Assembly: GCF_029946165.1 (NCBI RefSeq)
Contig: NZ_JAQSDZ010000010.1
Location: 62,001-126,000 of the forward strand
Source: Methylotenera sp.
GTDB taxonomy: Bacteria; Pseudomonadota; Gammaproteobacteria; Burkholderiales; Methylophilaceae
Direction of reading: 5' to 3'
DNA: 64,000 nt
A model generated the notes under the pieces. That model saw only the letters and a program-made list of their open reading frames with translations. It searched no databases and was not told the origin of the DNA. Positions 1 to 64,000 of the stretch are shown in pieces. The position numbers and the translations under genes are program-made. How positions within the stretch are numbered: position 1 is the stretch's first letter; each line of letters starts with the position of its first letter.

Positions 1-5614
<5,614 letters not shown>

Positions 5615-5744
5615 TGCATCTCCTAATGTTTGAGGGCAGAAATTAAAATACTTGTTAAAGAATTGAATCTAAAACGTAGAAAGTATTTTTATTTCTAACT
5701 TCATGTTAAGTACGAAATTTAATTACATTTTGTTACATTTTTTA

Positions 5745-5786
5745 CGCCGCTATAAACGGCGAAGGCTGACGGTCTCCCGTCAGCCT
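5745..5786 (-). promoter_or_regulatory. Tandem hairpins between rplL and rpoB (attenuator/processing site)
   Basis: Two inverted repeats sit 23-64 bases after the rplL stop. The first in transcript order has a perfect 10-bp stem (AGGCTGACGG at 5763-5772, CCGTCAGCCT at 5777-5786) closing a GAGA tetraloop of the GNRA type in the RNA. The second is a 5-bp CGCCG/CGGCG stem (5745-5749 and 5757-5761). No long U-run follows, so full termination is unlikely. In E. coli the equivalent gap holds an attenuator and an RNase III site that set rpoBC expression below that of the ribosomal proteins; the same role is inferred here. Confidence 0.6.
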
Positions 5787-5808
5787 AAATCACACTAAAA
5801 CTAAGTGA

Positions 5809-6183
5809 TTACTTGATTTCGCCAGTTGCACCAGCTTCGATCAATTTTTTCAATGCTGCATCAGCATCAGCTTTGCTTACGCCTTCTTTAACAGCTTTTG
5901 GTGCGCCATCAACTAAGTCTTTAGCTTCTTTCAAGCCTAAACCAGTTAATTCACGAACCGCTTTAATTGCGCTAACTTTTTGTTCGCCAGCGCTTAAAAT
6001 AAACACTGTGAATTCAGTTTGCTCTGCTGCCGCAGCAGCAGGAGCACCTGCAGCACCAGATGCAACAGCAACAGCTGCAGCTGATACGCCGAATTTTTCT
6101 TCGATTTCTTTAATGAATGCTGTCAAATCTAAAACTGACATACTTCCTACTGCATCTAAAATTTCTGCATTTGTAATAGCCAT
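5809..6183 (-). CDS. rplL: 50S ribosomal protein L7/L12
   Basis: The acidic stalk protein of the large subunit, which recruits translation GTPases. It has 124 residues (E. coli 121). The N-terminal dimerisation helix ([20 protein letters not shown]) is followed by an Ala-rich hinge at about residues 38-55. The C-terminal factor-binding domain has the conserved [20 protein letters not shown] helix. It lies 40 bases behind rplJ, in the usual rplJ-rplL pair, and is probably controlled through the L10 leader upstream of rplJ. Confidence 0.99.
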
Positions 6184-6223
6184 TTTGAATATTTCCTATA
6201 ATTTAATAATGTAGTTAAATGAA

Positions 6224-6715
6224 TTAAGCTGCTTCTTTAGCATCACGAATTGCCGCCATCGCGCGAGCGAATTTGGTTGGCACTTCGTTGAGCGTACGAG
6301 CAAACTTAGCAAGCAATTCTTCACGACTCAGTGTAGATGCCAAGGCTTGTACGCCAGCAACATCCATCAACTGATTCGGAATAGCACCCGCTTTAATCAC
6401 GAACTTGTCGTTAGTTTTTGCAAAGTTGTTCAATACTTTAGCCGCTGCTACTGGGTCTGATGAAATACCAAACACCAATGGGCCAATCATGCTGTCTGCT
6501 AATGCTGAAAATGCTGTGCCTTCAACGGCACGACGTACTAATGAGTTTTTCAACACACGTAAGTACACGCCTGATTTTCGAGCATCTGCACGTAATACAG
6601 TCATGTCAGCCACGCCCATACCACGATATTCAGCAAGAACCATTGCTTGAGCTTGTGCAACTTGCGCGCTAACTTCAGCAACTACTGCTTTTTTCTCTGT
6701 AAGATTTAGACTCAA
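6224..6715 (-). CDS. rplJ: 50S ribosomal protein L10
   Basis: Forms the base of the L10-(L7/L12) stalk on 23S rRNA and is the autogenous repressor of its own operon in well-studied bacteria. It has 163 residues (E. coli 165), beginning [21 protein letters not shown] and including the conserved [20 protein letters not shown] stretch. The start codon is TTG (6713-6715), with GGAAGGAG just upstream. A 357-base untranslated region precedes it and holds hairpins and an L10-leader-like structure. Confidence 0.98.
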
Positions 6716-7072
6716 GGTCTTCTCCTTCCGTTAAAATCTCTGCCTAAATAATAATTAAATTATTACTAAAACAGAATCTGCTTCTAGCATTAGAAATACT
6801 AAAAACCATTTCACGGCGACCATTCACTGGGAAATATTTTTCCTGTTTAGGGATACACCATCTGCGTAGGGTTTAGTAAAATCAAAGCAGAGGTTAAAGC
6901 GCGCATACTACATTGGCACTTTTTCACCCACTGAGAAACTACCGACATTAAGTCCTTTAGGACACCTACGGTCTTTGATAACCTTATTGATTAATCAAGT
7001 TATTAATCAATCAATAAGCCCAAAGCCCTTTGCGATTGGACTTGAATTAACAAGTCCAATCATCATTCTTTA
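6716..7072 (-). promoter_or_regulatory. rplA-rplJ intergenic region with L10 leader-like RNA (core about 6840-6985)
   Basis: This is the longest gene-free stretch in the window. In the transcript, CCGTAGGTGTC (around 6960-6971), then ACTTAATGTCGG, and CCTACGCAGATGGTG (around 6856-6870) occur in that order. The CGTAGG (6965-6970) and CCTACG (6865-6870) elements are complementary over about 100 bases. This arrangement resembles the L10-binding leader described for gammaproteobacterial and other rplJ operons, where L10 represses translation. The assignment rests on remembered motifs and the visible complementarity; a covariance search would settle it. The rest of the interval is AT-rich and has no coding potential that I can see. 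Confidence 0.6.
6983..7061 (-). terminator. Two consecutive hairpins downstream of rplA
   Basis: Directly after the rplA stop there is an 11-bp perfect stem, GATTGGACTTG (7034-7044) and CAAGTCCAATC (7051-7061). It is followed by an AT-rich long stem with arms about 6983-6995 and 7002-7018 (CTTATTGATTAAT against ATTAATCAATCAATAAG; one arm carries an extra TCAA unit). Neither is followed by a clean U-run, so they may be partial terminators or RNA-end protectors separating rplKA from rplJL-rpoBC. Confidence 0.5.
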
Positions 7073-7759
7073 CTAAGCTACTAAACTTGCTTGATCTAAA
7101 CGTACACCAGCACCCATTGTGCTAGAGATAGATAATTTTTTAAGGTAAACACCTTTTGTTGAAGCTGGTTTTGCTTTGTTTAAAGCATCTACTAAAGCTA
7201 ACAAGTTACCTTGCAATTGCTCAACAGTGAAAGAAGCTCGGCCGATTGTGCAATGGATAATACCGCCTTTATCTGTACGATATTGCACTTGACCCGCTTT
7301 TGCATTTTTAACAGCAGTAGCAGCATCAGGCGTTACAGTACCAACTTTTGGGTTTGGCATTAAACCACGTGGGCCTAAGATTTGACCTAAAGCACCCACG
7401 ATACGCATAGCATCTGGTGTGGCAATCACAATATCAAAATCCATCACGCCGGCTTTAACTTGTTCAGCTAAATCTTCAAAACCAACAATATCAGCACCAG
7501 CAGCTTTAGCTGCTTCAGCTTGCGCACCTTGAGCAAACACTGCTACGCGTGTTGTTTTACCAGTACCGTTAGGCAATACTAAAGCACCACGAACCAATTG
7601 GTCAGATTTACGTGCATCAATACCTAGGTTAACAACAGCATCAATGGATTCATTGAATTTTGCAGTTGCATTTTCTTTAACGATAGTTAAGCCATCAGCC
7701 ACTAGATAAAGTTTATTACGATCTACTTTTGCACGTAGTGCATCAATTCTCTTAGCCAT
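7073..7759 (-). CDS. rplA: 50S ribosomal protein L1
   Basis: Binds the L1 stalk of 23S rRNA and takes part in E-site tRNA release. It has 228 residues. The start was taken at the ATG 7757-7759 ([14 protein letters not shown]) rather than the longer reading at 7825, because MAKR is the usual L1 start and a longer reading would overlap rplK out of frame. The L1 signature [16 protein letters not shown] is present. The gene starts one base after the rplK stop, so translational coupling with L11 is likely. Confidence 0.98.
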
Positions 7760-7760
7760 G

Positions 7761-8192
7761 TTATACACCCTCCACTTCGATACCCATACTACGCGCACTA
7801 CCTGCGATAGTACGCACTGCAGCATCCATATCTGACGCTGTTAAGTCAGGCATTTTTGTTGTAGCAATATCTTCAGCCTGTTTGCGAGTAATCTTGCCCA
7901 CTTTATTAGTGTGCGGTGTAGGTGAACCTTTAGTGATATTCGCCGCTTTTTTGATAAGAATAGTCGCCGGAGGCGTTTTCATCACAAATGTGAAGCTCTT
8001 ATCCGCAAATGCTGTAATCACTACTGGAATTGGCAAGCCTGGCTCTACGCCTTGCGTTGCAGCATTAAATGCCTTGCAGAATTCCATAATATTCAAACCG
8101 CGTTGACCCAAAGCTGGACCAACTGGTGGACTTGGGTTGGCTTTACCTGCAGGAATCTGCAATTTGATGTAGCCAATGACTTTCTTTGCCAT
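7761..8192 (-). CDS. rplK: 50S ribosomal protein L11
   Basis: Binds the GTPase-associated centre of 23S rRNA. In other bacteria it is needed for RelA activation, and L1 represses the L11-L1 operon. It has 143 residues and opens [22 protein letters not shown], with the conserved [22 protein letters not shown] motif near the N-terminus. It precedes rplA by one base and follows nusG by 80 bases. Confidence 0.99.
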
Positions 8193-8272
8193 GGTATAAC
8201 TCCTAAAATGGGTAATAGCGCTAAATAAATTTAGCTCCCCGTTAAATATAACTACCTAAAAATTACTTCTTA

Positions 8273-8809
8273 CTAAACTTCTTTTTCGATTTGACTGAAC
8301 TCAAGCTCAACTGGCGTTGAACGTCCAAAGATCACAACGGACACATGTAACTTACTTTTCTCGTAGTTAACATCTTCCACATTGCCAGAAAAGTCTTTGA
8401 ATGGGCCATCAACAATGCGTACAGACTCACCTTTTTCAAAGGTAAGTTTTTGTGTAGGATTGCTTTTACTATCATCAATACGCTGCAAGATGATATCAAC
8501 TTCTTTATCTTTGATTGGCGTAGGCTTTTGCGCGCTACCACCAATAAATGCAGTTACACGTGGCGTGCTTTTAACCAAATGCCAACTCTCGTCAGTCATC
8601 GCCATTTGCACTAGAACGTATCCTGGATATAGCTTGCGCTCAGAGATGGTTTTTTGACCTGCCTTCATCTCAATCACTTCTTCGATTGGAACAAGAATCT
8701 GACCAAATTGATCTTGCAGACCATTACGAACGATGCGTTCTTCCAGTCCTTTTTGCACAGACTTCTCAAAACCTGAGAATGCTTGTACCGCGTACCATTT
8801 CATACTCAT
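8273..8809 (-). CDS. nusG: Transcription termination/antitermination factor NusG
   Basis: Binds the RNA polymerase clamp through an N-terminal NGN domain ([20 protein letters not shown]) and contacts Rho or S10 through a C-terminal KOW domain ([16 protein letters not shown]). It has 178 residues, close to the 181 of E. coli. The start was placed at the ATG 8807-8809 (MSMKWYAV), which overlaps the secE stop as TAATG; a longer reading from 8833 is possible but would lie inside secE. ATG 8801-8803 is an alternative two codons downstream. Confidence 0.96.
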
Positions 8810-9156
8810 TACGCGCCCCGTCCCATTAACCACTGCACCATAAATGCAAATCCGATATCAACTACCGCTAAGAATGCAGCCATAATCACCACCAACACAA
8901 ACACTACTAAAGTTGTTTGCGTTGTTTCTTTACGTGTTGGCCATACCACTTTACGCGCTTCAGCTACAGCCTCGCCCATAAATACTATTGACTGCTGGCC
9001 AATAGGTGTTGTCCAAAGCACTGCAATAGAAGCACCTAAGCCAGCAAGTACTGCGAGTATACGCAACACGGTAGCTTTATCTGCTAGCAGGTAGAATCCT
9101 GCAATGCCTGCAGCGAGTAGCAAAAATGCCACCAACAACTTAATTTTGTTGATCAT
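8809..9156 (-). CDS. secE: Preprotein translocase subunit SecE
   Basis: Essential clamp subunit of the SecYEG channel in the inner membrane. It has 115 residues with three predicted transmembrane helices (about residues 7-26, 30-48 and 83-108), the long three-helix form also seen in E. coli. The conserved cytoplasmic amphipathic region [17 protein letters not shown] precedes the last helix. It is coupled to nusG by a one-base TAATG overlap and lies downstream of tRNA-Trp. Confidence 0.96.
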
Positions 9157-9209
9157 AGTTTACTTAATTAGCGTTACTTAAATAATGTTTAAAAACATCA
9201 CTTCAAATT

Positions 9210-9285
9210 TGGCAGGCCAAGAGGGTGTCGAACCCCCAACCCTCGGTTTTGGAGACCGATACTCTACCAATTGAGCTATTGGCCT
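9210..9285 (-). tRNA. tRNA-Trp (CCA anticodon)
   Basis: A 76-base cloverleaf with acceptor AGGCCAA/TTGGCCT, discriminator G and encoded CCA end. The D-arm contains AGCTCAATTGGTAGAG and the T-arm GGGTTCGACACCC. The anticodon loop CTCCAAA gives anticodon CCA, reading UGG. It lies between tuf and secE, its standard place in this operon. Confidence 0.97.
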
Positions 9286-9316
9286 GTAGTTTAGGCTTTA
9301 CGCCTCACAACTTAAA

Positions 9317-9344
9317 AAGCTACGCTGGGTTGTTAGCGTAGCTT
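9317..9344 (-). terminator. Terminator-like hairpin after tuf
   Basis: A perfect 10-bp stem, AAGCTACGCT (9317-9326) and AGCGTAGCTT (9335-9344), with an 8-base loop. In the transcript it begins about 16 bases after the tuf stop and is followed by a short U-stretch (TTTTTAAG), as in an intrinsic terminator. Partial read-through into tRNA-Trp and secE is plausible. Confidence 0.6.
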
Positions 9345-9359
9345 CTTATTCAAAACATA

Positions 9360-10550
9360 TTACTCGATGATTTTAGCAACAACACCAGCACCCACAGTAC
9401 GACCACCTTCACGGATAGCGAAGCGTAAGCCTTCTTCCATCGCGATTGGAGAGATCAATGTGACTACGATTGATACGTTATCACCTGGCATCACCATTTC
9501 TGTGCCTTCTGGTAATTCTACTGCGCCCGTTACGTCTGTGGTACGGAAGTAGAATTGTGGGCGGTAACCTTGGAAGAATGGTGTGTGACGACCGCCTTCA
9601 TCTTTACCTAGCACATAGATTTCTGCTGTGAATTTTGTGTGTGGTTTGATTGAACCTGATTTAGCTAATACTTGACCACGTTCGATGTCTTCACGTTTTG
9701 TACCACGTAGCAATACACCTACGTTATCACCAGCCATACCTTGGTCTAGTAATTTACGGAACATTTCAACACCAGTACAAGTAGTTTTTACGGTTGGTTT
9801 TAGACCAACAATTTCAATTTCATCACCGACTTTTACAATACCGCGTTCGATACGGCCTGTTACTACAGTACCACGACCTGAGATTGAGAATACGTCTTCA
9901 ACTGGCATTAAGAATGTACCGTCGATTGCGCGTTCTGGCATTGGGATGTAAGTATCTAATGCTTCTGCTAGACGGAAGATTGATGGCTCGCCGATTTCTG
10001 TTTGGTCGCCTTCTAATGCTGCACGTGCTGAGCCTGTGATGATTGGTGTATCGTCACCTGGGAAGTCGTATTTGCTTAGCAAGTCACGTACTTCCATTTC
10101 CACTAGTTCTAATAACTCAGCATCGTCTACTAAGTCTGCTTTGTTTAGGTAGACAACGATGTATGGTACGCCAACTTGACGTGCTAATAGGATGTGCTCA
10201 CGTGTTTGTGGCATAGGACCATCAGCAGCTGAACATACTAAGATCGCGCCGTCCATTTGTGCTGCACCGGTAATCATGTTTTTAACATAGTCGGCATGGC
10301 CTGGACAGTCTACGTGTGCGTAGTGACGGTTGGCTGTTTCGTATTCAACGTGGGCTGTGTTAATGGTAATACCACGTGCTTTTTCTTCTGGTGCCGCGTC
10401 AATTTGATCGTAGGCTTTTGCTTCGCCGCCGAATTTTTTAGACAGGATTGTGGTAATCGCTGCTGTTAATGTTGTTTTACCATGGTCAACGTGGCCAATT
10501 GTGCCTACGTTAACGTGCGGCTTGGTCCGCTCAAATTTACCTTTTGCCAT
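9360..10550 (-). CDS. tuf: Elongation factor Tu
   Basis: GTPase that delivers aminoacyl-tRNA to the ribosome. It has 396 residues, the normal length. The G-motifs are clear: P-loop GHVDHGKT near residues 18-25, DCPGHADY, and NKAD. The switch I stretch [10 protein letters not shown] and the C-terminal [21 protein letters not shown] motif are intact. It stands downstream of four tRNA genes, as tufB does in E. coli. A second copy commonly exists in the str operon of related bacteria; it is not in this window. Confidence 0.99.
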
Positions 10551-10670
10551 TGCTTCAGTCCTTTACAATATTTTATTAACTATAAGTTTTATTAGAATTA
10601 ATAAAACTTGTTCAAATTAAAACTTACCTAAATCAAATTGATACCACTTTAAATTTTCTATATAACACTT

Positions 10671-10745
<75 letters not shown>

Positions 10746-10767
10746 GCTTGTTCTGCTACCCAGTCTT

Positions 10768-10843
10768 TGGAGCGGGCGACGAGACTCGAACTCGCGACAT
10801 TCAGTTTGGAAAACTGAAGCTCTACCAACTGAGCTACACCCGC
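10768..10843 (-). tRNA. tRNA-Gly (TCC anticodon)
   Basis: A 76-base cloverleaf with acceptor GCGGGTG/CGCCCGC (one mispair) and an encoded CCA. The anticodon stem TCAGT/ACTGA encloses loop TTTCCAA, so the anticodon is TCC, reading GGA. It lies between tRNA-Tyr and tRNA-Thr(GGT). Confidence 0.95.
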
Positions 10844-10917
10844 GCATCCATCTTAACCAGCGCCAACAGGCTCAAACTATTACAGCTACTACTTTTGCAA
10901 AATCGGTGTATTACAAA

Positions 10918-11005
<88 letters not shown>

Positions 11006-11078
11006 AAACCGAACCCGCGATTATGCTGAAAATTTAACTGGCTGTCAAATTGTATAAAAGGGTAAACGTTTAAGAATT

Positions 11079-11154
11079 TGGTGCCGGATGTCGGAATCGA
11101 ACTGACGACCTTCGCATTACAAGTGCGCTGCTCTACCAACTGAGCTAATCCGGC
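11079..11154 (-). tRNA. tRNA-Thr (TGT anticodon)
   Basis: A 76-base cloverleaf, acceptor GCCGGAT/ATCCGGC with an encoded CCA. Anticodon loop CTTGTAA gives TGT, reading ACA. It is the first tRNA of the array, with a TATAAT-containing promoter-like sequence just upstream. Confidence 0.95.
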
Positions 11155-11171
11155 GTTTATTTGAGTTGCGT

Positions 11172-11200
11172 ATTATACTGATATTTTAAAAAAAGTAACC
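11172..11200 (-). promoter_or_regulatory. Putative sigma-70 promoter of the tRNA-tuf operon
   Basis: In transcript sense a perfect TATAAT -10 box (11172-11177 on the complement) stands about 20 bases before the first tRNA, followed by a GC-containing discriminator (ACGCAAC) of the kind found at stringently controlled stable-RNA promoters. The -35 region is weak (TTACTT or GTTACT at 15-16 bp spacing). The site touches the end of sspB, so the tRNA operon could also receive read-through from petABC-sspAB. Confidence 0.5.
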
Positions 11201-11622
11201 TACTTTACGATAGTTAATGTAGGTTTTTTGCTTTTATTTACACTTTTCTCATCAGAGGCCTCTACTTGGCCATCTGACGCCTCATTTTTACTCGAAAAGA
11301 CTGAGGCATCTTCTATTTCGAAAAACATACCCTGACCGTTTTCACGTGCGAAAATACCTTTTACCGCATGCATAGGCACATAAAGATTTTGTGAAACGCC
11401 ACCAAATCTTGCTGAAAAGCTAATCGCTTCATTGCCTATCAACAAGTCTTTAGTAGCGCTATAGTTCACATTCAATACTATTTCACCATTTTTAACATAG
11501 GCTACAGGTACGCGTGCGTGGCTATCTACCGCAACTAGCAAGTGCGGTGTGCAGCCATTATCCATACACCATTCGTGTATAGCACGTACCATATAGGGTT
11601 TAGTCGAGGTAAAATCAGCCAT
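11200..11622 (-). CDS. sspB: ClpXP adaptor protein SspB
   Basis: Delivers ssrA-tagged polypeptides to the ClpXP protease. It has 140 residues. The folded substrate-binding domain covers about residues 5-105 (with STKPYMVRAIHEWCMDNG and ISFSARFGG). A low-complexity linker follows. The extreme C-terminus KPTLTIVK fits the short hydrophobic ClpX-binding tail of SspB proteins. It sits 16 bases behind sspA, the normal pairing. Confidence 0.94.
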   Translation of the reverse strand: MADFTSTKPYMVRAIHEWCMDNGCTPHLLVAVDSHARVPVAYVKNGEIVLNVNYSATKDLLIGNEAISFSARFGGVSQNLYVPMHAVKGIFARENGQGMFFEIEDASVFSSKNEASDGQVEASDEKSVNKSKKPTLTIVK

Positions 11623-11638
11623 TGAAACTTATATCCTA

Positions 11639-12238
11639 TTACTTACGCATTGCTTTTTCTGAAGGCGTCATTGCATCTGAATACAACGGTCTTGAGAATA
11701 AACGCTCTGCATATTTTAAGATAGGTGTAGCTTGGTTTTGCAAATCAATACCGTAATGACCTAAACGCCATAATAATGGTGTTACAGCCACATCCAACAT
11801 TGAGTAATCATCACCTAACAAATAGTTTTGTTTAGAGAAAATTGGCACAAGCTGTGTCAAATTATCACGAATCGTAATACGTGCTTTATCTGCTTTCTCA
11901 TCATCACCAGACTCAATGTCTTTAATGTGATCAAACAACTCTTTTTCAAAGTTATATAAAAACAATCTTGCACGTGCGCGCATTACAGGATCTGGTGGCA
12001 TTAATTGCGGATGTGGAAAGCGCTCATCAATATACTCATTGATAATATTAGCTTCCGACAACACCAAATCACGCTCAACCAGAACAGGCACTTGGTTGTA
12101 TGGATTAATTACCGCTAAATCTTCTGGTTTATTCGCAAGATCAACATCGATTACTTGAAAATCCATGCCCTTTTCAAACAAAACAATTCGACAGCGGTGG
12201 CTATAGGGATCAGTTGTCCCCGAATATAAAGTCATCAT
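11639..12238 (-). CDS. sspA: Stringent starvation protein A (GST-like RNA polymerase-associated protein)
   Basis: A glutathione-S-transferase-fold protein that associates with RNA polymerase in E. coli and supports stress and stationary-phase gene expression. It has 199 residues: an N-terminal thioredoxin-like domain (TLYSGTTDPYSHRCRIVLFEKG, then NPYNQVPVLVERDLVLSEANII) and an all-helical C-terminal domain from about residue 87. It starts 3 bases after petC, so it appears to be the tail of the petABC operon, an arrangement typical of betaproteobacteria. Confidence 0.94.
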   Translation of the reverse strand: MMTLYSGTTDPYSHRCRIVLFEKGMDFQVIDVDLANKPEDLAVINPYNQVPVLVERDLVLSEANIINEYIDERFPHPQLMPPDPVMRARARLFLYNFEKELFDHIKDIESGDDEKADKARITIRDNLTQLVPIFSKQNYLLGDDYSMLDVAVTPLLWRLGHYGIDLQNQATPILKYAERLFSRPLYSDAMTPSEKAMRK

Positions 12239-12241
12239 AAT

Positions 12242-12967
12242 TTAATGTATATCTTTCCAATAAGCTTTTTTGAGTTTGTAAGTAAGTACCAACAACACTC
12301 CTAAAAACAGTAATACAAACCAGCCCAAGTGATTGCGCTGCTGCTTGCCAGGTTCAGCCATAAAGGCCATATAGTTGGTTAAATCACCAATTAAAGTGTC
12401 GTATTCTTCCGTGCTAAGCATACCCGGCTTAGACAACGTAAGTTCATGCGTTTCATGATTGAAGGTTTGCTCGCCTTGTAATTCAAACAGTACGTGGGGC
12501 ATTGCTACTTTATCGTACACCACGTTATTCCAACCCGATGGGCGCGTATCGTCGCGATAAAAGCTGCGCATATAGGTGTATACCCAATCTGCACCGCGAG
12601 CGCGCACCTCTACGGATAAATCTGGCGGCGCAACACCAAGCCATACTTTAGCCTCATTTTTATTCATAGAGACTTTCATGGTGTCACCAACTTTTTCACC
12701 CGCAAAAAGTAAATTATCTTTAATTTGCTTTTCAGTTAAGCCGATTTCTTGCAAACGGCTATAACGCATAAAGCTTGCACTATGACAATTTAAGCAATTA
12801 TTGATAAAAGTACGTGCGCCGCGTTGTAGTGAGTCTTGATTAGACGCATCAATCGGCGCCCGGTCTAAATGTGCGCCTTCGTTAGCAATTGCAAATTGCG
12901 TAAATAATAAGCAAGGGAACAAGACCAATGCCAATAAAGATTTTTTCATTATATTTTTAATTTTCAT
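12242..12967 (-). CDS. petC: Ubiquinol-cytochrome c reductase, cytochrome c1 subunit
   Basis: Haem-c subunit of the bc1 complex; passes electrons from the Rieske protein to soluble cytochrome c. It has 241 residues with a cleavable signal peptide (to about residue 28). The single haem site is CLNCH (C58, C61, H62). The C-terminal membrane anchor is at about residues 215-232 (GWFVLLFLGVLLVLTYKL), followed by a basic tail. It is the third gene of petABC, 4 bases behind petB. Confidence 0.96.
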   Translation of the reverse strand: MKIKNIMKKSLLALVLFPCLLFTQFAIANEGAHLDRAPIDASNQDSLQRGARTFINNCLNCHSASFMRYSRLQEIGLTEKQIKDNLLFAGEKVGDTMKVSMNKNEAKVWLGVAPPDLSVEVRARGADWVYTYMRSFYRDDTRPSGWNNVVYDKVAMPHVLFELQGEQTFNHETHELTLSKPGMLSTEEYDTLIGDLTNYMAFMAEPGKQQRNHLGWFVLLFLGVLLVLTYKLKKAYWKDIH

Positions 12968-12971
12968 GATA

Positions 12972-14312
12972 TTAACCTGTCACTCTTTCTGGCACTGGCA
13001 AGCTTTTATCTCGTTTGGTATACCACGGCATCAGTAAGAAGAAAGCAAAGTAAACCACAGTAAAGATACGGGCAATAACCGTAGCAATATCTGCTTTACC
13101 TAACCATGCCCCAAACTGACCAAATATATCAGCTGGTACAGTTCCTAAATACCCTAACACTAAAAAGCTCACAACAAAGGCCAAAAGCCATTTTTTGTAA
13201 AGTGTACCGCGGTAGCGAATAGACTTTACCGCACCCTTATCCAGCCAAGGTAAGAAAGCAAAGATGACTACCGACAGACCCATTGCAACTACCCCTGGGA
13301 ACTGCGAAACACCAATTGGCGGAACTGCTCTTAATATTGAATAATAAGGCGTGAAGTACCACGTAGGAGCAATGTGCGCTGGTGTGACTAGCGGGTTAGC
13401 CGGTATAAAGTTATTAGCTTCTAGAAAGTATCCACCAACTTCTGGCGCAAAGAAAATAATAGCTGAAAACACGATTAAGAATACAACCACGCCCACCATA
13501 TCTTTAACGGTGTAGTAAGGATGAAACGGAATACCATCTAATGGAATGCCAGTTTTTTCATCTTTTGTCTTTTTAATCTCTACGCCATCAGGATTATTTG
13601 ACCCAACTTCATGCAGTGCAATTAAGTGAGCCGCTACAAGGCCAAGCAACACCAATGGCAAAGCAATGACGTGAAATGCAAAAAAGCGGTTTAAGGTAGC
13701 ATCACCCACTAAATAGTCGCCACGTAACCACTCCATTAAGTCTGGCCCAATTAATGGCACAGTACCAAACAAACTAGTAATTACTTGCGCACCCCAGTAA
13801 GACATTTGACCCCATGGCAAAAGGTATCCGAAAAATGCTTCGCCCATTAAAGCCAAGAAAATACCCATTCCGAATAACCAAATTAGCTCGCGCGGATTAC
13901 GATATGAACCATAAATAATGCCGCGGAACATATGTAAATAAATTACTACGAAGAACATGGATGCGCCAGTAGAGTGCATATAGCGAATGATGTAGCCCCA
14001 TGGCACGTCGCGCATAATGTATTCAACAGATGCGAAAGCTACTGACGGATTACCAAGAATACCGTCTAATGGCGAAGCATCTGGCTTGTAATGCATGGTT
14101 AAAAAGATGCCAGTGACAATTTGAATCACCAAAACCAACATGGCTAATGAGCCGAAGAAGTACCAAAAATTGAAGTTTTTAGGTGCGTAATATTCTGTTA
14201 AGTGCGCTTTAATATTACTAGTCAGCGGAAAACGATCATCCACCCAATTGAGAGTACCATCTAAAACGCCAGCAAATCTTGATTTTCTTTCTGTTACAGA
14301 TTTAATAGCCAT
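12972..14312 (-). CDS. petB: Ubiquinol-cytochrome c reductase, cytochrome b subunit
   Basis: Membrane core of the bc1 complex, carrying haems bL and bH and the two quinone sites. It has 446 residues and multiple transmembrane helices. Candidate haem-ligand histidines are H113, H127, H214 and H229. The Qo-site loop reads P316-T-W-Y319 instead of the mitochondrial PEWY. Variation at this Glu is known in proteobacteria. The gene sits 3 bases behind petA and 4 before petC. Confidence 0.97.
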   Translation of the reverse strand: MAIKSVTERKSRFAGVLDGTLNWVDDRFPLTSNIKAHLTEYYAPKNFNFWYFFGSLAMLVLVIQIVTGIFLTMHYKPDASPLDGILGNPSVAFASVEYIMRDVPWGYIIRYMHSTGASMFFVVIYLHMFRGIIYGSYRNPRELIWLFGMGIFLALMGEAFFGYLLPWGQMSYWGAQVITSLFGTVPLIGPDLMEWLRGDYLVGDATLNRFFAFHVIALPLVLLGLVAAHLIALHEVGSNNPDGVEIKKTKDEKTGIPLDGIPFHPYYTVKDMVGVVVFLIVFSAIIFFAPEVGGYFLEANNFIPANPLVTPAHIAPTWYFTPYYSILRAVPPIGVSQFPGVVAMGLSVVIFAFLPWLDKGAVKSIRYRGTLYKKWLLAFVVSFLVLGYLGTVPADIFGQFGAWLGKADIATVIARIFTVVYFAFFLLMPWYTKRDKSLPVPERVTG

Positions 14313-14315
14313 GAC

Positions 14316-14939
14316 TTATGCTTTCCCTTCAGGATCAATACCGATAAGCAGCGTGGTTTCGGTTAAATAATGATACTTTGGCACCACCAAATTTGTCGGC
14401 GCAGGTGAACCTTCAAAAACACGCCCAGCTAAGTCAAACTTAGAACCATGGCATGGACAAACGAACCCACCGTCCCAATCTGAAGTTACCTCAAAGCGTG
14501 AGTTTGGTGAACAACCTAAATGCGTACAAGTGCCGAGCATTACCCCGTACTCGGCCTTAATTGCGCGACCATTATCTTTGCAATAATCTTGTTGCTGAGG
14601 AACATCTGACTTTGGATCTTTCAACTGTGCATCGTGGTTTTCAAGTTTCTCTAGCATTTCTTTTGTACGATGGATAATCCATACTGGTTGACCGCGATAC
14701 TCAGCCACCATCATTTCACCAGGCGCCACTTTAGAAATATCGACCTCAACAGGCGCACCAGCGGCCTTAGCGCGCTCGCTCGGCGTCATGCTCACAACAA
14801 AAGGCACAGCCGCAGCAGCGCAACCTAACGCACCAACAGCAGAAGTGGTAATTAAAAATTTACGTTTTTCTAAATCTACTAAAGCATCTGGTTCGGACTG
14901 CGAACCAGTTTGATACTTGTCACTGTGGTGGTCTGACAT
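14316..14939 (-). CDS. petA: Ubiquinol-cytochrome c reductase, Rieske iron-sulfur subunit
   Basis: Carries the 2Fe-2S cluster that oxidises ubiquinol at the Qo site. It has 207 residues with one N-terminal membrane anchor (about 29-50). The ligands are in CTHLGC (C138, H140, C143) and CPCHG (C161, C163, H164), giving two Cys and two His cluster ligands plus the disulfide pair. The twin-arginine motif is weakened to KRKFL just before the anchor, although Rieske proteins are normally Tat substrates; a full tatABC set is 3 kb away. Confidence 0.96.
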
Positions 14940-15057
14940 GATTTCCTCGGCTACTGATTATGAATTCTTACCTTTTTCGGGCCAACATCAATCCGCTTAA
15001 CTATATTTTCATTAAAAAATAGAAGCTCAATAATATGACGCAATTATAAAGGTTGCG

Positions 15058-15063
15058 ATTATA
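15058..15063 (-). promoter_or_regulatory. Candidate -10 box for the petABC-sspAB operon
   Basis: A perfect TATAAT in transcript sense, about 118 bases before the petA start, within an AT-rich 179-base gap. The -35 region at 16-18 bp spacing is poor (TTTAAT/TTAATT). It is the best match in the gap, but AT-rich DNA produces such boxes by chance. Confidence 0.35.
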
Positions 15064-15118
15064 CAATTCTTTACAAGTAAATTAAAGCTTTATTTTATAA
15101 GTAATTGATATAAAACAA

Positions 15119-15868
15119 TTAAATTGGATTTTTTATATCTATAAACTCGTGCTGTAAATTAAACTTTTCAGCTAAATGTTGCCCTAATGCTTGTACGCCA
15201 TAACGTTCCGTTACATGATGCCCCGCAGAAATATATGACACGCCCGATTCAATGGATTGATGGGTAGTTTGTTCTGAGATTTCTCCGCTAATATAAACAT
15301 CCACCCCAAGCTCAATTGCAGTATCTATATAGCCTTGTGCTGCACCTGTGCACCAAGCAACTTTCTTGACTATTTTCTGTGGGTCGCCAATGATTAATGG
15401 CGTACGTTGCAAAGTTGATTCAATCTGTGCGGCAAATACCGCTAGCGTGACAGGTTTAATTAACTCGCCATAAGCAATCAGTTTAGACTCTCCGGCAAAA
15501 CCATCAGCACGAATATCCAATAGCCGTCCAAGCTGTACATTGTTGCCAAACTCTGTATGCGCATCTAATGGCAAATGATAGGCCATTAAGTTCAAGTCAT
15601 TTTTCAGTAAAAATGCTAAGCGATTGCGTTTAATTCCGACCACTCTTGGATCTTCATTACGCCAAAAATAACCATGGTGCACTAGAATCAAGTCAGCATT
15701 GATTTGATTAGCGGCTTCTAACAACGCCATGCTGGCGGTCACGCCGGTGACCACTTTTCTGACTTCTACTCTACCTTCTACCTGCAGGCCATTAGGGCAG
15801 TAATCTTTGAAGCGTTCAACCTGCATAAGTTCTTGAGTATAATGTAGCAACTCGTTCAGTTTTACCAT
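15119..15868 (-). CDS. Nif3-like dinuclear metal centre protein (YbgI family)
   Basis: A member of the widespread Nif3/YbgI family, which forms toroidal hexamers with a di-metal site; family members have been linked to GTP cyclohydrolase type I-like activity, but the role here is unknown. It has 249 residues. Metal-ligand motifs are LILVHHGYFW (about residues 60-69), AYHLPLDAHTE (about 95-105) and, near the C-terminus, ISAGHHVTERYGV. It is encoded divergently from the DegS-like protease, an association seen in other betaproteobacteria. Confidence 0.9.
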   Translation of the reverse strand: MVKLNELLHYTQELMQVERFKDYCPNGLQVEGRVEVRKVVTGVTASMALLEAANQINADLILVHHGYFWRNEDPRVVGIKRNRLAFLLKNDLNLMAYHLPLDAHTEFGNNVQLGRLLDIRADGFAGESKLIAYGELIKPVTLAVFAAQIESTLQRTPLIIGDPQKIVKKVAWCTGAAQGYIDTAIELGVDVYISGEISEQTTHQSIESGVSYISAGHHVTERYGVQALGQHLAEKFNLQHEFIDIKNPI

Positions 15869-15991
15869 ATTTACGACCTTTTATCCCATCACTCTTGAAT
15901 ATTCGCTAGAATAGCCTGATATTACATTGCGTACTTAACATTACATAAAAACAAGCATTATTCATAAACATCACTACATGTATCCATTCAA

Positions 15992-17176
15992 ATGAACAAT
16001 CAACTACATCAAAAATTATGGCTCATTTTTGCTCAGACTGTAACGGTTTGTTTAGCATTGGTGTTTGTGTTACGTCTTTTTTTTCCCAGCTTACTTGAAA
16101 ACATGCTTACTAAATCTAGTAAACCAGTGCTGGTTAAGCAGGTTAGCCCTAATGCGAGCGTAATTCCAATTGGGTCTTATAATCTCGCTGTAAAAAAAGC
16201 GATGCCTTCTGTTGTTAATATTTTTACTAGTAAAAAAGCGCCGGACAATCCACATCAAAAATATTTAGATGACCCAGCTTTTAGACAGTTTTTTGGTGAT
16301 CAATTTGATGATCCTGATACTCAAGCTCAGCCTGAAACCAGTCTTGGATCAGGCGTAATAGTCAGTGAACAGGGCTTAATTTTAACCAATAATCATGTTG
16401 TAGCGTCAGCCGACGAAATCGAAATTGCACTCGCCGATGGCCGTAAAATGTCTGCCAAGGTTGTTGGGACTGATCCCGAAACCGATTTAGCTTTAATTAA
16501 AATTGAAGCGGACAACTTACCTGCAATCACTTTTGCCAGCTCAGACACTTTAGCCGTTGGAGATGTTGTTCTGGCTATTGGCAATCCATTTGGCGTTGGG
16601 CAAACAGTAACACAAGGAATTATTAGTGCGCTTGGGCGAAACCACTTAGGCATTAATACTTTTGAAAACTTTATTCAAACCGATGCATCAATCAATCCAG
16701 GCAATTCTGGAGGCGCGTTAATCAACACGGATGGTAACTTAGTCGGTATTAATAGTGCTATTTATTCCCGCAGTGGGGGCTCCATGGGTATAGGCTTTGC
16801 TATCCCTGCAACATTGGCACGCCAAGTCATGGATCAAATTGTTAGTCAAGGTAACGTGACTAGAGGCTGGATTGGTATTGAGGCGCAAGACATCACACCT
16901 GAACTCGCTGAATCATTCAAACTACCAGCGGCAGAAGGTGCGTTAATTGCTGGGGTGCTTAAGAATAGTCCTGCTGAAAAAGCTGGGTTACACGCGGGTG
17001 ATGTCTTATTGACGATTGATAACAAACCGATAGCTGACACGAGTACTATGCTAACTTTAATTGCCGCACTCACGCCAAACAAAAAAGTCACGTTTAAAAT
17101 TGCAAGAGCAGAAGAACGACTAAATATCGCAGTAATGATTGGTAAGCGCCCAAAACCTATCATCGAAAAAGACTAA
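15992..17176 (+). CDS. Membrane-anchored periplasmic serine protease, DegS/AlgW type (HtrA family)
   Basis: An S1C serine protease with a single PDZ domain. It has 394 residues: an N-terminal membrane anchor (about 9-34), a trypsin-like domain with catalytic H135 (NNHVV), D165 (TDLALIK) and S239 (PGNSGG), and one PDZ domain from about residue 290 to 385. One anchor and one PDZ fits DegS/AlgW, which cleave anti-sigma factors upon outer-membrane stress, better than the two-PDZ DegP/DegQ proteins. An ECF sigma factor gene lies 42 kb away, but no functional link is shown. It converges on tatC with a 21-base gap. Confidence 0.9.
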   Translation: MNNQLHQKLWLIFAQTVTVCLALVFVLRLFFPSLLENMLTKSSKPVLVKQVSPNASVIPIGSYNLAVKKAMPSVVNIFTSKKAPDNPHQKYLDDPAFRQFFGDQFDDPDTQAQPETSLGSGVIVSEQGLILTNNHVVASADEIEIALADGRKMSAKVVGTDPETDLALIKIEADNLPAITFASSDTLAVGDVVLAIGNPFGVGQTVTQGIISALGRNHLGINTFENFIQTDASINPGNSGGALINTDGNLVGINSAIYSRSGGSMGIGFAIPATLARQVMDQIVSQGNVTRGWIGIEAQDITPELAESFKLPAAEGALIAGVLKNSPAEKAGLHAGDVLLTIDNKPIADTSTMLTLIAALTPNKKVTFKIARAEERLNIAVMIGKRPKPIIEKD

Positions 17177-17197
17177 ACGATTGTTATCTTTATTTGT

Positions 17198-17956
17198 TTA
17201 TTGAGTCTCGCCTTTGGAAATAGGTGGTTGTATGTTCTGGGTGGGGGTTTGCTTAGTAAATGAAGCTACAATTAGACCAAGCTCGAATAGCAGCCAGATA
17301 GGTACAGCTAGCATAAACTGAGAAATGATATCTGGTGGTGTAAATATCGCTCCGATAATAAACGCACCAACCACCACGTAGCCACGCGCCTCTTTAAGTT
17401 GAGCGATTGTTAGCCAACCAAAGCGCACGGTCATGACCACTGCGATAGGTACTTGAAATGCCAAACCGAATGCGAAAAATAAGGTTAATACAAAATCCAA
17501 GTAGTTGCCTATGTCAGTCATCACCGCAACGCCTATTGGTGCTGAACCTACAATGAACCCAAAGACTACAGGGAACACCGCAAAATAGGCAAATGCCATA
17601 CCTGCTAAAAAAAGCAAGCTACTAGCAATAATCATGGGGATCATGAATTTCTTCTCATGCGAATAAAGCCCAGGCGCGATAAATGCCCAAACTTGATACA
17701 TGGTATGCGGTAAGGAAACAATAAAAGCTGCCATCATAGCTACTTTCATTGGTACAAAGAATGGTGTGGTAACCGCGGTAGCAATCATTTGGCCACCTGC
17801 TGGTAGCTTACTTAACAAGGGCGCGGCGAGTAGTGCGTAAATCTTGTTAGCAAAAGGGAAAAACCCGATAAAGACAATAATAAAGCCTAGCACGACGCGC
17901 AATAAGCGGTCGCGCAACTCAATCAAATGTGAAATGAAATTATCTGTAGGGGTCAC
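17198..17956 (-). CDS. tatC: Twin-arginine translocase subunit TatC
   Basis: Polytopic receptor for twin-arginine signal peptides. It has 252 residues with six predicted membrane helices. It begins with the conserved FISHLIELRDRLLR and contains the PHTMYQVWAFIAPGLYSHEKK loop typical of TatC. It is the last gene of the tatA-tatB-tatC set (6-base gaps), which follows hinT and the his genes. Confidence 0.97.
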   Translation of the reverse strand: MTPTDNFISHLIELRDRLLRVVLGFIIVFIGFFPFANKIYALLAAPLLSKLPAGGQMIATAVTTPFFVPMKVAMMAAFIVSLPHTMYQVWAFIAPGLYSHEKKFMIPMIIASSLLFLAGMAFAYFAVFPVVFGFIVGSAPIGVAVMTDIGNYLDFVLTLFFAFGLAFQVPIAVVMTVRFGWLTIAQLKEARGYVVVGAFIIGAIFTPPDIISQFMLAVPIWLLFELGLIVASFTKQTPTQNIQPPISKGETQ

Positions 17957-17962
17957 TTGCGT

Positions 17963-18391
17963 TTATTCGGTTTTTGGTACTTTTTTAGTGCGAGTTCTTT
18001 TGACTATGGGTTTTGTATCTTTAGTGTTCATACTAGCTTTAATATCAAGAGAATTTACATCTATCGATTCTGCTTCTGAAGCACTGAGACTATCAGTTTC
18101 TAATTTAAACTCAGAAAAACCCTGAGAAACCGAACCTAAGTTCTCCTGCACGTTTGATTCAATAGTCTCTTTGGTCTTAGTGACAGTATCTTGAATCTCT
18201 TGTTGTAACTGTTGCAATTCTTGAAAACGCACATCTCGATTCACCTCTTCCTTCACTTGAGCCACATACCGTTGCATGCGTCCCGCAAGTGCGCCAAGGG
18301 TTCGCGCTACTTTTGGGAGCTTCTCTGGCCCTATAACTATCAAAGCCACCACAGTTATCATGATTAACTCTGAGAAAGAAACATCAAACAT
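17963..18391 (-). CDS. tatB: Sec-independent protein translocase subunit TatB
   Basis: Partner of TatC in the Tat receptor complex. It has 142 residues. An N-terminal membrane helix (MFDVSFSELIMITVVALIVIG) is followed by the conserved hinge GPEKLPKVARTLG and a long amphipathic helix; the C-terminal third is low-complexity and basic at the end. It lies between tatA and tatC with 6-base gaps. Confidence 0.95.
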   Translation of the reverse strand: MFDVSFSELIMITVVALIVIGPEKLPKVARTLGALAGRMQRYVAQVKEEVNRDVRFQELQQLQQEIQDTVTKTKETIESNVQENLGSVSQGFSEFKLETDSLSASEAESIDVNSLDIKASMNTKDTKPIVKRTRTKKVPKTE

Positions 18392-18397
18392 TTTTCG

Positions 18398-18604
18398 TTA
18401 TTGCTTAGTTTTGTTCGTGACTTCACCTTCTATAGTATTACTCGTCTCTTTGTTATCAGTAAGCTTATCATCACGCATGGCTTTTTTGAACTCATTTACC
18501 GCGCCGCCCACATCACCGCCAATATTTTTTAGCTTTTTAGTTCCAAATACCAATACCACAATCAACAATACAATTAACCAATGCCAAATGCTAAATGAAC
18601 CCAT
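18398..18604 (-). CDS. tatA: Sec-independent protein translocase subunit TatA
   Basis: Pore-forming component of the Tat system, 68 residues. A membrane helix ([15 protein letters not shown]) is followed by the TatA hinge [20 protein letters not shown] and a charged tail. It starts the tatABC genes, 21 bases behind hinT. Confidence 0.96.
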
Positions 18605-18625
18605 GATAATTCTCCAGAAATATAA

Positions 18626-18964
18626 TTAAGCTGCAAGTGGCAAGTTACCACCACCCAGCACATGAACATGAATATGAAACACTAACTGACCGCCATCTTT
18701 ACCAGTATTGATAAGTGTCTTGAAACCTGCCAAACCTTGCTCTTTTGCAAGCTTTGGTGCGAGTAAAAGCATTTTACCCAGCAAACTTTGATGCTGCGCT
18801 TCACAACTTGCAAGACTTTCAATATGCAATTTTGGCACAATTAAAAAATGTACTTTAGCGGACGGATTAATGTCATTAAAGGCTATCACATCGTCATCTT
18901 CATAGATTTTCTTAGCAGGAATACTGCCATCGATTATTTTACAAAAAATACAATCAGCACTCAT
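18626..18964 (-). CDS. hinT: HIT family purine nucleoside phosphoramidase (HinT type)
   Basis: A small histidine-triad hydrolase of adenosine phosphoramidates, 112 residues. It opens [24 protein letters not shown] and carries the histidine triad HIHVHVLGG near the C-terminus. Its start overlaps the hisE stop by one base, so it is co-translated with the his genes. This hisE-HIT-tat order is common in betaproteobacteria. Confidence 0.93.
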   Translation of the reverse strand: MSADCIFCKIIDGSIPAKKIYEDDDVIAFNDINPSAKVHFLIVPKLHIESLASCEAQHQSLLGKMLLLAPKLAKEQGLAGFKTLINTGKDGGQLVFHIHVHVLGGGNLPLAA

Positions 18965-19293
18965 TATTTTGCGCCCTCTTCTGTTCTAGAAGCCTTTTCT
19001 ACCAAGCCTGAAAGACCTTCGCGTCTTGCTAGCTCGTCTAAAACATCTTGCGGCTTTAAACCTGCTTTTGCCAACATGACTAAAGTATGAAACCATAAAT
19101 CTGCAGTTTCATAAATAAGATGTTCATTATCGCCATTCTTCGCCGCAATAATAGTTTCAGCAGCTTCTTCACCGACTTTTTTTAGAATGCTATCCATGCC
19201 TTTGGCATATAGTTTAGCCACATAAGAAGTTTGTGGATCCGCGTTCTTACGCTGCTCTAATAATTCCGCCAAGCGATTTAATGTTTCACTCAC
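18964..19293 (-). CDS. hisE: Phosphoribosyl-ATP pyrophosphohydrolase
   Basis: Second step of histidine synthesis, converting phosphoribosyl-ATP to phosphoribosyl-AMP. It has 109 residues and is a stand-alone protein, not fused to hisI. The MazG-like helical motif [18 protein letters not shown] and the following YETADLWFH are visible. It overlaps hisI by 8 bases and hinT by one. Confidence 0.95.
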
Positions 19294-19684
19294 TTTTTTT
19301 AACTTCCGTGTATATTTCGTCTGGGTTCTTGATGACTGGCTGATCTACAAGCCACTCGTCATTTTCAAGTTTTTTAAAAAAACAGTTATGTCGTCCAGTA
19401 TGACAAGCAATGCCACCGACTTGTTCTACATTAATTAAAACAACATCTTCATCGCAGTCTAAGCGAATCTCATGCACAAGTTGTACATGACCCGACTCTT
19501 CGCCTTTGCGCCATAATTTATTACGCGAACGCGACCAATAAACGGCTTGCTTAGTAGCATTAGTGAGCTGCAAAGCTTCGCGATTCATCCATGCAAACAT
19601 GAGTATGCGTCTAGTATTGTGCTCTTGAGCGATGACGGGCACAAGCCCGTTAGCATCCCAGTTTATATCATCTAACCAACTCAA
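19286..19684 (-). CDS. hisI: Phosphoribosyl-AMP cyclohydrolase
   Basis: Third step of histidine synthesis; opens the adenine ring of PR-AMP with a zinc-dependent reaction. It has 132 residues. The conserved [11 protein letters not shown] motif is followed by [18 protein letters not shown], the metal-site DCDEDV, and [10 protein letters not shown]. Its start overlaps the hisF stop by 4 bases. Confidence 0.96.
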
Positions 19685-20445
19685 AGTCTGACCTCAATAC
19701 CATTTTTTTGCATATATTCTTTGGCCTGTTTAACGGTATATTCACCATAGTGAAAAATGCTGGCAGCAAGAACAGCATCTGCACCGCCATCTTTTACGCC
19801 ATCAACCAAATGCTGCAAGTTTCCCACACCGCCAGAAGCAATAATTGGCACGTCAACCGCATTTGAAATAGCTCTATTTAATGGGTTATTGAAGCCAATT
19901 TTCGTCCCATCTCTATCCATACTCGTAACTAACAGTTCGCCAGCACCAAGTTTAGCCATATATTCAGCCCACTTAACAGCATCCAAGCCGGTAGCTTTAC
20001 GCCCACCGTGGGTAAAAACTTCCCATTCAAAGGATTGGTTATCTACTTTTTTAGCATCAATCGCCACAACGATACACTGCGAACCAAATCTACTTGCCGC
20101 ATCTTGTACCATTTGTGGGTTAAGTACTGCGGTGGTATTAATACTGACTTTGTCAGCACCTGCATTTAACAATCTGCGCACATCTTCAACTTCTCGAACC
20201 CCACCCCCTACCGTGAGTGGAATAAAGACTTGCGCTGCAACTTCTTCAATAATATGTAGAATCAAGCCTCGATTATCTGAGCTGGCAGTAATATCTAAAA
20301 AAGTAAGCTCGTCTGCGCCTTGTTCATCATAGCGCTTGGCAATTTCTACAGGGTCGCCTGCGTCGCGCAACTCTAAAAAGTTAATGCCCTTAACAACGCG
20401 TCCATTAGTTACATCTAAGCAAGGGATAATGCGTTTAGCGAGCAC
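19681..20445 (-). CDS. hisF: Imidazole glycerol phosphate synthase, cyclase subunit
   Basis: Together with HisH makes imidazole glycerol phosphate and AICAR. It is a (beta/alpha)8 barrel of 254 residues. The two catalytic aspartates are in [14 protein letters not shown] (D11) and in [13 protein letters not shown]. It overlaps hisA by 11 bases and hisI by 4, a tight translational unit. Confidence 0.97.
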
Positions 20446-21178
20446 TTAATTCATCCGCTAGTTGTTGTGCCGCAGCGAAATCAAGCGTTCCTTCATAAAT
20501 TGCGCGGCCAGTAATGGTACCGATAATGCCCTCACTTGCCACTGCACATAGCTTACGCACGTCGTCTAAATTAGTCACGCCACCAGAAGCAATCACGGGG
20601 ATTGTTAAGGCTTGCGCTAAAGCAACCGTCGCCTCAATATTCACGCCAGTTAACATGCCATCACGTCCAATGTCGGTATAGACGATGGAGCTGACGCCAT
20701 AACCTTCGAATTTTTTCGCCAAATCAATCACATCGTGACCTGTGAGTTTTGACCAACCATCCACAGCCACTTTGCCTTCTTTAGCATCCAAACCGACGAT
20801 TATTTGACCTGGAAACGCATCACAAGCTTCATGCAAGAAACCTGGATTCTTTACCGCTGCGGTACCGATAATCACATAATCAATGCCATCATCAAGATAA
20901 CGCTCTATCGTTTCAAGGTCGCGAATACCTCCACCGAGTTGAATAGGGATTTCACCGCCGACCGCACGTACAATAGATTTAATTGCAGCTTCATTAATCG
21001 GCTTACCTGCAAATGCGCCGTTTAAATCAACTAAATGTAAGCGCTTGCCACCGCTATCTACCCAATGGCGCGCCATGGCGCCTGGGTCTTCAGAAAATAC
21101 GGTGGACTCTTCCATTAAGCCTTGTTTTAGTCTTACACAGTGGCCGTCTTTAAGATCAATTGCTGGGATAATTAACAT
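20435..21178 (-). CDS. hisA: ProFAR isomerase (phosphoribosylformimino-5-aminoimidazole carboxamide ribotide isomerase)
   Basis: Amadori-type isomerase, fourth step of histidine synthesis. It is a (beta/alpha)8 barrel of 247 residues, paralogous to HisF. The first catalytic Asp is in [20 protein letters not shown] (D8), and the second is in [12 protein letters not shown]. It lies 84 bases behind hisH. Confidence 0.97.
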
Positions 21179-21262
21179 AATGATTTGATATTGATTGATT
21201 AAATAATAATTGAAATTAAGCGATTAAAAAAATTGTAAAAATGACTCTAATATTAGCTTGAA

Positions 21263-21922
21263 TTAAGGTAACCAGTTTACGAAATTGCTTAACATTTGCA
21301 AGCCTGCCGTTGCACTTTTTTCTGGGTGAAACTGCACTGCAAATAAGTTATCTTTCGCTATCGCGCTGGTAAACCGTTTAGGATATTCGCTATAGCCTCC
21401 GACAATGGCTAAATCATCTGGCTGAACGTAATAACTATGCACATAGTAAAAACGCGCACCATCTTCTATATTGCTCCATAAAGCATGTGCTTGCGACTGT
21501 TGGTTAAGGCTCTGATAAACCTGATTCCAGCCCATATGTGGGACTTTTAACTTTGCACCATTCGCATCATGCATTTCAGCTGCAGCAAAGCGCTTAACAG
21601 TGCCTTTAAACAAACCTAACCCAGCTGCATCACCTTCTTCAGAGTGTTCAAAAAGCATTTGCAAACCGATGCAAATGCCCAGAAATGGCTTATTACTAGC
21701 AGCATGAATGACTGAGTCGCGCAAGCCTCTAGCATCTAACTCACGAATACAATCCGGCATAGCGCCCTGACCTGGAAATACGATGCGCTCAGCATTTGCT
21801 ATATCGACAGGGTTGCTGGTCACCAATACGTGTTTATTAGGTGCGACATGCTCTAGCGCTTTAGACACTGAGCGCAAATTGCCCATGCCATAATCAACTA
21901 CTGCTATATCAATTTTTCTCAT
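21263..21922 (-). CDS. hisH: Imidazole glycerol phosphate synthase, glutaminase subunit
   Basis: Class I glutamine amidotransferase that supplies ammonia to HisF. It has 219 residues. The nucleophile C84 is in LGICIGLQMLFE, and the catalytic His and Glu are in AVQFHPEKS near the C-terminus. It begins with the conserved VDYGMGNLRSVSKALE. Confidence 0.97.
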   Translation of the reverse strand: MRKIDIAVVDYGMGNLRSVSKALEHVAPNKHVLVTSNPVDIANAERIVFPGQGAMPDCIRELDARGLRDSVIHAASNKPFLGICIGLQMLFEHSEEGDAAGLGLFKGTVKRFAAAEMHDANGAKLKVPHMGWNQVYQSLNQQSQAHALWSNIEDGARFYYVHSYYVQPDDLAIVGGYSEYPKRFTSAIAKDNLFAVQFHPEKSATAGLQMLSNFVNWLP

Positions 21923-21970
21923 ACTACAATTTTCATGGGGTTGCCGCTCAAGCGTTACAAGGGCTTATGC

Positions 21971-22558
21971 TTATAAACTTCCTTTGGTGGATGGCATAAT
22001 GCCTGCCATGCGTGAGTCTTGCTCAACAGCCATTCGCAACGCACGTCCAAAAGCTTTAAAAATCGTTTCGGCTTGATGATGAGCGTTATGACCCTTTAGG
22101 TTATCTATATGCAAAGTGACATTGGCGTGATTGACAAAACCTTGAAAGAACTCATGGATTAAATCAACATCGAATTCACCAATTGAAGCACGCGTGAATA
22201 CACAGCCAAACTCCAAGCCTGGTCGTCCAGAAATATCTAGCACTACACGCGACAAAGCCTCATCCAGCGGAACATAAGCGTGCCCATAACGACGTATGCC
22301 TTTTTTATCACCTATCGCTTTAGCAAAGGCTTGTCCAATTGTTATTCCAATATCTTCTACAGTGTGATGGGCATCAATATGCAAATCACCTTTAGCGTTG
22401 ACGCTAATATCCATCATGCCGTGACGGGCGATTTGGTCTAGCATATGATCTAAAAAACCTAAACCAGTACTAAATTGTGAAACGCCAGTGCCATCTAAAT
22501 TAATGGCGACTGTGATTTGTGTTTCTAAGGTATTTCTAACTACTTCCGCAGATCGCAT
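21971..22558 (-). CDS. hisB: Imidazoleglycerol-phosphate dehydratase
   Basis: Dehydrates IGP to imidazole acetol phosphate. It has 195 residues, the dehydratase domain only. No HisN-type phosphatase domain is attached, unlike the bifunctional E. coli HisB, so the histidinol-phosphate phosphatase must be encoded elsewhere. The metal-binding motifs [11 protein letters not shown] and [19 protein letters not shown] are intact. A 264-base gap with a terminator separates it from hps upstream. Confidence 0.97.
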
Positions 22559-22706
22559 ATTGAATCACTTAAGCTAAAGTGCATATTATTGACAAGTAAA
22601 TATTTTAACCTAAACCAGATGCTATTGGTCTTTTTGAAGACATTAAAGCTACATCATTCTGTAATTATTAATTGATTCAATAAAATATGGAATAAGAAGC
22701 AATAAA

Positions 22707-22736
22707 GCCTAGCAAGATTACATATCTTAACTAGGC
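22707..22736 (-). terminator. Rho-independent terminator downstream of hps
   Basis: Arms GCCTAG (22707-22712) and CTAGGC (22731-22736) with an inner AAGAT/ATCTT stem. In the transcript they are followed by TTTATTGCTTC. A second hairpin, CTTAGCT (22781-22787) and AGCTAAG (22797-22803), stands nearer the hps stop. The 264-base hps-hisB gap has no other feature that I can see. The terminator implies that much hps mRNA ends before hisB. Confidence 0.6.
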
Positions 22737-22822
22737 CTCATTCATTAGCATACGCTAATACGTAATTACAATTTCTCTCACTTAGCTGTATTCATTAGCT
22801 AAGCGATTATAGTAATTAATAA

Positions 22823-23677
22823 TTACTGTGCTGCTTCTGGTGCTGCTTCAACTGGTGCAGCTTCTTCAACAGGTGCAGCTTCCATTGGAGCAACTTCAGC
22901 TGGTTCAGTTGCAACTGGAGCATCTGCAGCTGGAACTTCTGTAGCATCTGGTTTTTTAGCACTAAGTAAAGCAAACAATATTACTAAAACAACAGCACCG
23001 ATGATCCATGGTAAGAATTTCTTAGCACCACCAGCACTAGCATTAGCACCGTGAGCGATTGCTGTAATTTCAGCAGCAGCGGCAGCAGGGTCAGCAGCAC
23101 CGTAAATAGCAGCACCTGCAACAATGATAGTTGCGCCAGCATCTTTAACTTGTTGTGTTGTTGCAGCTTTAACGCCACCAGCAACTGAAATATCAACGCC
23201 TAGGTTCAAAGCAGCAACCATACCTAAGTCATTGAATGGTGTTTGACCAGCAGCCTGCTGATCTAAACCAGTATGAACGCCAATGATGTGCGCGCCTAAT
23301 TTAGCCACTTCAATAGTACGTGCTTTTTTATCAGCTACGTTGATCAAATCAACTTGAGCTTTTTTGCCGTATTTGTTAGCAACATCGATTACGCCTTTGA
23401 TTGTACCGATATCAGCAGTACCTAGAACTGTACAGATGTCAGCACCAGCTTTGTAGAATGGCTCAGCTTCATAGAAACCAGCATCCATTGTTTTCAAGTC
23501 AACCAAAATTTTGTTGTTTGGGAACTTAGCGCGTAAAACTTCTAACAATTTGATACCATTATGCTTAATGCAAGGTGTACCAATTTCCAAAATATCTACG
23601 TGTGGAGCAACTTTGGTTGCTAAGGCGACGGTACCGTCGAAATCTAATGAATCTAATGCCATTTGGGTTTGAGCCAT
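22823..23677 (-). CDS. hps: 3-hexulose-6-phosphate synthase with C-terminal transmembrane helix and Ala/Pro/Glu tail
   Basis: Condenses formaldehyde with ribulose 5-phosphate, the entry step of the ribulose monophosphate cycle in methylotrophs. Residues 1 to about 210 form the full OMP-decarboxylase-superfamily barrel, with the D60-x-K62-x-x-D65 motif and the phosphate-binding AGGVK near 167. Canonical HPS ends near residue 210. Here a Gly/Ala linker, a 20-residue hydrophobic segment (221-240, FLPWIIGAVVLVILFALLSA), two lysines and a 42-residue acidic Ala/Pro/Glu tail follow, 284 residues in all. A strong GGAGGA ribosome site precedes the ATG. It is inserted between hisC and hisB, with its own leader and terminator. 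The hydrophobic helix strongly suggests membrane attachment; this is inferred. Confidence 0.93.
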   Translation of the reverse strand: MAQTQMALDSLDFDGTVALATKVAPHVDILEIGTPCIKHNGIKLLEVLRAKFPNNKILVDLKTMDAGFYEAEPFYKAGADICTVLGTADIGTIKGVIDVANKYGKKAQVDLINVADKKARTIEVAKLGAHIIGVHTGLDQQAAGQTPFNDLGMVAALNLGVDISVAGGVKAATTQQVKDAGATIIVAGAAIYGAADPAAAAAEITAIAHGANASAGGAKKFLPWIIGAVVLVILFALLSAKKPDATEVPAADAPVATEPAEVAPMEAAPVEEAAPVEAAPEAAQ

Positions 23678-23777
23678 GCTACATCCTCCAACTAAAAATA
23701 AACCATAACTGATTTATTTAGATTAAAAATACAAAGTGAGTTAATTTTTTATTTGTGTATAAAACACACATTTCGCG

Positions 23778-23786
23778 ATAATAACA
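23778..23786 (-). promoter_or_regulatory. Candidate extended -10 promoter of hps
   Basis: In transcript sense the sequence TGTTATTAT (TGn plus TATTAT) lies about 100 bases before the hps start in the 228-base hisC-hps gap. No good -35 box accompanies it, as is common with extended -10 promoters. The leader is AT-rich, with GTGT/ACAC inverted repeats, and ends in a strong Shine-Dalgarno, TTGGAGGA. A dedicated promoter would fit high expression of a central methylotrophy enzyme; it is only a prediction. Confidence 0.35.
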
Positions 23787-23905
23787 CGCACTTAATGTGA
23801 AATTACAAACTTTTTTTGCTTATTTTTAATGTTTCGGGGATTTTCTAGCATTTCCTCACTAAACTACAGCGAATAATACGGGTTAAGCTAACTTTTTCGT
23901 ATATC

Positions 23906-24973
23906 TTAAGTGCCTAAAAGTAGTTCTGTTAATGTATCGATGAGTGCTTTTGACTGAGCATCAGTTCCAATTGTAATGCGTAGGTAAGGAGCTACCCGAC
24001 TTGGTGATTTAAAATGACGCACAATAATATTTTTTTGACGCAGCAATGCGGACAGTTCTGCGCCATCCTTCACTTGATGTTTAGCAAAAATAAAGTTGGC
24101 GCCTGATGGCAATACATCAAAACCCAACTTGATTAAGTCTTTAACCAATGCCTCACGTGTTGCAATGACTTTGCTGCATGTTTCTTCAAAATACGCAGTA
24201 TCTTGCATCGCCGCAACTGCGCCAGCAGAAGCAAAGCGGTCTATAGGGTAAGAGTTAAAGCTATCTTTCACGCGTATCAGCGCTTCGATTAAATCTGGAT
24301 GACCCAACGCGTACCCAACGCGCAAACCTGCCAATGAGCGAGCTTTAGACAATGTATGCGTTACCAATAAGTTGGGATAAGTGTTAATCAATCCCACGGC
24401 AGATTCAGTACCGAAATCGACGTACGCTTCATCAATGACCACAACTGACTGTGTATTCTTTTTTAGCAACTTTTCAATGGTAGCTAACGATAGTGGAATA
24501 CCTGTAGGTGCATTCGGATTAGGAAATATAATGCCGCCATTGGGCTGATAGTAATCGTCGATGTTAATTGAAAAATCAGCTGCCAAAGGGATTGTTTGAT
24601 ATTCAATGTCATACAAACCGCAATATACTGGGTAAAAGCTGTAGGTAATATCAGGAAATAATAATGGTCGGCTATGTTTTAATAGCGCTTGAAACACATG
24701 CGCTAATACTTCATCTGAACCATTACCAACAAACACTTGATTGGCGCTCAAATGATGCACTTCCGCAATCGCGGCCTTCAGTGCGTCCGAGTTAGGGTCT
24801 GGATATAAACGTAATGAATCTGCCGCTTCAAGCTTAAGCGCCTCAATTACCTTAGGGCTAGGTCCATAAGGGTTCTCGTTGGTATTAAGTTTGACTAGGT
24901 TATCTAACTTAGGCTGCTCACCTGGTACATAAGGCGTAAGCTTATGCACCACATCACTCCAAAATTTACTCAT
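23906..24973 (-). CDS. hisC: Histidinol-phosphate aminotransferase
   Basis: PLP-dependent aminotransferase of class I/II, 355 residues, within the normal range. It shows [11 protein letters not shown] near the N-terminus, [10 protein letters not shown], the NPNAPTG substrate motif, VIDEAYVDF, and the PLP lysine in [17 protein letters not shown]. It lies 6 bases behind hisD; the 228-base gap after it leads to hps rather than directly to hisB. Confidence 0.96.
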
Positions 24974-24979
24974 ATTGGT

Positions 24980-26278
24980 TTAGCTTTTCAATCTATACTC
25001 TGCTGATCTGGCATGTGCTTGCAAGCCTTCACCGTAAGCAAGCGTTGCGGCAACTTTACCTAGCACTTGCGCACCTTCAGCCGACACCATGATTAAACTC
25101 GAGCGTTTTTGGAAGTCATATACACCTAGCGGCGATGAAAAACGAGCTGTACGCGAAGTTGGCAATACATGGTTGGGCCCTGCGCAATAATCGCCCAGCG
25201 CCTCACAAGTATTGCGACCCATAAATATAGCACCTGCATGCTTGATGATTTTACTAAAAGCTAAGGGCTCTTCCATTGATAACTCTAAATGCTCTGGTGC
25301 AATGTAATTACAAATTTCAGCAGCTTCCGCTAAATCGCGCACTTGAATTAGGGCACCGCGGTCTGTTAATGAAGTACGAATAATGTCTTTACGCGGCATC
25401 TCTTCCACTAGTTTTAAAATGCTTGCATTTACTTGATTTAAGAAATCCGCATCTGGGCTTAATAAAATAGCTTGCGCTAATTCGTCATGCTCGGCTTGGC
25501 TAAATAGATCCATCGCCACCCAATCAGGATTGGTTTTACCATCGCAAATGACTAAAATTTCAGATGGCCCTGCCACCATATCGATTCCAACTACGCCAAA
25601 TACACGGCGTTTAGCGGCAGCTACATAAGCATTACCTGGCCCAACTACTTTATCCACTTGCGGAACAGTTTCAGTGCCATATGCCAAAGCGCCTACTGCT
25701 TGCGCGCCACCTAGGCAAAATACGCGGTCTACACCTGAAATCGCAGCAGCGGCTAAGACCAACTGATTGCGCTCACCATTTGGCGTAGGTACCACCATGA
25801 TAAGCTCTTTAACACCGGCCACCTTAGCTGGAATCGCATTCATCAATACAGACGATGGATAAGCCGCTTTACCGCCAGGCACATATAAACCTACGCGGTC
25901 TAATGAGGTCACTTGTTGACCAAGCAAAGTGCCATCTGCTTCGGTATAACTCCAAGAAGACATCAGTTGTTTTTCGTGATAAATACGTACACGATCAGCG
26001 GCGGTTTTTAAAGCGTCTCGTTGCTCAGTTGGCAAGCCATTTAAGGCGGCAGTTAATTCTGCTTGGCTAATTTCCAAATCAGGCAGACTAGTTGCATTCG
26101 TTTTATCAAAACGGTTGGTGTATTCCAAAACCGCAGCATCGCCGCGTTTTTTAACATCTTTAAGAATATCAGCCACGACAACATCGATACTGTCGTCCTG
26201 AGCAGTTTCGAAGGCGAGCAAGGCTTTTAAATTGCTATCAAAATCTACATCTGTAGTAGAAAAGCGTCTTATTTTCAT
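24980..26278 (-). CDS. hisD: Histidinol dehydrogenase
   Basis: Zinc-dependent, NAD-linked enzyme performing the last two oxidations to histidine. It has 432 residues, normal length. The [21 protein letters not shown] motif, the [15 protein letters not shown] region and SQAEHDE (metal and catalytic residues) are present. It lies between hisG (28-base gap) and hisC (6-base gap). Confidence 0.97.
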
Positions 26279-26306
26279 GCTATTTGACCTATGTTTAATC
26301 TAAATA

Positions 26307-26951
26307 CTAAGTTCTGGAAGCAATTGCATTTGTAAATGCATCCATAATTGGCTGAATTTTACCTCGGTTCAGCTTGAGCGAAGCTTGATTTACAACAAGT
26401 CTTGAGCTGATTTCACCAACTTCTTCTACAGCTTTGAGGTTATTTGCGCGTAAAGTTCCACCTGTACTGACTAAATCGACAATCACATCCGCCAAACCAA
26501 CCAAAGGACCTAACTCCATTGAGCCATAAAGCTTAATCAGGTCTACATGCATGCCTTTTGCGGCAAAGTGCTCACGTGCCGTTTTAACGTATTTAGTCAC
26601 TACTTTTAAACGCGCACCACTACGAATCGAAGCGAAATAATCAAAGTCTTCCCGCACTGCCACCATCATCTTGCATTTTGCAATTTGCAGATCGATTGGC
26701 TGATATAAGCCATCGCCGCCATGCTCATCAAGCACATCTTTACCTGCAATGCCTAAATCAGCCGCGCCGTATTGCACATAAGTTGGCACATCGCTAGCAC
26801 GAACAATAATTAAACGTACATCCTCGCGATTGGTACCGATAATCAGTTTGCGTGATGATTCAGGATCTTCCGCAGGATGAATTCCCGCCGCAGCTAAAAG
26901 TGGCGTGGTTTCTTCAAAGATACGGCCTTTTGAGAGGGCTATGGTAATCAT
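26307..26951 (-). CDS. hisG: ATP phosphoribosyltransferase, short form
   Basis: First, feedback-regulated step of histidine synthesis. At 214 residues it is the short form, which lacks the C-terminal ACT-like regulatory domain and works with the regulatory subunit HisZ. No hisZ is in the window, so it must be elsewhere. The PRPP-site motif [16 protein letters not shown] is clear. It starts 2 bases after murA, as in many betaproteobacteria. Confidence 0.96.
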
Positions 26952-26953
26952 GT

Positions 26954-28216
<1,263 letters not shown>

Positions 28217-28528
28217 TTATTTTGCCGCATCTAACATCGTTTTAAGTTCGCCGCTCTCGTACATTGCGCGCATGATGTCTGAACCACCGACAAACTCGCC
28301 TTTAATGTAAAGCTGTGGAATAGTAGGCCAATTAGCAAATTGTTTGATACCTTCGCGTACCTCTTGGTCTTGCAACACGTCAACTGAAATATATTTTGCT
28401 TGGCACGCATCTAAAATTTGCGTCGCTAAGTTTGAAAAACCACATTGTGGAAACTTAGGGTTACCTTTCATGTAAAGTACTACTGGGTTGGTGCTTACCG
28501 TTTCTTTAATTCTAGCTTGTGCGTCCAT
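28217..28528 (-). CDS. grxD: Monothiol glutaredoxin (Grx4/GrxD family)
   Basis: A CGFS-type monothiol glutaredoxin that binds and passes on 2Fe-2S clusters. It has 103 residues. The active site is PQCGFSN (C29-G-F-S32), followed by WPTIPQLYIKGEFVGGSDIM for glutathione binding. It is encoded between ibaG (a BolA protein) and murA. GrxD-BolA pairs form cluster-bridged heterodimers in known systems, so this neighbourhood fits the function. Confidence 0.95.
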   Translation of the reverse strand: MDAQARIKETVSTNPVVLYMKGNPKFPQCGFSNLATQILDACQAKYISVDVLQDQEVREGIKQFANWPTIPQLYIKGEFVGGSDIMRAMYESGELKTMLDAAK

Positions 28529-28597
28529 TTAGTTCTCCATTACTTATTTAATTTATCTTGATTTATTTGCCTACAATTCGCAAGCCTGCTGAATTTG

Positions 28598-28843
28598 TTA
28601 GGCAGAGAGCTTTGACCATTGTTCAGGTGTATATGTTTTCATTGAAAGCGCATGAATTTCCGAGCGCATTCTATCGCCTAGCGCGCTGTAGACCAGCTGA
28701 TGTTGTTGCAGCATGCTTTTGCCAACAAAGGCATTGCTTACGATCACTGACTCAAAATGAGTACCATCATCGCCCAGCACTTTAATATATTCGCAGGCCA
28801 GATTTTGCGTGATGTAAGCCTCTAACTGTTGTGCACTTAGCAA
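28598..28843 (-). CDS. ibaG: BolA family protein, IbaG/YrbA type
   Basis: A small BolA-fold protein, 81 residues, with the conserved FVGKSMLQQHQLVYSALGDRM core and the C-terminal IHALSMKTYTPEQW. It lies between the ABC exporter and grxD-murA. E. coli ibaG likewise lies between mlaB and murA, which supports the IbaG rather than the BolA assignment. It probably acts in Fe-S/thiol metabolism with the adjacent glutaredoxin. Confidence 0.88.
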   Translation of the reverse strand: MLSAQQLEAYITQNLACEYIKVLGDDGTHFESVIVSNAFVGKSMLQQHQLVYSALGDRMRSEIHALSMKTYTPEQWSKLSA

Positions 28844-28875
28844 TTTAATGATTCCTTGATTCTTAAGCTCTTAAT

Positions 28876-29664
28876 TTATGCTCGTAATTTATAGCCTGAT
28901 TTTAACATTTTTAGCGTAATCATTGCTAACACTAAGAAAGAAGCGCCAACAATAGACAGGCTAATCAATGGCGACACATCGCCTTTACCAAAGAAACCGT
29001 ATCTAAAGCCGTCTATCATGTAGAAGAATGGGTTCAGTTGCGACAGCTTTTGCCAAAAAGGCGGTAAAGAATGGATGGAGTAAAATACGCCCGAAAGAAA
29101 CGATAAAGGCATGATGATAAAGTTTTGAAATGCCGCCATTTGATCAAATCTATCTGCCCATATACCAGCAATAATGCCAAATGTCCCAAGCAAGGCACTA
29201 CCCAACAACGCGAAAGCAAACACCATCCAAAAATTGGTCACGTGGATATCCACAAACCACATGGCGACTAAGTAGATACCTAAACCTACAACTAGCCCTC
29301 GAATAATCGCCGCGAACAAGAATGCGATAAAGAATTGTAAATGCGTGAGCGGCGTTAATAATACAAAAACGAGGTTACCCATCACTTTGGATTGAATCAA
29401 ACTAGATGAACTATTTGCAAAGGCGTTTTGCAGCACCGACATCATAATCAAACCTGGCACCAAGAATGATGTATAAGGTACACCGTCATAAACATGCACG
29501 TGACTTTCTAGCGCATGAGAAAAAATGAGCAGATATAATAAGGCGGTGATAACTGGTGCTGCTACTGTTTGAAAGGCAACACGCCAAAAACGTAGCAACT
29601 CTTTTTTCAAAAGAGTCCATGGTCCGCGAAAAGAGTTTGGAATTAAATTTGAATTATTAATCAT
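28876..29664 (-). CDS. ABC-2 type transporter permease
   Basis: Membrane subunit of an ABC-2 exporter, 262 residues with six predicted transmembrane helices. It resembles YadH-like permeases and shows the SLIQSKVMGNLVFVLLTPLT and FQNFIIMPLSFLSGVFYSIHSLP regions typical of the family. It overlaps its ATPase gene by 4 bases. The pair sits between mla and murA in many betaproteobacteria, but the substrate is unknown. Confidence 0.9.
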   Translation of the reverse strand: MINNSNLIPNSFRGPWTLLKKELLRFWRVAFQTVAAPVITALLYLLIFSHALESHVHVYDGVPYTSFLVPGLIMMSVLQNAFANSSSSLIQSKVMGNLVFVLLTPLTHLQFFIAFLFAAIIRGLVVGLGIYLVAMWFVDIHVTNFWMVFAFALLGSALLGTFGIIAGIWADRFDQMAAFQNFIIMPLSFLSGVFYSIHSLPPFWQKLSQLNPFFYMIDGFRYGFFGKGDVSPLISLSIVGASFLVLAMITLKMLKSGYKLRA

Positions 29665-30578
29665 GACCTACTCCCAGATGACATACCAACCAGGGACATG
29701 AATACATCCTCTAAATCTGCTTCATTCAGTTGCATATCTATCACTTTAATTTCTGCAGTACGCAGTGACGATAGCACTAGCTCGATTTGCGCCATGTCGT
29801 TTAAGGCAAATGTGTAAACTCCATTTTCTTGACTGCGCAATAAACTATGGATGTTGGTAGGCAAGTCCACATTACCAAGCGTCAAACGCAGCTGCTTGCC
29901 AGCAAATTTATTTAGCAAATTAGCGGTGCTATCTAAAGCAACAATTTCACCTTGTTTCATCATACCTACGCGACTACATAAAGTCTCGGCCTCTTCTAAA
30001 TAGTGCGTAGTGAGTACAATGGTATGACCTTCATAGTTTAGCTTTTTGATAAATCCCCACATCAATTGGCGAAGCTCAACGTCTACGCCTGCTGTTGGCT
30101 CATCCAGCACAATCACTGGTGGTTTGTGCGCTAAAGCTTGCGCTATCAAGGCTCGACGCTTCATGCCGCCAGAAAGCTTGCGCATATTCACATGTGCTTT
30201 ATCGGCTAATCCTAGACCTTCGAGAATTTCATCTACCCACGCATCATTTTCAGGTCCACGACCAAAATAACCTGCTTGAAATCGCAACATTTCACGCACA
30301 TTAAAAAATGGGTCAAACACTAGCTCTTGCGGAACGACACCTAGCAATTGCCGGGCTTGTTGATATTGATTGACCACATCAAAACCCATGACGGAAATAT
30401 CACCTGCACTTGGTTTGATTAAGCCAGCAAGAATACTAATTAAGGTCGATTTGCCCGCACCATTTGGGCCAAGCAATGCAAAGAATTCACCTTGAGCAAT
30501 CGTTAAATCAACGCCATTTAAGGCCTGCAAACTGCCAAAGCTTTTATGTATGCCATTAATTTGAATTGCAGGTTTCAT
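29661..30578 (-). CDS. ABC transporter ATP-binding protein (YadG-like)
   Basis: Nucleotide-binding subunit of the adjacent ABC-2 exporter, 305 residues. Walker A GPNGAGKST, signature LSGGMKRR, Walker B VIVLDEPTAG and the switch His in THYLEEAE are all present. A C-terminal domain of about 80 residues follows the ATPase. It overlaps the permease start by 4 bases and is separated from mlaB by 187 bases holding a hairpin. Confidence 0.93.
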   Translation of the reverse strand: MKPAIQINGIHKSFGSLQALNGVDLTIAQGEFFALLGPNGAGKSTLISILAGLIKPSAGDISVMGFDVVNQYQQARQLLGVVPQELVFDPFFNVREMLRFQAGYFGRGPENDAWVDEILEGLGLADKAHVNMRKLSGGMKRRALIAQALAHKPPVIVLDEPTAGVDVELRQLMWGFIKKLNYEGHTIVLTTHYLEEAETLCSRVGMMKQGEIVALDSTANLLNKFAGKQLRLTLGNVDLPTNIHSLLRSQENGVYTFALNDMAQIELVLSSLRTAEIKVIDMQLNEADLEDVFMSLVGMSSGSRS

Positions 30579-30650
30579 TTTTTGAATGCTTTAAAACTTA
30601 TTGATTAGCTTAACTTTTAGTTTGATTTTATGGTCAACAGTTAAATGAAT

Positions 30651-30676
30651 TACGGCTTGTTCCTGAACAAGCCGTA
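30651..30676. repeat. Hairpin in the mlaB-ABC ATPase gap
   Basis: A perfect 11-bp inverted repeat, TACGGCTTGTT (30651-30661) and AACAAGCCGTA (30666-30676), with a 4-base loop. There is no U-run on the minus strand, so it is a weak terminator or an mRNA-end stabiliser at the end of the mla genes. The rest of the 187-base gap is unremarkable. Confidence 0.5.
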
Positions 30677-30765
30677 TATTTGACTACTAACATGGTGATA
30701 CTTCTAGACATTACAATAAGTAATCATAAAAATAAGCATTTAGCATAGCGTTAACGAGGGTTAGC

Positions 30766-31086
30766 TTAATGAAAACTTAACGGAATAAAATCTTCAATCC
30801 CATATAAATCTGCCAAACTAGCTAAACTTTCAGGTAAGTGAGTAAATTTAATTTTGCAATCTTCTGCGACAGCTCGACGTTGCCATTCTAACATTAAGCT
30901 CAATGTTGAAGTATCCACATTATCCACTGCGGAAAAATCCACTTCAATTTCTCCGCTCATCTTAAATGTAGCACTCTGGTTTAACACTAGAGTTGCGTTA
31001 TACACCAACAAGTCGCCAAATACCTGCCATTTATTCCCATGCGCCGTGATGCGTTCAGCATCTTTAAGTTGTACCAGTTCAGACAT
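30766..31086 (-). CDS. mlaB: MlaB, STAS-domain subunit of the Mla phospholipid transporter
   Basis: Cytoplasmic STAS protein that binds and stabilises the MlaF ATPase. It has 106 residues. The STAS core is visible as VDFSAVDNVDTSTLSLMLEWQRRA. It is the last gene of mlaFEDCB, 15 bases behind mlaC. Confidence 0.88.
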   Translation of the reverse strand: MSELVQLKDAERITAHGNKWQVFGDLLVYNATLVLNQSATFKMSGEIEVDFSAVDNVDTSTLSLMLEWQRRAVAEDCKIKFTHLPESLASLADLYGIEDFIPLSFH

Positions 31087-31101
31087 ATCTAGACTTTATA
31101 C

Positions 31102-31719
31102 TTATCTTAGACCAGCATTTTTATTTTTATCAGCCAACTTAGTATTTAAACTATCAATACCATTTTGACGAATTTCATTGCTGAATTGACTACGATAATT
31201 AGTAACCAAACTTACGTTTTCTATCACAATATCGTATACCTTCCAGTTAGGGCCATTTTTAACTAAGCTATAATCTACTGCGATAGGTTGTCCACCAGAT
31301 TGCAGAATCTGTGTTTTAACAGTCACATTTTTTGCATCCGTTTCGATACGCATAGGTTTATATTCAATCACTTGGTCTTTATATTTACCTAACGCAACAG
31401 AATAAGTACGTAACAATAAGCTACGAAACTCTTTCTGAAAACTTGCTTGCTGTTCAGCTGTGGCAGACTTCCAGTTTTTACCTAGCACCATACGACATAC
31501 ACGGTCGAAGTCAAAGTTAGGCAAAATCTTTTCTTCAGCCACTGCGTAAAGTTTTTGCTGATTTCCGGCTTGAATTTCTTTGTCATTTTTAATAATAGCC
31601 AACACATCTTCTGCAGTTTGTTTCACAAGCATATCTGGTGCAATTTCGGCGCTAGCTACGCCAGAATATAAACTCGCAAGAAAACTTATACCAACTACAA
31701 TCTTAGAAACTGATTTCAT
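31102..31719 (-). CDS. mlaC: MlaC, periplasmic phospholipid-binding protein
   Basis: Shuttles phospholipid between the outer-membrane MlaA complex and the inner-membrane MlaFEDB. It has 205 residues with a signal peptide (cleavage near residue 24, VASA-EIAP). The FDFDRVCRMVLGKNWKSATAEQ motif and WKVYDIVIENVSLVTNYRSQF are typical. It lies 74 bases behind mlaD, where other betaproteobacteria often carry mlaA (vacJ); none is here. Confidence 0.93.
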   Translation of the reverse strand: MKSVSKIVVGISFLASLYSGVASAEIAPDMLVKQTAEDVLAIIKNDKEIQAGNQQKLYAVAEEKILPNFDFDRVCRMVLGKNWKSATAEQQASFQKEFRSLLLRTYSVALGKYKDQVIEYKPMRIETDAKNVTVKTQILQSGGQPIAVDYSLVKNGPNWKVYDIVIENVSLVTNYRSQFSNEIRQNGIDSLNTKLADKNKNAGLR

Positions 31720-31793
31720 TTGAACCCTTTTTGATCCGATATTTAATTTAAATTAAAACCTGATGCGTTTATAGAATACTTTCGCACAATTCA

Positions 31794-32342
31794 CTAAAAC
31801 GGTGCATCACCTAATTCGGTTGACTTAGCTTCTGCCGGTTTTGATTCTGACTCGCTTGGTTTAGCTGATATTTTTGCATCATTATCCATTTCGGAGGCTT
31901 TGCTAAACAAAAATTGACTAATCATTTTTTCTAACACAACAGCGTCTTGTGTTTTGGCAATTTTATCACCATTGCTTAACACATCTTCGTCGCCACCAGC
32001 TTCTAAGCCAATGTATTGCTCACCTAACAAACCCGCTGTATAAATATTAGCAAAAGTATCTTTAGGAAAGTTATAGCGTTTATCAATTTTAATTGTGACT
32101 ACCGCTTCGTAAGTTTTGCTGTTAAATGCAATACTATCAACGCGCCCTACTGCTACGCCGGCACTTTTAACTGGGGCATGCGGTTTTAAGCTACCCACAT
32201 TTTCAAAAGCTGCTGTAACAGCATAAGTTTCGCCGATTTTACCTGAGGTCAAGTTGCCAACCTTCATCGCAAGACCTAGCAAGGCAGCCATACCTAAAGC
32301 TACAAAAATCCCCACCCATAAATCAATTTTAGTTCTATCCAC
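31794..32342 (-). CDS. mlaD: MlaD, MCE-domain lipid-binding subunit
   Basis: Periplasmic hexameric ring subunit anchored to the inner membrane. It has 182 residues, with one membrane helix (about 10-28) and an MCE domain (about 36-118, including GSLKPHAPVKSAGVAVGRVDSI and TAGLLGEQYIGLEAGGDED). The C-terminal tail is low-complexity and rich in Ser, Glu and Lys. Confidence 0.94.
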   Translation of the reverse strand: MDRTKIDLWVGIFVALGMAALLGLAMKVGNLTSGKIGETYAVTAAFENVGSLKPHAPVKSAGVAVGRVDSIAFNSKTYEAVVTIKIDKRYNFPKDTFANIYTAGLLGEQYIGLEAGGDEDVLSNGDKIAKTQDAVVLEKMISQFLFSKASEMDNDAKISAKPSESESKPAEAKSTELGDAPF

Positions 32343-32376
32343 TTAGCATCCCCTAATTTTTACTACTCTTTTAGCT

Positions 32377-33183
32377 CTATATCACGAGCATAAAAGAGGT
32401 TAAAACAAAATCTAAACCCAATACTGTTAATGATGAAATTACAACCGTGCGCGTTGTTGCTCGACTCACACCTTCTGCTGTTGGTGGAGCATCAAAACCT
32501 TCAAACAATGCAATCATTGTGCAGGCAATGCCGAATACTAAACTCTTGATGATGCCGTTCACAATATCCGATTGAAAATCTACATTGGCCTGCATTTGTG
32601 ACCAAAATGCGCCTTCATCCACACCAATAAGTGGTACAGCGACAATATAACCGCCCAATATACCCACCATTGAAAACAGAGCAGCCAATATCGGCATAGA
32701 TATCACACCCGCCCAAAACCTTGGCGCAACTACACGGGCGATTGGATTAACTGCCATCATTTCCATTGCTGAAAGCTGCTCAGTAGTCTTCATTAAGCCA
32801 ATTTCAGCTGTAATTGCTGTCCCAGCGCGCCCTGCAAATAGCAGGGCTGTTACAACAGGCCCGAGCTCGCGCACCAACGATAGTGAGACTAAGACCCCTA
32901 TCGCTTCAGACGAGCCGTACTTCTGCAAAGTGTTATAGCCTTGCAAAGCTAACACCATGCCCACGAAAAATGCTGACACAATGATAATCAACAGTGACAT
33001 CACTCCAGTTGAGTAAATTTCACGCATGGTTAGATGAAATCGTTTAAAACTTTCACCAGAATAAACAATCGTTAGAAAAAACAATCTAGCGCCCGCACCT
33101 AATCGCCAAATGCGTTCAACCATGCGATGGCCTATGCCTTGCAAGGTTTTAATGATGTTAATGAGAGGGTTTGAGTTGGTCAT
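32377..33183 (-). CDS. mlaE: MlaE, permease of the Mla phospholipid transporter
   Basis: Integral membrane permease of the MlaFEDB complex, 268 residues with about five to six membrane segments. It carries the family stretch GPVVTALLFAGRAGTAITAEIGLMKTTEQLSAMEMM. It lies between mlaF (42-base gap) and mlaD (34-base gap). Confidence 0.95.
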   Translation of the reverse strand: MTNSNPLINIIKTLQGIGHRMVERIWRLGAGARLFFLTIVYSGESFKRFHLTMREIYSTGVMSLLIIIVSAFFVGMVLALQGYNTLQKYGSSEAIGVLVSLSLVRELGPVVTALLFAGRAGTAITAEIGLMKTTEQLSAMEMMAVNPIARVVAPRFWAGVISMPILAALFSMVGILGGYIVAVPLIGVDEGAFWSQMQANVDFQSDIVNGIIKSLVFGIACTMIALFEGFDAPPTAEGVSRATTRTVVISSLTVLGLDFVLTSFMLVI

Positions 33184-33225
33184 TTAATTTAAGTCTTTTA
33201 GTAAGAGTTACCAAAGATTATTTGA

Positions 33226-34026
33226 TTATCCGTGCTTCATCAATTCAGATTGATAATTGCCAGCTGGGTAGTGAAATGGAACAGGGCCATCTTTATCACC
33301 ATGCACAAACTGATGTACGAAAGGCAGAGTTGATTTCATTAAATCATCAGGCGTACCTTCAGCGGTGACTACTCCATTTGCCACAAAATACACGTAATCC
33401 GCAATTAGAAATGTCTCCTTAACATCATGCGACACGATAATAGAGGTAGCTCCTAAAGCATCATTTAAGCTTCGAATTAAGCTGCAAATAACGCCCATAG
33501 AAATTGGGTCTAAACCTGCAAACGGCTCGTCGTACATCATGATCGCGGGATCTAAAGCAATGGCGCGCGCCAAAGCGACACGCCTTGCCATACCGCCAGA
33601 AAGTTCTGCTGGCATCAGCGTATACGCACCTCGTAAGCCCACCGCATTTAGTTTCATTAACACTAAGTCATGAATCATAGAATTTGGCAAATCTGTTAAC
33701 TCACGCATGGGGAATGCTACGTTTTCATACACGGATAAATCGGTAAACAACGCACCTTGCTGAAATAACATGCCCATTTTACGGCGCAATTTAAATATGC
33801 CATCGCGGTCTTGCTTGTGTACCACATCACCATGAACACGCACCTCACCTTTTGATGGCTTAATTTGACCACCAATCAGTCGTAATAAAGTCGTTTTTCC
33901 GCTACCGCTACCACCCATAATCGCCACGACTTTACCGCGTGGGAACACCATATTGATGCCTTTGTGCAGCAATCGCCCTTTGTATCCAAAGGAAAGATTA
34001 TCAATTTCTACAATATTATTAGTCAT
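33226..34026 (-). CDS. mlaF: MlaF, ATPase of the Mla phospholipid transporter
   Basis: Cytoplasmic ABC ATPase that drives the MlaFEDB complex, 266 residues. Walker A GGSGSGKTT, signature LSGGMARR, Walker B IMMYDEPFAG and the H-loop VSHDVKE are present. The C-terminus (PVPFHYPAGNYQSELMKHG) is the extension that contacts MlaB in known structures. It is the first gene of the operon. Confidence 0.95.
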   Translation of the reverse strand: MTNNIVEIDNLSFGYKGRLLHKGINMVFPRGKVVAIMGGSGSGKTTLLRLIGGQIKPSKGEVRVHGDVVHKQDRDGIFKLRRKMGMLFQQGALFTDLSVYENVAFPMRELTDLPNSMIHDLVLMKLNAVGLRGAYTLMPAELSGGMARRVALARAIALDPAIMMYDEPFAGLDPISMGVICSLIRSLNDALGATSIIVSHDVKETFLIADYVYFVANGVVTAEGTPDDLMKSTLPFVHQFVHGDKDGPVPFHYPAGNYQSELMKHG

Positions 34027-34149
34027 GTGCAGCTAAATTGTACGGTTAATTTTTTGTTAGATTTTTTGAAGTCATCATTCTAAAACAATTTAGCGTGTAA
34101 GTAAGCAGTTAATTGCTTTGTGATTTGCATATGTCGAATATAGGCAATA

Positions 34150-34173
34150 AAAAGCCCACCGAAGTGGGCTTTT
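34150..34173. terminator. Bidirectional terminator after the prepilin gene
   Basis: A 10-bp stem, AAAAGCCCAC (34150-34159) and GTGGGCTTTT (34164-34173), with a UUCG tetraloop in the prepilin transcript, followed by a T-run (TTTTTATT). A strong intrinsic terminator 17 bases past the prepilin stop, isolating it from mlaF. Confidence 0.9.
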
Positions 34174-34190
34174 GAGGAATTACGCTAGGC

Positions 34191-34868
34191 TCATACACCA
34201 TAACATACTACATATGACTTTGCTGGGTCAATAACAGGATCGCTAGTTGGTGGGCTTTTACCTAAGCCATCAGTGCTAGAAAACTCATACGCTATCATTG
34301 AGCCCGTAGTCGCATCGCCATTATCCATAGTGACATCCAACTGCGTAACATACTTACCTAAAATACCTTTTGAGCAAATAACGTAAGAGCCTCTAATAGC
34401 ATTTCCGTCCTTGTCTTTCACCGCCGCTTTTGTAGCGTCATTAGTACCAGCCATAATACCAATAGGGTTACCATCCGCATTAGTTGGGCGCCAGTCTGTA
34501 TTTGCCATATCAGTTGCGCCAGTTGCCAAGCCCGCTAAACGGACATGTTGCCATAACATATATGCTTCAGATGCCGAAGTCACATCATACCAATTACCAC
34601 CTAACGCACCATCACCATTACCAATTTTTGTAGAATCTGCAGCCACGCCCAAATGGACTGCAGCACTTTTATCATCGCCAGGCAATGCTTTAAATTTATC
34701 TTGGTAACCATATATATAAACTGGAATATTACGGAAATCACTAGCTAAGTTTTTAACTTTAGCACTATTAATCAATTCTTGACCTTTTAATACACCGCCT
34801 AGCAGCAGGCCAATGATCACAAGTACGATCGCCAGCTCAATTAAAGTGAAACCTGCTTGTTTTTTCAT
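34191..34868 (-). CDS. Type IV pilin-like protein with prepilin N-terminal methylation motif
   Basis: A secreted pilin subunit, 225 residues. The type IV prepilin leader MKKQAG is followed by FTLIELAIVLVIIGLLLGG, with cleavage expected between G and F by PilD and the conserved Glu at mature position 5. The globular part has two Cys (SYVICSKG and VVCYGV) that could form the C-terminal disulfide loop. No other pilus gene adjoins it. A sigma-54-like promoter lies 76 bases upstream, which suggests control by PilSR-type regulators. It could be a major pilin or a minor pilin/pseudopilin; the sequence does not decide. Confidence 0.88.
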   Translation of the reverse strand: MKKQAGFTLIELAIVLVIIGLLLGGVLKGQELINSAKVKNLASDFRNIPVYIYGYQDKFKALPGDDKSAAVHLGVAADSTKIGNGDGALGGNWYDVTSASEAYMLWQHVRLAGLATGATDMANTDWRPTNADGNPIGIMAGTNDATKAAVKDKDGNAIRGSYVICSKGILGKYVTQLDVTMDNGDATTGSMIAYEFSSTDGLGKSPPTSDPVIDPAKSYVVCYGV

Positions 34869-34944
34869 TTAGTTCCCCGAACTATAAAAGTTATATTAAG
34901 TCATTTTAATTCAAATAAAATGCTTATCAGTCAGCAAAATGCAT

Positions 34945-34959
34945 GCAATTACCATACCA
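34945..34959 (-). promoter_or_regulatory. Sigma-54 (-24/-12) type promoter for the prepilin gene
   Basis: In transcript sense the site reads TGGTATGGTAATTGC followed by A. Compared with the consensus TGGCACG-N4-TTGCA it keeps the invariant GG and GC at exactly the right spacing and all of the -12 element; the -24 element differs at two pyrimidines (C to T). It lies 76 bases before the prepilin ATG, giving a leader of about 65 bases. Sigma-54 dependence of pilA through PilR is established in Pseudomonas and others, which makes the match meaningful. Confidence 0.6.
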
Positions 34960-35149
34960 GCGTCCTTTAGCCTAGTTTACTGGCATTTTAGTTAGTTTAA
35001 GCTAAATTTTGTTGAAAAATTATCTAACAGCCGTCGAAAACCTAACAGGTGTGTTCAATTTTTAACGCTTTTTGATATGATTAACTTACTAAAAATCAGC
35101 ATACAATAATAGCAAGCTGGATAACTTCAACCAATCATTGAGCCATTAT

Positions 35150-36874
35150 ATGCAAATATCATTCAAACCAAGTCTCAAATTAGCATACCAATTATTTAAT
35201 GATTCTGACCGATTAATGGCTTTAATGATTCTATCATTACATGCTTTGTTAATTTGGGGTGACTCTATCGACCTACACAGAGCGCTATTTTTATGCCATT
35301 TCGGGTGCTTTTTGATGTGGCAGCCCGTTATGCGACAAAGCAAAACCTTATCATGGCAGGCAGCTTTTCTCATCGTTGTAGGTGCTGCAGTCGGTATGTT
35401 CTTTATCAATTGGTGGGTAATTGCTTTTTGGATTGCGAGTTTATTTGCATTAATTGGTGGTCGCATTTTCTCAGAAGAATCCTTACGCGACAGGCTACCT
35501 AATATACTGGCTTCGACCTACCTACTCGCCATTTTGCTGTTATGGGTGGTACCTAAACTACTTAAGTCAAACAATGATTTAGCCGCCGCGGCCTTCATGC
35601 TCACTTATTTTTTGCCATTACTGCCAATAGCCATTTTATTCTTATCGGCCAAACATAAATCTAAGGCAACATCTGCCAATATTGACTTTTTCTATACCTT
35701 ATTAATTTTTTTACTGTCCTCTATCGTCATACTCGGCAGCTTTGCGATCGGCGTCATTTGGAAAATTCACTATATTAAATTACTCATTGTAGTGGTCATG
35801 AGTTTAGCCGCCACATTGGTGGTTTTAAGCTGGCTCTGGAATCCAAGCTCGTCCTTCTCTGGCCTAGAATTACTGATGTCTCGTTATTTACTCAGTATTG
35901 GTCTGCCTTTTGAGCATTGGATAAGACAAATCGCAAAATATGCTGAATATGAATCTACTGCCGAAAAATTTTTGCAAGCAGCTATGCGTGGACTACGGGA
36001 GCTTAACTGGGTAAGCGGTTTGATGTGGGAGGCTGAAGACTCGAAAGACCAAATTGGTGAGGCTACGCCGTTTATTTCTACGTTTAATTTTCATCAACTA
36101 CATTTAACACTTTATTCACGTTGGCAATTTAGCCCTGCTATGTATCTGCACGTGCAATTACTCACACAGATTTTAGGCGAGTTCTATGAGGCAAAACGTC
36201 GCGAAGAAATGATAGTGCAAAATACCTATATGCAATCACTGTATGAAACTGGCTCGCGCCTGACGCATGACATTAAAAACATACTGCAATCTATGGGTAC
36301 ATTATCTACTGCAGCTGAACAAAGCAGCGATGATGGTAGCGATGACGCTAGATTAATTGAATTAGTGAAAAAGCAACTGCCACGATTAAGCCAGCGCTTG
36401 GCTAGCACCCTGACAAAACTTGAACTTCCAAGCAAAGAGAAAAAGAGCCAAGAAAAAGTCGCCCATTGGTGGAGTGGTTTTAAGCAGCTTAATAATAATC
36501 TGCAAGTATCGTTTGAAGCGCCGCTTAACATGCCTAAGACTAATATTGACCCAGATGTATTGGATAGCGTAGTAGATAATTTATTGCATAATGCTTTAGA
36601 GAAGGCGAAGCTTGAGGCTAATATCAATATAAATGTAAGCTTAATGCCCAGCACCCATTTTTGTTTGGAAGTGACAGATACTGGTTCTGCAGTGCCTAAA
36701 AGTGTAGTTGAACGTTTATTCAAGTCGCACATAAGCTCCAAGAATGGACTAGGCGTTGGACTATTTCATGCCGCACAGCAGGCGAAGAATGCAGGTTACG
36801 AATTAAGCCTTGTTGATAATCAGGATGGTGAAGTACGCTTTAGGTTAGAGATGGTGATAGAACATAAAATCTAA
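35150..36874 (+). CDS. Orphan membrane sensor histidine kinase
   Basis: A histidine kinase of about 574 residues. The first 235 residues hold seven or eight hydrophobic helices. A linker follows (about 240-355) that may be a degenerate GAF-like domain. The phospho-acceptor His is about residue 373, in GSRLTHDIKNIL. The ATPase domain has an N-box (DNLLHNALEKA), a G1-like DTGSAVP and a G2 box (GLGVGLFHAAQQA). No response regulator adjoins it. The ATG at 35150 was chosen over an in-frame TTG four codons upstream; neither has a good ribosome site. The architecture recalls PrsK-like kinases, but no exosortase genes are nearby, so I do not name it. Confidence 0.8.
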   Translation: MQISFKPSLKLAYQLFNDSDRLMALMILSLHALLIWGDSIDLHRALFLCHFGCFLMWQPVMRQSKTLSWQAAFLIVVGAAVGMFFINWWVIAFWIASLFALIGGRIFSEESLRDRLPNILASTYLLAILLLWVVPKLLKSNNDLAAAAFMLTYFLPLLPIAILFLSAKHKSKATSANIDFFYTLLIFLLSSIVILGSFAIGVIWKIHYIKLLIVVVMSLAATLVVLSWLWNPSSSFSGLELLMSRYLLSIGLPFEHWIRQIAKYAEYESTAEKFLQAAMRGLRELNWVSGLMWEAEDSKDQIGEATPFISTFNFHQLHLTLYSRWQFSPAMYLHVQLLTQILGEFYEAKRREEMIVQNTYMQSLYETGSRLTHDIKNILQSMGTLSTAAEQSSDDGSDDARLIELVKKQLPRLSQRLASTLTKLELPSKEKKSQEKVAHWWSGFKQLNNNLQVSFEAPLNMPKTNIDPDVLDSVVDNLLHNALEKAKLEANININVSLMPSTHFCLEVTDTGSAVPKSVVERLFKSHISSKNGLGVGLFHAAQQAKNAGYELSLVDNQDGEVRFRLEMVIEHKI

Positions 36875-36900
36875 CTTCTTGAGAAGGTGAAATAGAAATA

Positions 36901-36933
36901 AAAAAGGGTTCATCATTCAGATGAACCCTTTTT
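36901..36933. terminator. Bidirectional terminator between the histidine kinase and cytochrome c4
   Basis: A perfect 13-bp stem, AAAAAGGGTTCAT (36901-36913) and ATGAACCCTTTTT (36921-36933), with a 7-base loop and T-runs in both directions. It serves two convergent genes, ending 27 bases past the kinase stop and 33 bases past the cytochrome stop. Confidence 0.93.
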
Positions 36934-36966
36934 TACACTCCCTGCTTGGGGAGAAAGTATTACTGA

Positions 36967-37632
36967 CTAGCGTAAGCCTTGAATATAATCAGCTACTGCC
37001 GCCATTTCTGCATCTGTCATTTTTGTAGAAATGGTCATCATCATCGGTGCATTTGCACGTTCGCCTGTTCTAAAGGTTTTTAATTGCGTTAATACGTAAT
37101 CCGAATGCTGGCCACCTAATCGTGGAAATTGTTTAGGTAAACCTGAGCCTGTTGCACCATGACACGCTGCGCAAGCTGGCACGCCAGTTGCTGCAATACC
37201 GCCACGATAGATTTTTTCACCTAATGAACCAGCGCCGTTAGTTTTAGCTGCGCCTAATTTAATATTTTGATTTGAAAAATAAGCTGCAAGATTTTTCATA
37301 TCTTCATCAGTCAATGCCGAAGCCATGCCAGACATTACAGCGTTAGCACGCTTACCTGATTTAAATTCTGTTAATTGTTTAATCAAATATTCAGGATGTT
37401 GACCTGCCAATTTAGGGTTGGCAGTAATTACACTGTTACCATCATTGCCATGACAAGCAGAACACATAGTTCCAACAATCTGTTCCGCAGTTTTTGTGGT
37501 CGCTGGCGCAGCTTCTGCTGGCTTTTCTACGGTAGCCGCAGCTTGTGCAGACAAACTAAATAAAGCACTTACGATTAAACCAGTTAAGTTAACTCTTACT
37601 GAATTTAAGCTTAAAACATGACGAAATTGCAT
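36967..37632 (-). CDS. Dihaem cytochrome c4
   Basis: A periplasmic electron carrier with two haem c domains, usually passing electrons from bc1 to terminal oxidases. It has 221 residues from the ATG at 37630-37632, which follows a GGGAGC ribosome site; a TTG four codons upstream is less likely. A signal peptide (to about residue 31, AQAA) is followed by a Pro/Ala-rich linker. Haem sites are CSACH and CAACH, one per domain, each followed by a typical Met-containing stretch (GMASALTDEDM, MMMTISTKMTDAEM). It lies divergent to engB, a classic betaproteobacterial and gammaproteobacterial pairing. Confidence 0.92.
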   Translation of the reverse strand: MQFRHVLSLNSVRVNLTGLIVSALFSLSAQAAATVEKPAEAAPATTKTAEQIVGTMCSACHGNDGNSVITANPKLAGQHPEYLIKQLTEFKSGKRANAVMSGMASALTDEDMKNLAAYFSNQNIKLGAAKTNGAGSLGEKIYRGGIAATGVPACAACHGATGSGLPKQFPRLGGQHSDYVLTQLKTFRTGERANAPMMMTISTKMTDAEMAAVADYIQGLR

Positions 37633-37905
37633 TACCGCTCCCAATTATCAAAAATACTTACGCAAAACTTACTGCATGCCGCTCAGATGTACATCAAATT
37701 TCTGCGACTAATCTAAATTATTCAATCAATTAACGCGCTATTTTAGCGAAATTCGCCTATTCGTGATAGCATTTTTCACTATTGTTTATCTCGTCGCAAA
37801 ATATCACATTCAGCTTAGCCTCATTAATTTCTTTAAAGCGAAATTTAAGCGGTGATATTTTTACGAAAATGACGTTTAAGTTTGACCCAAAAGAATTGGA
37901 TTTTC

Positions 37906-38574
37906 ATGCCCTTGTTTCAAAATGCTGCTTTTTTTATTTCAGCACACCATTTACGCGACTTACCTCCTGCCAGCGGCATTGAAGTGGCCTTTGCCGGCCG
38001 TTCAAATGCTGGCAAGTCAAGTGCACTTAACACGCTTGCCAATCACAATCGCCTAGCCTTTGTGAGTAAGCAACCTGGCCGCACGCAACTCATTAACTTT
38101 TTCACTTTGGGTAATGACCGACACTTAGTGGATTTACCTGGTTACGGTTACGCAAAAGTGCCAGAAGCCATGCGTGCGCATTGGCAAAATGTACTGGCTC
38201 GCTATTTAGGTGAGCGTTCAAGCTTAGGTGGCCTTGTATTGGTGATGGACAGCCGCCACCCACTCACGCCACTAGATCGCCAAATGTTAGATTGGTTTTG
38301 CCCGAGCGGTAAACCTGTGCATGTGTTATTAACAAAATCTGATAAATTATCGCGTGGTGAAGCCTCGCTTACGCTCAATAGAGTGCGTAAAGAGCTTATT
38401 GAAACTTGGGGCAATCATTACCATAGCGAATGTACCATTCAACTATTCTCTAGCTTGAAAAAACAAGGTGTAGAAGAAGCCGAAGCCGTCATTGGCAAGT
38501 GGCTGTTTGCGGAAACACCTGAAGATTTAGTGCGTAAATCATTTAATCTTGTAGATGATAAAGACGCAGAATAA
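37906..38574 (+). CDS. engB: Ribosome biogenesis GTP-binding protein EngB (YihA/YsxC)
   Basis: A GTPase needed for late assembly of the large ribosomal subunit. It has 222 residues from the ATG at 37906 ([10 protein letters not shown]), the usual start; a TTG eight codons upstream is in frame. The motifs are G1 GRSNAGKS, G3 DLPGYGYA and G4 TKSDK. It is encoded divergently from cytochrome c4 across about 270 bases. A REP-like palindrome follows its stop by 7 bases. Confidence 0.95.
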
Positions 38575-38579
38575 GTTTT

Positions 38580-38644
38580 TGTAGGAGCGACGTTTCGTCG
38601 CGAAGCCATGGTGCTCATCGCGACGAGACGTCGTCGCTCCTACA
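38580..38644. repeat. REP-like palindrome 1 (between engB and trmB)
   Basis: A long imperfect inverted repeat beginning TGTAGGAGCGACG and ending CGTCGCTCCTACA, with the arms continuing through TCGTCGCGA/TCGCGACGA and a loop of about 14 bases. The termini TGTAGGAGCG match the second palindrome at 39436-39502. GTAGGAGC palindromes of this kind are known as REP/REPIN elements in Pseudomonas and other proteobacteria. It stands between two convergent genes and may also terminate both. Confidence 0.8.
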
Positions 38645-38656
38645 GTTAGCGATGTG

Positions 38657-39397
38657 TTACTTGCGCTTAAACACCATATCCCAAACGCCATGCCCGAGCT
38701 TAATACCGCGATTTTCAAACTTAGTCAGCGGTCTATAACTCGGTTTTTCAGCATAGTTTTCTGCGGTGTTTTGTAATAGCGGCTCAGCGTTTAATACCTC
38801 TAACACCCATTCCGCATATTCTTGCCAATCGGTTGCCACATGCAAATAGCCGCCAGTTTTTAATTTACTACAAAGCAATTTCACAAACCCTGCTTGAATC
38901 AAACGACGCTTATGATGGCGCGCTTTATGCCAAGGATCAGGAAAGAAAATATGTACGCCATCTAAACTCGCATCAGCCAACATATTTTGCAGCACATCCA
39001 CAACATCATGCTGAATGATTCGTATGTTAGTAAGCGCTGACTCTTCAATTAACTTAAGCAGAGCGCCAACACCGGGCGTATGCACTTCAGCCGCAAGGAA
39101 ATCGCAGTCAGGTAAAGTTTGGGCAATTTTCGCCGTCGTTTCACCCATACCAAAGCCGATTTCCAATATTTTTTTACTGTCAGTGCGATTAAATTTTGCG
39201 TTTAAATCGATAATTTCTGGCGCGTAATCAATGCCAAATTTTGGCCGACCAACGTCTAAAGCGTGCGCCTGCCCTTTGGTAACGCGACCTTGGCGCAATA
39301 CAAAGCTGCGAATACGACGACCTTTTAAGGCGTCTTTATCTGCATCTAAAGTGGTATCTAAAACTGTAGTTTCTTCGGGTTGGTTTAATTTTGTCAT
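38657..39397 (-). CDS. trmB: tRNA (guanine-N7-)-methyltransferase
   Basis: Methylates G46 in the variable loop of tRNAs using SAM. It has about 246 residues from the ATG at 39395-39397 (MTKLNQPEE); another ATG at 39406 and a TTG at 39427 are in frame and no clear ribosome site decides. Motifs include [17 protein letters not shown], the SAM site LEIGFGMGE, and the family marker [18 protein letters not shown]. It is flanked on both sides by GTAGGAGC palindromes. Confidence 0.94.
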
Positions 39398-39435
39398 GTT
39401 GCACATTATACTGGATGTATGAGGCAATTGCTTTC

Positions 39436-39502
39436 TGTAGGAGCGGTCTGCGACCGCGAAAAAGTGCTCTAATAAATTTCGCGGTCACAGACCGCTCCTA
39501 CA
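39436..39502. repeat. REP-like palindrome 2 (upstream of trmB)
   Basis: A 25-base inverted repeat with one mismatch: arms 39436-39460 (TGTAGGAGCGGTCTGCGACC plus GCGAA) and 39478-39502, with a 17-base loop. It shares the TGTAGGAGCG ends with the element at 38580-38644, but the inner sequence differs (GGTCTGCGACCGCGA against ACGTTTCGTCGCGA). It lies between the divergent or tandem 5' side of trmB and the 3' end of the MidA-type gene, outside coding sequence. Confidence 0.8.
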
Positions 39503-39506
39503 ATAT

Positions 39507-40673
39507 CTAAAGCGTATAAGACTTATCTCCCTGTATAAACCCCAATAATGGCGCATCAATATTTTTACTTAAGGCAATCACCTTAAATAAGTCACCCATT
39601 TCTGCGGGAGATAATAACTTCTGCGCGGCAGCAGCAAGTGGCGCATAGCGAGCCATGTCATGCGGCGATACTTTCGACATTAACTCTAAAATACCGCAGT
39701 TCATTAAAAACTGTGCTTGGCTGCAAAAGCCGCTTAACTCTAAACCGTTATTAACACCAGCATGGGCAATGCTAGTGAAATCAACATGCGCTGTAATGTC
39801 TTGCAAACCAATATTGATTAAAGGTTCGCTATGCGCATAGTGCTGATAATGGCACATGAGCGTGCCTTGATTACGCTGCGGGTGGTAGTACTCACGGGCA
39901 GAAAATCCATAATCAATCATCAAAATGATGCCTTGTTGCAGGCTATGAGCAAGACTAGCAATCAATCCACTAGCAGCTGGGCAAACCTCAGTCATATAGC
40001 CCTCAGGCAAATTGAGCTTGCTGACAACATTTAACAAACTTGACTCACTCAAGATTTTATCTTGCCAAACGAACTCCTCAGACTCAATAGCTATGCCGCG
40101 TTCATAAATGCCATCCTCTTTAACATGCACAATATTGACTGGAATAGCATCTAATACTTCGTTACCTAGAATCACGCCTTTAAAATTTGAAGGCAGTTCT
40201 CTTAACCATTCCACGCGCTGAACTAAATTTTCTGGCAATTTCTTTTGCAAGGTCTCTAGCTGCACTTGCCGTAAGTGGTCACTTACTTCTAAGATGAGAT
40301 ACTTCGGTGGAGCGGCGTTTTTCTCCGCCAAAGTTAACAAAATATCAGCAGCTAACTTACCTGTGCCTGCGCCCAATTCTAGAATATTGCCATGCGTTAA
40401 ATTCAACACTTGTAAGATTTGATTAGTAAGCGTTTGGGCAAACAACGGTGAAATTTGTGGTGCAGTGACGAAATCCCCCCCACCATTTTTGATGTCACCA
40501 AACTTTTGGTTACCTGCGCTGTAATAGCCCAAGCTGGGGGCATAAAGCGCTAAATGCATAAACTCTGCAAAACTTATCCAACCTTTTTGTGCATTGATGG
40601 TCTCTTGGATCAGCTTGATAAGTTGCTGACTATGCTTTTGCGCCTCAACAGAAGCTGTGGGTAATGTATTCAT
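39507..40673 (-). CDS. SAM-dependent methyltransferase, MidA/NDUFAF7 family
   Basis: A class I methyltransferase-fold protein related to mitochondrial NDUFAF7/MidA, whose eukaryotic member methylates an arginine of a complex I subunit. It has 388 residues. The SAM motif ILELGAGTGKLAADIL (about residues 97-112), the GVILGNEVLDAIPVNIVHV stretch and the GIILMIDYGFSAREYYHPQR motif are diagnostic. The bacterial substrate is unknown. It is divergent from the pteridine reductase gene (46-base gap); the same pairing occurs in other betaproteobacteria. Confidence 0.9.
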   Translation of the reverse strand: MNTLPTASVEAQKHSQQLIKLIQETINAQKGWISFAEFMHLALYAPSLGYYSAGNQKFGDIKNGGGDFVTAPQISPLFAQTLTNQILQVLNLTHGNILELGAGTGKLAADILLTLAEKNAAPPKYLILEVSDHLRQVQLETLQKKLPENLVQRVEWLRELPSNFKGVILGNEVLDAIPVNIVHVKEDGIYERGIAIESEEFVWQDKILSESSLLNVVSKLNLPEGYMTEVCPAASGLIASLAHSLQQGIILMIDYGFSAREYYHPQRNQGTLMCHYQHYAHSEPLINIGLQDITAHVDFTSIAHAGVNNGLELSGFCSQAQFLMNCGILELMSKVSPHDMARYAPLAAAAQKLLSPAEMGDLFKVIALSKNIDAPLLGFIQGDKSYTL

Positions 40674-40719
40674 AGACTTAGATTATAATAGCTAACAATC
40701 AAGATTGGATTAATGCGTA

Positions 40720-41469
40720 GTGACTAACAAGATAAATAAAGTGGTACTCATTACGGGCGGGGCAAAACGCGTAGGCGCAGCCATATGCCGTAGCTTGCAT
40801 GCAGATGGCTTTAACTTGATGATTCATTACAAAAGCTCAATTAAAGAAGCGCGTGCCCTACAAGCTGAGTTAAGTTTACAACGCCCAAATTCTGTAGCGA
40901 TTATTCAGGGCGACTTATTAAATATCGCCAGTTTACCTAATTTAATTAGTGAAACCATTAGCCACTTTGGGCGCTTAGATGTGCTCATCAATAACGCATC
41001 CACTTACTACCCAACTGAAATCGGCGAGATAGATGAAGCCAAATGGCAAGACTTAGTAGGCAGCAATTTAAAAGCACCACTGTTTTTATCGCAAGCAGCT
41101 GCGCCTGAATTACGCAAAAACCACGGCTGTATTGTCAACATTACTGATATGCACGTCGAGCGCCCGAAAAAAGGTTACATTGTTTATAGTGTGGCAAAGG
41201 CTGGCTTGGTAACACTGACAAAATCCTTAGCGCATGAGTTAAGCCCTGAAGTACGCGTCAATGCAGTTGCGCCAGGCCCTGTACAATGGCCAGAAAACAA
41301 CCCTCAATTTGATGAGGTATATCGTCAACGTGTCATCAACCAAACGCTACTGAAGCGCGTAGGCGAAGCAGAAGACGTAGCGAAAGCGGTGAAATTTTTG
41401 GTTACAGATGCGCCTTTTATTACAGGACATGTGTTGGCTGTGGATGGCGGCAGGAGCTTGAATTTATAA
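40720..41469 (+). CDS. Pteridine reductase / FolM-type short-chain dehydrogenase
   Basis: An SDR-family oxidoreductase of 249 residues resembling FolM, which reduces dihydromonapterin/dihydrofolate. The NADPH motif is TGGAKRVG near the N-terminus (the Arg suits NADPH), with NNAS at about residue 92 and the catalytic YxxxK as YSVAK. The C-terminus ends in the typical TGHVLAVDGGRSL. The start is GTG at 40720 with no strong ribosome site. It is the last core gene before the RM-Doc cassette. Confidence 0.88.
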   Translation: MTNKINKVVLITGGAKRVGAAICRSLHADGFNLMIHYKSSIKEARALQAELSLQRPNSVAIIQGDLLNIASLPNLISETISHFGRLDVLINNASTYYPTEIGEIDEAKWQDLVGSNLKAPLFLSQAAAPELRKNHGCIVNITDMHVERPKKGYIVYSVAKAGLVTLTKSLAHELSPEVRVNAVAPGPVQWPENNPQFDEVYRQRVINQTLLKRVGEAEDVAKAVKFLVTDAPFITGHVLAVDGGRSLNL

Positions 41470-41536
41470 GCCATTATTGTTTAAATAACTCAATTTGATT
41501 GTCGCTTAGAAAACAAAATCAAGTAAACTGTCGGGC

Positions 41537-44500
41537 ATGGAAGGCAAACTATTTTCGCAAAACTTTTTAACCCAAGGCATTGTTGAGACGAAGCCATGGC
41601 AGACTATCACAGCTAGCGAGTTTGATACCTTTAAGCAAAGTTTAGAAAATATATTTGCACCTTACGATGCAACTAGCCAGCTTAACGAGGCCAATACTGA
41701 AGCCGAAATCATCGTTAAAATTTTAGACCTTCTCGGCTGGCAAGATTTAACACAAAGGCAAGTGCAAGCTAATAGCAAGGGCAGGCAAGATGTGCCAGAC
41801 TTTTTGTTATTTGATACCATAGAATCTAAACAAAAAGCACTCAAAGAAACTAAGGCCGATAAGCAATATCTACACGGCATATCAGTGCTAGAGGCAAAAA
41901 AATGGTGTCGCCCACTAGACCGTGGCGATGCTACCGATAAGTTAGACTCTGGCACTCCATCAAATCAAATTTTGCGTTATTTATCCAGTGTAGAAATTGC
42001 CTCAAATCGCAAAATTACATGGGGCATACTCACGAATGGCGCAGTTTGGAGACTTTACTGGCAAGGTGCACGCTCGCGCTCAGAAGAGTTTTTTGATATT
42101 GATTTAAGCGCGGCGCTAAAAATAGCTGGTGTTGACCTTAGCTTATTTGACAGTGACCCAGAACATGCCCTTAAGCTGTTTTATTGCTTATTTAGACGCG
42201 AGGCTTTTTTACCACAAAACTGGGATACCGAACAACGCACTTTTCACCAATATGCATTTAATGAAGCTAGGCTTTACGAAGAAAAAGTATCTACAGATTT
42301 AGGCAGTCGCGTATTCAAAACCATATTTCCGCAGCTTGCCAATGCTTTGGCTCAGGGCGACCCAGAAGCCGCATTAAATTCTGCCCAATACTTAAGCGAA
42401 CTACGTGAAGCCACGCTGATTTTGCTATACCGCCTGCTATTTTTATTTTATGCAGAAGACCGCAATTTATTGCCAGTACGCGATACGCGTTATGACGATT
42501 ACGCTTTACGTAAAATTCGTACGGGAATCGCCGAACGCCGCGATGCAAATGATACCTTTAGTGCCAGTGCCAGCCGTTATTGGCAGCATTTAGGCGATTT
42601 ATTCCGCATTATTTCCAAAGGTGATACCTCCATTGGCATGCCTGCTTATAACGGCGGCCTGTTTGAAGAGACACGCGCACCGATATTAAGCCGCACGCGC
42701 GTGCCAGATAGCTTATTTGCGCCCTTGTTAGATGACCTTTCGCGTCGAGCTGATTTACTGCGTGCGTGGATTAACTACCGCGATTTATCTGTGCAGCATT
42801 TAGGCGGTATTTACGAGCGGCTTTTGGAATATAGCCTGCAAGTAGAAAAAGGCGTGATTGTTGCGCGCCCAGCCAGCTTTGCCCGCAAAACCAGCGGCAG
42901 CTATTACACGCACGATGGCTTGGTAAAACTCATTATTAAAGAAACTGTTGCCCCATTGATAGCTGAGCAGCTTGCCTTATTTAACGCCCAAATAACGTCG
43001 TGGGCAAAGAAGCCAACAATCAACCCAACTGATTGGAAACTACTAGATAACCTAGACCCCGCCGCCGCTATTTTAGACTTAAAAATTTGCGACCCTGCTA
43101 TGGGTAGCGGTCACTTTTTAGTGAGCTTAGTAGATTACCTGGCCGATGAAATCTTAGAAACTATTGCCACAGCCGAGCTTGAAATTGCTGCTCAGCCTTG
43201 GGCAAAAGATATTACCAATGCTTGGGCATCGCCATTAGTGGCGCGTATTAAAGATATTCGCAGCCGCATACTCACCGCCGCCCATAAAGCAAACTGGACA
43301 GTGACCGAAGCACAATTGGATGACCGCCATATTGTCCGCCGCATGATACTAAAACGCGTGGTATATGGCGTAGATAAAAACCCCATGGCGGTAGAACTTG
43401 CCAAAGTAGCCTTATGGCTACACACTTTTACCGTGGGCGCACCGCTCTCATTTTTAGATCACCATTTACGATGCGGCGATTCATTATTTGGTGGCAAGGT
43501 GAGTGATATTTCACAAGAGCTGGGTAAATTTGTGGGGATGTTCCACCAAGAAGATCTCGCACGAGTCGAGAGAGCCAGCGCAACGATGGAAGCGATAGGA
43601 AATTTAACAGACATTGATATAGCCGAAGCGCACTACTCAAAAGCTCTTATGGAGACTGCAACAGAAGGCTTGCTGCCTTTGCATCGAACGTTGGATTTCT
43701 TGCAAGCTAAGCGTTGGGCAGGCAATCCAGTCGGCAAGGTGAAAGATACGGCAGACTGGGACGAGTTATCCATGGCGCAGAAATATCAAAGAGGCTGGTC
43801 GCAATTACTCGCACAAGAGTTTGGTGAAAACTTGCTTGAATCTGTCGAGTTTCTTGCCAAACGTAAAGGCAGGTTGCCGACGCCGCGCGAGCAGCAAGCA
43901 CATAGCATCATGCAGATGGCGCTCGCCCGCGCTGAACAAGAGCACTTTTTGCATTGGGAGCTAGCTTTCCCCACTGTCTGGCAGGGTGGGCAGGGCGGCT
44001 TTGATGCGATTATTGGCAACCCGCCGTGGGATAGAATGAAACTGCAAGAGGTGGAATGGTTTGCTGAACGCCGCCCGCAAATTGCCTTGGCGAGCAAAGC
44101 CGCAGACCGTAAAAAATTAATTACTGAACTGCAAAAAACCAACGACCCACTTTGGCAAGATTACCAACACGCACAAGAATCAGCCGAAATTGCCAGCAAA
44201 ATAGCGCGTAGCTGCGGCGATTACCCATTATTGTCTGGCGGTGATATTAACTTATACTCACTGTTTGTAGAGCGCGCCAGTTGGTTGGTAAAGCCCACAG
44301 GCATTGTCGGCTTACTCACACCATCGGGTATTGCGGCAGATAAAGGCGCGGCGGAGTTTTTTAGCAGCTTATCTAAAACGGGGCGCTTAGGCGTGCTGTT
44401 TGATTTCGAGAATAGAAAAACTTTCTTCCCAGATATTCATGCAAGCTTCAAATTTTGCGCATTGGTGTTTGGTGGCGCACAGCGCCAATTTGAGGTTGCG

Positions 44501-45787
44501 CGGTGTGCTTTTTATGTACATGAAATCAGCGAGCTAGATGCGCCGACCAAAATACTTAAGCTGCAAGCGGCAGATTTTAGCGCAGTCAACCCCAATACTG
44601 GCGCAGCGCCTATTTTCCGCACCCGCCGTGATGCCGATATTACCACCGCTATTTACCGCCGCCAGCCGGTGCTGGTGGATAGACGCAACGAATCCAAAAC
44701 CAACGCACCTCTCAAAGTCTGGCCGGTGCGCTATTGCACTATGTTCCATATGACCAATGATTCACACCTGTTTAAGAAACGTGACGATTTAGAAAAACAA
44801 GGCTGGTACCCCGTAGGTGGCAACCATTGGAAAAACGGCGAGGCAGAGGCAGTGCCGCTGTATGTGGGGCGCATGGTCTACAACTATGACCATAGGGCAT
44901 CTCATGTCACAACGAATGAAGAAAACCTACATAACGCAGCGTTAAGTGCAAACCTTAGTGCCGAACAAAAAGCTGATATAGATAGTTACCCCACACCGCA
45001 GTATTGGGTAGCAACCAGCGATATAGCGAATGATGAACAACGTGAGTGGGCAATAGGTTTCCGTGATATTGCGCGTGCAACTGATATGCGCACGATGATT
45101 GCTGCGATTGTGCCAACAGTGGCTGCTGGTAACACTTTGCCATTAGTTTTATCAGATAATGTTGATTATGCGGAATGGGCGCCACTATTATTAGCCAACT
45201 TTAATAGTTTAGCTTTTGATTACATAGCACGACAAAAAACTCAATCTACACACTTAAACTGGTATATCGTCGAACAACTACCCCTCATTAAGCCCGAACA
45301 GTTCGGGGCTCTCCTTTCGCACCAAACCAAATCGCGGCAAACTATAGCGGACTTTATTCGTGGCGAAGTATTACATTTAAGCTACACCGCACACGACCTT
45401 GCGCCTTTTGCCCGCGACTTGGGCTATGTAAAAGATGGCAAAGTTGGCGCACCGTTTGTGTGGGATGAAACTGACAGGTTACACAGGCAATGCCGCTTAG
45501 ATGCGTTGTTCTTTAATCTGTACGGCATTCACCGTGATGATGCCAGCTATATGCTTGACCAGTTTCCTATTGTGCGTGAGCAAGACATCAAAGCCCACGG
45601 CCGCTATTTAACGCGCGATTTAATTTTAGCCTACATGAACGCGGTTGCCGCAGGTGACTTTACAACCGTCATTTCACTTGATGGCTTTAGCATTACGCCG
45701 CATGATATAGCGTTTGAAGAGCAGCTTGAGTTAGGTCGCGAGTTTATGCGAGATTATCGCGATACATTTAAGGCATTGGCTAAGTAA
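41537..45787 (+). CDS. Single-chain restriction-modification enzyme (Eco57I/type IIG-like, fused nuclease-methyltransferase)
   Basis: A 1416-residue protein. The N-terminal region (about 1-200) resembles the nuclease domain of HsdR/type IIG enzymes, with a PD-(D/E)xK-like pattern: D88 in VPDFLLF and E119-A-K121 in VLEAKKW. A helical connector follows. The adenine methyltransferase has motif X-like SGSYYTH (about 453-459), motif I D519-PAMGSGHF and catalytic NPPW at 828-831. The last 400 residues look like a target-recognition and C-terminal domain ending in RLDALFFNLYGI and YMLDQFPIVREQD, typical of this family. No separate hsdS, helicase or BREX/DISARM gene adjoins it. It directly abuts a Doc-family gene. 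The target sequence cannot be inferred. Confidence 0.85.
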   Translation: MEGKLFSQNFLTQGIVETKPWQTITASEFDTFKQSLENIFAPYDATSQLNEANTEAEIIVKILDLLGWQDLTQRQVQANSKGRQDVPDFLLFDTIESKQKALKETKADKQYLHGISVLEAKKWCRPLDRGDATDKLDSGTPSNQILRYLSSVEIASNRKITWGILTNGAVWRLYWQGARSRSEEFFDIDLSAALKIAGVDLSLFDSDPEHALKLFYCLFRREAFLPQNWDTEQRTFHQYAFNEARLYEEKVSTDLGSRVFKTIFPQLANALAQGDPEAALNSAQYLSELREATLILLYRLLFLFYAEDRNLLPVRDTRYDDYALRKIRTGIAERRDANDTFSASASRYWQHLGDLFRIISKGDTSIGMPAYNGGLFEETRAPILSRTRVPDSLFAPLLDDLSRRADLLRAWINYRDLSVQHLGGIYERLLEYSLQVEKGVIVARPASFARKTSGSYYTHDGLVKLIIKETVAPLIAEQLALFNAQITSWAKKPTINPTDWKLLDNLDPAAAILDLKICDPAMGSGHFLVSLVDYLADEILETIATAELEIAAQPWAKDITNAWASPLVARIKDIRSRILTAAHKANWTVTEAQLDDRHIVRRMILKRVVYGVDKNPMAVELAKVALWLHTFTVGAPLSFLDHHLRCGDSLFGGKVSDISQELGKFVGMFHQEDLARVERASATMEAIGNLTDIDIAEAHYSKALMETATEGLLPLHRTLDFLQAKRWAGNPVGKVKDTADWDELSMAQKYQRGWSQLLAQEFGENLLESVEFLAKRKGRLPTPREQQAHSIMQMALARAEQEHFLHWELAFPTVWQGGQGGFDAIIGNPPWDRMKLQEVEWFAERRPQIALASKAADRKKLITELQKTNDPLWQDYQHAQESAEIASKIARSCGDYPLLSGGDINLYSLFVERASWLVKPTGIVGLLTPSGIAADKGAAEFFSSLSKTGRLGVLFDFENRKTFFPDIHASFKFCALVFGGAQRQFEVARCAFYVHEISELDAPTKILKLQAADFSAVNPNTGAAPIFRTRRDADITTAIYRRQPVLVDRRNESKTNAPLKVWPVRYCTMFHMTNDSHLFKKRDDLEKQGWYPVGGNHWKNGEAEAVPLYVGRMVYNYDHRASHVTTNEENLHNAALSANLSAEQKADIDSYPTPQYWVATSDIANDEQREWAIGFRDIARATDMRTMIAAIVPTVAAGNTLPLVLSDNVDYAEWAPLLLANFNSLAFDYIARQKTQSTHLNWYIVEQLPLIKPEQFGALLSHQTKSRQTIADFIRGEVLHLSYTAHDLAPFARDLGYVKDGKVGAPFVWDETDRLHRQCRLDALFFNLYGIHRDDASYMLDQFPIVREQDIKAHGRYLTRDLILAYMNAVAAGDFTTVISLDGFSITPHDIAFEEQLELGREFMRDYRDTFKALAK

Positions 45788-46186
45788 GTGGCGGTGCAAA
45801 AGGCTTGGCGCTGGGTTGATAAAAACCTGTTACTTTTATTGCACGATGAAAGTTTAGCCGAGCATGGCGGTGATTCTGGTTTGCGTGATGAAGGTTTGTT
45901 AGATTCAGCACTAGCACGGCCTGTTAATTTAGCCGCTTATGAAGCGCCTGATTATGCAGCTTTAGCGGCATCTTATTGTGTGGCGCTTGCTAAAAATCAC
46001 CCTTTTATAGATGGCAATAAGCGTGCTGCATTATTGGCTTTGGGTCTGTTTTTGTTATTAAATGGCAAAAAATTAACAGCAACTCAAGCCGATGCAACGT
46101 TAACTGTGCTGAGTGTGGCAAGTAGCGAGATGAGCGAGGACGCACTAGGTGAGTGGGTACGCAAGTACTCAAAAGATAAAGTCTAA
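45788..46186 (+). CDS. Death-on-curing (Doc/Fic family) toxin-like protein
   Basis: A 132-residue Fic-domain protein of the Doc subfamily. The active-site motif is H71-PFIDGNKR79, matching the Doc HxFx(D/N)xNKR pattern, and the N-terminal HDESLAEHGGDSGLRDEGLLDSALARP is the other Doc hallmark. Phage P1 Doc phosphorylates EF-Tu; the activity here is inferred from the family. The GTG start is the codon immediately after the RM enzyme's TAA, so the two are likely translationally coupled. No Phd-like antitoxin is visible upstream or downstream, which is unusual for Doc. Confidence 0.88.
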   Translation: MAVQKAWRWVDKNLLLLLHDESLAEHGGDSGLRDEGLLDSALARPVNLAAYEAPDYAALAASYCVALAKNHPFIDGNKRAALLALGLFLLLNGKKLTATQADATLTVLSVASSEMSEDALGEWVRKYSKDKV

Positions 46187-46234
46187 ATTCTCTAAAATTC
46201 AAATAGTCAAATACAAACCTAATTAGAAATTACT

Positions 46235-47140
46235 ATGATTAACCATTTACCAGCAAACCATTCCAACAACTTCATCAAGCTACGCAATAGCCTGATTAGC
46301 GCCACGGGCAAAGCTATTGGCGATTACAACATGATAGAAGAAGGCGATACCGTGTTGGTGTGCATGAGCGGCGGCAAGGATTCTCACGCCATGTTAATGA
46401 TATTGCTAGCGTTGCAAGAGCGTGCGCCGATTAACTTCAAACTTATTGCCATGAATTTGGACCAAAAACAGCCAGGCTTCCCTGCTGATATTCTGCCGGC
46501 TTATTTTGAAAAGCTTGGCATTGATTACCGCATTGTTGAAGCTGATACTTATTCAATTGTTAAAGAGAAGATTCCTGAAGGTGCAACGACTTGTAGTTTA
46601 TGTTCTCGTCTACGCCGCGGCATTATTTATACCACGGCCAAAAAACTAGGCGCCAATAAAATTGCGCTTGGGCATCACCGTGATGACATTGTAGAAACAA
46701 TGTTTTTAAATATGTTCTTTGGCGCAAAGTTAAAAGCCATGCCACCTAAGCTTTCAACCAATGATAAACAAAATATCGTGATTCGACCATTGGCATATTG
46801 CAGTGAAAAAGATATTGCCAGCTATGCGCGCCAAATGGAGTTTCCTATCATTCCGTGTGACTTATGCGGTAGCCAAGAAAATTTACAGCGCCAAAAGGTA
46901 AAAGATATGTTGCAAGCTTGGGAGCGCGAACAACCAGGCCGTATCAATAATATTTTCCGCGCGATTGGCAATGTTGAGCCGTCACATCTGGCAGATTTTA
47001 ATTTATACGACTTCAAAGGCTTGAGCCAAGCCAAGCCAGAAGATGAAGATCCACTTTTTGGCGACATTGCTAAAGAAAGTGAAGCGCTAAGCTTAAATAG
47101 CAGTGATGGCACACGAATCGAATTTATTCGAAACACATAA
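46235..47140 (+). CDS. ttcA: tRNA 2-thiocytidine biosynthesis protein TtcA
   Basis: Thiolates C32 of certain tRNAs, using ATP and an Fe-S cluster. It has 301 residues. The PP-loop is S45-GGKDS50; the cluster-binding cysteines include CSLC (C120, C123) and a later CDLC. The C-terminal 40 residues are less conserved. It lies 48 bases past the Doc gene. Confidence 0.95.
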
Positions 47141-47279
47141 TGTTACAAATTATTCGATAAATTTGCGTAGTATGTGCGTAAGTTGTTGTCTTATAGCCAT
47201 TTACCTTGCTATTATCCGAGTTGTTAGCTTAGCAATTCTATAATTTAGCCCATTTAATCACTCATTCTTCTAGGCATGC

Positions 47280-49889
47280 ATGTCCAAACTGTTAATTGTT
47301 GAATCTCCTTCTAAAGCAAAAACGCTCAAGAAATATCTTGGAAGCGACTTTGAAGTGCTTGCCTCCTACGGACACGTGCGTGACTTGATTCCGAAAAATG
47401 GTGCGGTTGATACTGCTAATGACTTCGCTATGAAGTACGACATCATCGAGCGCAATAGCAAGCATGTGGACGCAATTGCCAAGGCTGTGAAAAGTGCTGA
47501 TAGCATCTATCTCGCAACCGATCCGGACCGCGAAGGTGAAGCCATTTCATGGCATATTGCCGAGATTTTAAAGTCTAAGAATTTACTCAAAAATAAAATC
47601 ATGAAGCGTGTGGTGTTTCATGAAATCACTAAAAGCGCAGTTGAACACGCAATTGCCGAGCCACGCGACATTTCCATGCCAATGGTGAATGCGCAGCAAG
47701 CGCGTCGCGCTTTAGATTATTTAGTCGGCTTTAATTTATCACCCCTATTGTGGAAAAAAATCCGCCGCGGATTATCTGCAGGACGTGTACAAAGTCCTGC
47801 ACTGCGCTTAATTGTTGAGCGTGAGCTTGAAATTGAAGCGTTTAAGTCACAAGAATACTGGTCTATTCATTTAGACGCTTTAAAACATAGCCATGGCTTC
47901 AGCGCAAAACTAATACAACTCAACAATCAAAAAGTTGAGCAATTCACGGTCATCAACCATGACCAGCACTCTGACATTGTAGGCAAATTATTACTCGCCA
48001 GCGCAGGTAAAACCACCGTATCACGCGTTGAGAAAAAACAACGCAGTCGCAGTCCCGCTGCGCCTTTTACAACCTCTACCTTACAACAAGAAGCCGTGCG
48101 TAAATTAAGCTTTACCACTTCACGAGCCATGCGCGTGGCACAGCAGTTGTATGAAGGTATGGATGTAGGTAGTGGTACCGTCGGTTTGATTACTTATATG
48201 CGTACCGACTCATTCAGCATTGCGGCTGAGGCAATTGCGCAGATTCGTGATTACGTGAAAAAGAATTTCGATGCAGAATATTTGCCAAAAGCTGCGATTC
48301 AATACAAAACCAAATCAAAAAGTGCGCAAGAAGCTCATGAGGCGATTCGCCCAACCGACATCAGCCGCACGCCTGCGAGCGTTCGTCAATACTTAACGGA
48401 TGAACAATTTAAACTGTATGAAATGATTTGGAAGCGCGCCCTAGCTTGTCAAATGGCACCTGCTAAATTTGATGCAGTTAGCGTAGATTTAAGCGTAGGC
48501 TCTGATGCCAACTTGTTCCGTGCCTCTGGTCAAACCCTCGTATTCCCAGGCTTTATCGCGGTTTATATGGAAGGCACAGATGATGAGGAAGAAGAAGGCG
48601 AAAGTAAACTACCGCATCTTGAAACTGGCGAAGTACTAACGGTTGAAAAAATATACGGCGATCAACACTTTACAGAACCGCCACCACGTTATGGTGAGGC
48701 AAGCTTAGTCAAGATTCTCGAAGAATACGGCATTGGCCGCCCTTCTACTTACGCCAGCATCATTAGTACATTGCAAGACCGCGAATATGTTTTGTTAGAT
48801 AAAAAACGTTTTACGCCGACCGATGTTGGACGTGTGGTGAATAAGTTTCTAACCGAACATTTTACCAAATATGTAGATTACGACTTCACAGCTAACCTCG
48901 AAGATGCGCTTGATAGCGTTGCTGAAGGTGAGCGTGAGTGGTTACCGCTCATGGCAGAGTTTTGGCAAGGCTTCAACCAACAATTACTAAGTAAAGCCGA
49001 TGTAGAGCGCCCAGGTAATGAGTTAATTGATGAAGCTTGTCCTAAGTGTGGCAAACCCCTACAAAAACAACTCAGCCGTTTTGGCACATTTATTGGTTGT
49101 ACAGGCTATAACGATGAGCCTAAATGTGATTACAAACGCAGCTTAAATGGCGCAGCACAAGTGGGTAGTGACCCAGTTATCATTGGTAATGATGATGAAT
49201 CTGGTAAAGAAATTATGCTGATGAATGGTCCTTACGGTCCTTATTTACAACTTGGTTTAGCCATTGAAGGTGACAAAAAGAAACCAAAACGTGTCAGTGT
49301 ACCTAAAGAAATTTCATTGGCGGATATGAATTTAGAAACCGCGAAAATGGTACTTTCTTTACCACGCGATCTTGGCTTGCATCCAGTAACTAATAAAAAA
49401 ATTGTGGCGAACATTGGCCGTTTTGGTCCTTATGTAAATCATGATGCTAAATTTAAATCGATCCCGAAAACAGACAGTGTATTCACCATTGATTTAGACG
49501 GCGCAGTTGCTTTATTAGCAGCGGCTCACACTGGCCCAGCGCCATTGGCCACATTAGGTAACCATCCGACTGAAGATGGTCAAATTGAAGTGTTTGCAGG
49601 TCGCTACGGGCCTTATGTGCAGCACGGCAAGATTCGTGCAACTCTGCCAAAAAGTGTAGAGCCTGAATCGCTGACTTTGGATGAAGCTTTGGAGTTGTTG
49701 ATGGCTAAAGCGCAAAAAGAAGCACCTGCTAAAAAGGCAGCGACGAAGAAGGCCGTTGTAAAAAAACCAGTAGCTAAAAAAGCTCCAGCCAAGAAACCTA
49801 CAGCAGCTAAAAAGCCAGCGGCAGCTAAGACCGCTGCAAAAAAACCTGCTGCCAAAAAGGCGGCTACTAACAAAGCTACTGTTCAATAA
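47280..49889 (+). CDS. topA: DNA topoisomerase I with Lys/Ala-rich C-terminal tail
   Basis: Type IA topoisomerase that relaxes negative supercoils. It has 869 residues: a Toprim domain at the N-terminus (LLIVESPSKAKTLKKYLG, then LATDPDREGEAISWH), and active-site Y306 in GLITYMRTDSFS. A single complete C4 zinc finger (CPKCG...CTGYNDEPKC) is followed by repeated GPYGPYLQLG/GRFGPYVNH/GRYGPYVQHG modules. The last 50 residues are a histone-H1-like Lys-Ala-Pro repeat, a basic DNA-binding tail also seen in other bacterial topoisomerases. Confidence 0.96.
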   Translation: MSKLLIVESPSKAKTLKKYLGSDFEVLASYGHVRDLIPKNGAVDTANDFAMKYDIIERNSKHVDAIAKAVKSADSIYLATDPDREGEAISWHIAEILKSKNLLKNKIMKRVVFHEITKSAVEHAIAEPRDISMPMVNAQQARRALDYLVGFNLSPLLWKKIRRGLSAGRVQSPALRLIVERELEIEAFKSQEYWSIHLDALKHSHGFSAKLIQLNNQKVEQFTVINHDQHSDIVGKLLLASAGKTTVSRVEKKQRSRSPAAPFTTSTLQQEAVRKLSFTTSRAMRVAQQLYEGMDVGSGTVGLITYMRTDSFSIAAEAIAQIRDYVKKNFDAEYLPKAAIQYKTKSKSAQEAHEAIRPTDISRTPASVRQYLTDEQFKLYEMIWKRALACQMAPAKFDAVSVDLSVGSDANLFRASGQTLVFPGFIAVYMEGTDDEEEEGESKLPHLETGEVLTVEKIYGDQHFTEPPPRYGEASLVKILEEYGIGRPSTYASIISTLQDREYVLLDKKRFTPTDVGRVVNKFLTEHFTKYVDYDFTANLEDALDSVAEGEREWLPLMAEFWQGFNQQLLSKADVERPGNELIDEACPKCGKPLQKQLSRFGTFIGCTGYNDEPKCDYKRSLNGAAQVGSDPVIIGNDDESGKEIMLMNGPYGPYLQLGLAIEGDKKKPKRVSVPKEISLADMNLETAKMVLSLPRDLGLHPVTNKKIVANIGRFGPYVNHDAKFKSIPKTDSVFTIDLDGAVALLAAAHTGPAPLATLGNHPTEDGQIEVFAGRYGPYVQHGKIRATLPKSVEPESLTLDEALELLMAKAQKEAPAKKAATKKAVVKKPVAKKAPAKKPTAAKKPAAAKTAAKKPAAKKAATNKATVQ

Positions 49890-49915
49890 TATATAAATTC
49901 AGAAAATTAAATTTA

Positions 49916-49957
49916 CGATAATAAAAAAGCGGCCTTCCAGCCGCTTTTTTATTATCG
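49916..49957. terminator. Bidirectional terminator between topA and pbpG
   Basis: A perfect 18-bp stem (arms 49916-49933 and 49940-49957) with core AAAAAAGCGGC/GCCGCTTTTTT and a 6-base loop. T-runs lie within the arms for both directions. It serves the convergent topA and pbpG genes; its outer half is unusually long and AT-rich. Confidence 0.93.
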
Positions 49958-49971
49958 TATCAACTCCATAT

Positions 49972-50994
49972 TTAACCGCTAACATTCTCGCCCAATGAGG
50001 CAGCATCATTATATTCTATCCATTTACGAATTCTATTAGCATCGCCAATACGTGTCTGTTTACCTGCTGAATCTAATAATACAATAATCATAGGTTGACC
50101 AGAAATTTCCGCTTGCATTACTAAACAACGCCCAGCTTCATTAATAAAGCCAGTTTTAGATAACCCAATCACCCAATCACTGCCGCGTACTAAGGAGTTT
50201 GTATTCACAAAGTTGAGTGGATTTCCACGTCCAAACAATGTGATTTCTTGTGAAGCAGTAGTAGTTACTTGGCGAATTTCAGGATAGTGATAAGCGGCAT
50301 TGACCATTTTCACCAAATCTTCTGCTGTTGAAACATTATTACTATCTAAACCAGTAGCATCGAAAAAGTGTGTTGATGTCATGCCTAACATTTCAGATTT
50401 ACGATTCATCGCAGCCAAAAATGCACCGATACCACCTGGATAATTACGCGCTAGGGCAGAAGCTGCACGATTCTCTGAGGACATAAGTGCCAATTGTAAA
50501 AGCTCGCCGCGTGTAAGCTGTGTACCTATATTCAATCTAGAGTGTGTGCGTTTTAGATAGTCTACATCCTCATCACCAATAAATAACAAATCATCCATCG
50601 GTAAAAGTGCATCTAATACCACCATCGCCGTCATCAATTTAGTGACAGAAGCGATTGGCGTTAATTGATTGGTATTCTTAGCGTAAATGATTTCACCAGT
50701 GAGTTGATTAATCACTAGGGCTTTAGTTGAGGCTAACTCTAATGGCCCGCTTCCATCGTAAGCGCGGGGCACTACCATGTTTACTTTTTGAACATGCACT
50801 CGTGATTTCTTAACACTATGAGCACTGCCCCTCAACTTATACTTTGCAAGATCGTAACTACCTGCTTTATTTTTTTGATTCTTTGTATGCGACACCTTAA
50901 CCGTTTGTTTTTGTGATTTTTTAGCAGCGGCATACGTAAGCATGGGCGACAAGCTTAGCGTTAAGGTGATATAAAGTAATATGAGTTTGCGCAT
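49972..50994 (-). CDS. pbpG: D-alanyl-D-alanine endopeptidase (penicillin-binding protein 7 type)
   Basis: A low-molecular-mass penicillin-binding protein of the S11 family, which trims peptidoglycan cross-links. It has 340 residues with a signal peptide (to about residue 23), a basic linker of about 50 residues, and the three active-site motifs S116-VTK119, S173-E-N175 and K280-T-G282. No C-terminal amphipathic anchor of the DacA type is obvious, which favours PbpG over DacA/DacC. Confidence 0.9.
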   Translation of the reverse strand: MRKLILLYITLTLSLSPMLTYAAAKKSQKQTVKVSHTKNQKNKAGSYDLAKYKLRGSAHSVKKSRVHVQKVNMVVPRAYDGSGPLELASTKALVINQLTGEIIYAKNTNQLTPIASVTKLMTAMVVLDALLPMDDLLFIGDEDVDYLKRTHSRLNIGTQLTRGELLQLALMSSENRAASALARNYPGGIGAFLAAMNRKSEMLGMTSTHFFDATGLDSNNVSTAEDLVKMVNAAYHYPEIRQVTTTASQEITLFGRGNPLNFVNTNSLVRGSDWVIGLSKTGFINEAGRCLVMQAEISGQPMIIVLLDSAGKQTRIGDANRIRKWIEYNDAASLGENVSG

Positions 50995-51120
50995 AATTAG
51001 TTTCTTTTACGTCATAGAGTTACGAGATTAGTCTATATAAAAACCTTAACTTTGTCATTAAAAATGTTTTATCTTTAATAGTACTCATTTTTAATGTTTT
51101 ATTATGCATTCAAATTGTTT

Positions 51121-51148
51121 TTCACAATTCGATTATTAGCAATATAAT
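51121..51148 (+). promoter_or_regulatory. Sigma-70 promoter of the gcvH-like gene
   Basis: A -35 box TTCACA (51121-51126, five of six consensus bases), a 16-bp spacer and a perfect -10 box TATAAT (51143-51148). The predicted transcript starts near 51155, leaving a leader of about 38 bases. An imperfect stem (ATTAAAAATG at 51057-51066, CATTTTTAAT at 51086-51095) lies further upstream. No glycine-riboswitch-like sequence is seen. Confidence 0.6.
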
Positions 51149-51192
51149 CACATGCTTATTCAACATCAAGCAATTAATTTTAGAGCACCAAA

Positions 51193-51579
51193 ATGCATAT
51201 ACCTCAGAACTTTCTATATAGCACCGAACATTTATGGACAAAAGCCTCGGCTGACGGTACATGGGAGGCTGGCATTACAGATTATGCACAGGATTTACTT
51301 GGCGACATTGTGTTCATAGAAGCTCCTGCAGTTGGCTCCAAACTTGTGACTGGTCAACCTTGTGGTATAGTCGAATCAGTAAAAACAGGCTCAGATTTAC
51401 ATGCCCTTGTTGATGGGAACGTAATTGAAATTAATCAAGAGTTAATCAACTCACCAGAATTAATTAATGAAAAACCCTATCAAGCTTGGATATTTAAATA
51501 TAAACCGACCAACGATGATGTGAGTAAAACGCTATTATCTCCCGAGGCTTACAAAACTTTACTTGACGGCGTAGCCTAA
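51193..51579 (+). CDS. gcvH: Glycine cleavage H-like lipoyl protein (solitary)
   Basis: A lipoyl-carrier protein, 128 residues. The lipoylated lysine lies in VESVKTGSDLHA, near residue 63. The core matches the GcvH family (TEHLWTKASADGTWEAGITDYAQDLLGDIVFIE), but residues after the lipoyl lysine (KTGSDLHA) depart from the usual KAASD. No gcvT or gcvP gene is adjacent. It may serve the glycine cleavage system from a distance or be a specialised H-like carrier. It converges with the coiled-coil gene at a 31-base gap. Confidence 0.85.
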   Translation: MHIPQNFLYSTEHLWTKASADGTWEAGITDYAQDLLGDIVFIEAPAVGSKLVTGQPCGIVESVKTGSDLHALVDGNVIEINQELINSPELINEKPYQAWIFKYKPTNDDVSKTLLSPEAYKTLLDGVA

Positions 51580-51610
51580 GTTGATTTGATTAATGCATGT
51601 CAGCAAAAGT

Positions 51611-53197
51611 TCATTTACTGAAAATTAGACGTACGGAATCTAATAGTTTTTCGATTTCTAACTTAATATTTTCACTGACCTGTTGCTGAATTCTTGGCAC
51701 TTCAACGCTGAGTATTTCTTGAACCTTATTGGCTAGCACTAGTTCGACTTCAGGTAACTCCGCATCCAAGGTGTGCTTAAATTTAAGCTTGCTAACATCC
51801 GCTATCTCATCCAAATCTTGTTTTAAACTTGTAGTTAACTCACTTGTTAACCCTTGATATAGCGCTGGGAAAGCTTCGCTGACTTCTTGGTCTAATTGCT
51901 GTTTAGACTTGAGTTGCAATGCATCCAAATATATCGTTAGCTCCGTGTGCGATTGTGCGGTCAGACCTTGATAAATTGCAGACAAATCCCGCGCTAGATT
52001 ATTCTGATGGTCGGTTAAAATATCTTCATGAAGCCGAGTTATTTTATCTTGTAATGCATGGCTGGCATCTTCTACTGTTTTGGTTTCGATGCCAGATAAA
52101 GTAAGTTGCAATTTTTCTGTCATTGACTCTTGCAACACAGGCAAGGCACTAATGAGTTTAGTTTGCACCTCAGCAATACTGAGCGCTTGCATTTGCACTA
52201 GTGCACTTTCGAAATCAGTTTTCACATTAGTAACTGCCTGAGACACATGTTCTATTGTTGCAGCCTCCAAACTTTTTAAAGTTTCTTCCACTTGATTGGT
52301 CAGCCCCTGTTCCATGACAGGCAATAATGATGCAAGTTTAGATTGCACCTCCACGATCCCCTCTGCATGCATCTGCCCTAATGCGCTGGTTAAATCAGAT
52401 TTAGCTAAGTTAATACTTGCTTGCAATACTTGGGTAGCGCTTTCAAGTGCATTACTCTCTATATGAGCTAAATTTGTTTCAAATTGTTTGGTAGCCGCCT
52501 GCTCTAACAAGGGCATTGCTTGGTTAAGACTGGTTTGGACTTCATCTAACCCCCTAGCCTGCATTGCACTTAAAGTATTAACTAAGTCCGCTTTAATAAT
52601 ATCTGCATTTGCATGCATCATTTTTGGAATTTCGGTGGCTAAATCAGCTCTCACTTTATCCACATAAACGGCACTATTTTCCATTACAGCCAGCTGCGCA
52701 TTTGCCACGGCGCGGTTAACCTCTATTGCTACCGTTTCTCTAATTTGCTCAATCGAAGTTTGTTGCGCCTGATTAATGGTCGTATGAATAGTATCCATTA
52801 AACTAGCATGGTTGGCGTGTTGCGAAGTATTTAGCTCTTCGTGGATATGCTGTATTAATCTAGCACTTGCCAATTCTTGAGCCGCGTTAGATTTATCGTC
52901 TAAACGCTGCGATTGCACTTCATACTGTTCTTTAAGTGCTTCAGCAAGAAAAATCTGCCCAGCCTTTTGCACCTCTGCAGATTCATTCAGCAAGCTATCG
53001 TGCATGCGCTTTTCAAACTTATCCAAGACAGAGTTCATAACAGCGTTTTCAATTTCCTCTTCAAGCTGCAACTTTAATTGCGGCTTAATTTGGGCTGTCA
53101 ACTCTGCAATCAAGTCTGCAGTGATGTTGATTGATTTAATAGATTGCGCGGACCTAACGTGCACTTCTGTTAATAAGGGAATATCATCTTCTTGCAT
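51611..53197 (-). CDS. Coiled-coil protein with three tandem 60-64-residue repeats, function unknown
   Basis: A 528-residue protein that I do not recognise. The composition is dominated by Ala, Leu, Glu, Gln, Ser and Thr with almost no Gly, Pro or Cys, suggesting continuous helix; there is no signal peptide or membrane helix. Residues about 202-265, 266-325 and 326-389 repeat a pattern: K-(A/S/T)-D-(L/F)-x-x-x-L-x-x-M-(Q/H)-A, then EVQ(T/S)(S/K)L, then PL/PVLEQ-like and TL-x-x-IE blocks; the EVQ triplets fall at residues 219, 283 and 343. A more degenerate unit follows. It opens MQEDDIPLLTEV, a motif I recall from proteins beside holC in other betaproteobacteria. It is last in pepA-holC-this gene, 53 bases after holC. 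Confidence 0.8.
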   Translation of the reverse strand: MQEDDIPLLTEVHVRSAQSIKSINITADLIAELTAQIKPQLKLQLEEEIENAVMNSVLDKFEKRMHDSLLNESAEVQKAGQIFLAEALKEQYEVQSQRLDDKSNAAQELASARLIQHIHEELNTSQHANHASLMDTIHTTINQAQQTSIEQIRETVAIEVNRAVANAQLAVMENSAVYVDKVRADLATEIPKMMHANADIIKADLVNTLSAMQARGLDEVQTSLNQAMPLLEQAATKQFETNLAHIESNALESATQVLQASINLAKSDLTSALGQMHAEGIVEVQSKLASLLPVMEQGLTNQVEETLKSLEAATIEHVSQAVTNVKTDFESALVQMQALSIAEVQTKLISALPVLQESMTEKLQLTLSGIETKTVEDASHALQDKITRLHEDILTDHQNNLARDLSAIYQGLTAQSHTELTIYLDALQLKSKQQLDQEVSEAFPALYQGLTSELTTSLKQDLDEIADVSKLKFKHTLDAELPEVELVLANKVQEILSVEVPRIQQQVSENIKLEIEKLLDSVRLIFSK

Positions 53198-53250
53198 ATT
53201 TAAGCCTAATAAAAATTAGATTGAGCACTCATCAACTACTAGGAAACCTC

Positions 53251-53673
53251 TTAAGTCTCTGCCGCATCTGTTGATTTTATTTCATAACCACGATCTTTAT
53301 AAAACCTAAATCGCGCTCTTGCTGCTGCTTTATCAGCCTCATCGCTACCGACTAACTCAACCAAGTATCTAAATCGACTAAAAAAAAGTGGCTGCAATGT
53401 TTGAAAATTAATTAACACGTCATCTTGAATTAAATTTTCACCATGAGCGTCAATGACAATAGGTGAAAATCGACTTTGGGTTTCATTTATAAGGCTATTT
53501 GCTAAAAAACTACTGGGTGATTGAGTCCATAGCAAGTTTTGGATGTCATTACTCATAGCGTCGTTTTGCGTATAAATCGTTAGCTGGCGGCCTTTAGCTA
53601 ACGCTTTTTCACAGAGTTCTACAGTTTTTGCAAACTTATCAGAGACATTAAAATAAAATTCAACACGAGTCAT
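53251..53673 (-). CDS. holC: DNA polymerase III subunit chi
   Basis: Chi subunit, which links the clamp loader to single-stranded-DNA-binding protein. It has 140 residues, beginning MTRVEFYFNVSDKFAKTVELCEKALAKG, with the RYLVELVGSDEADKAAARARFRFYKDRGYEI C-terminal region typical of the family (shown only in part). It starts 7 bases after pepA, the standard neighbour pair. Confidence 0.93.
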   Translation of the reverse strand: MTRVEFYFNVSDKFAKTVELCEKALAKGRQLTIYTQNDAMSNDIQNLLWTQSPSSFLANSLINETQSRFSPIVIDAHGENLIQDDVLINFQTLQPLFFSRFRYLVELVGSDEADKAAARARFRFYKDRGYEIKSTDAAET

Positions 53674-53680
53674 CGGAATG

Positions 53681-55192
53681 CTATTTTTTAGAGCTATTCG
53701 CTCTATTCACTAAAAATGCGGTTAATAGTGGCACTGGTCGACCTGTACCACCCTTTTCTTTGCCAGACTTCCAAGCAGTACCAGCAACATCTAAATGTGC
53801 CCAATCATATTTCTTAGCAAACCTTGATAAGAAGCAAGCTGCGGTAATGCTACCAGCCGCACGTCCGCCAATATTGGCCATATCGGCGAAATTACTATCA
53901 AGCAAGGGTTGATAGTCATCCCACATCGGCATGTGCCATGCACGATCTAATGAGGTCTCACCCGCGTGCAATAGCTCTTTAGCTAAGTCATCGTTATTAC
54001 TAAACAAACCACTTGCGTGGTGTCCGAGAGCGATGACACAGGCACCTGTCAGCGTTGCAATGTCAATCACTGCACTTGGTTCAAAACGTTCAACATAAGT
54101 CAGCGCATCACATAGAATCAAACGTCCTTCAGCGTCGGTATTTAACACTTCTATGGTTAAGCCAGACATGCTGGTTAATACGTCACCAGGCCTAGTTGCG
54201 CGGCCATCTGGCATGTTCTCACAGGTAGGAATAACGCCTATGACATTCAATGGTAAATCCATCTCTGCAATGGTTTTGAATGTGCCCAACACACTTGCAG
54301 CGCCGCACATATCGTACTTCATCTCATCCATTTCAGAACCTGATTTCAATGAAATACCGCCAGTATCAAAAGTAATACCTTTGCCCACTAGCACGACTGG
54401 TTTTTGGTCTTTCTTACCTTTTAAGTGCTGCATGATAATAAATTTAGGTGGCTCTTCACTGCCTTGCGACACTGCTAAGAATGAACCCATGCCTAATTTT
54501 TCAAGCTCATCCCGCTCAAGCACTTTAACCTTGAAGTCATGCTTTTTACCCAATGATTGTGCTTGCTCAGCCAAGTAGCTCGGCGTGCAAACGTTTGGCG
54601 GCAAGTTACCTAAATCCTTCGCAAAACTCACGCCTGAAGCTAAAGCCAAACCATCGGCTAACCCTAATTTCGCCTCTTTCACATCGTCAGCGGCGACGTT
54701 AATGTTAAGCACGCTTAACCCTTTTTTTGACTCTTCTTTTTTCTTTTTATTTGCGGAAAACTTATAGCTTGCATCCAAACTGGCTTCAACTAAAAGCGCA
54801 GCTTTCTGTTTAGCTGACAATTGTTTTACAGGCACCTCAGCCAAGAAAGTAATCGCTTTGCTCGCGCCACTATTGGCTAGGGCTTTGATCGAAGCTCTTG
54901 CCGCTTTACAATATTGTTTTTCCGAAAAATCAGATTCTTTCCCTAAGCCAACCAACAGAACCCGCTCACTGGCTGTGTTTGGCACATTGTGCAACATTAA
55001 AGAAGTATCTGACTTACCATCAAAATCACCACGCTTTAGAATAAGTGAAAGGTAGCCTGCAGATGCTGTATCTATAGATTGAGCAGTCTCTGACAGTTTT
55101 TTATCCTCATATACGCCTATAATTAGGCAATCGCTTTGTAACTTTAGCGGATTGTCATTTTTTATGCTAAATTCCATAGTGCTGGATTTCAT
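53681..55192 (-). CDS. pepA: Cytosolic leucyl aminopeptidase
   Basis: An M17-family zinc/manganese aminopeptidase, 503 residues. The C-terminal catalytic domain has VGKGITFDTGG, the signature NTDAEGRL and further metal ligands in MKYDMCGAASVLG. The start was taken at 55192 (MKSSTMEF), which has a plausible AAAGG ribosome site; an internal ATG five codons on is possible. It is divergent from lptF with an 86-base gap, as in E. coli. Confidence 0.96.
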   Translation of the reverse strand: MKSSTMEFSIKNDNPLKLQSDCLIIGVYEDKKLSETAQSIDTASAGYLSLILKRGDFDGKSDTSLMLHNVPNTASERVLLVGLGKESDFSEKQYCKAARASIKALANSGASKAITFLAEVPVKQLSAKQKAALLVEASLDASYKFSANKKKKEESKKGLSVLNINVAADDVKEAKLGLADGLALASGVSFAKDLGNLPPNVCTPSYLAEQAQSLGKKHDFKVKVLERDELEKLGMGSFLAVSQGSEEPPKFIIMQHLKGKKDQKPVVLVGKGITFDTGGISLKSGSEMDEMKYDMCGAASVLGTFKTIAEMDLPLNVIGVIPTCENMPDGRATRPGDVLTSMSGLTIEVLNTDAEGRLILCDALTYVERFEPSAVIDIATLTGACVIALGHHASGLFSNNDDLAKELLHAGETSLDRAWHMPMWDDYQPLLDSNFADMANIGGRAAGSITAACFLSRFAKKYDWAHLDVAGTAWKSGKEKGGTGRPVPLLTAFLVNRANSSKK

Positions 55193-55278
55193 GGCTTCTA
55201 CCTTTAATATTGTTAAGTTAAATTATCGCGTTTTTTACACGCAATTCATAGTTGTATATATAGTTATCAATAAATCAT

Positions 55279-56397
55279 ATGCTTTTTAGGCGATCACTCT
55301 TACACGAACTTATTGTTACCGCTAGCGGTGCTTTTCTTATTTTAGTCGGGATTGTCATCGCCCAACGCGCAGGCCACTTGGTCAAATTAGCGTCAAAAGG
55401 CATATTACCTAACGATGCCATTACGACTATATTGGGCTTCAATATCATTCGATTCATGCCCTTATTGTTATCCTTGAGCCTATTTTTAGCGATATTACTG
55501 ACGCTTTCTCGCTGGTATAGAGATTCCGAGATGGTCATTTGGTTTAGTTCTGGCCTCAGCATTACCAGCTGGATACGCCCTGTTCTGACTTTTAGCGCTC
55601 CTATCATTATCATTATTGCTTTTTTAAGCTTATTTGTTACACCGTGGGCTAACCTCAAAGTAGAAGAGTTTCGTATGCAGCTTGAAAGTCGTGATGACTT
55701 AGCCGCCATCAGCCCAGGCATGTTTAAAGAATCTGCGCATGCGGATCGCGTGTTCTTTGTTGAGAGTTTTGATGAACTGGGTAACATTGTTAAGAATATA
55801 TTTGTTCAATCCATACAACACCAAAAACTTGGCATCATGGTGGCTGCAGAAGGCAGCCGATTCGTTGAAAAAAATGGCGATAACTACTTACTAATGGAAC
55901 ATGGACATCGTTATGAAGGCATGCGTGGCACAGCCGAATATTCAATCACGGAGTTCGAAAAATACGCCATTCGAGTGGAGGCTGGTGAAGCAAAACGTGA
56001 GCCACCTTCTACACAATCAATTTCAAGCCGCGATTTAATCATCAATAAAAATAATAATAATATTGCCGAGTTGCAATGGCGCCTTGCCATACCTATTTCT
56101 GCGCTAATACTAGTCCTGTTTGCAATCCCATTAAGTGCGTTAGATCCGCGGGCAGGGCGCTCGGCAAATTTTGCACTGGCAATTGTTATTTATATTATCT
56201 ATAACAACCTACTCAACATCATTCAAGCTTGGATAGCACAAGGCAAAATAAGCGGAATTATAGGTCTATGGCCTGTCCATTTAGGCTTTAGTTTATTGGT
56301 GCTTTATATGTTTTATAAACGAGCACAGCAATTGCCGCTATTACCTAATGTTCATCTGCCTTCATGGTTAAAATTAGCAACGAAGGCAAAAAAATAG
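55279..56397 (+). CDS. lptF: LPS export ABC transporter permease LptF
   Basis: One of two permeases of the LptB2FG transporter that extracts lipopolysaccharide from the inner membrane. It has 372 residues with about six membrane helices around a periplasmic beta-jellyroll region (about residues 125-255). Conserved stretches such as LRRSLLHEL-type N-terminus and AIPLSALDPRAGRSANF are present. It precedes lptG by 25 bases and is divergent from pepA. Confidence 0.95.
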   Translation: MLFRRSLLHELIVTASGAFLILVGIVIAQRAGHLVKLASKGILPNDAITTILGFNIIRFMPLLLSLSLFLAILLTLSRWYRDSEMVIWFSSGLSITSWIRPVLTFSAPIIIIIAFLSLFVTPWANLKVEEFRMQLESRDDLAAISPGMFKESAHADRVFFVESFDELGNIVKNIFVQSIQHQKLGIMVAAEGSRFVEKNGDNYLLMEHGHRYEGMRGTAEYSITEFEKYAIRVEAGEAKREPPSTQSISSRDLIINKNNNNIAELQWRLAIPISALILVLFAIPLSALDPRAGRSANFALAIVIYIIYNNLLNIIQAWIAQGKISGIIGLWPVHLGFSLLVLYMFYKRAQQLPLLPNVHLPSWLKLATKAKK

Positions 56398-56422
56398 CTC
56401 AGATCTAATGATCTAAATCCAT

Positions 56423-57493
56423 ATGAAAATTCTTAATAAATATATTCTCAAAGAAATTGTTGCTAATGTCCTTATGGTCATGCTTGCACTCATTGCTTTG
56501 TTCTCTTTCTTTGATTTGATTCAAGAGTTAGATGCTTTAGGCAAAGGTAATTATGGTCTTAGTAAAATTTTATTCTTCGTATTGCTAAGCGCACCTGGTC
56601 ATGTTTACGACGTAATGCCTGTAGCGGTGTTGGTCGGCTGCATGTACAGCTTAGGTCAGTTCGCACGCTATTCCGAACTGGTAGTGTTAAGAGTGAGCGG
56701 TCTTTCGCTTTTTGAGATTGCGATTTTACTTTTAAAAATTGGCGCTATATTTACCATCATTACTTTTTTAATCGGTGAATTAATCACTCCATTTAGTGAA
56801 AAAATGGCACAGCGCATGCGTATTAAAGCCACCGATTCTGTGGTTGCTCAAGAATTCCGCTCTGGTCTTTGGGTAAAGGATGGTAATAGTTTTATTAACG
56901 TTGAAGAAGTATTACCAGACGCATCATTGCTCAATATCCATATTTTCGACTTTGATAAAAATGCAAAACTTATCAGTACCCGCACTGCTAAATCGGGGGA
57001 GTTTAAACATGAGTCATGGAAGCTCAAAGAAGTTTCAGATACCCATTTCGGTGAAGACTCAGTGAAAGTACATCAATCTGCAGAGGCAACATGGCAATCA
57101 TTAATTCGCCCAGAACTGCTCAATGTATTACTTATCATGCCAGAAAAAATGTCTGCTTGGAATTTATATACTTACATCAATCACTTAAGCACAAATAAAC
57201 AAAAAACGACCCGTTATGAAGTCGCGCTTTGGGCAAAGATGATTTACCCCTTAGCTTGCATGGTCATGGTGATTTTAGCGCTGCCATTTGGCTTTATACA
57301 ACAACGTGCCGCTGGTGCCAGCAGCAAGATTTTTATCGGAATTATGCTGGGAGTTATGTATCAAATACTCAACCGTGTATTTGCACATTTGGGATTGCTC
57401 AATGACTGGACCCCATTATTTAGCGCCATTATGCCTACCATTATTTTTTTAATGGCTGGTATTGCAATGTTGTTTTACGTGGAGCGTAGATAA
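56423..57493 (+). CDS. lptG: LPS export ABC transporter permease LptG
   Basis: Second permease of LptB2FG, 356 residues with the same topology as LptF. It begins MKILNKYILKEIVANVLMVM and carries LRVSGLSLFEIAILLLKIGA and the late helices of the family. Its last 53 bases overlap the 3' end of the RDD gene on the opposite strand. Confidence 0.95.
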   Translation: MKILNKYILKEIVANVLMVMLALIALFSFFDLIQELDALGKGNYGLSKILFFVLLSAPGHVYDVMPVAVLVGCMYSLGQFARYSELVVLRVSGLSLFEIAILLLKIGAIFTIITFLIGELITPFSEKMAQRMRIKATDSVVAQEFRSGLWVKDGNSFINVEEVLPDASLLNIHIFDFDKNAKLISTRTAKSGEFKHESWKLKEVSDTHFGEDSVKVHQSAEATWQSLIRPELLNVLLIMPEKMSAWNLYTYINHLSTNKQKTTRYEVALWAKMIYPLACMVMVILALPFGFIQQRAAGASSKIFIGIMLGVMYQILNRVFAHLGLLNDWTPLFSAIMPTIIFLMAGIAMLFYVERR

Positions 57494-57905
57494 TTTTATT
57501 TTTGAGCAGTCTATCATGCAAAAATAACCTGTCTCTATCCACAAAAATCCACAGAAAACCAAGACTAAACAGCATTAAACTAAAGGTGGCTAGTATATAC
57601 CTTGCAATCGCGGCTTTTAATGGCAACGACTGCGCATCTTGATTCAGTAGCTTTAATTGCCAAGTTTGCATTGCTAGTGTTTGGCCTTTTCTCTGCCAAC
57701 ACCAAACAAAATACATCCCCACAGACAGCCATAAGAATAGCTGTAGCAAATATCGTTTAATGCCAGTTGCCTCACCTAACAATAAAACAAAAATAGCAGT
57801 GGTGGCTAATGATATCGCAGTCACTACTAAGGCCTCATAAATAAGGCAAGCCCCAAGCTTAAAGAAACTTGGGGCTGTTGTTTGTGACAATTGCTCAGTT
57901 TGCAT
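57441..57905 (-). CDS. RDD family membrane protein
   Basis: A small membrane protein of 154 residues with about three to four hydrophobic helices. The RDD motif pattern is visible at the start (the family's charged-helix region LGACLIYEALVV is a variant) and as the late DRDRLFLHDRL stretch. RDD proteins are of unknown or transport-related function. It lies 18 bases after the DUF3106 gene, and its 3' end overlaps lptG by 53 bases in convergent orientation. Confidence 0.8.
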   Translation of the reverse strand: MQTEQLSQTTAPSFFKLGACLIYEALVVTAISLATTAIFVLLLGEATGIKRYLLQLFLWLSVGMYFVWCWQRKGQTLAMQTWQLKLLNQDAQSLPLKAAIARYILATFSLMLFSLGFLWIFVDRDRLFLHDRLLKNKIIYAPRKTTLQYQPLKK

Positions 57906-57922
57906 AGGTATTAGTTAACTTA

Positions 57923-58384
57923 TTAATTTAAATCTGCATCCCGATAAGTATCTGGTGAATCAGCTCTCAATTTAGCTCTTTCTGACTCTGGTAATTTTTG
58001 ATATTCCAACCACTTTTGTCGCAACTCATTCTTTTTATCGGTTGATAAGGACTGAAATTGTTGATGACTTTTTCTAGCATTCTCTCGTTCATACGGTGTC
58101 ATGCGGCTCCAATTGCTAAGCCTCTTTTGTACCAACTCTTGCTTTTTAGAGCTCATTTTTGGGTAATCCCGCGCGATATCAAGCATTTTTTCTCGCTGCC
58201 AGGGGCGTAAAGTATCCCACTCAGAAGCTAAAGGATTTAATATTTGTCGCTGACCATCATTGAGTTGCGCCCAAGGCACGTTTGCTTCGTCGGCGAATGC
58301 AGCATGGTTAAACATCAATCCACTGACTAATAATAGAGCAGAAAATATTGCGCCGAGCTTTAATCTCGCTTGGAAACTAACCAT
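57923..58384 (-). CDS. DUF3106 family protein (periplasmic)
   Basis: A protein of 153 residues with a signal peptide (to about residue 31, AAFA). The mature part consists of short helical repeats around W-x-x-L/M and P-x-x-E/R (WAQLNDGQRQIL, WDTLRPWQREKML, WSRMTPYERENARK, WLEYQKLPESERAKL), which is characteristic of DUF3106. Function is unknown. It overlaps the preceding DUF3619 gene by 25 bases, so the two are translationally linked and belong to the ECF sigma operon. Confidence 0.85.
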   Translation of the reverse strand: MVSFQARLKLGAIFSALLLVSGLMFNHAAFADEANVPWAQLNDGQRQILNPLASEWDTLRPWQREKMLDIARDYPKMSSKKQELVQKRLSNWSRMTPYERENARKSHQQFQSLSTDKKNELRQKWLEYQKLPESERAKLRADSPDTYRDADLN

Positions 58385-58803
58385 GTATCAAACCCCTTAT
58401 CTGCAAATGCTTCTGGTGGCAGTTCAGACGCCAACAAGAACGCATCACTATTTTCTAAATTATTATCTATATTGAATTTTTGTGCTGCTAAAAATGTAAG
58501 CAACATGGCACTAATAATAATGGCAGCAGACATCCAACGATGCTGTTCAAAATAACTACCAAAACCATGCCTCACCCATTGCAAGACGTTACCGTTTTGA
58601 TTTATAGCTAGGCTTGTCTCTAATTTTGAGACTGCTAAACCACGCATTTCCGACAAACGTTTCAAAGTTACAGCATTTAAATGTTGCGCGTTATCATTCA
58701 GCAAATTAGCCGCTAATTTCGCTAGCTGCTCATCCCCAAGTAAATTGTCATTTACATTATTTTTATTTATTTTACTATTTTGCATATCTTTTAGATTATC
58801 CAT
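58360..58803 (-). CDS. DUF3619 family protein, possible anti-sigma factor
   Basis: A protein of 147 residues with a cytoplasmic N-terminal helical domain (about 1-85), one membrane helix (about 90-108, MSAAIIISAMLLTFLAAQ) and a short outside tail. This topology, and position 10 bases after an ECF sigma gene, fit an anti-sigma factor. Family annotation is DUF3619, whose role is not established; the anti-sigma role is inference. Confidence 0.78.
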   Translation of the reverse strand: MDNLKDMQNSKINKNNVNDNLLGDEQLAKLAANLLNDNAQHLNAVTLKRLSEMRGLAVSKLETSLAINQNGNVLQWVRHGFGSYFEQHRWMSAAIIISAMLLTFLAAQKFNIDNNLENSDAFLLASELPPEAFADKGFDTWLVSKRD

Positions 58804-58813
58804 AGCTCACCTC

Positions 58814-59416
58814 CTAGCCTTTTGAGCCTTCGTTGCTTATCATTAAACTTGGTAGGCCTAATTTTTCTAACCCCTGTTTCTTCAACTCTGTCGCCAATGA
58901 GTGAACCGCCCGAGAACAGTGCGTTTTAACGCTTCCGTCTGAGCAACCCATAATTTTTGCCGTTTCAGCAACATCCATCTCTTCCCAATAACGCAGAACA
59001 AAGGCTTCTCGTTGACGCGCAGGTAACTTTTCCAATGCCGCTTCTATAAGTTTAATGGTCTGACTGCGTTCGAGTTGGGCTTCAGGCTCATCACTATCAT
59101 CCTCTACGTCAATCGTTTCTAACGGATCACGGTCTTCGCCGTCTTCAGTGCTGCCAAATGAAGACAATAATGTCGTCCATATATTTCTAACTTTTTGCCT
59201 GCGCCAGAAATCTCGCATGGTATTTTGCAATATCCTCTGAAACAACATAGGCAGTTCTGTCACTGGTTTTTCACCATACTTCTCCGCAAGCTTCATCATT
59301 GCGTCTTGCACAATATCTAGCGCCGCATGGTCATCGCGAACAGCGTAAGCGGTCTGTTTGAAAGCTCTGCGCTCCACCGACTCAAGAAAATCTGAAAGTT
59401 CTTTAGTGGTGGCCAT
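58814..59416 (-). CDS. ECF-type RNA polymerase sigma factor
   Basis: A sigma-70 family protein of 200 residues. Region 2 is in the N-terminal half (AYAVRDDHAALDIVQDAMMKLAEKYG, LFQRILQNTMRDFWRRQ). An acidic linker rich in Asp/Glu follows (about 97-115). Region 4 is at LEKLPARQREAFVLRYWEEMDVAETAKIMGCSDGSVKTH. It heads the sigma-DUF3619-DUF3106-RDD set and is encoded divergently from the PP0621-like gene. Whether the DegS-like protease at 16 kb controls it is speculative. Confidence 0.92.
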   Translation of the reverse strand: MATTKELSDFLESVERRAFKQTAYAVRDDHAALDIVQDAMMKLAEKYGEKPVTELPMLFQRILQNTMRDFWRRQKVRNIWTTLLSSFGSTEDGEDRDPLETIDVEDDSDEPEAQLERSQTIKLIEAALEKLPARQREAFVLRYWEEMDVAETAKIMGCSDGSVKTHCSRAVHSLATELKKQGLEKLGLPSLMISNEGSKG

Positions 59417-59547
59417 CGTGCTTATGGTTGGTTGGTTTATTATAAATAGTTAACGCAGTCATTAATGAAAGTATATCAGGTTTACATTTTGAACTAGACC
59501 AAGCTTTGGTTACAATCATAGCAATTATCTAATAGGTGCAAAATTTT

Positions 59548-59793
59548 ATGTGGCGACTGATTTTTTTAGGGCTCATCATTTATCTACTGATCGTTATTTA
59601 TAAACGGAGTAAGGCGAACACAAATAATGATAAAAATAATAACAAAGAAACCTCAGCAAAAGAGCAGGAAAAAGAAAATAACGAAATAGAAAACATGGTG
59701 CAATGCGCTTCATGTTCAGTGCATTTGCCGAGGTCAGAAGCTTTTCTAGTCAACGGTGAGTTTTACTGCAGTAAAACTCACATTCCTAAATAA
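59548..59793 (+). CDS. PP0621-type small membrane protein with C-terminal Cys pair
   Basis: A protein of 81 residues from the ATG at 59548, preceded by TAGG 11 bases upstream; a GTG four codons earlier is also possible. One N-terminal membrane helix (LIFLGLIIYLLIVIY) is followed by an Asn/Lys/Glu-rich linker. The C-terminal motif MVQCASCSVHLPRSEAF, then YCSKTH, looks like a small zinc-binding knuckle. Similar proteins lie before pilS in other proteobacteria. Function is unknown. Confidence 0.78.
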   Translation: MWRLIFLGLIIYLLIVIYKRSKANTNNDKNNNKETSAKEQEKENNEIENMVQCASCSVHLPRSEAFLVNGEFYCSKTHIPK

Positions 59794-59847
59794 CTTAGAA
59801 ATGATTGTCACCATGAAAATGGAACCTGAACGTATTAATTTTAAAAA

Positions 59848-61464
59848 GTGCTAAATTCTAACGTGAAACAATCTATTGCGGACTCTATCGATTTATCGCT
59901 ACAGCGCCATGCAATTAACGTACTCAATCTATTTCGCTTTGTATTAAGTATAGTTTTTACCATTTCTTACCTTTACCTTGGTAAGGATTTCATATGGCAA
60001 GGCGGCCATGCCATACTCACCTTCAAGCTGTCCATTGCTTACCTAATCTTTAGCATATTCATTTTACTAATAAGTCCGCTAAAGTCTGATGTGTATCGAC
60101 TCTCCTTACCACTGCAAATCACGACTGATATTGTTTTTATTATTTTGTTCATGTTTACAGCGGGCGGTATCACGAGTGGTCTAGGGCTGTTGTTAATCAT
60201 TATTATCGTTATCGCCAGCTTAGTCAGCAATGGTCGATTAGCTTTATTTTATGCGGCTATCGCTACTATTGGTTTGTTGCTTGAACATAGCTACCGAATA
60301 ATTTTAGAAAACTTATCCGCGAGCACCTACACGCAGCCTGTGATGCTAGGCTTAAGTTGCTTTGCGACAGCTTTGCTGGCTTATAGTTTAGCCAAACGTA
60401 TGCAGCATAGTGAAGCGCTCGCCTCTGCACGTGGCATTGATATTGAAAATTTGTCGCAAATAAACGCCCTAATCACACAAGAGATGCAAGATGGCGTCAT
60501 TGTGGTAGACAAAAACTTAAATATTCGCCACAGTAATTTGCAAGCCACAGCATTACTTTCTTTAGCTCAAAATAGTGAAGTTAATCTGCCTTTATCCACG
60601 CAGGCCCCTGAAATAGTAAAGGTTTTTAAGGATTGGGTGAATGGTGCAGATGAAAAAAACAACTCAAATGTTTCTATCAGCAATCGTGAATTAAAACTTA
60701 GGTTTATGCCTATCAATCAGCAACAAGATTCGCCTTTGTCTGGCAGAAATGCTGGTGCGGTAATCTTCATTCAAGATCTGAGTCAAATTCAAACGGCGGC
60801 TCAACAGGCTAAGCTGGCAGCGCTAGGTAGATTAACCGCTAATATCGCACATGAGATTCGCAACCCGTTAAGCGCCATTAGTCATGCCAACCAATTACTT
60901 CAAGAAGATGAAAGCAACTCAAAATCAACTGAGCGACTACTAGAAATTGTAGCTGACAACATCGGGCGCATAGACCAAATTATCAAAGATGTGCTTGAAT
61001 TGAACAGACGCGATCGCACGCAGCAAGAGCTCTTTGAAATAAGTGACTTTCTAAGTAGTTTTCATGCGCAATTTTGTGCTGTAGAGAAAGTACCTAGCAC
61101 CCATTTTACGCTGGACAATCTATCACAAAAAAATATTTCTTTTGACAAACGTCATCTCACACAAATTTTATGGAATTTATGTAAAAATGGCTGGGAACAT
61201 AGTCAAAAACAAGTGGGTAGTTTAAAAATTATTTGTTCTGAATTCAGTAAATTAGGTTTTAGCATCCAAATTATCGACGATGGAGACGGCGTGGCAGAGC
61301 AAGATCAAGCAAGATTATTCGAGCCGTTTTTTACCACAAAAAATACTGGAAATGGTTTAGGACTTTATATTTCGCGCGAGTTAGCTGAAGCCAATGGCGC
61401 AAAACTGAAATACCGAGCATTAGCTGATGGTAGTGTCTTTATTTTGCAGCTTAAGAAGGCATAA
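59848..61464 (+). CDS. pilS: Sensor histidine kinase PilS
   Basis: Membrane kinase of the PilS-PilR system that senses pilin levels in Pseudomonas. It has 538 residues, with six hydrophobic helices in the first 190, a PAS-like domain (about 200-315), HisKA with phospho-accepting H335 in IAHEIRNPLSAISHANQLLQ, and an ATPase domain with DDGDGV and GNGLGLYISRELAE. The start is GTG (59848 or 59863). It is followed 6 bases later by pilR. Confidence 0.92.
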   Translation: MLNSNVKQSIADSIDLSLQRHAINVLNLFRFVLSIVFTISYLYLGKDFIWQGGHAILTFKLSIAYLIFSIFILLISPLKSDVYRLSLPLQITTDIVFIILFMFTAGGITSGLGLLLIIIIVIASLVSNGRLALFYAAIATIGLLLEHSYRIILENLSASTYTQPVMLGLSCFATALLAYSLAKRMQHSEALASARGIDIENLSQINALITQEMQDGVIVVDKNLNIRHSNLQATALLSLAQNSEVNLPLSTQAPEIVKVFKDWVNGADEKNNSNVSISNRELKLRFMPINQQQDSPLSGRNAGAVIFIQDLSQIQTAAQQAKLAALGRLTANIAHEIRNPLSAISHANQLLQEDESNSKSTERLLEIVADNIGRIDQIIKDVLELNRRDRTQQELFEISDFLSSFHAQFCAVEKVPSTHFTLDNLSQKNISFDKRHLTQILWNLCKNGWEHSQKQVGSLKIICSEFSKLGFSIQIIDDGDGVAEQDQARLFEPFFTTKNTGNGLGLYISRELAEANGAKLKYRALADGSVFILQLKKA

Positions 61465-61470
61465 TAGCGC

Positions 61471-62880
61471 ATGACTCAAAAATTTACCTGCTTAATAGTA
61501 GACGATGAAACTGACATACGTGAATTACTCACAATGACGCTGGAGCGCATGGATATTGATACTTACAGCGCGAGTAATATCCAAGAAGCCAAGTCTTTAC
61601 TCACTCAGCGGCAATATGCGCTGTGCTTAACTGACATGCAAATGCCTGGCGGAACTGGGCTAGATTTAGTCAATTATATTAGTGAATTTCATCCAGGTTT
61701 ACCAGTAGCTGTCATCACCGCTCATGCAAGTGCAGAAAATGCGGTATCCGCACTTAAAGCCGGCGCTTTTGACTATCTTAGTAAACCCATTTCACTAAAG
61801 CAATTACGTCCTGTCATCGAATCCGCAATCAAACTTAGTTCGCAAACCAAAAACAATAAAGGCGATGCGCTAGAAATGATTGGTGAATCTGAACCTATGG
61901 TGCATGTGCGTGCAATGATTACCAAGCTTGCACGTAGCCAAGCGCCTGTCTATATCAGCGGCGAGTCTGGTAGCGGTAAAGAGCTTGCTGCTAAGCTCAT
62001 CCATAAGTACAGCTCTAGGGGCGACGGCGCTTTTATCGCAGTAAATTGCGGAGCGATTCCAGATAACTTAATGGAAAGCGAGTTCTTTGGCTATAAAAAA
62101 GGTTCTTTTACTGGTGCTAACCAAGATAAAGAAGGGTTGTTTCAGGCGGCGAATGGCGGAACCTTATTTTTAGATGAAGTCGCTGATTTACCGTTGCCGA
62201 TGCAAGTCAAACTTTTACGTGCGATTCAAGAGAAAAAAGTGCGCATGGTAGGTGGCGCTAATGAAGAAGCCGTGGATGTGCGCATTATTAGCGCCACTCA
62301 CAAAAATCTGGCTCAAATGATGGATGCAGGCTTGTTTAGACAAGACTTGTATTACCGCCTCAACGTTATTCAGCTTAAGATGCCTTCTTTGCGCGACCGC
62401 CCAAGTGACATTCCTTTACTGGCTAATTTATTACTCGCAAAATTATGTGCCTACCAAAAAATTAGCATGCCAGAACTGGATAGCGAAGCGCAGGCATACC
62501 TCTCTAAAATGCAGTTTCCTGGGAATGTCCGCGAGTTAGAGAATATGCTAGAGCGCGCTTTGGCAATGAGTGATGGCAAATTGATTACGATTGAAGATTT
62601 AAATTATGGAAGTAACGACAGCACGCCGGCCACAGGATTAAGTGCTGAAAAAAATTCTACATTTAATGCGGAAAAACCACTTAATCTCAACTTATCTGAT
62701 TATCTTGAAGATGTTGAGAAGAAAGCGATTATTAAGGCGTTAGAGAAAACCAACAATAATAAGACAGCCGCAGCAAAATTGCTCGGCATTAGCTTTCGCA
62801 CTTTGCGTTACAGACTAGCTAAACTTGGTTTAGCAAAAGAGAGTGATTTGGATCCAGATTTTGAAATCGATGAAGCTTAG
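61471..62880 (+). CDS. pilR: Sigma-54-dependent response regulator PilR
   Basis: NtrC-family activator of sigma-54 promoters, 469 residues. It has a receiver domain with phospho-acceptor D55, an AAA+ domain with Walker A GESGSGKE (about 164-171), the sigma-54-contacting loop GSFTGA (a Ser variant of GAFTGA) and LFLDEVADL, and a C-terminal Fis-type helix-turn-helix (NNNKTAAAKLLGISFRTLRYRLAKLGL region). A likely target in this window is the prepilin gene with a -24/-12 promoter at 34945. The stop codon lies inside a terminator hairpin. Confidence 0.93.
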   Translation: MTQKFTCLIVDDETDIRELLTMTLERMDIDTYSASNIQEAKSLLTQRQYALCLTDMQMPGGTGLDLVNYISEFHPGLPVAVITAHASAENAVSALKAGAFDYLSKPISLKQLRPVIESAIKLSSQTKNNKGDALEMIGESEPMVHVRAMITKLARSQAPVYISGESGSGKELAAKLIHKYSSRGDGAFIAVNCGAIPDNLMESEFFGYKKGSFTGANQDKEGLFQAANGGTLFLDEVADLPLPMQVKLLRAIQEKKVRMVGGANEEAVDVRIISATHKNLAQMMDAGLFRQDLYYRLNVIQLKMPSLRDRPSDIPLLANLLLAKLCAYQKISMPELDSEAQAYLSKMQFPGNVRELENMLERALAMSDGKLITIEDLNYGSNDSTPATGLSAEKNSTFNAEKPLNLNLSDYLEDVEKKAIIKALEKTNNNKTAAAKLLGISFRTLRYRLAKLGLAKESDLDPDFEIDEA

Positions 62881-62910
62881 TTAAACTCAAGTTTACCTAA
62901 GCTTCATTTT
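62870..62910. terminator. Bidirectional terminator overlapping the pilR stop codon
   Basis: Arms ATGAAGCTTAG (62870-62880) and CTAAGCTTCAT (62897-62907), continued after one mismatch by TAAACT/AGTTTA with a 2-base loop, then TTTT. The first arm includes the last codons and TAG stop of pilR. It serves pilR and the convergent antiporter gene, whose stop is 25 bases further. Confidence 0.88.
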
Positions 62911-62934
62911 AATAAGCTGTTTATATTAATAACT

Positions 62935-63936
62935 TTAACTTAACACTAGCGCCAAATAAGTCACATACATCGCGCCATTCACTAGCAAATGCCAAACGCG
63001 AATACCGCCTTTTGCAACTAAGTAACGCAGCCAGATGGATGCCAGTAAAGTCATTGCAATACCTAACACAACCTCTTTACGCGGCTCCCAAGGTGTTAAC
63101 ATAATCCCTATCGCTGGTAATAATGTCCCTTGAAACACCATGGCGCCAGTAATATTGCCAAATGCCAAAGTGTCTTTGCCTTTGCGTATCCATAAAATAC
63201 TGTTCACTTTTTCAGGCAATTCAGTCGCAATCGGAATAATGAGTAAAGATAACAATAACGCCGAAATACCGAGGATTTGAGAGGCTGCTTCAACGCCATG
63301 AATAAAACCTTTAGCGCCGGCAATCAGCAAGCTCAGACCTAGTAACAACTGAATAATAATCACCACCATATTATTTGGCAAACCAGTTTTACATAGGAAC
63401 ATATCGCCGCCTGCTTCTGTGGCATGACCGTCTTGCACCAAAGCTTTTGATGCATTGATCGTCATCATCACGTAAACAACATAAATTAATACCATGCAAG
63501 CACCCAAGCCATAGCGAACCGTTGTTAATGTGTGCGGTACGTACATAGCCACTGCAGCAAAAGTAAAAGCCGCAATGAAATAATTAAGATCGCGGGTTAA
63601 CCCAGTACGCTCTGGTCTTAAATGCCCTTGCGTGCCACGACGCTTCCAAACAGAAATCGCCATGAGCGATATGGATAAAGTAGCTAACATTAAGGGCGCA
63701 CCTAAAATGGAGCCGACGCCAATTTCTTCATTGGTTGCCACGTTTTGAGTACCCGCTAATAAAGCCAGTAAAGGCACCATGGTTTCAGGCAAAGCTGTGC
63801 CTACCGCTGCAAATATAGAGCCTGTCACGCCTTCAGAAATACCAAGCTTTTCGCCTAAGTGTTCTAGTGCGTTGGTAAACACTTCTGCCGCGATTAAAAT
63901 CACGATCAACATGGCGAATAACTCTAAAAATATCAT
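62935..63936 (-). CDS. CaCA-family sodium/calcium exchanger-like membrane protein
   Basis: A cation/Ca2+ antiporter superfamily member, 333 residues with about ten membrane helices. Its two alpha repeats are visible: GSIFAAVGTALPETMVPLLAL near the N-terminus, and LLIIPIATELPEKVNSILW (about residues 235-253). The ion specificity cannot be read from the sequence. It is transcribed towards pilR and stands near the window's right edge; the 64 bases beyond show no further gene. Confidence 0.88.
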   Translation of the reverse strand: MIFLELFAMLIVILIAAEVFTNALEHLGEKLGISEGVTGSIFAAVGTALPETMVPLLALLAGTQNVATNEEIGVGSILGAPLMLATLSISLMAISVWKRRGTQGHLRPERTGLTRDLNYFIAAFTFAAVAMYVPHTLTTVRYGLGACMVLIYVVYVMMTINASKALVQDGHATEAGGDMFLCKTGLPNNMVVIIIQLLLGLSLLIAGAKGFIHGVEAASQILGISALLLSLLIIPIATELPEKVNSILWIRKGKDTLAFGNITGAMVFQGTLLPAIGIMLTPWEPRKEVVLGIAMTLLASIWLRYLVAKGGIRVWHLLVNGAMYVTYLALVLS

Positions 63937-64000
63937 CTGACGCTTCCCTAACTATTGCAAAATTGAAGTAAATTTTTGTTTATACCGTCATTTTATCGGA

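Follow-up and report, generated by a model that had tools for sequence, protein, structure and literature searches.

The hps Gene of the Histidine Cluster

The window, as we call the whole analyzed stretch of 64,000 nucleotides, is part of contig 10 in a 2.94-Mb genome of Methylotenera sp. On its minus strand, an open reading frame with an ATG start runs from 23677 down to 22823 and encodes a protein of 284 amino acids plus stop; the plus strand is rich in stop codons at this place. The protein matches the curated model TIGR03128 over residues 5–206 (240.4 bits, cut-off 200), and the closest solved sequence, 3ajx, is a 3-hexulose-6-phosphate synthase (HPS). The model match, an alignment and an AlphaFold model delimit a catalytic barrel at residues 1–208 (23054..23677, minus strand). 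It contains DxKxxD, the suprafamily motif, at residues 60–65, and D60, K62, and D65 are unchanged throughout the 26 aligned rows. A complete HPS barrel with this motif had been described in a first-pass annotation and is borne out. Judged from its sequence, the gene product is a 3-hexulose-6-phosphate synthase, predicted to condense formaldehyde with ribulose 5-phosphate.

The gene (hps) lies between two his genes on the same strand, hisC upstream (23906..24973; TIGR01141, 303 bits, cut-off 277) and hisB downstream (21971..22558; NF002106, 367 bits, cut-off 283), with gaps of 228 and 264 bases; a scan for promoters and terminators around hps gave nothing above chance. A second hps of the same genome, on contig 16, ends at 210 residues, is 91% identical over residues 1–211, and adjoins genes for transaldolase and 6-phospho-3-hexuloisomerase (phi), for which the reference proteins were taken from a close relative (L243).

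A Predicted Membrane Helix With an Acidic Tail

The C-terminal extension of the window HPS begins with a linker (residues 209–220, HGANASAGGAKK; 23018..23053, minus strand), which has a pLDDT below 50 at residues 215–217 and is rich in Gly, Ser, and Ala in relatives. It is followed by a predicted transmembrane helix at residues 221–240 (22958..23017, minus strand). Residues 221–239 form the top 19-residue Kyte-Doolittle window of the protein with a mean of 2.66, and the best window outside the extension, at residue 151 and thus before residue 205, reaches 1.61; the helix is called from hydropathy. When the 77-residue extension was shuffled, an equally hydrophobic window arose in 11 of 20,000 shuffles. 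The AlphaFold model (mean pLDDT 81), built on an alignment of the window protein with 25 sequences from titled Methylophilaceae records (26 in total), has a helix at residues 217–239. The hydrophobic segment that had been read at 221–240 is therefore upheld by both hydropathy and model. A simplified insertion-energy estimate, with an approximate scale and not relied upon here, gave medians of −0.8 for the helix vs. +3.0 for the barrel.

Beyond residue 240, the protein ends in a tail of 44 residues (241–284; 22826..22957, minus strand) with 15 Ala, 8 Pro, 8 Glu, and a net charge of −8, which is predicted to be disordered (pLDDT below 50 at 242–284). The first-pass annotation had recognized its acidic, low-complexity character correctly, but had put its length at 42 residues. 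An N-terminal hydrophobic signal was not found in the window HPS, where windows starting at residues 1–24 reach at most 0.88. Classical tail-anchored proteins have one helix near the C-terminus, no N-terminal signal and at most about 30 residues after the helix. The window HPS shares with them the single transmembrane helix on the C-terminal side, as judged by hydropathy, and the absence of an N-terminal signal, but with 44 residues after residue 240 it exceeds their limit for the end of the chain. Searched against its own genome, the 77-residue extension returned only itself and two matches at E-values of 0.54 and 0.97.

Three Forms of HPS in the Methylophilaceae

In a search of 150 Methylophilaceae genomes, 86 of which were searched a second time, matches were found in 143, including all 109 with at least 90% completeness and at most 5% contamination. 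The survey set comprises 236 full-length hps copies from 132 genomes, with starts fixed by alignment to the window protein, without start-codon calling. Eighteen genomes lie outside it, namely seven with no match, seven small g13/g15 genomes whose single copy is outside the set (G034, G044, G046, G054, G063, G065, G072; open frames of 210–220 residues) and four in which there were just fragments (G024, G028, G064, G082). The count excludes partial copies, two of which, from G024 and G008, have the amphipathic motif described below as their end.

A C-terminal extension, which the first-pass annotation had proposed to look for in the family, is present on 105 of the 236 copies and takes two forms. 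The transmembrane form with acidic tail, as in the window, accounts for 50 copies of 269–351 residues in five genera. In all 50 the hydrophobic window begins at residue 220–223 and the helix starts with LPW or LPY; 31–110 residues follow the best 19-residue window, with net charges of −4 to −21. An LVGAAKDATG-type motif ends 4 of the 50 acidic tails (L008, L030, L222, L237; two genera) and is absent from the others; the titled records L050 and L095 likewise show this tail end. Methylophilus methylotrophus has the transmembrane form as well, in its titled record L067. The amphipathic form (55 copies of 224–230 residues in 18 genera) has a short C-terminal end, typically GLFGWLKKLF, which starts 8–11 residues past residue 205 wherever this was measured (49 copies). 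The other 131 copies are bare and have 209–214 residues. In six genomes of the genera g6, g11, and g18, the ordinary bare copy is accompanied by another bare hps, which is divergent and has 64–67% identity to the window barrel (L141, L196, L197, L198, L200, L203).

Counted by genome (n = 132), 47 carry a transmembrane and a bare copy, 43 an amphipathic and a bare copy, 28 bare copies only, six an amphipathic and two bare copies, five an amphipathic copy only, two a transmembrane copy only, and one all three forms. Of the bare-only genomes, 25 belong to the small-genome groups g13/g15; the remainder are G130, G145, and G008, of which G145 also holds a transmembrane copy and G008 an amphipathic fragment. 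Most of the methanol-using Methylophilaceae examined thus have two hps copies, one of them with a predicted membrane tail.

One Locus for Both Extensions

The extended and the bare copies are strictly separated by gene neighborhood. Of the 105 extended copies, 101 have one or more his genes next to them (50/50 transmembrane, 51/55 amphipathic), vs. none of the 131 bare copies. For 94 extended copies, hisC was seen upstream as well as hisB downstream, for seven one of the two and for four neither; one of these four is in G041, close to where a 17-kb contig begins, and the others are in G018, G011, and G031, where the extended copies sit on a divergent barrel lineage. Conversely, phi adjoins all 131 bare copies and no extended copy (0/105), and transaldolase adjoins 125 of the bare copies and one of the extended. 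Two copies found later and kept outside the count fit the same partition: one in G145, of the transmembrane form and with a stretch of undetermined bases within the barrel, lies between hisC and hisB, and one in G061, which is bare, lies between transaldolase and phi. A frameshift or assembly artefact as source of the extension was ruled out, because no bare full-length copy (0/131) lies beside his genes and the hydrophobic window has its fixed position at residues 220–223 in 50 of 50 copies.

The passages of PMC4109929 on these genes describe two hps genes in Methylophilaceae, about 90% identical within a genome, of which one lies in a histidine cluster while the other is linked to HPI and transaldolase. 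The arrangement found here is the same; the extensions are what the present analysis adds. In the main text of that paper the words transmembrane, C-terminal, and extension are absent, and its passages on the two genes give no difference in localization. The two loci are thus already published, and in the openly licensed literature searched, no mention of an anchored HPS or of the extensions in Methylophilaceae was found.

Probable Barrel Exchange and Constraint on the Extensions

The two extensions have no six-residue word in common outside the Gly/Ala linker. In the transmembrane form, the 17-residue helix core has a pN/pS of 0.205 and the barrel one of 0.046 (191 pairs), so that the core evolves faster than the barrel, which counts against an anchoring function. 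Its differences are mostly exchanges between nonpolar residues (6733 of 7451 pairwise), and the 17 distinct cores contain D, E, K, R, N, Q, or H in 0 of 49 copies; one of the 50 copies (G070) was left out of this core analysis, as the anchor motif is absent from its barrel. The terminal decamer of the amphipathic form is under constraint, with a pN/pS of 0.137 vs. 0.106 for the barrel (1176 pairs, 49 copies), six of the 55 copies being omitted for their divergent barrels. The decamer has a median hydrophobic moment of 0.63 (55 copies), reached by a median of 2.8% of shuffles, and its FGW core is near-invariant. The amphipathic end is modeled at low confidence (pLDDT 48–54) and presumably resembles membrane-active peptides. 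An amphipathic search pattern occurred once per genome in 42 of 58 genomes, and a reversed control pattern gave a single match, in G069. Among the 16 genomes lacking a match, seven have the amphipathic form in a variant outside the pattern (G003, G006, G014, G018, G021, G023, G137). All 42 places are at hps, and a wider use of the amphipathic end as a tag for further proteins was thus not seen.

One genome, G021 (L176), has both extended forms in tandem in the order hisC, transmembrane-form HPS, amphipathic-form HPS, hisB. The two barrels are identical at 618 of 618 nucleotides and divergence starts just past them, pointing to a recent duplication or conversion. When third codon positions were compared in 91 genomes, the extended copy was nearer to the other hps copy of its own genome than to any same-locus copy from another genus in 36, a pattern to which a shared codon preference could contribute; the remaining 55 genomes do not show it. 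A quick barrel tree with many weak branches (126 of the 236 copies and three outgroup rows) groups both copies of a genus together in some genera (g2 with g16, g3, g8). The three form labels need 17 changes on this tree, or 18 with the outgroup as a fourth label vs. 52.1 for shuffled labels, and only three changes are needed between amphipathic and transmembrane labels. Gene conversion confined to the barrel is the simplest reading of barrels that appear to have been exchanged without their tails. The amphipathic form is probably the older one, since the divergent barrel lineage likewise bears amphipathic ends; the root of the tree comes from the three outgroup rows.

Probable Placement of HPS at the Inner Membrane

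The extended HPS is best read as a C-terminally membrane-anchored paralogue with a cytoplasmic barrel and a periplasmic tail, which captures formaldehyde at the inner membrane beside a soluble HPS, a reading that we hold to be reasonably probable. From the comparison of sequences, we strongly infer the membrane association itself, and we infer the orientation, the trapping of formaldehyde, and the division of labor. A membrane-bound HPS had already been proposed for the window and is well supported by one locus that carries two membrane-type C-termini never found on the other copy, although the transmembrane form proposed at the time is only one of the two. A position close to methanol dehydrogenase, which had been suggested along with it, would be a further possibility. 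That two different membrane-type tags occupy one locus points to membrane placement as the selected trait.

Ribulose 5-phosphate is cytosolic, and as a hydrophobic N-terminal signal is also lacking, the barrel should face the cytoplasm and would stay alongside this substrate. With a cytoplasmic barrel and a single 20-residue helix that would span the inner membrane once, the acidic tail should be periplasmic. Counts of Lys and Arg in the eight residues flanking the helix (means of 1.48 before and 1.50 after, 50 copies) speak neither for nor against this topology; acidic residues occur in these flanks only on the after side. PQQ alcohol dehydrogenases are periplasmic, and therefore formaldehyde should enter via the inner membrane, where an HPS fixed to it would meet it first. 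Such an enzyme would line the cytoplasmic side of the membrane as a capture layer and join incoming formaldehyde to ribulose 5-phosphate, and formaldehyde from the periplasmic PQQ methanol dehydrogenases would be caught before DNA and protein are exposed to it. The remaining formaldehyde would be dealt with in the cytosol by the bare HPS, whose gene lies with those for the isomerase and transaldolase. A PQQ alcohol dehydrogenase above the family cut-off is present in all eight Methylophilaceae genomes searched (G000 and four small genomes included) and in none of 14 control genomes.

In most of the genera examined, a short amphipathic helix would do the same job from the same locus instead of the transmembrane helix. 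We see about even chances that formaldehyde is fixed in two places in most genera other than the small-genome ones, with the tether swapped between amphipathic and transmembrane forms and the barrels kept alike by gene conversion. The small-genome groups g13/g15 retain only the bare HPS, and since a PQQ alcohol dehydrogenase is present in the four of their genomes tested, anchoring is dispensable there, which limits the claim that it is needed. In G130, a 91%-complete genome from a transmembrane-form genus, the bare copy alone was seen.

The same extensions could instead be partner-binding tags that dock HPS on a specific membrane protein (a channel, a respiratory complex or a formaldehyde-producing enzyme), so that proximity to the partner rather than membrane attachment as such is selected. 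The near-invariant FGW core and the LPW/LPY start look stricter than lipid binding alone requires, and the common tail end of four transmembrane copies also fits such a role. One binding site would hardly accept both extensions, however, because they have no common word outside the linker, and most changes in the transmembrane core replace one nonpolar residue by another; we regard a partner tag as unlikely.

An extension that promotes HPS oligomers or condensates for self-assembly or storage, with no membrane contact, would agree with the disordered acidic tail of the AlphaFold model. It seems very improbable, as the amphipathic form has no such tail and a core free of charged and strongly polar residues makes a poor soluble module. 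Least probable of all is a neutral fusion to the C-terminus of a redundant second HPS, retained by chance. The wide range of tail lengths, the lack of an extended copy in the small-genome relatives, and the greater change accepted by the transmembrane core than by the barrel would be expected of it; the strict partition by locus, the constraint on both tags, and the barrels that look swapped between loci in several genomes while the tails do not speak against it.

Methylotrophs with a periplasmic methanol dehydrogenase have to protect their cytoplasm from formaldehyde, and HPS is commonly regarded as soluble. The enzyme itself is ordinary; what would be unusual is its predicted placement and the swap of tethers at a fixed locus. 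If membrane anchoring of HPS holds across the family, it offers a direct genetic handle in the cultured Methylophilus methylotrophus, where the tail could be taken off and the enzyme kept. It would also be a natural design for engineered methanol users; enzymes have been fused artificially so that HPS sits close to formaldehyde, as parts of PMC8879981 describe.

Known Systems and Relatives Outside the Family

Compared to soluble HPS (HxlA/HPS, TIGR03128, 3ajx), the window HPS has the same entire catalytic barrel with DxKxxD, but differs by its membrane-type C-terminus and by its place alone in a his cluster rather than next to phi. Ferenci, Strom and Quayle reportedly found in 1974 that HPS activity of Methylococcus capsulatus is partly particulate or membrane-associated, a similar association in a different organism. 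MinD and FtsA are tethered by a C-terminal amphipathic helix, and the amphipathic-form HPS resembles them, by description, in a short conserved amphipathic end on a soluble protein; in HPS, in contrast, related genomes have a transmembrane helix in its place.

Outside the Methylophilaceae, HPS relatives at an E-value of 1e-25 were found in 2 of 398 genomes of a phylum sample and 5 of 369 of a class sample. Neither extension was seen on the outside-family HPS sequences read, among which methanotrophs are thinly sampled. In two of these sequences (L341, L349), HPS runs on into an apparent isomerase, as judged by eye. The genome G674, which has a running-on HPS of this kind (by eye), contains in addition two HPS-like stretches across several frames about 6.7 kb apart (L346, L348). 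Another outside-family genome has a tandem block (L387:2699-15685, G782:C1) with three hps-phi copies spaced exactly 5,189 bases apart. The block also contains tkt and a gene for a 458-residue protein with TGVxKYLxKQ-like repeats, two whole copies being seen of each. The repeat protein, which has no Pfam match above cut-off and no solved relative at an E-value of 0.1, may serve the pathway enzymes as a scaffold.
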